DNA of 34,509 nucleotides from Kiritimatiellia bacterium (GTDB taxonomy: Bacteria > Verrucomicrobiota > Kiritimatiellia > SLAD01), in NCBI GenBank assembly GCA_007126515.1, contig SLBD01000039.1, positions 1-34,509 of the forward strand. The letters run 5' to 3'. How positions within the stretch are numbered: the stretch's first letter is position 1; every line of letters starts with the position of its first letter. Below, piece after piece: positions 1-34,509 of this stretch. The notes below the pieces were generated by a model. It saw only the letters and a program-made list of their open reading frames with translations. It was not told the origin of the DNA and ran no database searches. The position numbers and the translations under genes were made by a program.

Positions 1-42
1 ATATACATGAGCAAATTGCGGAAACATTTTGAGGGTGACTGA
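1..42 (+). CDS. 3' end of an upstream reading frame (partial)
   Basis: Reading from base 1, an open frame runs to a TGA at 40-42 and would encode a tail ending SKLRKHFEGD. Only 13 residues are visible, so no function can be given. The stop lies 2 bases before the GTG of the next gene, the spacing of a co-translated pair. It could be a partner gene, such as an antitoxin or regulator, or the frame-shifted N-terminal half of the nucleotidyltransferase-like protein that follows. Being coding at all is an inference from this spacing. Confidence 0.25.
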   Translation: MYMSKLRKHFEGD

Positions 43-44
43 CC

Positions 45-572
45 GTGCTGATCGGACCAAAATTTGATTCGTTCTTCATCCGCACCATTGGCGCCTTGCG
101 GTATCTTGAATTGCTCCTCACCCGTCCTTGGGTAGTGGATGTCGGGAACATCCCCGGATTTGAGGCCTTAAAGAGCATCCATCTACGGATTCCCAATCCG
201 GCATCGTACATCATCCAGAAAATCTTGATTCAGGACGAGGGTCGAAAACGAGAATCGATGGCGAAAGATTTCTATTATATCTTTGAAGTCAGCGTCTTGT
301 TCAGGAATGCGCTTGATGAGCTTCGGCATGACTACCAAGAACTCCGCCGCGCATTTCCTGAAAAGTGGATATCAAGATTTGAACGCAATATTATCGTGTC
401 ATTCCGTGATGCCCTTGCCGAAGGACCGGTCATGGCCTCACAAGTTCACAGTGGCATTCAGATAAATCAGCCCGGCACCATGCCGGTAGATGAGGTCGTA
501 ATTGCGGCATCAGTTCAAAGGTTTATTCGAGGGCTTTGCAGCAGCGACGCGCGGAGGACTATTCAGAAATGA
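45..572 (+). CDS. Nucleotidyltransferase-like protein (GSU2403/AbiEii-like), probably N-terminally truncated
   Basis: This is a 175-residue frame with a GTG start at 45; an in-frame TGA at 36-38 blocks any longer start. Residues about 50-90 (IPNPASYIIQKILIQDEGR, then KDFYYIFEVSVLF) resemble the C-terminal part of the GSU2403/NTP_transf_8 nucleotidyltransferase family, in which a 'P.P..Y...K' segment is followed by a 'K..KD' helix. The nucleotide-binding N-terminal half (G-S plus D-x-D) that such proteins need is absent. The reading is either a remnant or one half of a frameshifted gene whose start lies left of the window. The last 10 bases overlap the convergent GIY-YIG gene. Family assignment is from memory of the motif pattern and is moderate at best. 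Confidence 0.4.
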   Translation: MLIGPKFDSFFIRTIGALRYLELLLTRPWVVDVGNIPGFEALKSIHLRIPNPASYIIQKILIQDEGRKRESMAKDFYYIFEVSVLFRNALDELRHDYQELRRAFPEKWISRFERNIIVSFRDALAEGPVMASQVHSGIQINQPGTMPVDEVVIAASVQRFIRGLCSSDARRTIQK

Positions 573-805
573 CGCCGGGCGAATTCGCGTCCGGAGCCGG
601 TTTTGAGGTGGGCTTCGAACGCGCGAGCTTTCTCCTTGGAGGTGAAGCGGATGACGGTTTCCACATTCCAAGGACGGTGTTTGCGTGTGTGTGGAACGCC
701 ACCTTCGTTGTGTTTTTGTAGTCGGTCGGCCAGATTGGTTGTACAGCCGGTGTAATGCCTTGTGGGGTCTGCCTTGCTGGTGAGGATATAGACGTAGTGA
801 TTCAT
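563..805 (-). CDS. Small single-domain GIY-YIG endonuclease-family protein
   Basis: The product is 80 residues starting MNHYVYILTSK at the ATG complementary to 803-805. The GIY-YIG core is visible as YVYIL followed by HYTG (residues 4-20), then an L-x-x-R-L-x-x-H segment and a final AxxxExxLK helix (residues 60-69). This is the length and layout of the UPF0213/YhbQ-like class, nearly the bare catalytic fold. In place of the usual G-x-R the sequence has GC-x-x-N-L-x-x-R-L, so the catalytic Arg is probably R29. The frame stays open upstream to about 991, but that part runs through repeat DNA and the tRNA-Ala gene and is not credible protein. Role in the cell is unknown; DNA repair or mobile-element biology are the usual suggestions. 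Confidence 0.75.
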   Translation of the reverse strand: MNHYVYILTSKADPTRHYTGCTTNLADRLQKHNEGGVPHTRKHRPWNVETVIRFTSKEKARAFEAHLKTGSGREFARRHF

Positions 806-885
806 GTCGCCGCGTTTGGCTCCTCCATGTGCTGGCACGCCAAGCCGTAGTCGACGAGCAATTTGTCCAAGGCCGCATAACTCGC

Positions 886-946
886 CCGCCTCCGCAAGGC
901 CCACGGCGTGGCAGCCTTCGCGCCTCGCTGTGCTCGTCGCGAAGGC

Positions 947-948
<2 letters not shown>
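886..948. repeat. Palindromic repeat (R4 type) abutting tRNA-Ala
   Basis: Bases 886-913 read CCGCCTCCGCAAGGC, three variable bases, then CGGCGTGGCAG. They match, with a few changes, the reverse complement of 11698-11723. Immediately after, CAGCCTTCGCG (912-922) and CGCGAAGGCTG (938-948) form a perfect 11-bp stem with a 15-base loop. The stem's outer base pairs use the last bases of the tRNA-Ala CCA end (947-949, minus strand). It looks like a dispersed intergenic repeat that also places a hairpin at the tRNA 3' end. Confidence 0.6.
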
Positions 949-1022
<74 letters not shown>

Positions 1023-1091
1023 GAAAAAGATGCTGGGACTATATCGGCTACCGATAAATTGTCAATCGTTGATCCGACCGGCATCGTAAAT

Positions 1092-1167
<76 letters not shown>

Positions 1168-1237
1168 GAGCTGAGCCTGCCACAACGGGAAGGGTGGGTC
1201 AAGAGGCAGCGACAAAAAAATGGGATTTTGCCTCTGC

Positions 1238-2221
1238 TTACAACAGCGTCTCGCAGCTGTCGATGATGTCGGTGGCGGACCAGCGGCTCATGCAGGCATG
1301 GTCGCGCTGAGGACGCTGGCATCTTCTGGAGTGGCAGGGGACGCAAGTGAGGTCGGTGCGCTGGATGATGCAATGTGTCTCGCCGTACGGACCGGTGCGA
1401 TGCGGGTCGGTGGGGCCAAACAAAGCGACAACTGGGCATCCTAGTGCTGCGGCCATGTGCATGGGGCCGGAATCGACGGTGACGACCAAGTCCATTTCCT
1501 GAAGCAGACTGCCCAGTTCGACGAGGGATGTGGTCCCGCAGACATTCCTAAGATCGACATCCTGGACTTGGCTTTGGATGTAGTTGGCGGTGTCGCGATC
1601 AGCGGAAGAGCCAATTAGAAATGCAGTGCCGCCATGTCGTCGATGCAGCTCTTGGATACAGCCTGCAAAGAGGGAGGGGGGGGCGTTCTTGGTGGTCCAG
1701 CGCGAGCAGGGCACGTACGCGATTCGCGGAGATTCAGAGGCGTGGGGATGAGCAGGAAATTGAATGGGAAATTGGATGGAATCAACGGGTGCATCCAGGC
1801 CTGCAGCGAGTTCACAAGCTTCGTCAATCGCGTGACGGGCTTTATCACGATGACCAAGTACCTGGCTGTAAAATATGCCCGCACCTTCGCGGTGCCAAGA
1901 TGGGCCGATGCGTTGTTTGGCTCGTGCGAGACGTGTGATCAGGGCACTTTTTAACAAGCCCTGAAAATCAATCACAATATCATACCGTTTGCGCCGTAGT
2001 GCGCGGATCCAGTCAGTGCCGGAGCGAATGATGCGACGGCGCGGAAATGGGAGAACATTGTCGATGTCGGTAAAACACTGCACGACCGGAACGTATTCAG
2101 GTTGGGTGATCCAGTCGATGCTCCAATTATGTGTTTGCTTGAGGGCGTGGACGGCAGGCAGGGCATGAAACAAATCGCCGAGCGAACTCAATTTGACGAT
2201 CAGTGCTTTCTCGGAAGACAT
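1238..2221 (-). CDS. Heptosyltransferase, glycosyltransferase family 9 (WaaC-like)
   Basis: This 327-residue protein would transfer L-glycero-D-manno-heptose from its ADP-sugar onto the LPS inner core at the cytoplasmic face of the inner membrane. The N-terminus (ALIVKLSSLGDLFHALPAV, residues 6-24) is the classic GT9 opening, and YDIVIDFQGLLKSAL (80-94) matches WaaC. The C-terminal ADP-heptose-binding region shows DSGPMH (250-255) and FGPTDPHRTGPYG (268-280). Cysteines at 293, 296, 301 and 310 form a cluster of the kind common near the end of WaaF-type enzymes, so the heptosyltransferase I or II assignment stays open. It is consistent with rfaE1 and kdsB elsewhere in the window. The gene lies downstream of argF but is separated from it by a repeat element. 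Confidence 0.85.
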   Translation of the reverse strand: MSSEKALIVKLSSLGDLFHALPAVHALKQTHNWSIDWITQPEYVPVVQCFTDIDNVLPFPRRRIIRSGTDWIRALRRKRYDIVIDFQGLLKSALITRLARAKQRIGPSWHREGAGIFYSQVLGHRDKARHAIDEACELAAGLDAPVDSIQFPIQFPAHPHASESPRIAYVPCSRWTTKNAPPSLFAGCIQELHRRHGGTAFLIGSSADRDTANYIQSQVQDVDLRNVCGTTSLVELGSLLQEMDLVVTVDSGPMHMAAALGCPVVALFGPTDPHRTGPYGETHCIIQRTDLTCVPCHSRRCQRPQRDHACMSRWSATDIIDSCETLL

Positions 2222-2254
2222 GAATGTTTCTGCAGTTTGCGTGATTCGTTAACC

Positions 2255-2338
2255 GGCGGGAAGATCTCGAAGACTCAACCGTTCCCGCCCCCTGGTGAGG
2301 TTTGCGTCCCGGCCGGGCCCAGCGTGCCCGGCTACAGT
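2255..2338. repeat. Dispersed palindromic element, copy 1 (R1 + R3 modules)
   Basis: This fills most of the 151-bp argF/heptosyltransferase gap. Module R1 (2255-2289) has perfect 8-bp arms GGCGGGAA and TTCCCGCC around a core containing CGAAGACTCAACC. Module R3 (2312-2332) has 7-bp arms GCCGGGC and GCCCGGC followed by TACAGTA. Near-identical R1 lies at 11003-11037 and R3 at 11177-11203. No open frame or transposase accompanies it. Confidence 0.75.
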
Positions 2339-2372
2339 ATGTACGCTCTTTTCCATTTTCCCCTGCACGTTC

Positions 2373-3317
2373 TTAATGGGCTTTTTCGGCATCTTCTAAA
2401 AGACTGAGCAGGACTGCGTTCTGTGCATGCAAGCGGTTTTCGGCTTGATCAAAGACCACGGATTGAGGGCCATCGATGACATCGGCGGTTTGCTCATAGC
2501 CTCGCATGGCTGGCAGGCAGTTCATAAAAATGGCATCTGACGAAGCGGCTGCCATTAAATCGGCATTAACCTGATAGGGCATGAAAATACGAACACGTTC
2601 GTCCAGTTCTGCCTGAGGAATGTGGTAGCTCATCCAGGAGTCGGTATACACGACATCGGCATCGGCGACGGCATCAGCGGCGCTTTCATGTACGGTGACG
2701 GAGGAATTATGTGTTTTGGCTAAGCCGCGGGCTCGCTCGAGTACGGAAGGTTGCGGAGCATAGTCGGCTGCCGCCGGGCAGCCGACGGCGATATCTGCGC
2801 CGGTCATGGCACAGCCGATCATGAGCGAATGGGTGACGTTGTTGTTGCTATCACCGACGTAGGCAACTTTAAGACCGCGAATCCGCCCCTTGTGCTCACG
2901 AATCGTCAATAGGTCGGCGAGGATCTGGCAGGGGTGGGCCAGGTCGGTAAGGGCGTTGATGATTGGGACGCTGGCGTGGCGTGCCATTTCTTCCAGATCG
3001 GAATGTTTAAAGAGACGTGCCATGACGATATCTACGTAGCGGCTGAAGGTGTGGGCCGTGTCTTCCAGTGTTTCCTTTCCGGCTCCCATGGGGGAGGAGC
3101 GGGTGTCGTAGTAGATGGCATGCCCCCCCATCCGGGTCATACCGGTTTCAAAGGACAGACGTGTCCGCAGGCTGGGCTTCTCGAAAATCATCAGCAAGGT
3201 GCGGCGATGAGCTGCATGCGCATAGTTTCCCGGGTGGGCTTTGATTTCTTCGGCGAGATCCAGCGCGGATTCAATGTGGGCTGGGGTCCAGTCGTCTAGT
3301 GTCAGCAAGTGTCTCAT
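2373..3317 (-). CDS. argF: Ornithine carbamoyltransferase
   Basis: A 314-residue cytoplasmic enzyme making citrulline from ornithine and carbamoyl phosphate in arginine synthesis. The carbamoyl-phosphate loop is FEKPSLRTRLSFE (45-57), followed by HPCQ (128-131), a YVGDSNN segment and DQAENRLHAQ near the C-terminus. Length is normal for the family. Two positions differ from the common pattern: Leu50 replaces the Thr of S-T-R-T-R, and the usual HCLP reads NCLP (N266). The start is the ATG at 3317, preceded by AGGAGAC. It follows pyrB by 16 bases on the same strand, so the two are very likely co-transcribed. Confidence 0.9.
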   Translation of the reverse strand: MRHLLTLDDWTPAHIESALDLAEEIKAHPGNYAHAAHRRTLLMIFEKPSLRTRLSFETGMTRMGGHAIYYDTRSSPMGAGKETLEDTAHTFSRYVDIVMARLFKHSDLEEMARHASVPIINALTDLAHPCQILADLLTIREHKGRIRGLKVAYVGDSNNNVTHSLMIGCAMTGADIAVGCPAAADYAPQPSVLERARGLAKTHNSSVTVHESAADAVADADVVYTDSWMSYHIPQAELDERVRIFMPYQVNADLMAAASSDAIFMNCLPAMRGYEQTADVIDGPQSVVFDQAENRLHAQNAVLLSLLEDAEKAH

Positions 3318-3333
3318 AATGTCTCCTGTCTAC

Positions 3334-4419
3334 TTATCGCATGAGATCCTGATAATATCGATCTACTTCGCCATCCCTTTCAAAGATGTTGAGAATTAAA
3401 GCAGCACGAATCCACATACCGTTGCGGACTTGTCGCCAATACATCGCCCGGGGATCGCGATCGACATCAGGTTCGATTTCGGCGCGGCGTGGGAGCGGGT
3501 GCATAATGATGGCATCGTCTTTGAGTCGATCTAAGTCGGCAACTGTAAAATGGTAGTGAGATGTGTCAACGGAGCTACTTTCTTGGGCCTGATCCCATTC
3601 ATCCTGAATCCGAGTCATGTAGATGGCATCGACTTCGGGAATGACGGAGGCAAAGTCATCCGTGACTTCGTAGTCCATGTTGGCTTCATCGAGAACCTGC
3701 AGGATGTCGGCGCCGATTTGCAGGGCATCGGGGGCGACGAAATACGCTTTGACTCCATCATAATGGCGGAGCAGGCAGGCCAGTGAACGCACGGTGCGAC
3801 CGCGAGCCAAGTCCCCGACAAAGGCAATGCTTTTGCCATCAATGCCGCCTCGCTGTTCGAAGCTGCGCTGTAACGTATAGATGTCAAGTAAGGCTTGGGA
3901 CGGGTGCTGATCTTTGCCGGAACCGGCATTGATAACGGGAACAGGGCGTTCCGTGTTGGACAGCAGCCATGCAATCCGTTCTGCAAAACCGCCGACGGGA
4001 TGGCGCATGATCAGCAGGTCGAAATACGAGCTGAAGGTGCGAACGGAATCTTCTTGGGTTTCCCCTTTGATTTCGCTGGATGTGGCCGTATCGCGAACTT
4101 CCCCTGTTTGCATTCCGACAATCTGGCAGGCGGCGGAAAAGGAGAGGAAGGTGCGTGTGGATGGCTGAGAAAAGTAGAGCATGGCGCGCTTTTCAGCGAG
4201 GAGATCCTGCAAGAATCGCATTCCGCCCCGAGTTTTGGCGATTTTGCGGACCCGCGTTGCGAGGTCACAAAAGCGTTCCATGGCGGGCCGATCATATTGT
4301 TGCGCAAACAAGGCGTGATAAGGATGTCCGTTACGGCAAAAATAGGTGGCGCGGTCTGTAACCGGCAGTTTCTGATAATCGGCCCACGAAATCGATTTCA
4401 GTGGATTGTCTTGATACAT
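3334..4419 (-). CDS. pyrB: Aspartate carbamoyltransferase catalytic chain
   Basis: A 361-residue enzyme of the first committed step of pyrimidine synthesis, joining carbamoyl phosphate to aspartate. Visible motifs are the phosphate loop SQPSTRT (84-90), KGET of the 80s loop (118-121), HPSQALLDIYTL (172-183), VGDLARGRTVRSLA (201-214), the aspartate-binding MTRIQ (268-272) and HPLPRR (307-312). TRIQ and HPLPRR distinguish it from an ornithine enzyme. It is about 50 residues longer than the usual 310, mostly from an N-terminal extension (residues 1-60). Gln85 stands where the PROSITE pattern has Glu or Lys. No regulatory chain (pyrI) is visible nearby. Confidence 0.88.
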   Translation of the reverse strand: MYQDNPLKSISWADYQKLPVTDRATYFCRNGHPYHALFAQQYDRPAMERFCDLATRVRKIAKTRGGMRFLQDLLAEKRAMLYFSQPSTRTFLSFSAACQIVGMQTGEVRDTATSSEIKGETQEDSVRTFSSYFDLLIMRHPVGGFAERIAWLLSNTERPVPVINAGSGKDQHPSQALLDIYTLQRSFEQRGGIDGKSIAFVGDLARGRTVRSLACLLRHYDGVKAYFVAPDALQIGADILQVLDEANMDYEVTDDFASVIPEVDAIYMTRIQDEWDQAQESSSVDTSHYHFTVADLDRLKDDAIIMHPLPRRAEIEPDVDRDPRAMYWRQVRNGMWIRAALILNIFERDGEVDRYYQDLMR

Positions 4420-4496
4420 AAATGAGACAGCCTTTCCTTACCTGTTGAAATGGTCGGACAGTACCGGAAAGCTGGGTGACAGAAAATCCTTTTTTA

Positions 4497-5633
4497 TTAA
4501 TGAGCTGGCATGGCCATCAAGGCTTCGTCCTGTTCGCTGTAACGGTCCAGCATATATCCATCGTCGGCATGCCACCAGACCCAGACGGTGTCCTCCCAGC
4601 GAATCGGGCGTTGATCGAGCAAAAATCGACTGTGTTGCTGAGTGATGGCAAGACGGTATTCTTGAACTTGAATGAGATATTTGGTTTGAGATCCCAAGTA
4701 CACAACTTCTTCGACTTTGCCTTGGACAAGGTTGTGGTGCGGGGGCAAGGTTGGTGGCTCCAAGGACAGCCGGAATTTCTCGGGGCGAACGCTGAGGTGG
4801 ACAAGATCTCCGGACTGTTTGCGCTTGTCATTAAAGCATTCGACGGTGGGGAATCCTTCAATTTGCAATTGGCAATATTCGCTGTCCACTAAATGGTCGA
4901 CACTGCCATCGAAGAAGTTGGTGTCGCCGATGAAGGCCGCGACAAAACTGCTGTGCGGGGTTTCGTAAATTTCTGCCGGCGACCCCAGTTGCTCAATCCG
5001 TCCCTGATTCATCACGGCTATCCGGTCGCTCAAGCTCATTGCTTCACCCTGATCATGCGTTACATACAAAAAGGTGATGCCGACTTGATCGTGAATCTGG
5101 TCTAGTTCGAGAAGCATGCGCTGACGAAGTTTGAGATCCAGCGCCGCGAGAGGTTCATCGAGGAGAAGCACGGTGGGCTGGTTGATGAGGGCCCGGGCGA
5201 TGGCGACACGTTGTTTTTGGCCGCCGCTAATTTGGTGTGGCTTTTTGCGGGCATGGGCAGTCATTTGGATGAGGTCCAGCATGCCGTTGACGGATGTCTC
5301 AATATCCGCTTCGGGTTTGCGGGCAACGCGTAAGCCAAAAGCAATGTTTTCCCAGACGGAGAGATGGGGGAAAAGGGCGTAGTTCTGGAAGATGGTGTTG
5401 ACAGTGCGCTTGTTGGGAGGCTGATCGGTGATGTCGACTCCGTCCAGCAACACTCGGCCCGTGTCGGGTTGCTCGAAGCCAGCAAGGATTCTCAGCAGGG
5501 TGGTTTTACCGCAGCCGCTAGGGCCCAGTAATGAAAAGAACTCTCCGCGGCGGATGCTGAGGGAAACATGATCGACGGCGTGGACGGATCCATACCGTTT
5601 GGATACATTATCAAATACGAGAAAATCATTCAT
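4497..5633 (-). CDS. potA: Spermidine/putrescine-type ABC transporter ATPase (PotA-like)
   Basis: A 378-residue ATP-binding subunit of an importer. Walker A GPSGCGKTT is at 37-45, the Q-loop Gln at 83, the signature SGGQKQ at 136-141, Walker B VLLLDE at 155-160 and the switch His at 193. It is followed by a TOBE-type C-terminal domain (about 240-370) that contains the typical LSVRPEK stretch. It matches PotA/FbpC-type ATPases best; polyamine specificity is inferred. No permease (potB/potC) or binding protein is adjacent, so it must pair with subunits elsewhere or be shared between transporters. A TTG at 5648 is an alternative start, but the ATG at 5633 fits the family's N-terminus. It lies 17 bases after the upstream lipoprotein gene. 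Confidence 0.85.
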   Translation of the reverse strand: MNDFLVFDNVSKRYGSVHAVDHVSLSIRRGEFFSLLGPSGCGKTTLLRILAGFEQPDTGRVLLDGVDITDQPPNKRTVNTIFQNYALFPHLSVWENIAFGLRVARKPEADIETSVNGMLDLIQMTAHARKKPHQISGGQKQRVAIARALINQPTVLLLDEPLAALDLKLRQRMLLELDQIHDQVGITFLYVTHDQGEAMSLSDRIAVMNQGRIEQLGSPAEIYETPHSSFVAAFIGDTNFFDGSVDHLVDSEYCQLQIEGFPTVECFNDKRKQSGDLVHLSVRPEKFRLSLEPPTLPPHHNLVQGKVEEVVYLGSQTKYLIQVQEYRLAITQQHSRFLLDQRPIRWEDTVWVWWHADDGYMLDRYSEQDEALMAMPAH

Positions 5634-5650
5634 CTTCGTATCGAACAAAT

Positions 5651-6646
5651 CTACTCGGCGGGTCGTTCAAAGTGAACAAGTGCCTGCTCAGCATCAAAAG
5701 TGACTGAGAATCGCTCCAGGATCCGGCGGCCAATCCGAGGAATTTCCTCTAATCCTAATCCGGCTTGCTCCATGGAAGTGGATTCTACATTACGAAAGAC
5801 AAGGTCGCCGATACTCATATGACGAACTGTATTGCCTCCATGCTCGGTGGCCAGCGCATAATCGCCAAGGCTGTCGAGTAAAAATGGGGTTTCAAGATCA
5901 TCGAGCAGGCCTTTGACAGCAAGGATGCCATAGTAGGATTGCAGCGGCACGGAAGCGATTAATCGATCCGAGTCGGGTGTAAACGTAGTGGTTGTGGAAA
6001 AGGTCGCCATGCGCGCGGGAAAGTTGATTTGCACAAACTGAAACGCCCGAATGAATTCGCTGCCCAGAACGATGGTGGCTGCAGGCGCGGTCGAGTGACG
6101 TTGGAGATACTCGAGTGGGCCGTGCGCTGCCTTGACATAGAGCAATGTTGTTTCGACGTTAATGGGGGAGATAGTGAGCCGGGAGGCAACACTCAAAAAG
6201 CCGGGGATGGGGTCGTTGACATGGGCGGCGAACATCCGGTGGGGAGGGGGGCCGATGGGGATAACCCCTTCGCGTACGGCGGGTCCAAATTGAATCCAGC
6301 TGACGGGTGAGCTGGTATCGATTAGAGCTTCATGATCTTCTTGAAAACGCAATCGAACTGGGATCATTGGCACTGACGAGCGGCGTGCCTGACTAAATGC
6401 TACCTGCGCAAATCGGTCGGAGTGGACTCTGTGAGCTCCCGTGAAGATAGGGCCTTGATCTGTCTCATAGCGAGTCATCCAAAAACGGCGTTCGTCCTGG
6501 GCTCGTGAGAAAAAGGCTTGCTGCTCCTGTGATGTCAAAGGGCGAACCTGGGTGTCCGGACGGCGAGTCAAGCAGCCACTTGTCAGAAGAACAAGAAACA
6601 AGCCGCAAAGAGAAGGGCAGAGTAGCGATTTCATGAGATGATGCAT
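5651..6646 (-). CDS. Lipoprotein with two degenerate retropepsin-like (aspartyl protease) lobes
   Basis: The 331-residue product begins with a lipoprotein signal (hydrophobic stretch, then LLTSGC with Cys25). Residues about 95-215 read like a pepsin lobe: ALIDTSSP (107-114) where an active lobe has D-T-G, and VLGSEFIRAFQFVQINF (193-209), the typical 'LG..F...F...ID' strand. A second lobe follows, with FLLDSLG (255-261) and IGRRILERFSVTFDAE near the end. Both D-T-G motifs are altered (DTSS, DSLG), so activity is doubtful and a binding or structural role is possible. An internal ATG at 6634 is an alternative start. It heads the potA-pyrB-argF run on the minus strand. The function is unknown; the fold call is inference. 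Confidence 0.6.
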   Translation of the reverse strand: MHHLMKSLLCPSLCGLFLVLLTSGCLTRRPDTQVRPLTSQEQQAFFSRAQDERRFWMTRYETDQGPIFTGAHRVHSDRFAQVAFSQARRSSVPMIPVRLRFQEDHEALIDTSSPVSWIQFGPAVREGVIPIGPPPHRMFAAHVNDPIPGFLSVASRLTISPINVETTLLYVKAAHGPLEYLQRHSTAPAATIVLGSEFIRAFQFVQINFPARMATFSTTTTFTPDSDRLIASVPLQSYYGILAVKGLLDDLETPFLLDSLGDYALATEHGGNTVRHMSIGDLVFRNVESTSMEQAGLGLEEIPRIGRRILERFSVTFDAEQALVHFERPAE

Positions 6647-6800
6647 TCGGCTTTATACGATCAACCGGAGGATTTAATTCAGATGTGAGACTGTACTGAT
6701 TTGCCATGGATTTGCGAGTAATTTGTCAAAGGGGCATTTGCTTGCATCATTTGCTTCATATCAAGTTGACTTGCCCGTGCGTTCGAGACAACATTTAGCC

Positions 6801-7121
6801 ATGACCGACCAGCAAGATATACTTTCGTTTGCCCGCGATGTGGCTAAGAAGTTTGATCCAGAAAAGATCATTCTTTTTGGATCTTATGCGGCTGGATCGC
6901 CGAATGAGGATTCGGATGTGGACATTCTGGTTGTAATGAACCATGAAGGCAGGCCCTCTGATCAGGCTTTAGCTATTCGGCGGGAAGTCCGCCGCAGATT
7001 CCCACTTGATTTGATTGTTCGAACACCGCGCGAGACGAAGCGTAGGCAAGAATCTGGCGATCCTTTCATTTCGTCAATCGTCGAAGAAGGGCACACGCTT
7101 TATGAACGTGCCCGCTGTTGA
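6801..7121 (+). CDS. MNT-type minimal nucleotidyltransferase (antitoxin-like)
   Basis: A 106-residue protein starting at the ATG at 6801 (MTDQQDIL). The polymerase-beta-like core is clear: ILFGSYAAGSPNEDSDVDILV with G27-S28 and the metal-binding D39-x-D41, and a third acidic residue in PLDLIVRT. Such proteins partner HEPN toxins and in the MntA/HepT system adenylylate the toxin to silence it. That activity is known for characterised pairs and inferred here. Its end overlaps the HEPN gene by 20 bases, implying coupled translation. Confidence 0.85.
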   Translation: MTDQQDILSFARDVAKKFDPEKIILFGSYAAGSPNEDSDVDILVVMNHEGRPSDQALAIRREVRRRFPLDLIVRTPRETKRRQESGDPFISSIVEEGHTLYERARC

Positions 7122-7485
7122 ATGGATTGCAAAGGCCGAGGGCGATTCTGCCAGTGCGAGCCGGGAGCTTCGAGCCCGCATTAGGCCCAATTATGATGCT
7201 GCTTGTTTCCATGCTCAGCAATGTGTCGAAAAATATTTAAAGGCGATTTTGGTTCATCAATCTATACGGTTTCCGAAAGTTCACGATCTCGAAGTGCTGC
7301 TGGATTTATGCCTCGGAGCCTGCCCTCTGTGGGAGGCGATGAGAGATGATATGCAATTGCTTACTCAGTATGCGGTCCAGTTTCGTTATCCTGGGGAAAG
7401 TGCAGACAAGGATGATGCTCGGAAAGCAGTTGCTGCTATGAAGCGATCTCGCGAGGTCATTCGTTCCGCGCTGCCATTTGCTTGA
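7102..7485 (+). CDS. HEPN-domain protein (putative toxin partner of the MNT gene)
   Basis: A 127-residue all-helical protein beginning MNVPAVEW at 7102, inside the end of the MNT gene. The HEPN signature is the segment RPNYDAACFHAQQCVEKYLKA (the PF05168 type), followed by FPKVHDLEVLL and FRYPGES. HEPN proteins of this type are usually ribonucleases or tRNA-targeting toxins. The classic R-x4-6-H near the C-terminus is not evident here, although R-FPKV-H in the middle has that spacing, so catalytic ability is uncertain. The gene pair is a compact two-gene module between genes on the opposite strand, typical of an acquired toxin-antitoxin unit. Confidence 0.8.
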   Translation: MNVPAVEWIAKAEGDSASASRELRARIRPNYDAACFHAQQCVEKYLKAILVHQSIRFPKVHDLEVLLDLCLGACPLWEAMRDDMQLLTQYAVQFRYPGESADKDDARKAVAAMKRSREVIRSALPFA

Positions 7486-7510
7486 CCATCTTGAAAAGGA
7501 ATGGGTGCCA

Positions 7511-9970
7511 TTACTGATCTCTTGTCACACCCAGCGATAGGGTGGGCAGGGTTTCTGCCCGCAAGGTGTTATTGAGGTCGAATAGAACCCAGCCGGTGGC
7601 ACCCAGGCTGCGCGCTCCAAGGATTTGGCGAATGACTTGATCGGCAGAGAGCTGGCTTTCGGCGGCTGTGACGCCGATGCCGGGGCGGATGCGGTTCTGT
7701 GCCTGCGGTAATTGCATCTGGTTGCGGGTCAACTGCATGAATGCGGCGTAGTCGGAGGCATAATTCATTGGGGTGACAAAATCGAGGTAGCCCCGCTCCA
7801 GCCAAACGGGCCAATCTTGGCCGATGCTGTCGACGACGGCGGGATATCCTCCCCATACCGCAGCGGATAAGGTTAGGTCGGGGTGTTGACGACGTATGGC
7901 GCGGTGAACAGCTCGGACGGCCAAGGTAATTTGGTCGGCGCGAAATCGGCGGAATTGAGCGTCGAGCGACCCTGAGGGTTGTGCATCCGCTGGCCAGTTC
8001 GGTACGGATCGTCCTAGCCATTCTTCAAACCGTTGTCGTGTAAATGGTGCGTAACAGGCGTTGCGATCAGGATAGCGGATGTAGTCGAGGTGAATGCCTT
8101 GCACAGGATAACGGTTGGCGACTTCGACGAGGCTGTCGACCATCAACTGGACATTGGCTGGATGAGCGGGATTCAGCCAGCGCATCTCGCTCCCATCCGC
8201 ACGTTGAATGAGCCGACCTTCCTGGCGCATCCGATCCATAAATTCAGGCGGCGCGCCCGTCAGATCCCAACAGACAATCCACGCATGCACCGCCAATTGG
8301 TGCCGCTGACCTGCCTGGGTGCTGAGTTCAAGTTGATCGCCATGCATGCGGACTGTGGCAGAACGAGGCAGGACATCGCTGTTGTAGTGTGCCAGTCCGC
8401 CCCACAACACGTTGGCAAGGACGGCATTGATTCCATGGGAGGTCAGTAATCGCGCAGTTCGCTCCCAGTCCCCCGGATAGAGGCCGGTGCCGCGATGGTC
8501 CCAAACTGCCCGCCATTCGGGGGACTGGGACCATTGTGTGCGGGCATAAGCATCAACGAGATTGCGGCGGAGGGCGCGACTGATATCGACGGCGGCAGCG
8601 TACTGGCCTTGCGAAATTCGCTGCTGCATGCGGCGTTGCTGTTCTGTGGCCAGGTGGATGGATCGTTCGATGTCTGCGCGGGCAGGATGTCGGCGGGCGG
8701 AGCTGCGCAACGCGCGGACGGCAGACTGGAAATCCGGATAGGGGCCGACCCTGCCGGAGCGCTGAGATTGAGTGAGGGCCAGTTCGCGCCAGATCGGCGG
8801 ATGCAGGTGGGCCAGCAGCGCTGCGATCATAAAGCGTTTGTTGTCGTCGTCGCCTTGCAAAAGAATGTGCGACATCCAAAGTCCTTGGGCGGATACTGTC
8901 CAAGCTGGATCCCCGGTGCGGGCGCCAGATGCATCCAGCCACTCGGCGATGACGCGAGCGGATGGTGTCGCCGGGTGAACAGCCCGAATATTCCACGAAT
9001 CCTGATACACGACCTGCGGCGTGCGATATTCTTTGGGACTCTGGAAGCGAATGGCAGACCAGCGGCCTGGTGATTCTGCCGCTTGATACGGCCCCAGGCG
9101 AAAGCCGAGCCAAGTGGCCAGTTCTGCATCGCTGGAATAGAGCGCCATGACTTTGCCGCCGCGGTTGATGTACGTGCGGATCAGGGCGCGAGCGGATGTT
9201 GGCAGTGTGGGGTTATACGGTAGAATCAGGATGCGCGTTTGATGGAGTCGAGCGGATGTGAGTGTGGACTCATCCGAGATGGCATGGGAGAGATTGACAT
9301 CATCCAGCCATTGACTGATGCGCTGGGATGCCCGGCGCGCTACAGCGCGTTCATCAGGCGGTCCTTGATCGTGTCGGAGAATCAATATGGAGGGTGAGGA
9401 GGCGCGCAATTGATGCACGGTTAACGTGGCGCTGATAGGCGCACCGCGCCATGGAGAAATACGGATACGTTCGATTTGATGCCAGCCTGCAGGTGTTCCT
9501 TCCGTTTGAAATTCAGCCCGCATCATGCGCACGGTCTGCCGGCCGGTGGAGCGCAAGGGGCGATTCCAAATATACCAGCCATCGCCGCTTTTGAAGTAGA
9601 TGGCTAGGGATCGCATGGATTCGGGTTGGTCGCATGTCAGATCAAGTTCGATTGTGTCAAATTGTGAGAGATCAAGTGTGATTGGCCGATCCCAAAAAGC
9701 GCGGTCTCGATCTGAGTCGAAGGGGAGTGCGAATGTGAGGCTGTGTCCAGAGCTGCCCGCGACAGCCGGAGACTCTCCTTGCGCGACCCAAACATGTCGT
9801 GCCTGCTGCACACTCGGAAAGGCAAAATCATCAAGAACTCGTGTTGTTGCTCCGACTTCTGTGGACAGGATGAAAAGAGCAAACACCCACAGCCATGAAA
9901 TATGTGGAGCAATCGTCGAAGAGGGGGTTTTTCTAATTGGGCACCGTGCGCCAGTGAGGAATAGTTTCAT
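7511..9970 (-). CDS. Exported GHL10/DUF187-type glycoside hydrolase with N-terminal accessory domains
   Basis: This is an 819-residue secreted protein. Residues 1-42 look like a signal peptide with a long n-region (hydrophobic WLWVFALFIL, cleavage near VGA). Residues about 45-190 resemble a carbohydrate-binding beta-sandwich (FDTIELDLTCDQP, GDGWYIWNRPL). Residues about 195-300 resemble a glutamine-amidotransferase-like Rossmann domain (ILILPYN, INRGGKVMALYS). Residues about 480-810 form the GHL10 TIM barrel: WERTARLLTSHGINAVLANV, WLNPAHP, HLDYIRYP (627-634), AVWGGYP, DFVTPMNYASDY and GATGWVLFDLNN. Asp629 is a likely catalytic acid. Related enzymes act on cell-wall or exopolysaccharide glycans, but the substrate here is unknown. 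It stands alone on its strand, divergent from the EIIA gene. Confidence 0.82.
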   Translation of the reverse strand: MKLFLTGARCPIRKTPSSTIAPHISWLWVFALFILSTEVGATTRVLDDFAFPSVQQARHVWVAQGESPAVAGSSGHSLTFALPFDSDRDRAFWDRPITLDLSQFDTIELDLTCDQPESMRSLAIYFKSGDGWYIWNRPLRSTGRQTVRMMRAEFQTEGTPAGWHQIERIRISPWRGAPISATLTVHQLRASSPSILILRHDQGPPDERAVARRASQRISQWLDDVNLSHAISDESTLTSARLHQTRILILPYNPTLPTSARALIRTYINRGGKVMALYSSDAELATWLGFRLGPYQAAESPGRWSAIRFQSPKEYRTPQVVYQDSWNIRAVHPATPSARVIAEWLDASGARTGDPAWTVSAQGLWMSHILLQGDDDNKRFMIAALLAHLHPPIWRELALTQSQRSGRVGPYPDFQSAVRALRSSARRHPARADIERSIHLATEQQRRMQQRISQGQYAAAVDISRALRRNLVDAYARTQWSQSPEWRAVWDHRGTGLYPGDWERTARLLTSHGINAVLANVLWGGLAHYNSDVLPRSATVRMHGDQLELSTQAGQRHQLAVHAWIVCWDLTGAPPEFMDRMRQEGRLIQRADGSEMRWLNPAHPANVQLMVDSLVEVANRYPVQGIHLDYIRYPDRNACYAPFTRQRFEEWLGRSVPNWPADAQPSGSLDAQFRRFRADQITLAVRAVHRAIRRQHPDLTLSAAVWGGYPAVVDSIGQDWPVWLERGYLDFVTPMNYASDYAAFMQLTRNQMQLPQAQNRIRPGIGVTAAESQLSADQVIRQILGARSLGATGWVLFDLNNTLRAETLPTLSLGVTRDQ

Positions 9971-10053
9971 TCAGTCGATTCCGTGATTGCTTATTGAAAG
10001 AGATTCATATAAAAATAAATTGTCTCAAGTCAGTCGTATGCTGGGTTCTTTTT

Positions 10054-10968
10054 ATGAGCACCAATAAAACGATAGATGGAGCTAGAAGCGCAAGCGATAA
10101 CGCCAACGGGGAGAATGTGGGAAGACGTATGCAGAAAATCATCAATCATCTGGTGCAGTTACAAGAATTAACATTGGCCCGCGCCGTTCAAGAAACAGCG
10201 ATGCCAGGAGCACAACTTTCTCAGTTGGACAAGTCAATCGAATCCTTGTTGAGCGAGTTGCCCGTAGATTTACAATCAACCTTTACGCGGATGTTGAAGA
10301 AGAGTCCGTTGGCGATTGTGCCCGTAGCCAACAAGAATTGTTCTGCTTGTGGCATGAGTTTGCCGCAAAGTATGATCCAGTCGATCCGTGCCGCTGAACG
10401 CTTGCACACATGCCCGAATTGCGGGCGGTTTTTGTATGTCACCAGTTCAGCTCCGCGTCGAGTCACCAGTGCTGCCAAACGTCGCAATGAACCTCCGAAA
10501 GTCGGTATCGAACGATTTAGCTCGCCGGATTTGATGATTGCGCGTTTGGAGGCAACAGACAGGGACGGAGCCTTGGCGGAAATCTGTCATCTGATGGAGG
10601 AGCAAGAATTCATCGACAATGGCCAACTCCTCTGTGACGAAGCCCTCAAGCGCGAGGCCATTGTCAGCACCGCAGTGGATCAAGGGTTGGCCTTTCCGCA
10701 CGTTCGCGGAGTCGAAGGTGGTGGATTGACTCTGGCCGTGGGTATTAGCGAGAAAGGGATCCGCTTTGGCGGGCCTGCTCGGACCTTGACGCGGATTATC
10801 TTTTTCATGGTCATTCCAACAGCGGCCAGCGCGTTTTATTTGAAGTTGTTGTCTGGTTTGACCGAATCCTTCCGCAAAGAAGATGCCCGCGAAAAACTGA
10901 TTGCAGCGGACACACCCGAAAAACTTTGGAAGCAACTGCTGAAGTCGACAAAATCAGCAATTTCCTAA
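10054..10968 (+). CDS. Coiled-coil/zinc-ribbon protein fused to a PTS EIIA-like domain
   Basis: A 304-residue soluble protein. The N-terminal part (about 26-85) is helical and resembles the lead-in of CT398/zf-RING_7 proteins. A four-Cys zinc ribbon follows (CSACG ... CPNCG). The C-terminal 130 residues are an EIIA fructose/nitrogen-type domain with LAFPH carrying the phospho-accepting His216. No EIIB or EIIC genes are near, so a regulatory, PtsN-like role is inferred. Start choice is uncertain: ATG 10054 is used here. ATG 10129 has a better ribosome-binding site (GGGAAG, 4 bases away) and would still hold both domains. A further ATG at 9994 is in frame but gives an unlikely leader. Confidence 0.72.
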   Translation: MSTNKTIDGARSASDNANGENVGRRMQKIINHLVQLQELTLARAVQETAMPGAQLSQLDKSIESLLSELPVDLQSTFTRMLKKSPLAIVPVANKNCSACGMSLPQSMIQSIRAAERLHTCPNCGRFLYVTSSAPRRVTSAAKRRNEPPKVGIERFSSPDLMIARLEATDRDGALAEICHLMEEQEFIDNGQLLCDEALKREAIVSTAVDQGLAFPHVRGVEGGGLTLAVGISEKGIRFGGPARTLTRIIFFMVIPTAASAFYLKLLSGLTESFRKEDAREKLIAADTPEKLWKQLLKSTKSAIS

Positions 10969-11002
10969 AGCAGATTTCATCCGCAACCAAAAGATTAAAT
11001 AC

Positions 11003-11203
11003 GGCGGGAAGGTTTCGAAGACTCAACCATTCCCGCCCTACAAAGAATGCATTGTAGGGCGCGAACGGTCGCCAGACCTTCGCGCCGCCATCTCACATAC
11101 GCGCTTTTTTTCATCAATTTTTTCCGCAAGACTCTCAAGCCGATTGGGTCTGAAGCCCGGTCTACAGGTGCGTACTGCCGAGCCCAACGTGCCCGGCTGC
11201 AGT
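11003..11203. repeat. Dispersed palindromic element, copy 2 (R1 + linker stem + R2 + R3)
   Basis: This is the largest copy. R1 (11003-11037) has arms GGCGGGAA/TTCCCGCC. A linker stem CGCCCTACAA (11034-11043) pairs with TTGTAGGGCG (11052-11061). R2 (11058-11086) has arms GGCGCGAA and TTCGCGCC with inner GGTC/GACC. R3 (11177-11203) shares its core with 2312-2338. Runs of seven and six T lie at about 11104-11122. It fills the convergent gap between the EIIA gene and the DUF2877 gene, and its right end forms the last codons of the latter. Confidence 0.75.
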
Positions 11204-12094
11204 GGAATGCGCCATGTGATGCCATCCGTGGAAGAGACCGGTCAGCGTATCCGCCCCCGAAGTAGCTCCGTGCTCAAGCACGCGTTGGCAGCTTCTCTCC
11301 AGATCGCATTGCGAGGGGCGCGAGCCGGCGATGGTGCCAGGCGCCTGCATGATCCGTAAGCTCATTTCCGTGAATCGCTTGATGTGCTCGAAGAACAGTC
11401 CTTTTCGGGCCGCGTCCAGGAAATGATTGCTGATCGGATTTGTGCTGCGGGCATTTGTGAAAATAGTATCGCGCGCAGTGTCCCAAATTGAGTCGCCGGT
11501 GCTTAAGGCATACAAAAAGCCACAGAGAATATCGTCACCTGTTGGAGTCAAACCAGGCCCGACGCCGCGAAGAAATCGTGCGCCGTCGTGATAATGTCCG
11601 CTTTGCAGGGCGGATAATCCCTTTCGGATCTGGTTCGTGAATGCCTGTGATATCGTCTTCCCGTTTCTTGAGGTGTCAATCTGCGGCTCGCTCGGCCTGC
11701 CACGCCGAAGCCTTGCGAAGGCGGGTGAGCTGGCCCTGCCTTTCAGGTAACCGCACATGTTGTCTGGAAAGAGCGGCGCGAGGGTCTCGATCAGTTTTTT
11801 TAATGCCGCTTGCCAGGCATATGATCGGATTGGACCTTGAATCTCGTCGGGGAGTTGAGGGGCAAAGGAGGAATCCAGTATCGTGAGCGATTTTGGCGAG
11901 ATCCATTTGTTGCCGGGACCCAGGATCAGTTGATCTGGAGGCGGATCTGGCAGTTGAGTTACGAGGGTGATGCCAGGCCCGGCTCCGAGCACGGCAAGGG
12001 ACAGGGAATGTAGATCCCCGTTCGGTGCGACATAGTTGAGGATGGAGTCGAAGCAGGAATGAAGCGAATAGACTTGAACCGGGGCAGAGGGCAT
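11162..12094 (-). CDS. DUF2877 / AllH-like protein with a repeat-derived insertion
   Basis: A 310-residue protein. Family hallmarks are GVGPGLTPTGDDILCGFL (about 176-193) and GATSGADTLTGLFHG (about 275-289). DUF2877 includes AllH, a subunit of oxamate carbamoyltransferase in purine breakdown; that activity is not shown for this gene. Residues about 117-143 (GRASSPAFARLRRGR...) come from DNA matching the R4 repeat seen at 886-913, and the last dozen residues come from the R3 module. An in-frame repeat insertion and a replaced C-terminus are therefore likely. Its ATG overlaps the stop of the upstream HTH-EIIA gene (TGATG), so the two are translated together. Confidence 0.7.
   Translation of the reverse strand: MPSAPVQVYSLHSCFDSILNYVAPNGDLHSLSLAVLGAGPGITLVTQLPDPPPDQLILGPGNKWISPKSLTILDSSFAPQLPDEIQGPIRSYAWQAALKKLIETLAPLFPDNMCGYLKGRASSPAFARLRRGRPSEPQIDTSRNGKTISQAFTNQIRKGLSALQSGHYHDGARFLRGVGPGLTPTGDDILCGFLYALSTGDSIWDTARDTIFTNARSTNPISNHFLDAARKGLFFEHIKRFTEMSLRIMQAPGTIAGSRPSQCDLERSCQRVLEHGATSGADTLTGLFHGWHHMAHSTAAGHVGLGSTHL
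11698..11743. repeat. R4-type repeat inside the DUF2877 coding sequence
   Basis: Bases 11698-11723 are the near-exact reverse complement of 886-913 (CTGCCACGCCG, then GCCTTGCGAAGGC with a small stem). Bases 11720-11743 (GGCGGGT, three bases, CT, one base, GCCCTGCCTT) match 28125-28147 at 19 of 23 positions. The repeat is read through in frame by the surrounding gene. Confidence 0.6.
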
Positions 12095-12834
12095 CAGGAA
12101 GAAGGGACCCGAAGATCCCGAATGATTTCCGCCTCGGCATTGATCAATATCTGCAGCATGCTTTCACGGTCTTGAGCTTCGCGTAGTTCCATCAGCAGGC
12201 TGGTGTGGTAGCACATCATGCAGATCCGGGCCAGCAAGTGCAGATGAATGCGATCGTCCTGACTGCAAAGCAGAAAAAAGATATCAGTCGTGCGCCCATC
12301 GGGAGATCCAAAGGGCACCGGGTGTGCGGCTTTCGCCAGCACAATGAATGTATCTTCGGACATGTAGGGTTCGTGGTTCTTGGCATGGAGCAACGCAATG
12401 CCGCCGGCCAATGCCGTGCTGCACATTTGCTCGCGTTCTTGAACTGCGACCAGCAGGTCGTCCGGATAATTCAGCAACTCCGTTTGATCCGCTAATTTCA
12501 CCAAGGCTCGGATTACTGAACTTTTCGTTTTAGCTTTCAGGGCTGGTTCGATATGCGAAGCCTGAATCAATTCGGGCATAATGGCGTGTTTTGCGGACAA
12601 ATCATGGGCTTTGGCAGAGGAGATCTCGTGGTAATCGCTAAGGTCCGCATGACTGAATCCCAAAATACGGTGGGATGCCCAAGCGTCGATGTCCTTCTGT
12701 CGGAATACGACCCGTTCCCCTTGTTGATCAAACGGAATCTCCCGCCGTCGCACCAGGATTTCGATGTTTTCCTTGGACACGTGCAAGTAATCCGCTAGCT
12801 CGTCGACATTAAAAACCTTGTAGCCCATGATCAT
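12094..12834 (-). CDS. HTH (excisionase/MerR-type) regulator with C-terminal PTS EIIA-like domain
   Basis: A 246-residue protein (start ATG 12834; 12828 is equally possible). Residues about 5-55 form a helix-turn-helix of the excisionase class (NVDELADYLHVSKENIEILV ... VVFRQKDIDAWA). Residues about 105-235 form an EIIA domain with GGIALLHAKNHEP (His150 in the phospho-His position), HPVPFGSPDGRTTDIFFLL and HLHLLARICMM. The usual Pro before the His is Leu. A DNA-binding domain joined to EIIA suggests transcription control by PTS phosphorylation; the target is unknown. It is translationally coupled to the DUF2877 gene. It is the second EIIA protein in 3 kb, with no sugar transporter alongside. 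Confidence 0.75.
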   Translation of the reverse strand: MIMGYKVFNVDELADYLHVSKENIEILVRRREIPFDQQGERVVFRQKDIDAWASHRILGFSHADLSDYHEISSAKAHDLSAKHAIMPELIQASHIEPALKAKTKSSVIRALVKLADQTELLNYPDDLLVAVQEREQMCSTALAGGIALLHAKNHEPYMSEDTFIVLAKAAHPVPFGSPDGRTTDIFFLLCSQDDRIHLHLLARICMMCYHTSLLMELREAQDRESMLQILINAEAEIIRDLRVPSS

Positions 12835-12922
12835 GTACTTTGTTGCTTGCCCGGGATGATGCAATGAAGGACACAGCAAGACAAGAAAATTGAGCCGACC
12901 AGGTGCGTTGGAGAAATGGGGA

Positions 12923-12997
12923 TGGTGGGCGTTACAGGATTTGAACCTGTGACATCTACCGTGTGAAGGTAGCGCTCTCCCGCTGAGCTAAACGCCC
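12923..12997 (-). tRNA. tRNA-Val (anticodon CAC)
   Basis: A minus-strand 75-base cloverleaf. The acceptor is GGGCGTT/AACGCCC, the D arm is TAGCTCAGCGGGAGAGC, the anticodon stem is CTACC/GGTAG with loop TTCACAC (anticodon CAC), and the T arm is CACAGGTTCAAATCCTGT. The CCA end is encoded (12923-12925). Confidence 0.97.
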
Positions 12998-13120
12998 CCA
13001 ATGAAGAAGTGTGTACACTCTAGTCAGACGCACCAGTGTGTCAAGCATGATGCAGATAAAATTAGGACTGAACAAATCGACCGAAACGTGAGAAAGTGCG
13101 ATGGAGGGAAGTCTTTGAGC

Positions 13121-13969
13121 ATGAATCAATCAAGACGAATGTTGGGGCTGGGCGCGGTGTTTGCCATCGCCTCGGTGCTGGCTGCGCAAGCGGCAATTGA
13201 CGTGGTGCCGTGGCGGCAGCTTTCGGACCGGAATGTATCTCCTTTGGGACGGCGATTGATGCGCGGGAATACGCGGGCTTGGTTCCACGCCGAGTCAGAT
13301 CACCTGATCATTCATGCGGCTCAGGAGCCATTGCTGAGCGAGTCGGCCCATGAAGCGCAATGGTGTTTGATGGAAATCGGTCGCTGGCTGGACTTGCCCG
13401 CCCTGGAAAAGCCAGTGCGTGTATTTGTTGTCAAATCGTCGCACGATTGGGCGCGGGTTATGCAGGCAGCCACCCATGGGGGGGATGGCGTGGCGGCTCA
13501 TCTGGCTGGGGAAGTTTTCATTCGACGAGTGCCGGATGAAGAGAAGCGCTATGTTGATTTGGCTCATGAGCTGGTCCACGCGCGACTTTATCTGGCGTTT
13601 GGCGACCGAATCCCTCTGTGGCTGGATGAGGGATTGGCCGAATACCTCGGGTGGCGGGTGGCGGCGGCTTATTATCGGCAACACCGGGAATTACATTTGG
13701 TGCAGGAGCCGGCTCCTGTCGATGAAGCCCAGTGGATGACGTGGGAGCAATTCTTTGAGTTGCGGGATTATCCAGATGATCCTGAACGGAATCGGATCTT
13801 TTACCGTCAGTCCTATCAAGTGATCCGATTTCTTGTCGAGCGATTAGGAGAGGAGCATCTGGGGCCATTTGTCCGGCAGGTAATCGCTGGCGGCCAGTCC
13901 GCCGAGCAACTACTTAGAGACGAATGGGGTTGGGAGACGGTCGACTGGGACGAGGCATTAACGAATTGA
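13121..13969 (+). CDS. Exported gluzincin-type metallopeptidase (DUF1570/peptidase MA-like)
   Basis: A 282-residue protein starting at ATG 13121, where an N-terminal signal peptide (RRMLGLGAVFAIASVLAAQAA) begins. The zinc site is HELVH (149-153) with the third ligand supplied by WLDEGLAEY (167-175, most likely Glu170). The layout (small N-terminal domain, HExxH, E-G-L-A-E-Y, then helical tail) is that of the peptidase MA-like family found in envelope proteins. It is probably periplasmic; the substrate is unknown. It heads a run of same-strand genes, with holA following 31 bases later. Earlier in-frame ATGs near 13001 lie against the tRNA-Val gene and are unlikely. Confidence 0.78.
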   Translation: MNQSRRMLGLGAVFAIASVLAAQAAIDVVPWRQLSDRNVSPLGRRLMRGNTRAWFHAESDHLIIHAAQEPLLSESAHEAQWCLMEIGRWLDLPALEKPVRVFVVKSSHDWARVMQAATHGGDGVAAHLAGEVFIRRVPDEEKRYVDLAHELVHARLYLAFGDRIPLWLDEGLAEYLGWRVAAAYYRQHRELHLVQEPAPVDEAQWMTWEQFFELRDYPDDPERNRIFYRQSYQVIRFLVERLGEEHLGPFVRQVIAGGQSAEQLLRDEWGWETVDWDEALTN

Positions 13970-14000
13970 GTGCGACGATCCGATTTTTTGAAAGGTGATG

Positions 14001-15119
14001 ATGGCAACACAACCCAAAGAGAGTCCGGTTTATCTCATTACCGGTGAGGATGATTTTGTGGTGGACCAGCGGGCTCGGTCCATTGTTGATGCCTGTTGCC
14101 CGGAAGCAGAGCGAGCGTTGGGATTGGAAATCGTGGATGGTGACGTGGAACTGGTGGATGAGGCGGTGCAAGCTCTGGGCACCGCGTGCGAAGCGGTGCA
14201 GACGGTCGGATTCTTTGGTGGGCGTAAGTTGGTTTGGTTGCGCAGAGCGCGGATGTTTGGAGATCACCGCGTCGGACAATCTGAGTCTGTCAAAAAAGGC
14301 GTGGAAGCATTAGCCAACGTAATAACGAAAGGCTTGCCTGAGGGGCACAGGTTGATCATTAGCGCGTTGAAGGTGGATAAGCGATCCGCTTTCTACAAAG
14401 CCTGTAAGGCGGGGGCTGAGGTGATCGACCTAAACCCGCAAGGGCGGCCAGCTGAAGTGGAGCGAGCTTTAGTTGAACAGGTGCGCGATCTTTGGCAGGA
14501 ATTCGGCCTGAAGCCGGCATCAGCCGTGTTGGTGAAGGACTTTGTCGATATCGTGGGGACGGATATGCGACGGTTGCGGAGCGAGGTCAGTAAATTGGCG
14601 GACTTCATGGGGGGCGAACGTCGTGCGGTGTCATCTGACGATGTGGCGGCGGTTGTTTCGGCGGGCAAGGATTCGATTGCGTGGACCTTGCAGGATGAAA
14701 TTGGCATGCGGAACACGGGGGCGGCGCTGCGGACGTTGCGGCAGCTTTTGTTTCAAGGCGAGAGTGCCATCGGTTTGATTTTTGCCGTAGAGAGTCGGAT
14801 TCGTGAGTTGCTGTTGTTGAGGGAGTGCATGCGGCGGAAGTGGTTGAAGGTGTCTGGCAGTGGTGATCGGATCAAGACGAGTTGGCAGTTGTCTCCGGAA
14901 GACGAGGCAAGCCTGGAGGAATTGCCCAAAAATCCAAGTAAGATCCACCCCTTCCGGCTGGGGAAGTTGGTGAATCAGGCGGGACGTTTCTCATTCCGCG
15001 AATTGTTGCGGGTCCATCAGGACGTTGCGGAGACTCATGAAAAGTTGGTGTCATCGAATGTGCCGAAGGAATTGGAATTGGAAATGATGATTTTGCGGGT
15101 GACGCGCGTCAAAGTCTAG
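14001..15119 (+). CDS. holA: DNA polymerase III delta subunit
   Basis: The clamp-loader delta subunit, which opens the beta sliding clamp. The 372-residue length is near the usual 330-350. Family features are VYLITGEDDFVVDQ at the start, VGFFGGRKLVWLRRA (about residues 73-87), the HRLIISALKVDKRSAFYKA segment, DMRRLRSEVSKLADF, and the C-terminal collar helices (RFSFRELLRVHQDVAETHEKL). The first codons read GTG ATG ATG; AAGG at 13992-13995 sits best for the ATG at 14001. Its TAG is followed directly by the next gene's region. A housekeeping gene used here as an operon member. Confidence 0.9.
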   Translation: MATQPKESPVYLITGEDDFVVDQRARSIVDACCPEAERALGLEIVDGDVELVDEAVQALGTACEAVQTVGFFGGRKLVWLRRARMFGDHRVGQSESVKKGVEALANVITKGLPEGHRLIISALKVDKRSAFYKACKAGAEVIDLNPQGRPAEVERALVEQVRDLWQEFGLKPASAVLVKDFVDIVGTDMRRLRSEVSKLADFMGGERRAVSSDDVAAVVSAGKDSIAWTLQDEIGMRNTGAALRTLRQLLFQGESAIGLIFAVESRIRELLLLRECMRRKWLKVSGSGDRIKTSWQLSPEDEASLEELPKNPSKIHPFRLGKLVNQAGRFSFRELLRVHQDVAETHEKLVSSNVPKELELEMMILRVTRVKV

Positions 15120-15143
15120 ATGAGTGAGAGGAGAAGGTGGAAT

Positions 15144-16109
15144 ATGTGGACAGCGCGATGGATGCGGGGATGTGTGGGTTGGATGCTTCTGCTTGGGGTG
15201 GGAGGTGCATTTGCTTGGGTGGCTGCGGCAGAGGAGTCGCTTCCAGAGGAAGAAGCTCTTGAAGCCGCAGATGAAGTGGACGACGAGGATGAGGAATTAG
15301 CAAATACGCCCTTCCCTGATACGCATCCGATAGAGTGGGGCGATGCTGAGCCCGACGATCGGCCCTTGCCGGAGCTGTGGTTTCCCGTGGGCGAGGAAAT
15401 TCGTTATCGGGTCTATTGGGGGCGAATTCCTGTCGGACGCAGTGTGGCGACGACAGAATGGGTCGAAAAATATGGGCGCACCCTGCTCTCAATTCGGTTG
15501 CGGACACGATCAAATCGGTTTTTGGATCGGATCTATCCTGTCGATGATGTGATTGAAAGCATCATCGATCCGCATACATTTTTGCCGCTGCGATTTGAAA
15601 TCAATCTGCAAGAGGGCCGCTACCGGAAACATGAAATTACCCTGTTTGACTATGAAAATTTGATTGCCTATTGGCGGTCCGAGACGCGAGATCGTGAGCG
15701 AGCGTTTCGTCTAGAGCCGGACACGCGGGATTTGATATCGTTCTCTTATTATTTGCGGAAGGTTGGATTCACCCCCGGATCCCGCCAGCAATTCCGTGTG
15801 ATGACAGACGAAAAAATCTATGACCTTTGGTTGGAGGCGGGCTCCGAAACGCGTGTGCGACTACCGAACTACGGACGCGTTCCCAGCATCGAGGTCGAGC
15901 CGGAGGCGGCTTTTGAGGGCCTTTTTGTCCGACATGGCCGCATGACGCTTTGGGTATCAAACGATGAACGCCGGATTCTCACCCGGATGTCGGCGAGTAT
16001 CCCCGTCGCCAGTATTCGAATGGTTTTGCAAGATGTGCGCGGGCCGGGTAATGATAGCTGGATTTTGGACGAGTATGAAGAAGATGACGATGATGATGAA
16101 GATGCATAA
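15144..16109 (+). CDS. DUF3108 exported protein with acidic N- and C-terminal tracts
   Basis: A 321-residue protein with a signal peptide (VGWMLLLGVGGAFAWVAAA) and then a strongly acidic stretch (about residues 30-53). The DUF3108 domain covers about 75-300: GEEIRYRVYWGRIPVGRS, then DDVIESIIDPHTFLPLRFE and DLISFSYYLRK. The C-terminus is another acidic run (EEDDDDDEDA). ATG 15144 is chosen because AAGGTGG lies 3-4 bases before it; the ATG at 15120, touching the holA stop, is the alternative. DUF3108 proteins are periplasmic and poorly understood, and often sit near envelope genes, as here. Confidence 0.8.
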   Translation: MWTARWMRGCVGWMLLLGVGGAFAWVAAAEESLPEEEALEAADEVDDEDEELANTPFPDTHPIEWGDAEPDDRPLPELWFPVGEEIRYRVYWGRIPVGRSVATTEWVEKYGRTLLSIRLRTRSNRFLDRIYPVDDVIESIIDPHTFLPLRFEINLQEGRYRKHEITLFDYENLIAYWRSETRDRERAFRLEPDTRDLISFSYYLRKVGFTPGSRQQFRVMTDEKIYDLWLEAGSETRVRLPNYGRVPSIEVEPEAAFEGLFVRHGRMTLWVSNDERRILTRMSASIPVASIRMVLQDVRGPGNDSWILDEYEEDDDDDEDA

Positions 16110-16172
16110 CTTGAGCCCTCTGGGCACTCGGCAAATCATGCGTTGGTTGCGCATTGAGCAGGGGAATGAACG

Positions 16173-17174
16173 ATGACAATGGATCGATCATGGGCGGAAA
16201 CCTTACTGCAAGGACTGTCGTCATTGCGCGTCGTGGTGATCGGCGATTTGATGTTGGACCGCTACATTTATGGATCGGTGCGACGGATATCCCCTGAAGC
16301 GCCTGTGCCCGTTGTTCACGTGACGGACGAAGTTTTTATGCCGGGCGGGGCAAGCAATGTGGCTTGGAACGTACACACATTGGGCGCTCAGGCGGCGGTT
16401 GCTGGTTTGATTGGCGCCGACCGAGATGGAGAAGAATTGTTGGGATTGCTGGAGGCTGGGGGCGTGCATACGGGCGCTGTGCTTTCGTTGGCCGAAGCCC
16501 GGACAACGGTGAAGACGAGAATCATTGCGGAACGGCAACAAGTGGTGCGAGTGGATTGGGAAAAGCGGTATCAGTTGACGGATGCCGATTGGGGACAATT
16601 CATTGCCCGGGTGCTCAGCGAAATCGAGGCGGCGGATGGCGTAATTATCGAGGATTATGGCAAAGGTGTCTTGAGCCAAGAGCTGGTGGATGTCGTGTTG
16701 AATGTGGCCAAGCAGCGTCAGATTCCGGTGGGCTACGATCCGAAAGACGATCATGCCATCAACGTTAGTGGTGTCACGGTGGCGACCCCGAATCTGAAAG
16801 AGGCATATGCCGCCGTGGGTCGTGAGGAGCCTGTCTCCGTTATCCAGCCGCTTCAGGATCGGGAGTTGTTGACGGTGGGGAACAGTCTGCTGGAGAAGTG
16901 GGGTGTTGAATTATTAATGATCACATTGGGGCCGGGAGGCATGTTGTTGCTGGAGGAAGGCGCTGATCCCATACACGTCCCGACACGGGCTCGAGAAGTA
17001 TTTGATGTCAGTGGCGCGGGTGACACAGTGATCGCCACTGCGACTCTCGCTTTGGCGGCTGGCGCAACGCATCGTCAGGCGGCGGAATTGGCTAATTATG
17101 CGGCTGGTGTCGTTGTTGCGCAGTTGGGGACGGCTCCTTGTTCGGCAGCGGAATTATTGGAGGCCATGCCGTGA
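16173..17174 (+). CDS. rfaE1: D-glycero-beta-D-manno-heptose-7-phosphate kinase (RfaE/HldE domain I)
   Basis: A 333-residue PfkB-family kinase that phosphorylates heptose 7-phosphate at C1 for ADP-heptose synthesis. VVVIGDLMLDRYIYGSVRRISPEAPVPV (20-47) is diagnostic of RfaE domain I, PGGASNVAWN (57-66) is the sugar-binding loop, EDYGKGVLS lies mid-protein, and DVSGAGDT (278-285) is the anion-hole and catalytic Asp284 motif. The adenylyltransferase domain II is absent, so rfaE2 must be encoded elsewhere. It overlaps kdsB by 4 bases (GTGA), joining heptose and Kdo synthesis in one transcript and matching the heptosyltransferase at 1238. Confidence 0.92.
   Translation: MTMDRSWAETLLQGLSSLRVVVIGDLMLDRYIYGSVRRISPEAPVPVVHVTDEVFMPGGASNVAWNVHTLGAQAAVAGLIGADRDGEELLGLLEAGGVHTGAVLSLAEARTTVKTRIIAERQQVVRVDWEKRYQLTDADWGQFIARVLSEIEAADGVIIEDYGKGVLSQELVDVVLNVAKQRQIPVGYDPKDDHAINVSGVTVATPNLKEAYAAVGREEPVSVIQPLQDRELLTVGNSLLEKWGVELLMITLGPGGMLLLEEGADPIHVPTRAREVFDVSGAGDTVIATATLALAAGATHRQAAELANYAAGVVVAQLGTAPCSAAELLEAMP
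17159..17163 (+). promoter_or_regulatory. Ribosome-binding site deciding the kdsB GTG start
   Basis: GGAGG lies 7 bases before the GTG at 17171. It is internal to the end of rfaE1 and supports the GTG, which overlaps the rfaE1 TGA as GTGA, over any upstream in-frame start. Confidence 0.7.
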
Positions 17175-17929
17175 GTCGGGTGGTGGGAATTATTCCGGCG
17201 CGCTGGGCCTCGTCGCGTTTCCCCGGTAAAATGCTGACGTCGCTATGCGGCAAGCCCCTGATCCAGTGGGTATGGGAACGAGCGGTGCAGTCGACAGAAT
17301 TGGCGGCCATCGTGGTGGCAACGGATGATCAGCGGATTCAGGATGCGGTTCAACAGTTTGGTGGAGAAGTAATCATGACTGCGCCGGAGTTGCCTTCGGG
17401 AACGGACCGGGTTGCAGCCGCTCTGGCCGGGCAGGAAGCTGATGCAGCCATTAATATACAAGGTGATGAACCGTTGATTGAACCCGCATTAATTGACCAA
17501 TTGGCCCGCGAGATCGGCTCGACGGAATCATGGGATATGGTCACGGCCGCCGAGCCCGTTACGGATCCCATTTTGGTTGAGCAATCGTCTGTGGTCAAAG
17601 TGGTTTGTGATCAAGCCGGCCGAGCATTGTATTTTTCCAGATCAGCCATTCCATTTATGCGTGATCCAAAGGAGCAGGGGAATGGTGACAGCTTGTATTT
17701 ACGTCATATTGGAATCTATGCGTACAGACGATCGTTTTTGGAGACATTGGTTCAAACGCCGCCCGTGCGGCTGGAGGAGGCCGAAAAGCTAGAACAATTG
17801 CGAGCCTTGTACATCGGGGGCCAAATCAAGGTAATTACCACGCAACACCGGGCGCTGGGTGTGGATACGCCGGAGGACGTGCCGATTGCAGAGGCGGCAC
17901 TCCGCGCTTGCGGGCTTGCACGGGCATAG
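17171..17929 (+). CDS. kdsB: 3-deoxy-manno-octulosonate (Kdo) cytidylyltransferase
   Basis: A 252-residue enzyme that activates Kdo as CMP-Kdo for lipid A glycosylation. The N-terminal nucleotide-binding loop is GIIPARWASSRFPGK (6-20). QGDEPLI (97-103) holds the metal-binding Asp, and HIGIYAYRR, EKLEQLRAL and the GVDTPED end are typical. Length matches the family. GTG at 17171 is used as start on the strength of GGAGG at 17159-17163. The 3' end overlaps the proposed TTG start of the mevalonate kinase gene by 22 bases. Confidence 0.93.
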   Translation: MSRVVGIIPARWASSRFPGKMLTSLCGKPLIQWVWERAVQSTELAAIVVATDDQRIQDAVQQFGGEVIMTAPELPSGTDRVAAALAGQEADAAINIQGDEPLIEPALIDQLAREIGSTESWDMVTAAEPVTDPILVEQSSVVKVVCDQAGRALYFSRSAIPFMRDPKEQGNGDSLYLRHIGIYAYRRSFLETLVQTPPVRLEEAEKLEQLRALYIGGQIKVITTQHRALGVDTPEDVPIAEAALRACGLARA

Positions 17930-18891
17930 ATAGCCGGAAAGTAGGTGCTTCCCTGAGTTCGAGTAGCCAAATATGGCAAGCCACTGCGCCGGGCAGCCTG
18001 ATGTTGATGGGGGAACATGCGGTCTTACATGGCCGGCGGGCGTTAGTATGCGCAGTGGATCAATCGATTCATGTCACGTTGGAGCCTCGTTCCGATTCCG
18101 TGATTCGGATTGTCTCAGCCTTGGGTGAGGATGAAAGCCGTGTGGGCGAGATTCAGGTCCGGAAGCCGTTCACTTTTATATGGGAGGCGTTGCGGCAGAT
18201 GGGAGCTGAAATCCCGGGTGGTTGCAATTTGATTGTGGAGTCCGATTTTTCTCATCAAGTCGGTTTAGGCTCTTCGGCGGCTGTGACAGTTGCCCTGTGT
18301 GTGCTGTTGCGGGGCTGGCGTGGGGAGGAATGGGATCCCCTGGATATCCAAAAACAAGCCACAACCATTATCCAGTCTGTACAAGGACGTGGTTCCGGCG
18401 CCGACGCTGCTGCAAGCGTCATGGGGGGGATTGTTGAGTATCGTGTGCAGCCCTACAAAATGGAATCCATGCGCACAGTATATCCAGTCAGTATTGTCTA
18501 CTGCGGGTACAAGACCCCTACGGCGGAAGTGATCGAGCGAGTGGAGCGCGAACGCAGGGCTCGTGCCGCGTTATTCGAGGGGTTCTTTTACGAGGTTGAC
18601 GAATGTGTTCGCACCGCCATTGACGCCATTTGTCGGGATGAATGGGAAGAATTGGGGGTGTGCATGGACCAGAATCATGCCCTGCTGCGGGCGATGGGAG
18701 TTAGCGATGCGAACCTAGACCGGATTGTCGATGCCATGCGTCGGGATGCAGGAATTCTGGGAGCCAAAATATCTGGGTCTGGCTTGGGGGATTGCGTCTT
18801 GGGGCTGGGAGAATTAAAGGAGTGGAACGAACCGTATGAGCGAATTCCCTGTGCAATGAGTCGTGAGGGGGTGCGAATTGAAAAAGTCTGA
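17908..18891 (+). CDS. mvk: Mevalonate kinase (GHMP family)
   Basis: Phosphorylates mevalonate in the mevalonate route to isopentenyl diphosphate. The GHMP motifs are APGSLMLMGEHAV (27-39), the ATP loop VGLGSSAAV (118-126), catalytic Asp166 in GSGADAAAS, and ISGSGLGD (288-295). GEHAVLHG favours mevalonate kinase over galactokinase or homoserine kinase. No ATG precedes motif 1 in this frame. TTG 17908 gives 327 residues, while CTG 17953, preceded by TAGGTG, would give the more usual short N-terminus, so the start is unsettled. It is followed by the decarboxylase; no phosphomevalonate kinase is visible in the window. Confidence 0.82.
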   Translation: MRACTGIDSRKVGASLSSSSQIWQATAPGSLMLMGEHAVLHGRRALVCAVDQSIHVTLEPRSDSVIRIVSALGEDESRVGEIQVRKPFTFIWEALRQMGAEIPGGCNLIVESDFSHQVGLGSSAAVTVALCVLLRGWRGEEWDPLDIQKQATTIIQSVQGRGSGADAAASVMGGIVEYRVQPYKMESMRTVYPVSIVYCGYKTPTAEVIERVERERRARAALFEGFFYEVDECVRTAIDAICRDEWEELGVCMDQNHALLRAMGVSDANLDRIVDAMRRDAGILGAKISGSGLGDCVLGLGELKEWNEPYERIPCAMSREGVRIEKV

Positions 18892-19858
18892 TGTGGTGAA
18901 AGAGATTCTGGCCGGTCGTCGCGGGAGCGCCAATCCCGTGGGGCAGGCCGAGGCACCTGCCAATATCGCTCTTTGCAAGTACTGGGGGAAAAGGAACGAG
19001 GAGCTGAACTTGCCGATCACCTCCAGTTTGTCGCTGACGCTGGACCATGTAGGGGCGCGTACCGAGATCTCCCAATGCAGTTCTGGAGATCAAATCTTTC
19101 TCAGCGGTGAGCGGTTGGATTCGGATCACCCGTTTGCAAATCGGTTGAGTCGGTATCTTGATTTATTTCGGCAAGGGGATGAAGGATATTGCGTAAAAAC
19201 GGAAAGCAGTGTCCCTGTTGCTGCGGGGCTGGCTTCCTCGGCCTCCGGATTCGCGGCAACCGTGAAGGCGCTGGATGCGCTGTATGGCTGGAAGTTGGGA
19301 AGCAGGGAGTTGTCCATTCTGGCGCGATTAGGGAGCGGCAGTGCATGCCGGTCCCTTTATTCAGGATTTGTCGAATGGCATGTTGGTGAGCGCGAAGACG
19401 GCATGGATAGTTATGCCGAGCCATTGGAGCTGCAGTGGCCCGAGATCCGGTTGGGGTGGATTCTGGTCTCGACAGCCCATAAGCCGGTCGGTTCAAGGGA
19501 GGCCATGCGGCGGACGCGAGAAAGCAGCCCGCTGTATCAGTCTTGGCCTGCACAGGTGGCAAGGGACCTGGCGGAGATCAAAGCGGCGTTGTCCCTGCGA
19601 GACTTTACGCGACTTGGGGAAACCGTTGAAGCCAATGCGCTGGCGATGCATGCCACGATGATGGCGGCTCAGCCCGCGATTCTTTACTGGCTGCCGGATA
19701 CGGTTGCGGTGTTGCATCAGGTCGCGGACGCTCGGCGGCAGGGTGTATCCGTTTATGCCACCATGGATGCGGGCCCGAATGTGAAAATTCTATATCAGGC
19801 GAGGGATCAGGACCGAGTCGTCGAGCGATTTCCGCAGATTAGCTTCCTTTGCGGGTAA
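18878..19858 (+). CDS. mvaD: Diphosphomevalonate decarboxylase
   Basis: A 326-residue GHMP enzyme that converts diphosphomevalonate to isopentenyl diphosphate. Motifs: NIALCKYWGKR (29-39) with the family Lys, LNLPITSSLSLTL, GLASSASGFAA (117-127), LGSGSACRSLYSGFVEW (151-167) with the substrate-binding Arg, and TMDAGPN (295-301) with catalytic Asp297. These match true decarboxylases rather than mevalonate-3-kinases. TTG 18878 is chosen because GAGGGGG lies just before it; GTG 18863 is the other option. It overlaps mvk by 14 bases and the convergent RNase HIII gene by 20 bases. Confidence 0.9.
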   Translation: MKKSDVVKEILAGRRGSANPVGQAEAPANIALCKYWGKRNEELNLPITSSLSLTLDHVGARTEISQCSSGDQIFLSGERLDSDHPFANRLSRYLDLFRQGDEGYCVKTESSVPVAAGLASSASGFAATVKALDALYGWKLGSRELSILARLGSGSACRSLYSGFVEWHVGEREDGMDSYAEPLELQWPEIRLGWILVSTAHKPVGSREAMRRTRESSPLYQSWPAQVARDLAEIKAALSLRDFTRLGETVEANALAMHATMMAAQPAILYWLPDTVAVLHQVADARRQGVSVYATMDAGPNVKILYQARDQDRVVERFPQISFLCG

Positions 19859-20822
19859 AGGACTTCGAGACGGCGGCTCCCTCCGGCCCAAGGTCGCTCC
19901 GCGAGCGGTTAGCAGCCTCAAGAACGGCATCTGCCGTTCGAAAATGGCACTTGGCCACATCTAGAAGAACTTTGGGGCCGCGATCTTCTACGATTTGGGT
20001 TGCCACTTCGCGAACCTGGGGCGACGCTCCCTTTGGAATCTTTATATTATAAGTTTCCCCCATTTTGCGGAGAGCGTGAAGAAAGCCTGCGCGCGCCAAG
20101 ATCGAGGCGGCCGCCACCGCCGGATCCGATTCTGCTTTTGGCCGCTGATGAAGTTCAATGGAGCGGCCATTTTTCATCAACGCTTGCTCGATTTGCCGTT
20201 TGGGGCCAAATTGGTCCGCCACAGCGCGGGGGCAATCCGGCACCTTTTCTAATAAATTTTCGATCGCGCGGGCATGCCCCCAGGCCAACATCGCATTGAC
20301 GTTTTTCATCGAGGCATAGAGACGATTGTAGGCCCGGGGACCAATCGTCACGATGGCAAATCGCTGCCCCAACTGAGATCGCAGGCTCGCTGCCATGGCT
20401 TCCGCCTTTTTGTCGCTGGAGATCGTTTTGCTGTCGCGGACACCCATTTCCTCAAACACCCGTACCAATTGATCATCCACGTAAGCGGCAGCGATGACGA
20501 GAGGCCCAAAAAAATCCCCTTTGCCGCTTTCGTCAATGCCCATGTGCGGCTGAGAAATCGATGGGTCATGCACCTGTTGATAGCCCATCTCTGCATTCAG
20601 CAAGACGAGGGGCTCCAGCTGATAAAGAACCCAATCCTGCGCCCCTTTTCCTTGAATCACACATTTCCCAGATGTGTAGAGGGCAATCCGGCATTGTTCG
20701 GCATCTGCCGCAATTTGAGTATAGGGAATTTGAACCGGTCTAACATTGCTGTTTTGGAGGAGATCCAGTAACCGCTTTTGCTGAGCTGGGTCCAGTTTGA
20801 AGGTAAAGGAATGTTTTTGCAT
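19839..20822 (-). CDS. rnhC: Ribonuclease HIII
   Basis: Removes RNA from RNA-DNA hybrids. The 327-residue protein has an N-terminal TBP-like substrate-binding domain (YTSGKCVIQGKG, 49-60) typical of HIII and not HII, then the catalytic domain with GIDESGKGDFFGPLV (95-109; Asp97, Glu98) and DSK (130-132), plus the RPKAESDPAVAAASILARA helix. The last 25 or so residues, after CHFRTADAVLEAAN, read like GC-rich repeat DNA (a CGCTC-CGC-GAGCG palindrome at 19895-19907) and exceed the family's normal end. Divergent from the exopolysaccharide locus. Confidence 0.9.
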   Translation of the reverse strand: MQKHSFTFKLDPAQQKRLLDLLQNSNVRPVQIPYTQIAADAEQCRIALYTSGKCVIQGKGAQDWVLYQLEPLVLLNAEMGYQQVHDPSISQPHMGIDESGKGDFFGPLVIAAAYVDDQLVRVFEEMGVRDSKTISSDKKAEAMAASLRSQLGQRFAIVTIGPRAYNRLYASMKNVNAMLAWGHARAIENLLEKVPDCPRAVADQFGPKRQIEQALMKNGRSIELHQRPKAESDPAVAAASILARAGFLHALRKMGETYNIKIPKGASPQVREVATQIVEDRGPKVLLDVAKCHFRTADAVLEAANRSRSDLGPEGAAVSKSFTRKGS

Positions 20823-21040
20823 ATCGGAAGCCTAGCAAAGAGATTCAAGTGCGGTAAACCTCGAAAAGCCAGATCATTGCTACGCAGGATTTGATCAAAT
20901 AAGGGATTGACGGAAATGGAGGATTGCGGTACTTCTTTAACCACTAGTGAACTGTAACAACTGTGGCAAATGAATAGGCAACCGCAATAATATCACTTGC
21001 TTGCATTGATGTCTGTGAGCCAGTGACTGAAGGAGGAACG

Positions 21041-21664
21041 ATGAATAAGAAACTTGGAATCGGAATCTTGGCAGCTTTCGTAGCTTGTGCTGCGATCATG
21101 CCGACGCATGTCGCGCAAGCTGATCAACCAGATGAGGTCACACAAGGAGAGCTGGCGCGTTTGTTGGTCAATATGTTGGGACTTTACCGGTTCCTTCCCG
21201 CAGCTCCAACAGAGCAGGAAGCGATTGCTGTGTTGTTGGCGAATCGAATTTCTCCCGAAGGTGGTTGGCAGCCTGCTGAACCTGTCTTGTTGGCCGATCT
21301 GGCCAGATTGATTGTCCAGTCACTGGATCGTACTCATGAAGTTGCGGAGCCAGATAATCCTCAGTCTTGGATTGATTTCCTCGTTAGTATCGATGTACCA
21401 ATCGACACCGTTGGGTTGGCTGTAAGCCAGCTTGAGCCTCTCCCAGAACCTGTCGGCGGCGGACATATCTTTGCTGCTGCTGTTTCTGCTGACCCGCTGA
21501 TTCGGCGAGAAGTGATTGGTTTGCCGGATGAAGTGGAACGCGGTGCTGATGTTGCGCCCCCTCAATCGTTGCTGCGGCCCGTGACTCTGCCAGAGATTCG
21601 CGAAGTGATCGACGCTGTTCCCGATGTCCCGCCGCCGGTGCCGAGACCCACGCCGTTTCAGTAA
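21041..21664 (+). CDS. Exported protein of unknown function with two SLH-like repeats
   Basis: A 207-residue protein (ATG 21041, AGGAGG 5 bases before). The signal peptide is KKLGIGILAAFVACAAIMPTHVAQA. The mature part shows two similar segments, QGELARLLVNMLGLYRFLP and LADLARLIVQSLDRTHEV, each ahead of a short loop ending near ISPEGGW or IDVPIDTVG. This pattern is reminiscent of S-layer homology modules, but I cannot assign a named family. The C-terminal 60 residues are Pro-rich (VPDVPPPVPRPTPFQ). As first gene of the exopolysaccharide run it may be an exported accessory or surface-binding factor; that is inference only. Confidence 0.65.
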   Translation: MNKKLGIGILAAFVACAAIMPTHVAQADQPDEVTQGELARLLVNMLGLYRFLPAAPTEQEAIAVLLANRISPEGGWQPAEPVLLADLARLIVQSLDRTHEVAEPDNPQSWIDFLVSIDVPIDTVGLAVSQLEPLPEPVGGGHIFAAAVSADPLIRREVIGLPDEVERGADVAPPQSLLRPVTLPEIREVIDAVPDVPPPVPRPTPFQ

Positions 21665-21700
21665 TTTAGAACAACTGCGAACCTGATTTAGGGAGTAACG

Positions 21701-22921
21701 ATGAAAATGACAAAAAATGCGTTAACAATTATGGGCATTGCCCTCATTTTGCCGGTGGCTGTGCTTGCTTTCGAAGGGCCTCGGAACTATCAAATCCACA
21801 ATCGATTGCGCTTGGAATACGACGACAATATTTATGAATCAGGCCGTGATGAAACGAGTAGTTTCAAGGTGATTGAGGAGATTGAGTTCCTCGTCAACTT
21901 AAACCTTGAAAACACGTTTGCCAGCATTCGGTACAAACCATCATTCGTATGGTGGGAAAACCGGTCCGAAGATTCGACGGATTTCCATCATGATGTTGAT
22001 TTGATCTTTAATCAGCGTTTCACTCCCCGAGTCAGCTTAGATGTTAAGAATACGTTCCGATATGCTCAGCAGCCGAATGTCATTGAAAGCGGTGCTGTGG
22101 TCCGGGAGCGCAGCGACTTCTTGTATAATGCTCTTGTCGGTACCGTCTTGTATCGTGTGTCACCTGTTGGTCGTCTTGAAGTCTCCGGTCGCTACAATCT
22201 GCTGCGCTATGATGAGTCGCGTGTGGCTGATGTCGAAGATTATGACATGTACGTGGCCGGCTTGACGTATCGGCATACGTTGGTTCCCGAGACGGCGCTC
22301 AAGGCAGATGTGCGTTTTGAAACCATTGACTATGATCAAATTGATCGTGGATCCGATGCGTATCAGATTGGCTTTGGTGTTGAACACATGTTCTCTCCGA
22401 ATCTGCTCGGCAATCTTCGTGCTGGTTACATGGCCAAGGATTACAATGATGAAACAGTATCGAGTGACAGCGCCCCGTATTTTGACGGTAATTTAACTTT
22501 TGTGCCCAGTCCAGACACTCGTGTCACGTTGGGGATGGGATATTCCATGCTGGAGTCAGATATTTTCCCCTATGCAAATCAAGAGCGCTTCCGAGTGTTC
22601 GGCGGTGTTGCGCATGATGTTACGCCCCGTTTGTCTGTGAATCTGATTGGAAGTTTTGCGCGTTCCAACTACGATGCCGCAGACATTGTGCCCAGCGGAA
22701 TTATCGAACGCTTTGAAGTGCCCGAAGAATTGCTGGCTGACTTCCTGGCTCAAGTTGATGATGGCAAAGAAGAATTCATCCAGTTAAGCGCTCGAGTCAC
22801 ATACCGTGTGAATCGATCGAATTGGCTAGAGGCGGGATGGCAGTTTACGGACTTGTCCTCTGACCTTCGCGAAAACTTTGACCGTAACCGAATTAACATA
22901 GGCTGGAAGACTCGCCTGTAA
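21701..22921 (+). CDS. Outer-membrane beta-barrel protein of the exopolysaccharide locus
   Basis: A 406-residue protein with a signal peptide (LTIMGIALILPVAVLA). It then consists of alternating strands rich in aromatic residues and ends with NINIGWKTRL-type alternation (RINIGWKTRL), the usual end of a barrel. The opening (RLRLEYDDNIYES) resembles BBP2/TIGR03016-type barrel proteins that accompany exopolysaccharide export. It is likely a surface porin or secretin-like partner for polymer release, but its exact job is unknown. It lies 36 bases after the exported repeat protein and ahead of the Wzc-like kinase. Confidence 0.78.
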   Translation: MKMTKNALTIMGIALILPVAVLAFEGPRNYQIHNRLRLEYDDNIYESGRDETSSFKVIEEIEFLVNLNLENTFASIRYKPSFVWWENRSEDSTDFHHDVDLIFNQRFTPRVSLDVKNTFRYAQQPNVIESGAVVRERSDFLYNALVGTVLYRVSPVGRLEVSGRYNLLRYDESRVADVEDYDMYVAGLTYRHTLVPETALKADVRFETIDYDQIDRGSDAYQIGFGVEHMFSPNLLGNLRAGYMAKDYNDETVSSDSAPYFDGNLTFVPSPDTRVTLGMGYSMLESDIFPYANQERFRVFGGVAHDVTPRLSVNLIGSFARSNYDAADIVPSGIIERFEVPEELLADFLAQVDDGKEEFIQLSARVTYRVNRSNWLEAGWQFTDLSSDLRENFDRNRINIGWKTRL

Positions 22922-22931
22922 TGGCTTGTTT

Positions 22932-22954
22932 TAGGCTGACTTGCGTTCAGCCTA
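22932..22954 (+). terminator. Weak hairpin after the barrel gene
   Basis: TAGGCTGA (22932-22939) and TCAGCCTA (22947-22954) form an 8-bp stem with a 7-base loop, 11 bases after the stop. The following bases (GAAGTGAGTTATTTT) are only moderately T-rich, so termination would be partial at best. Confidence 0.4.
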
Positions 22955-22988
22955 GAAGTGAGTTATTTTGCCTATGTCACCCCTAGGT

Positions 22989-23013
22989 GCGAGGGACTCT
23001 TTGGGTCCCTCGC
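22989..23013 (+). promoter_or_regulatory. Strong leader hairpin upstream of the tyrosine-kinase gene
   Basis: GCGAGGGAC (22989-22997) and GTCCCTCGC (23005-23013) form a perfect 9-bp GC-rich stem with a 7-base loop, ending 27 bases before the ATG at 23040. There is no T tract, so it is more likely an RNA stability, processing or translation element than a terminator. Confidence 0.5.
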
Positions 23014-23039
23014 GCTGGTATTAAGCGTAGGATCATCAT

Positions 23040-25172
23040 ATGGATAACGAACAGGACAATTCACTTCATTTTCTTGATTACTGGCGTGTCATTCGGGCGC
23101 GCAAAGAAATCATTCTGGCTGTTACCCTGCTAGTCGTCATAACCGGTGCAGCGTACACCTTCACTCTGCCTCGCATCTACCGGGCCGAAACTCGCATAGA
23201 AATCCGTCCTGATGCGTTGGACGTCGATGTGTTCCAGCGGCAGCAAGTGATGGGACACAATCCCTTTTTCCTCCGTACTCAATTTGAGATTATTCGTTCA
23301 CGAAGCATCCTTAGCCAGGTGATTCGCGATCTCAATTTACAAGTTGAATGGGGCCGTGAGATGACTGCGGATGGCTCACCTTTGTCCATGGAGCAGGCCT
23401 TGGCCATCCTCGGGCGAAGTGTCCGCGTTGATCAATATCGAGATACCAGTCTAGTAAATATCAGTGTTCGACGACCCAACGCGATGGAAGCGGCCCGAAT
23501 TGCCAATCAAGTGGCTGAGGTTTATCGCGCAAACCGGATTGCCCAAAGCCGTAGGCAAATTGGCGGCGGTTTGGAAGCGCTGCAAAATGAAATGGAAAAG
23601 CAGCGAGCCGTCTTGGATCAGCGAGAGGCAGAGCTTGAAGAACTGCGCGAAGAATTGGGTGTCACCTTACTTGGGTCCCGTGAACGAGGTGGCATACAGG
23701 TCGATAAAATCCGCTTACAGCAATTAGAAGGTGATCGAGTTGGGGCCCGAGTCGATAAATTGGTCAGGCGATCACGCTTTGAGCAACTCGAGGCTTTGGA
23801 TGCCGACGAGCTGTTAACTGCGTCTGCGTACATTGTGAATGATCAAGCGTTGGCGATGCTGCGTCGTCAGTATCTCGACGCACAGGTCAATCTTAGCCTG
23901 ATGCTTGAAAACCGAGGAGAACAACATCCTGAAGTTCGGCGTGTCCGGGCGGGTCTCGCGGAGTTAACGACGCAAATTGATGATGCGCTGAATGGATTGC
24001 GCCGTGGACTGCGCGCTGACTATGAGGTGGCACGGGCTAAGTACGAAGCCATCTCTCAAGAGCTGGATGCTGTTCGTCAAGCAGACATTGAAGCCGAAAG
24101 AGAACGGTTTCTGCCCTTCGAAAAATTGGAACGCGAAGTTCGTTTGCAACGTGATATCTTTCAAGCCCTTCGGGCTCGAATTGCCCAAGAAGGAATTGAG
24201 CTTCAAGTGCCTCGAACACCGGTGGAAATTGTTGATCGAGCAGAGCCAGAGTCACGCCATGTGAGCCCGCGCTTTACCATGAATATCATCATGAGTTTAG
24301 CCATTGGCCTCATGGCGGGTATCGGTTTGGCGTACTTTATCGAATATTTGGATACATCAGTAAAGACCGTCGACGATGTGGAGCAGCATCTGGGACTGCC
24401 TGTTTTGGGGATTATTCCGCAAAAAGTTCGCCCTTTAATTGAAGAGGGGCCGGAAAGCCCACATGCGGAAGCATATCGAGTACTCCGGACGAATCTTCAG
24501 TTTAGCAATAAGGACCGCGTTGGCGGTGCCTTTACGTTTGTCAGTGGTGGCGTAGGTGAAGGCAAGTCAACCACGTTGTTCAACTTGGCCTATGTCTGCG
24601 CTCAGATGGGCGATAAAGTTCTGGTGGTTGACTCCGATTTACGGCGTCCTGTTCAGCATACGTTCTTGGGTTTGAATAATCATTTTGGGTTAACCAACGT
24701 GCTTTTGCGTGATGTCCCCATCGAAGAGACCATCAAGGCAACAAGTGTGCCCAATCTGCATTTTTTGAGCAGTGGTAAACTGCCGCGTTCTTCTGTAGGG
24801 CTGCTGGACGCTCAAAGGATTCGTGAACTCGTTAAAACACTTAAGACCCGATATGACTATGTGTTTTTTGATTCACCGCCGATTGTTGGCGTAAGCGATG
24901 CTTCAATCCTCGCCAGTGAAATGGATGGAGTCATGCTGGTCGTTCAGTATCGAAAATATCCGCGCACCATCTCTGCGCGTGCTCGACGTATTCTCGAAAA
25001 TGTGGGCGCGAATGCTGTTGGTGTCGTCTTGAATAACATCAACATTCTGCGTGACGACTATTATTATTACTATCACTCGTATTATTCTTACTACAATCAG
25101 GAACAGGATGACGTGCCTCGCCAGCCTGAGAACGAGCTGGTTGGAAGTGCCCGGAAGAGTGATTCATTTTAA
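23040..25172 (+). CDS. Polysaccharide co-polymerase / tyrosine autokinase (Wzz-Wzc type)
   Basis: A 710-residue inner-membrane protein controlling exopolysaccharide polymerisation and export. The Wzz domain begins with a membrane helix (IILAVTLLVVITGAAYTF, about 28-45), a periplasmic coiled coil spans about 150-390, and a second helix (IIMSLAIGLMAGIGLAYFI) lies near 415-435. The BY-kinase domain has Walker A SGGVGEGKST (about 500-510), Walker A' LVVDSDLRRP (about 528-537) and Walker B FFDSPP (about 607-612). The tail carries nine tyrosines in YYYYYHSYYSYY (674-685), the expected autophosphorylation cluster. The phosphatase partner (Wzb) is not seen. Next gene, the Wza-like exporter, follows directly. 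Confidence 0.92.
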   Translation: MDNEQDNSLHFLDYWRVIRARKEIILAVTLLVVITGAAYTFTLPRIYRAETRIEIRPDALDVDVFQRQQVMGHNPFFLRTQFEIIRSRSILSQVIRDLNLQVEWGREMTADGSPLSMEQALAILGRSVRVDQYRDTSLVNISVRRPNAMEAARIANQVAEVYRANRIAQSRRQIGGGLEALQNEMEKQRAVLDQREAELEELREELGVTLLGSRERGGIQVDKIRLQQLEGDRVGARVDKLVRRSRFEQLEALDADELLTASAYIVNDQALAMLRRQYLDAQVNLSLMLENRGEQHPEVRRVRAGLAELTTQIDDALNGLRRGLRADYEVARAKYEAISQELDAVRQADIEAERERFLPFEKLEREVRLQRDIFQALRARIAQEGIELQVPRTPVEIVDRAEPESRHVSPRFTMNIIMSLAIGLMAGIGLAYFIEYLDTSVKTVDDVEQHLGLPVLGIIPQKVRPLIEEGPESPHAEAYRVLRTNLQFSNKDRVGGAFTFVSGGVGEGKSTTLFNLAYVCAQMGDKVLVVDSDLRRPVQHTFLGLNNHFGLTNVLLRDVPIEETIKATSVPNLHFLSSGKLPRSSVGLLDAQRIRELVKTLKTRYDYVFFDSPPIVGVSDASILASEMDGVMLVVQYRKYPRTISARARRILENVGANAVGVVLNNINILRDDYYYYYHSYYSYYNQEQDDVPRQPENELVGSARKSDSF

Positions 25173-25195
25173 AATTGGATGGAGAAGAAACACGA

Positions 25196-26131
25196 ATGAA
25201 GCTCAATACGCCATTGAAGGCGATATTCCTATTTTGTCTGTTGTTGATTGGGACGCTTTCTCTGACTGCTTGCGCATCGAGAAGGAGTACGCCCAGTTAC
25301 GTGTTCACATCTCCGGACCAGATCGCCGCGGCTCGCTCCACGCCTGCTGAACCAGAACCTGAACCACGAACACGTCGCTTTTCTCGATCTCGCTCTTCTG
25401 ATTCGCAAACGCCTCGAGCGCGTGCTGAGGAAGGCATGCCCATTGCGGTCACTCCAGTAGCAGCGCCACAATCTGAAGTCGAGGAGGGTGGCTCGAGACG
25501 ATCTGTTTTTCGCAGGTTGATCTCGTCTGACCCAGAAGACGCTGGACAGGCTGATCTGCAGCCAGCGGGGGTGCCTCCACTTGATGACACCCTTGCAGAT
25601 GAAGTTGCGGCGGAGCAAATGGGAGGCGCAGAAGAGCCTGAAAGTGTAATTGCTCCGGGGTATCGATTGCGTCAGGGGGATCAAATTTCAGTCTCCTTGC
25701 GAGGCATACCTGAGCCCGCTGACTATGAGTTCATTATTCCGGATGATGGCTATATTTTTATGCCATATATCTCCCCGATTCAGGCGAAGGGGTTAACAAT
25801 CTCAGAACTGCAGCGTCTGATTCACGGTCGCTATATCGAAGAGCAAATCTATCGGCAATTGTCGGTCAATGTCTTGTTACCGACTCAACATTACTTTGTG
25901 CGGGGCGAAGTCCGTGCTCCCGGGCGGTTTCCTCTGACCAGTGGTATGACCGTATTGAAAGCCATTGCCGCGGCTGGCGGATATACAGAATTTGCCAATC
26001 CTCGCCGAGTCGAAGTTATTCGGGCAGGAGAGACGATTTCTGGGAATGCTCGACAGATGGAGCAAAATCCAGAAGAGGATTTCATGGTACAGGCCGGTGA
26101 TGTCATTATCGTCAGACGCAGCATATTCTGA
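25196..26131 (+). CDS. Polysaccharide export lipoprotein (Wza-like, Poly_export + SLBB)
   Basis: A 311-residue outer-membrane lipoprotein (ATG 25196; lipobox LSLTAC with Cys26). Residues about 30-150 are low-complexity, rich in Pro, Arg, Glu and Ser. The Poly_export domain follows (YRLRQGDQISVSLRGIPEPADY ... DGYIFMPYISPIQAKGLTISELQRLI). An SLBB domain ends it (YFVRGEVRAPGRFPLTSGMTVLKAIAAAGGYTEFANP). It would form the export channel working with the tyrosine kinase before it. It overlaps the next gene's proposed start by 32 bases. Confidence 0.9.
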   Translation: MKLNTPLKAIFLFCLLLIGTLSLTACASRRSTPSYVFTSPDQIAAARSTPAEPEPEPRTRRFSRSRSSDSQTPRARAEEGMPIAVTPVAAPQSEVEEGGSRRSVFRRLISSDPEDAGQADLQPAGVPPLDDTLADEVAAEQMGGAEEPESVIAPGYRLRQGDQISVSLRGIPEPADYEFIIPDDGYIFMPYISPIQAKGLTISELQRLIHGRYIEEQIYRQLSVNVLLPTQHYFVRGEVRAPGRFPLTSGMTVLKAIAAAGGYTEFANPRRVEVIRAGETISGNARQMEQNPEEDFMVQAGDVIIVRRSIF

Positions 26132-28073
26132 GCGGCAGGTTGATCCGAGCCTCTCAGCAGGACGAATCCCGCAACGCCGTCGTCGCTCAGCGCTAGCTCT
26201 TTCGCTCAAATGGTCTATATACGAATGGACTTCTATGATCCTGTTGTTGCTTCCGGCAACCGCAGGTATCATCTTGTTTGGCGCAGTACATAGGTGGTCG
26301 GTTGGGACATTCCTTTTGTTTGTCTTTATCGGCGTGGTCATGTATGCCATTCGTCCCTTACTTGATCGACAGTTGACGGATGTACGGATCCCTCCCGGAG
26401 GCCTGATCTTAGTAGTGATGTTGGTGTATACAGGGGTGTCGATCCCATTTGCATCTGTACCCTACGAGGCCCGTGTCGACTTTTTGTACCTGGCAAGCTT
26501 TGTGGGGGCCTACTGGGCTTGGGCAGAGTGGTCCTCGCGCTTTAGTCGATGGCGGATTATACTGTTCCTGCTTCTTCTTGTTGCCACACTCGTGGCCTTG
26601 TATGCATTGATTATGCATGCCCGAGGCTCAATGGACGTCTTGTATCTGACGCGACATGAACAATACGGAATGCGCGCGAGCGGAACATTCCGAGCACCGG
26701 CTCTATTGGGAGCTTATATGGGCTCAGCAATATGTATTGCCTTGGCGTTAGTGCTGACACCGGCATCGGGGTGGTTTTTGCGTATATTTTCCGGGTATAG
26801 CTTGCTGATGTGTTTGCCGGCACTGTACTTGTCCGGATCGCGTAGCGGGTGGTTTGGCACCCTTTTAGGTGTTCCGGTTGTCCTGTTGATGATGTCAAAG
26901 AAGAGTCTGCGCGCATTCTTATGGGTGTTGATTGGTTTTCCCGTTGTCGCTGTCGGGCTATTGGCTCTCCTATGGTTTGCGGATCCCATGTTTCATGAGC
27001 GGGTTTCTTCAGGCTTAAGTGTAGAAGGATCTGCCTCCTGGAGAATCGATACCTGGAAAGATACCTGGGTGATGATTCAAGACGCGCCGATCTGGGGCTT
27101 TGGGCCGGGTAGTTATCGGTGGCGCTATTCTCCCTACCAGAGCTGGCAAGCGAATATGTGGGTGGATTTCGCCCATAATGAATATGTCCATCTGTGGGCA
27201 GATTATGGACTTGTCGGTGTCTTAATCATGGCATGGCTAATCATCACGGTTCTGATCCGCTGTATGTTGATGCTGCGAAAGGCCGAATTGGCGCGCGATA
27301 TTGCTTTGATCGCTGCATGTACCGGGACATTAGCGGCTGCGTTGGGACATGCCGTATTTGATTTCAATTTTCATATCCTGTCATTGGTGCATGTCGTTAT
27401 CATTATGGCCGGGATTACCATGGGGACCGGTTTCCGCTCAGAGTTGTTGCGAGTTCGTTCTCTGCCCTATCCCATCCTCTGCACCACCGGAGGTGTGGGA
27501 GCGCTAGCAGCGCTGGTGGCTGCATTTCTGTCCTTTCAGATAGGTGCGTCAGGGGTCTTTTTGTTACGTGCAGAACGAGAAGCACAAGATGTCGATATGT
27601 TCCAGCCAAATCCATTTGGAGAAGTACAGCAGCTACTTCGGAGAGCTATCCAAATCAACCCCTCATACTGGGTGCCATACTTAGAAATGGGTGACATATA
27701 CCGCCGTCGAGCTGTCTGGGTGCGAGATCCAGAGTATCGCGCAGAATTGTACGAGCAAGCCCTGCACTACTACCGCCTTGCCTATGAACGTAACCCTTGG
27801 GACATGAATGTAGTATATGGGATTGGCAGGAGCTATTTCTTCCTCGGAGACTATGAGCAATCCATACAGTATCTAACTCGAACTGTTGAACACACTCCCA
27901 CGCATATATTCTTCAGTCGACAATTGGGTGTACAGTTGCGCGAAATGGGGCAGTATGAAGAGGCGCTGAAAATGTTTGAGCAATCCCATCGAACAGGTGG
28001 GTGGGCTGATCCTATTGTCCGCTCGAATTTGCGCTGGCTTCGTGAGCGCGTCCAAAATACCCCAGACTCATGA
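26100..28073 (+). CDS. O-antigen ligase / Wzy-type polymerase with C-terminal TPR repeats
   Basis: A 657-residue membrane protein. About ten hydrophobic segments lie in residues 30-500. The Wzy_C region contains GFGPGSYRWRYSPYQSWQ, then FAHNEYVHLWADYGLVGVLI, the conserved His/Glu-rich periplasmic loop of ligases and polymerases. After the last helix (about 470-490) come TPR-like units (YWVPYLEMGDIYRRRA; WDMNVVYGIGRSYFFLGDYEQSIQYL; FFSRQLGVQLREMGQYEEALKMF). It probably joins repeat units into the exopolysaccharide. ATG 26100 is chosen; longer starts run through the SLBB region of the previous gene in another frame. Confidence 0.85.
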   Translation: MSLSSDAAYSERQVDPSLSAGRIPQRRRRSALALSLKWSIYEWTSMILLLLPATAGIILFGAVHRWSVGTFLLFVFIGVVMYAIRPLLDRQLTDVRIPPGGLILVVMLVYTGVSIPFASVPYEARVDFLYLASFVGAYWAWAEWSSRFSRWRIILFLLLLVATLVALYALIMHARGSMDVLYLTRHEQYGMRASGTFRAPALLGAYMGSAICIALALVLTPASGWFLRIFSGYSLLMCLPALYLSGSRSGWFGTLLGVPVVLLMMSKKSLRAFLWVLIGFPVVAVGLLALLWFADPMFHERVSSGLSVEGSASWRIDTWKDTWVMIQDAPIWGFGPGSYRWRYSPYQSWQANMWVDFAHNEYVHLWADYGLVGVLIMAWLIITVLIRCMLMLRKAELARDIALIAACTGTLAAALGHAVFDFNFHILSLVHVVIIMAGITMGTGFRSELLRVRSLPYPILCTTGGVGALAALVAAFLSFQIGASGVFLLRAEREAQDVDMFQPNPFGEVQQLLRRAIQINPSYWVPYLEMGDIYRRRAVWVRDPEYRAELYEQALHYYRLAYERNPWDMNVVYGIGRSYFFLGDYEQSIQYLTRTVEHTPTHIFFSRQLGVQLREMGQYEEALKMFEQSHRTGGWADPIVRSNLRWLRERVQNTPDS

Positions 28074-28124
28074 GCCGTTGGCCCAGCCATTCTCATTTTG
28101 GCCTCCGATTCAATCTCGCGGCTC

Positions 28125-28147
28125 GGCGGGTCGCCTCGCCCTGCCTT
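28125..28147. repeat. Short repeat related to the R4 element
   Basis: GGCGGGT, three bases, CT, one base, GCCCTGCCTT matches 11720-11743 at 19 of 23 positions. It sits in the gap between the polymerase gene and the small lipoprotein gene. Confidence 0.45.
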
Positions 28148-28181
28148 GTCATTAGCCCTCGGAGGTGGTAGCTTCAGAGGT

Positions 28182-28469
28182 ATGAGATTCAAGCATTCAT
28201 GTGCACGATCGGTTGTGGGGATGGCATTTGCTGGATTGCTTGGATGCGCTGCTGAACCCCGCGTGGACGAAGGTTCTTGGTATGATCACTCTCGTGATCA
28301 TTCTCAGCGCAGAAGCACCTATGTGCGATCTCAAACCGATGCAGGCGTCTCGGAATTGGATGCCAAGCGTTCTTGGGAGCGGGACCAGATGATTGGCAAC
28401 ACGCTAGGTTCGTGGACTGATATGAGTCTGCACGGCGAAGAATTACATGAAATAATCGACAGCCCCTAA
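28182..28469 (+). CDS. Small lipoprotein of unknown function
   Basis: The 95-residue product starts at ATG 28182 and has a lipoprotein signal ending FAGLLGC (Cys22). The mature part is charged and hydrophilic (YDHSRDHSQRRSTYVRS), with no recognisable domain. The frame is open from 28098, but that part contains repeat DNA. Its position between the polymerase and the glycosyltransferase suggests a role in envelope or exopolysaccharide assembly. That is inferred from context only. Confidence 0.55.
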   Translation: MRFKHSCARSVVGMAFAGLLGCAAEPRVDEGSWYDHSRDHSQRRSTYVRSQTDAGVSELDAKRSWERDQMIGNTLGSWTDMSLHGEELHEIIDSP

Positions 28470-28470
28470 A

Positions 28471-29574
28471 ATGCAAGCTCCCGTGCTCGATTCTCCCCCT
28501 GTATTGCATATTGTTTGGAACGCAATTCGTGGCGGCACCGAAGGACAATGCGCTCGCGTTGCTCTCCAGTTCGGCTCGCATCGCGTCGCAGTCTTCCGAC
28601 GAGAAGGGTTCTTCTTGGATCTTTTGGAGCGCGAATTGGGACCTGTCCATGAAATTCGGATTCATCGGATGGCATCGCTTCACACGCTACAAGAAATTCG
28701 GCGGCTGCAGCGCGTCATCCATGAAGGTGGTTTTGCCTGGGTCCATGCTTGGGACGCAGATGCCGCCGTGTTTGGCGCTGTGGCAGCTCGTTGGGCAGGA
28801 GTGCCGTTGATTTCGAGTCGCCGTGATATGGGTGAGATCTATACTGGCTGGAAGCGAGCGCTCATGCACCGTGCCGACCTGTACGCCCATGCAGTGGTTG
28901 TGAATGCAGCAGCCATTCAACAGCGACGGGTGACCGAGGGCCTGCCTGCGAATAAAGTGGTTTGTATTCCGAACATCCTCGACCTGGATGAATATGATCG
29001 ATTCAGTAGGGCTGACGTAGGACCCGACCTGCCGCCTGGGCACTGGATTGCCTTGGTGGCTCGCCTCGACGCAGAAAAAGATATTGGTACAGCAATTCGA
29101 GCCCTCGCAACCCTATCAGCAGATCATGCCGAATGGGGATTAGTGATCGCGGGCGACGGTATCGAGAGAGAGGCATTGCAGCGTACAGCAGAATCCGCAG
29201 GAGTGAGTCAGCGCGTCCTCTTTCTGGGTGACACCCCTGCCATTCCGGCGTTGCTTAAAAAATGTGACATTGGTGTGCTGACGCCGAGTGCCAACGAGGG
29301 GTTGTCGAATACGATTTTGGAGTACATGGCGGCAGGTCTGCCGGTTGTGGCCACAGATTGTGGTGGCAACAAAGAATTAGTCTCAGATAACAAAAATGGA
29401 TTCATTGTTCCTGTGGGCGATGTCGAGGGAGTAGCACAGGCGCTGAAGCAGTTAGCCAATGATGCGGATCTCAGGCACAGAATGGGGCATGCGGGACGTC
29501 AGCGAGTGGAGCAAGATCATCGTCCTGAAATTGTCGCGCAGCAATTTGCGCAGCTGTATGCTGGGGATGCCTGA
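28471..29574 (+). CDS. Glycosyltransferase family 4 (GT-B fold)
   Basis: A 367-residue retaining glycosyltransferase. The N-terminal half holds LHIVWNAIRGGTEGQCARVALQF (acceptor-side Rossmann; the GGTE loop). The C-terminal half has ALVARLDAEKDIGTAIRA, VIAGDG, VLFLGDTPAIPALL and NEGLSNTILEYMAAGLPVVATDCGGNKELV with the E-x7-E pair Glu276 and Glu284. Donor and acceptor sugars are unknown. It is the only glycosyltransferase in the locus. Its ATG is two bases after the lipoprotein stop, so it is co-translated. A dispersed repeat follows it. Confidence 0.88.
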   Translation: MQAPVLDSPPVLHIVWNAIRGGTEGQCARVALQFGSHRVAVFRREGFFLDLLERELGPVHEIRIHRMASLHTLQEIRRLQRVIHEGGFAWVHAWDADAAVFGAVAARWAGVPLISSRRDMGEIYTGWKRALMHRADLYAHAVVVNAAAIQQRRVTEGLPANKVVCIPNILDLDEYDRFSRADVGPDLPPGHWIALVARLDAEKDIGTAIRALATLSADHAEWGLVIAGDGIEREALQRTAESAGVSQRVLFLGDTPAIPALLKKCDIGVLTPSANEGLSNTILEYMAAGLPVVATDCGGNKELVSDNKNGFIVPVGDVEGVAQALKQLANDADLRHRMGHAGRQRVEQDHRPEIVAQQFAQLYAGDA

Positions 29575-29598
29575 AGGCCTCAATCAAAGCGCATCTCT

Positions 29599-29695
29599 GG
29601 CGGGGAAGTCGGTAAGACTCCACCATTGCCGCCCTAAAATCGCCGTCAGTCCAGATTGAATTGTAGGGCGCAAGCGGTCGCAAGACCTTCGCGCC
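29599..29695. repeat. Dispersed palindromic element, copy 3 (R1 + R2)
   Basis: R1 (29599-29633) has degenerate arms GGCGGGGAA and TTGCCGCC around GACTCCACCA. R2 (29667-29695) has GGCGCAAGCGGTC and GACCTTCGCGCC. ATTGTAGGGCGC preceding R2 matches 11051-11062. It fills the convergent gap between the GT4 gene and frdD, the same kind of position as copy 2. Confidence 0.7.
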
Positions 29696-29714
29696 GCTGA
29701 TCGCCCATATCTGC

Positions 29715-30065
29715 TTACAGCGTCCAGACGGTGACCAAAGTCACCACCGTCCCGACGATGGCACCAGTATAACACAGGTACGCGGCGGGCGTGTCGATTT
29801 GCTTGGCCAGCAAGAGGTCATGCAACGTAAAGCGAATCCGATGAGCCGCATGGAACAGGGTCAACGAAATCAGCATGAAAAGATAGATCCGCGCCAACGG
29901 ATGACGAACCAACTCCAACAAGGTCTCCGGCTCGACTGTCCACCAAGCTAAGGGCAGAGCGATGCCGAGCAACAGCACATGAATGGGGATGAAGAAGGAA
30001 GAAAAGACCCCCCCGGCTCCGAAAAAGGACCACCAGAAAGGATCGTTATTGCGTGATGATGACAT
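29715..30065 (-). CDS. frdD: Fumarate reductase membrane anchor D
   Basis: A 116-residue hydrophobic protein with three membrane segments. The opening, DPFWWSFFGAGGVFSSFFIPIHVLLLGIALPL, matches E. coli FrdD closely. With FrdC it anchors the catalytic dimer and forms the quinol site. AGGAGA lies upstream of ATG 30065. It ends the operon and is followed by repeat copy 3. Confidence 0.88.
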   Translation of the reverse strand: MSSSRNNDPFWWSFFGAGGVFSSFFIPIHVLLLGIALPLAWWTVEPETLLELVRHPLARIYLFMLISLTLFHAAHRIRFTLHDLLLAKQIDTPAAYLCYTGAIVGTVVTLVTVWTL

Positions 30066-30083
30066 GATGCGTCTCCTGAAAGA

Positions 30084-30506
30084 TTAGGCGGATAACAAAA
30101 CCCAGGCAATGAATGCGGAGCATCCCACCCACGCGGCAACATGCACGGCAATCAGTGCTGAGGCGGGCAGAACTTTGTCTTTAATACGAACAACCAAGGC
30201 CGTTGGGGCCAGGGTAAACCAGGTCAATGAATGATACACGGCAAACGCCAGGATGAATCCATGAAAGAGTATCATCCCAGGGCGTTGCAGCGTAGCAAGC
30301 CAAGTGTCCCACGCTTCACCCCCCTGGGAAAGGGCTCTCACAGTAAGGAGGAGGATGATCGCATACGCAGCTACAAATACGGCTGTTAGCTCCCGCAAAA
30401 TGTAGAGTAGATAAGATGGCTTCTTCATCCACCACGTCAGGGCCATGCTGGGGTGATAGGCCGATGGGCGGAATCGCTTGTAGGTTGGCGCTGTTTCTGT
30501 GTCCAT
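30084..30506 (-). CDS. frdC: Fumarate reductase membrane anchor C
   Basis: A 140-residue protein with three hydrophobic helices. TWWMKKPSYLLYILRELTAVFVAAYAI corresponds to TWW-K-P-Y-LRE-TAV of E. coli FrdC, and TWFTLAPTALVVRIKD to its second conserved segment. The heme-ligating histidines of heme-containing families are not evident, in line with the E. coli-type heme-free anchor. Start ATG 30506 has GGGAG upstream. It lies between frdB and frdD. Confidence 0.88.
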   Translation of the reverse strand: MDTETAPTYKRFRPSAYHPSMALTWWMKKPSYLLYILRELTAVFVAAYAIILLLTVRALSQGGEAWDTWLATLQRPGMILFHGFILAFAVYHSLTWFTLAPTALVVRIKDKVLPASALIAVHVAAWVGCSAFIAWVLLSA

Positions 30507-30535
30507 GGTTTCGTTCTCCCGTAAAATCTGCGCAC

Positions 30536-31315
30536 TCAGTCGATTTGTTTCACAATCCCGTCATTCTTCGGGGCGGTAGCTGCTTTGGGCCAAATCAACC
30601 GCTTCCAGTACTCCATCGCACCATCTGCCTTATATCGCTGAATGGCTCCTGTTGGATCCACATGTTTCGGGCAGGCGCGGCTGCACTCGCCAATCAGTGT
30701 GCAGTCGAATGCACCGCCATGGGCCAGTAAGGTGTCGTGTCGGGCAGCATTGCCAGAATCGCGATTGTCGTAATTGTACCGCTGAGCCAAGGCAATGGCG
30801 GCAGGGCCGACAAAGTCCTCGTTCAAGCCAACGACTGGGCAGGCTGAATAGCAAAGCATGCAGTTGATGCAAAGCGTGTATTGTTTAAAGGCCTTCAATT
30901 CCGCCGGTGTTTGACGATTTTCGCCATCGGTGATGTCGCGTTTTTCATCGGTGATCAGCCAAGGTTTGACACTTTTCAATTTGCCCATGAAGTCGTCCGT
31001 GTCGATGATCAAGTCGCGTAGCACTTTGAAGTTGGCCAGCGGTTCAATGCGGATCGGGCCGGGCTGGTATTCTTCGAGGAACGTGGCGCAGGTCAGCGCC
31101 GGTTCTCCATTCACCATCATGCCGCAACTGCCGCAGACACCCATGTGACAAGACCAGCGATAGGAGAGGCTCCCATCCAGATGATCTTTGATATAAATGA
31201 GCGCATCCAGAACACCCCATTTGGGTTCCAGAGGCACTTCGTATTCTTGCCAGAATGGATCCGGCTGCTTCTCTGGTAAATAGCGGCGAACCTGAATTTT
31301 AATTGTCTTGTCCAT
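30536..31315 (-). CDS. frdB: Fumarate reductase iron-sulfur subunit
   Basis: A 259-residue electron-transfer subunit. The [2Fe-2S] Cys are at 56, 61, 64 and 76 ([13 protein letters not shown] ... LTC). The [4Fe-4S] site is [12 protein letters not shown] and the [3Fe-4S] site [17 protein letters not shown]. It agrees with E. coli FrdB over nearly its whole length. It passes electrons from the quinol site to FrdA flavin. It starts at ATG 31315, 53 bases after the frdA stop. Confidence 0.93.
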
Positions 31316-31368
31316 GTGTCTTCCGTCGTTAGGTCATTATCCTGTTTGATCGTCTGCGATGATGCGTA

Positions 31369-33129
31369 TCACCCATACACGCGTTCTTTTGGCGGCCACT
31401 TCGTGATGGTTACGGGCGCATATTCGATGCGCGGCGTCGCTCCATATTCTGTCCTGTGTGCAAGTGAATGCTTCAGGTAATTTTCATCATCGCGTTGGGG
31501 GAAGTCGGTACGCTGATGGGCGCCTCGCGATTCAGTGCGAAGGAGGCCGGATTCGATGATGGCGCTGCTCAGCTCCAATAAGTTCCGCAATTCCATGGCT
31601 GCAGTTAATTCGGTGTTGAAGGTGTAACTGCTGTCCTGCAAAGGCAGTGCCTTGGCCCGCTCTTGCAGTTCCAGAACCGTTTCTTTGGCGGTTTGCAACG
31701 ACTTCTCGTCTCGATAGATCCCGGCCCCCGCCTCCATTTGGTGGTGCAGAGTTTCTCGAATGGAGGCAATGGAGTCTCCGCTCGTTTTTCCTTCGCCCGA
31801 TTTGCAAAAAGTTTCTTCAATCCGTTGTTCTTCGTCGCGTGCTAACGCGGCCAGCTTGGCGCTGAACGGCTTCGCTTGCTTCGCGTGCTCGGCCGCAGCC
31901 CGGCCGGCTCGGGCACCAAAGACCAACAGCTCGGTGAGGGAATTGGAGCCCAGCCGGTTGGCTCCGTTGATGCTGACGCAAGATGCCTCACCGGCAGCGT
32001 AGAGTCCTTCCACGCAGGTGGCGCCGTTGATGTCTACATCGATCCCGCCCATCGTGTAATGGACCACCGGCCGGACCGGGATGCATTGGGTCACAGGATC
32101 AATCTTTTCGTACTTCAAGCAAAGCTCCCGAACCATTGGCAATCGCTCGTTGATATGCTGCTCGCCGAGGTGACGGAGATCGAGATGTACGTAATCACCA
32201 TAGGGCCCCTTGATGGTGCGTCCCTTCTGGCGCTCCTGCTCGAAGGCTTGGGAAAGCCGGTCGCGAGGTCCGAGCTCCATCGTTCGATTCACAGGTTGTG
32301 GAGCAGGTTTGCCCAAGTTGTAGTCCTGCAAATATCGGTAATCTTCCTTGTTCAGCAGGAATCCGCCTTCTGCTCGGGTCGCCTCAGTGATCAGGATGCC
32401 GGTGAAGGGCAAGCCGGTTGGGTGATACTGAACAAACTCCATATCCTTCAGTGGCACGCCAGCCCGGTATGCCAGGGCGACGCCGTCGCCCGTCTTGATG
32501 TTGGCATTGGTAGTGAAGCGGAAGGCTTTGCCGAATCCGCCCGTGCAAAGAATCACACTGCGGGCCGCAATCGTATGCAGTCTTCCGGTCGCCATTTCGA
32601 GTGCCACTACGCCTTGGCACCGTCCGTCATCGACCAATAGCGTGGTCGCAAAGAATTCGTCATAGCGTCGGATCGGTTCGTATTTCAGAGAGGTTTGGAA
32701 CAGGGTATGGAGCATATGGAAGCCGGTCTTGTCGGCGGCGTACCAGGTACGTTTGTTTTTCATCCCACCAAAAGAGCGCACCGCAACGCTGCCGTCCGGT
32801 TCGCGGCTCCAGGGACAGCCCCAGTGCTCCATGCGTAGCAATTCTTTGGGCGCTTCATTGACAAAGGCCTCCACCGCATCCTGGTCGCAGAGCCAATCGC
32901 CACCCGAAATCGTGTCGTAAATGTGTTCGTCGATGGAATCATTGGATTTGATTACACCCGCCGAACCGCCTTCAGCTGAAACGGTGTGACTTCGCATCGG
33001 ATACACCTTCGAAACAACTCCTACTTTCAGTCGAGGATCTGTTTCGGCGACAGCGATCGCAGCCCGCAACCCAGCTCCGCCCCCTCCAACAATCAAGACA
33101 TCGTATTCATCCGGTCCGTATCGAGTCAT
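31369..33129 (-). CDS. frdA: Fumarate reductase flavoprotein subunit
   Basis: This 586-residue catalytic subunit reduces fumarate to succinate with electrons from quinol, at the cytoplasmic face. The FAD dinucleotide fold is VGGGGAGL (14-21). His48 in [10 protein letters not shown] is the site of covalent FAD. Glu53 corresponds to the E. coli FrdA Glu49 that separates FrdA from SdhA (Gln). Substrate residues are in [11 protein letters not shown] and [12 protein letters not shown], and [13 protein letters not shown] is also present. It is the first gene of frdABCD. No FNR-type palindrome was found upstream, though a 7-bp hairpin and a palindrome array lie within 400 bases. Confidence 0.94.
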
Positions 33130-33418
33130 TGTATCCGCCTTTTCTTTTCCACATAGATTATGCTCAGGTTGCCCGCTCAGAGATCCTCACTCGCGCCCAA
33201 CTGACGCGATCCGTGCGGCAACCCGTGTTTGACAGCCAATTGACTATCTTGGGCTGTGCTGCACACAGCCTCATTTGCATTAAGTGCTTACCCCAAGATG
33301 AAGCAAAAATCTAGTAAAAGCGGTCCAATTTAATCACTTTCGGACAATATAGTGGTTGCCATGAGGGCTTGATAGTGGCTGACGGGAAGAATCCCCGATA
33401 TTCAGCCTCCTTTTTGAG
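33130..33418. other. Intergenic region upstream of frdA
   Basis: No credible gene lies here. It should hold the frd promoter (minus strand). Visible structure is a 7-bp hairpin at 33252-33270 and an AT-rich stretch at about 33300-33350. I see no clear -35/-10 pair or FNR site. Open frames across the region are short and without codon or motif support. Together with the array that follows, the gap to the response-regulator start is 483 bases. Confidence 0.5.
33252..33270. promoter_or_regulatory. Inverted repeat in the frdA upstream region
   Basis: GGCTGTG (33252-33258) and CACAGCC (33264-33270) are perfect 7-bp arms around CTGCA. It lies 123 bases upstream of the frdA ATG and may be an operator or leader hairpin. 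No T tract follows on either strand. Confidence 0.4.
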
Positions 33419-33528
33419 TTTCCATTCAATGGAAGAAAATTTGCCCATTTTTCCACTCAATGGAAACTTTTTTGCCCGTTTTTCCATTCAATGGAAATTT
33501 TTCGGCTCGATTTTCCACTCAATGGAAA
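33419..33528. repeat. Array of four 17-bp palindromes with an exact 31-bp period
   Basis: The units start at 33419, 33450, 33481 and 33512, each 17 bp: TTTCCATTCAATGGAA(G), TTTCCACTCAATGGAAA, TTTCCATTCAATGGAAA, TTTCCACTCAATGGAAA. Units 1 and 3 have T, and 2 and 4 have C, at position 7. All three spacers are 14 bases, and the first two share TTTGCCC. The period is near three DNA turns. It lies between frdA and the response-regulator gene. The array reads as FHSMEx, then PLNGN, then SIQWK because 31 is 1 modulo 3, so the frame across it is a repeat artefact. Confidence 0.9.
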
Positions 33529-33612
33529 ATGCCGGATCCGCTGCTTTTTTGAAGCGTGACAAGAATCGGGCGGCGGATTAGGCTTATGCTGTTACTTGAG
33601 GGAGATGCACCG

Positions 33613-33969
33613 ATGATTTTGGTTGTTGATGATGATAAAGTTCTGACCCAGTTGCTGCGTACGTTGCTGGAAGATGCGGGCTACGATGTGACGGTTGTTC
33701 ATGATGGCGGACAGGCGTATGACTACCTGCGGAAACCGGAATGCAAAGGCATGATTCTGGACATACGCATGCCGGGCTTGAATGGAGCTGAGCTGTTAAT
33801 GTTAATGGCGGCGGAAGAGATTCCTGTGCCGGTGATTGTCGTGGCCGGTTTTCCCGACTTCGACGAAGAGGAAATGAAGGAATTTCCCAACGTGAAACGG
33901 TTCTTCCTCAAACCACTGTATCCGGATGAGGTCTTGGCCGCGGTCCGCGAGATAGCGCCTCTGGATTGA
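33613..33969 (+). CDS. Single-domain response regulator (CheY-like receiver)
   Basis: A 118-residue receiver domain with no output domain. Acidic pocket Asp6-Asp8 (VVDDDK), phospho-accepting Asp50 in ILDIRMPG, and Lys100 in FFLKPLYPDE are present. The Thr/Ser switch residue after strand 4 is Ala78 (VIVVAG). ATG 33613 follows GAGGGAGA with good spacing; upstream in-frame starts only add an unmatched leader. No histidine kinase is adjacent. It is followed by the thioredoxin gene with 11 bases between. Confidence 0.85.
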   Translation: MILVVDDDKVLTQLLRTLLEDAGYDVTVVHDGGQAYDYLRKPECKGMILDIRMPGLNGAELLMLMAAEEIPVPVIVVAGFPDFDEEEMKEFPNVKRFFLKPLYPDEVLAAVREIAPLD

Positions 33970-33980
33970 AGGAGGCGACG

Positions 33981-34412
33981 TTGAAAAAAGGGACACGCAT
34001 TCTGCTGGCCGGCTTGGCCGTGCTTGCGTTGGCTGGCTTGTTTCGGCAGCGCCAAGTTCCTGAAACGCCCCATATGATTGAAGTCACTGAAGCCACCTTT
34101 GCAATGGAGGTGGAGCAAAGTGATCAGTGGGTATTGGCGGATTTCTGGGCTCCTTGGTGTGGTCCCTGTCGGGCGATGCTGCCGGATTTGGATGCTTTAG
34201 CCCAAGAATTTTCGGGACGTGTCAAATTCGTCAAAATCAATGTCGACGAGAATCCCTTGTTGAGAGATCGCTTTCGAGTGGGCGGAATTCCGCAACTGTA
34301 TCTCTTCCGCGAGGGCCGGGCGGTGTCTGGACTGAATGGCCGCGTCTCGCGCGATGAGCTGCGTACGTGGCTAGAAGGCCGGCTGGCTTTGCTGGAGGGC
34401 GATGCGGCATGA
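33981..34412 (+). CDS. Membrane-anchored thioredoxin-like protein
   Basis: A 143-residue protein. TTG 33981 is taken as start because AAGGAGG lies 5 bases before it; TTG 33966 is possible. An N-terminal hydrophobic anchor (ILLAGLAVLALAGLF, 7-21) precedes a thioredoxin fold with WCGPC (59-63; Cys60, Cys63), the Asp in VLADFWA, and cis-Pro104 in GGIPQL. The anchor suggests a periplasm-facing domain that reduces or isomerises disulfides. Its TGA overlaps the ruvA ATG (ATGA). Confidence 0.85.
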   Translation: MKKGTRILLAGLAVLALAGLFRQRQVPETPHMIEVTEATFAMEVEQSDQWVLADFWAPWCGPCRAMLPDLDALAQEFSGRVKFVKINVDENPLLRDRFRVGGIPQLYLFREGRAVSGLNGRVSRDELRTWLEGRLALLEGDAA

Positions 34413-34509
34413 TTACTTTTTTGGACGGAGTGGTTGAGGATAAGCAGCCGACTCGCATTGTGATGAACGTTGGAGGGGTCGGATACGAGATTTTGATCCC
34501 GCTTTCCAC
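34409..34509 (+). CDS. ruvA: Holliday junction branch migration protein RuvA (5' part)
   Basis: The N-terminal 33 residues are present, running off the window. MITFLDGVVE followed by IVMNVGGVGYEILIP matches the RuvA OB-fold start, where the GVGY turn is conserved. ATG 34409 overlaps the thioredoxin stop, and GGAGGG lies about 9 bases upstream. RuvA tetramers bind Holliday junctions and recruit the RuvB motor. Confidence 0.9.
   Translation, partial: MITFLDGVVEDKQPTRIVMNVGGVGYEILIPLS

What the first reader, a model, noticed from the sequence alone, without database searches (positions are those of the whole stretch)
33419..33528. Four palindromes on an exact 31-bp period between frdA and a response regulator
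The arms TTTCCATT/AATGGAAA are repeated four times at identical 31-base spacing with 14-base spacers. Even spacing near three helical turns would put all units on one face of DNA, as expected for cooperative protein binding or a multi-hairpin RNA. Neither reading fits a CRISPR. As far as I recall, similar arrays occur intergenically in PVC-type genomes and are often mis-called as proteins, but I know of no assigned function.
Basis: partly seen in the sequence, partly recalled or inferred. Interest (0 to 1): 0.75.

Follow-up and report, generated by a model that had tools for sequence, protein, structure and literature searches.

The report
Helically phased palindrome arrays in Kiritimatiellia
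The four evenly spaced palindromes are one of about 35 such arrays in this genome and belong to an apparently undescribed, class-wide family of DNA sites that sit on one face of the double helix, most likely as docking arrays for an unidentified DNA-binding protein.

Summary
It is not local. The genome holds 115 such sites in about 35 arrays, almost all at 31 bp. Of 97 genomes sampled (window's own included), 40 carry 31-bp pairs of TTTCCA-N5-TGGAAA (up to 804), with zero for the reversed control. All 257 genomes sampled from other classes of the phylum have none. Named hits are Kiritimatiellae and related PVC bins. The arms are fixed; the centre differs by lineage, even between congeners. Distances follow multiples of about 10.3-10.5 bp (22, 31, 42, 53, 62-64), and A/T-GC phasing occurs only between sites. 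Arrays ignore gene orientation, and in some genomes lie inside genes (trpF, a nucleotidyltransferase) in different reading frames. This points to DNA-level binding by a cooperative dimeric helix-turn-helix protein, probably architectural or multi-site rather than a promoter switch. The protein is not identified. Lrp/AsnC is the best lead: its known operators sit two or three turns apart, and all 40 array-bearing genomes have a member, though so do most without arrays. CRISPR, terminator and REP/RAYT readings fit poorly.

The parts
33419..33435 (+). site 1, TTTCCATTCAATGGAAG
33436..33449 (.). 14-base spacer 1, AAAATTTGCCCATT (A/T edges, G+C core)
   Evidence: spacer profile
33450..33466 (+). 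site 2, TTTCCACTCAATGGAAA
33467..33480 (.). 14-base spacer 2, CTTTTTTGCCCGTT (CTTTTT head recurs in other arrays of this genome)
33481..33497 (+). site 3, TTTCCATTCAATGGAAA
33498..33511 (.). 14-base spacer 3, TTTTTCGGCTCGAT
33512..33528 (+). site 4, TTTCCACTCAATGGAAA
31369..33129 (-). frdA, fumarate reductase flavoprotein (context, not part of the array)
   Evidence: Pfam PF00890 and PF02910
33613..33969 (+). receiver-only response regulator (context, not part of the array)
   Evidence: Pfam PF00072

Best explanation
Each 17-bp palindrome is a binding site for a dimeric helix-turn-helix protein (two 6-bp half-sites, centres one turn apart). Sites are repeated two, three or more whole turns apart so that dimers line up on one face, touch each other, and bend or wrap the DNA between them. 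Arrays are scattered over the chromosome, outside and, in some lineages, inside genes, without regard to transcription, so the role is more likely architectural (nucleoprotein nodes, bridging or looping) or that of a general multi-site regulator than an operator of frdA or of the response regulator. Shown: sites, spacing, phasing, taxonomic range, gene-independence. Inferred: that a protein binds, cooperativity, wrapping, function. Best protein lead: the class's Lrp/AsnC-family protein (about 25% likely).
For: Genome-wide recurrence with zero reversed-pattern controls. Helical phasing: adjacent distances other than 29-33 give R=0.87-0.89 at 10.3-10.5 bp; without the 22-bp class too, 20 distances still give R=0.65, p=2e-4 at 10.5; an independent sample not selected for spacing, 75 distances in two loosely arrayed genomes, gives R=0.30, p=0.001. 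A/T at spacer edges and G+C in the middle between sites but not outside them (spacer positions 2-3 are 87/70% A/T inside, 47/49% outside). Arrays ignore flanking gene orientation (107/36/26 co-directional/divergent/convergent against 105/32/32 expected; array direction also random). In-gene arrays at the same place in TrpF of several families keep the DNA arms and spacing while reading frame and peptide differ. Lrp operators are known to be aligned on one face with centre-to-centre spacing of two or three helical turns (PMC2995911) and wrap DNA round an octamer (PMC10201364). All 40 array-bearing genomes have PF01037; the 13 that lack it have no arrays.
Against: No binding protein has been shown. 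PF01037 is also present in 44 array-free genomes and its absence is clumped in few families, so the association is weak. Position turns over quickly: array-adjacent genes share only 14 reciprocal pairs across organisms against 2-10 (mean 6) in controls, which is unusual for functional sites. Spacers in different arrays of one genome resemble each other more than column-shuffled spacers (61 of 88 against 8 in G000), which suggests some copying, although that shuffle mixes the two array orientations.
Confidence: 0.6

Rival explanations
1. A REP/BIME- or Rickettsia-palindromic-element-like dispersed element that spreads as DNA (for example by a Y1/RAYT transposase) and is tolerated in intergenic space and in permissive protein loops; binding, if any, is secondary.
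For: Lineage-specific centres shared genome-wide and differing between congeners (G000 YTCAA, G002 ATCGT); similar spacers in different arrays; rapid positional turnover; in-frame additions to proteins, for example the nucleotidyltransferase of L251; Y1 transposases common in the class.
Against: Array count does not follow Y1_Tnp count (Spearman 0.15, p=0.15); G024 has 29 pairs and G053 has 8 with no Y1_Tnp found. In G066 and G084 centres and spacers nearly all differ while arms and spacing persist. Transposition does not predict whole-turn distances of 22, 31, 42 and 53 bp. No 3'-end bias as for REPs. The two-site TrpF array adds no net length in the alignment.
Confidence: 0.2
2. Operators of a classical regulator controlling the adjacent genes (here frdABCD and/or the response regulator).
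For: Here the array lies between divergent genes. Arrays recur at a pheS-like gene (five loci) and in or beside trpF/trpB in several families, a possible amino-acid-related core regulon.
Against: No promoter bias across 169 arrays, many arrays inside genes in G084 or between convergent genes, and functions of neighbouring genes are mixed.
Confidence: 0.15
3. A multi-hairpin RNA (processing, stability or termination element).
For: The transcript of either strand folds better than shuffles (z -4.9 and -5.8).
Against: Any palindrome array folds, so this does not discriminate. Orientation is independent of genes, and DNA-turn phasing has no reason in RNA.
Confidence: 0.05

Closest known systems
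Lrp/AsnC-family operator arrays (for example Sulfolobales BarR sites)
   Same: Short palindromic sites aligned on one DNA face, two or three helical turns apart, with octamer wrapping (PMC2995911, PMC10201364).
   Different: Known examples are a few promoter-proximal operators; these are dozens to hundreds of arrays with no promoter bias, and the binding protein is unproven.
REP/BIME elements
   Same: Hundreds of dispersed short palindromes in clusters, mostly extragenic (own knowledge).
   Different: Here no 3'-end bias, no link to Y1 transposase number, helical spacing, invariant arms with variable centres.
Rickettsia palindromic elements
   Same: Palindromic repeats that enter protein-coding genes in frame (PMC10969869).
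   Different: RPEs are about 150-bp copies encoding a conserved peptide; these are 17-bp sites read in all three frames, with no conserved peptide.
Chromosome-organising site families (parS, matS, Noc or SlmA sites; own knowledge)
   Same: Dispersed palindromes bound by sequence-specific proteins.
   Different: Those are mostly single sites with defined ori/ter distribution; no protein is known here and chromosomal distribution was not tested.

Membership tests
Lrp/AsnC operator array | Short palindromic sites on one helical face, two or three turns apart | tested here: met
   22- and 31-bp base spacings; literature rule
Lrp/AsnC operator array | An Lrp/AsnC protein in every array-bearing genome | tested here: met
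   40 of 40 have PF01037, but 44 of 57 array-free genomes also do
Lrp/AsnC operator array | The protein binds the sites | not testable with these tools
   needs EMSA, DAP-seq or ChIP
Lrp/AsnC operator array | Located in control regions of target genes | tested here: not met
   no promoter bias; in-gene arrays
REP/BIME | Association with RAYT/Y1 transposase | tested here: not met
   Spearman 0.15; array genomes G024 and G053 without Y1_Tnp
REP/BIME | Bias to 3' ends, avoidance of divergent regions | tested here: not met
   divergent 36 observed, 32 expected
Rickettsia palindromic element | Conserved unit and conserved encoded peptide | tested here: not met
   frames and peptides differ at the same TrpF position
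CRISPR array | Spacers of about 30 bp or more, identical repeats, cas genes nearby | tested here: not met
   14-bp spacers, variable centres; cas genes were not searched for
Known RNA family | Rfam match at the array | tested here: not met
   only three tRNAs in the window

The most novel reading that the evidence does not exclude
A class-specific chromosome-architecture system: a sequence-specific protein nucleates phased nucleoprotein arrays at dozens to hundreds of chromosomal points, under enough selection to be kept inside housekeeping genes, and shared with phages of these hosts.
Probability: 0.35. Interest if true: 0.88.

Novelty: new variant of a known kind. Interest (0 to 1): 0.75.

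Why it matters
No paper in the searched library that I could find describes these arrays, yet they number tens to hundreds per genome in much of a bacterial class and are easily translated as false proteins. They give a ready-made DNA bait for an unknown site-specific protein. The centre differing genome-wide between congeners would make co-evolution of a DNA-binding protein with its sites directly testable, and the in-gene arrays suggest DNA-level pressure acting within protein-coding sequence.

Tried and rejected
CRISPR (spacers too short and irregular). RNA folding (uninformative for palindromes). REP/RAYT by Y1_Tnp count. A first orthology test found no shared array position between G000 and G002, but its filter dropped genes whose call ran into an array and so missed pheS; replace it. 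Lrp recognition-helix comparison showed, by eye, no residue separating array-bearing from array-free genomes or tracking the centre; three sequences (G058, G071, G044) were misextracted there and ignored. Lone arrays in array-poor genomes did not point to one adjacent regulator gene.

Full report
OBSERVATION. Four palindromes TTTCCA-N5-TGGAA(A/G) start at 33419, 33450, 33481 and 33512, exactly 31 bp apart. They are the only such sites in the window; 200 dinucleotide shuffles give 0.055 sites per window and no pairs. They lie between divergent frdA and a receiver-only response regulator (Pfam), 289 and 84 bp from the two start codons.

GENOME-WIDE. The same genome has 115 forward sites (118 reverse matches) at up to two mismatches and none for the reversed control. 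In 31 fetched arrays, 82 of 90 adjacent spacings are 31 bp, the rest 29, 30, 32 and one 62.

RANGE. 40 of 97 genomes (window's own included) have 31-bp pairs, up to 804 in G016, with no control hits. In a phylum-wide sample 42 of 388 genomes have them: all 42 are among 131 members of the window's class, none among 257 of other classes (my count of rows). Three contigs of the virus collection also carry arrays, one near a terminase-like gene (terminase by eye).

ANATOMY. Arms TTTCCA/TGGAAA are constant; the centre differs by lineage: YTCAA in G000, ATCGT in its congener G002, ATCAT in G071, YGCTA in G054, RGGCT-like in G016, nearly free in G084. Half-site centres are 11 bp apart, the geometry of an HTH dimer (general knowledge). 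Base spacings are 31 (or 32 in G091) and 22 bp. Distances outside 29-33 follow 10.3-10.5-bp multiples (R 0.87-0.89); dropping the 22-bp class too leaves R=0.65, p=2e-4. In a sample not selected for spacing, from two genomes with looser arrays, R=0.30, p=0.001. Spacers are A/T-rich at the edges and G+C-rich in the middle only between sites, as expected for phased DNA bending (inference).

PLACE. 169 arrays fall in co-directional, divergent and convergent gaps as intergenic length predicts, and array direction is unrelated to genes. In G084, 16 of 27 arrays lie inside long genes, among them homologues of trpF, trpC, aroB and cysS (names from sequence by eye, except trpF: Pfam PF00697). TrpF carries an array, in places decayed, at the same position in six species of one genus, in G032, in G016 and in the JAHJJH bin, with two or three sites and in different reading frames, while other TrpF copies have none. 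A pheS-like gene (by eye) has an array at its start in five loci, including G000 and G002, with different centres. Overall, array-adjacent genes share 14 cross-organism reciprocal pairs against 2-10 in controls: most positions turn over, a few persist.

MECHANISM. Fixed arms, free or lineage-tuned centres, whole-turn spacing, bend-like spacers and indifference to transcription and reading frame fit cooperative protein binding to DNA. Lrp/AsnC proteins are the best match: sites two or three turns apart on one face (PMC2995911), wrapping on octamers (PMC10201364). Every array-bearing genome sampled has a PF01037 protein, and the 13 without it have no arrays, but 44 array-free genomes have it as well, so this is a lead, not an identification.

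RIVALS. A copying element explains shared centres and similar spacers in one genome but not whole-turn distances, free centres in G084, or independence from Y1 transposases. A local operator role for frdABCD or the regulator cannot be excluded here but is not the general rule. RNA hairpins are possible from any palindrome but do not explain phasing.

Noticed in passing
window 33375-33581: The array is open in several frames and my gene caller predicted a false protein (VADGKNPRYSASFLSFHSME...); the 31-bp period cycles through all three frames, often without stops.
   Followed up: yes
L297 2785-2947, L298 3428-3506, L299 10588-10654: Virus-collection contigs carry arrays, L297 with six sites at 31,31,22,31,31 bp upstream of a terminase-like gene.
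   Followed up: partly
L269 5423-5470; L287-L293; L133 932-1010: Arrays at the same position inside trpF in several families, read in different frames.
   Followed up: yes
L251 608-748 and L105 1293-1454: Long arrays inside a nucleotidyltransferase gene after the NGD motif in two different genomes, apparently adding tens of residues.
   Followed up: partly
L113 1912-2051 and L149 4733-4842: Array at the same residue range of a TilS-like protein (by eye) in two bins.
   Followed up: no
L124 5513-5591: Array inside a MutY-like gene (HhH-GPD), where the FPGIGN site coincides with the likely helix-hairpin-helix motif.
   Followed up: no
window 29715-33129: Complete frdABCD-type fumarate reductase operon (Pfam FAD_binding_2, Fer2_3, Fumarate_red_C, Fumarate_red_D).
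   Followed up: partly
G084 contig 1: 31-bp pairs look unevenly spread over this single-contig genome (clusters at about 3.37-3.87 Mb to 0.05 Mb and 1.15-1.51 Mb); not tested against oriC.
   Followed up: no
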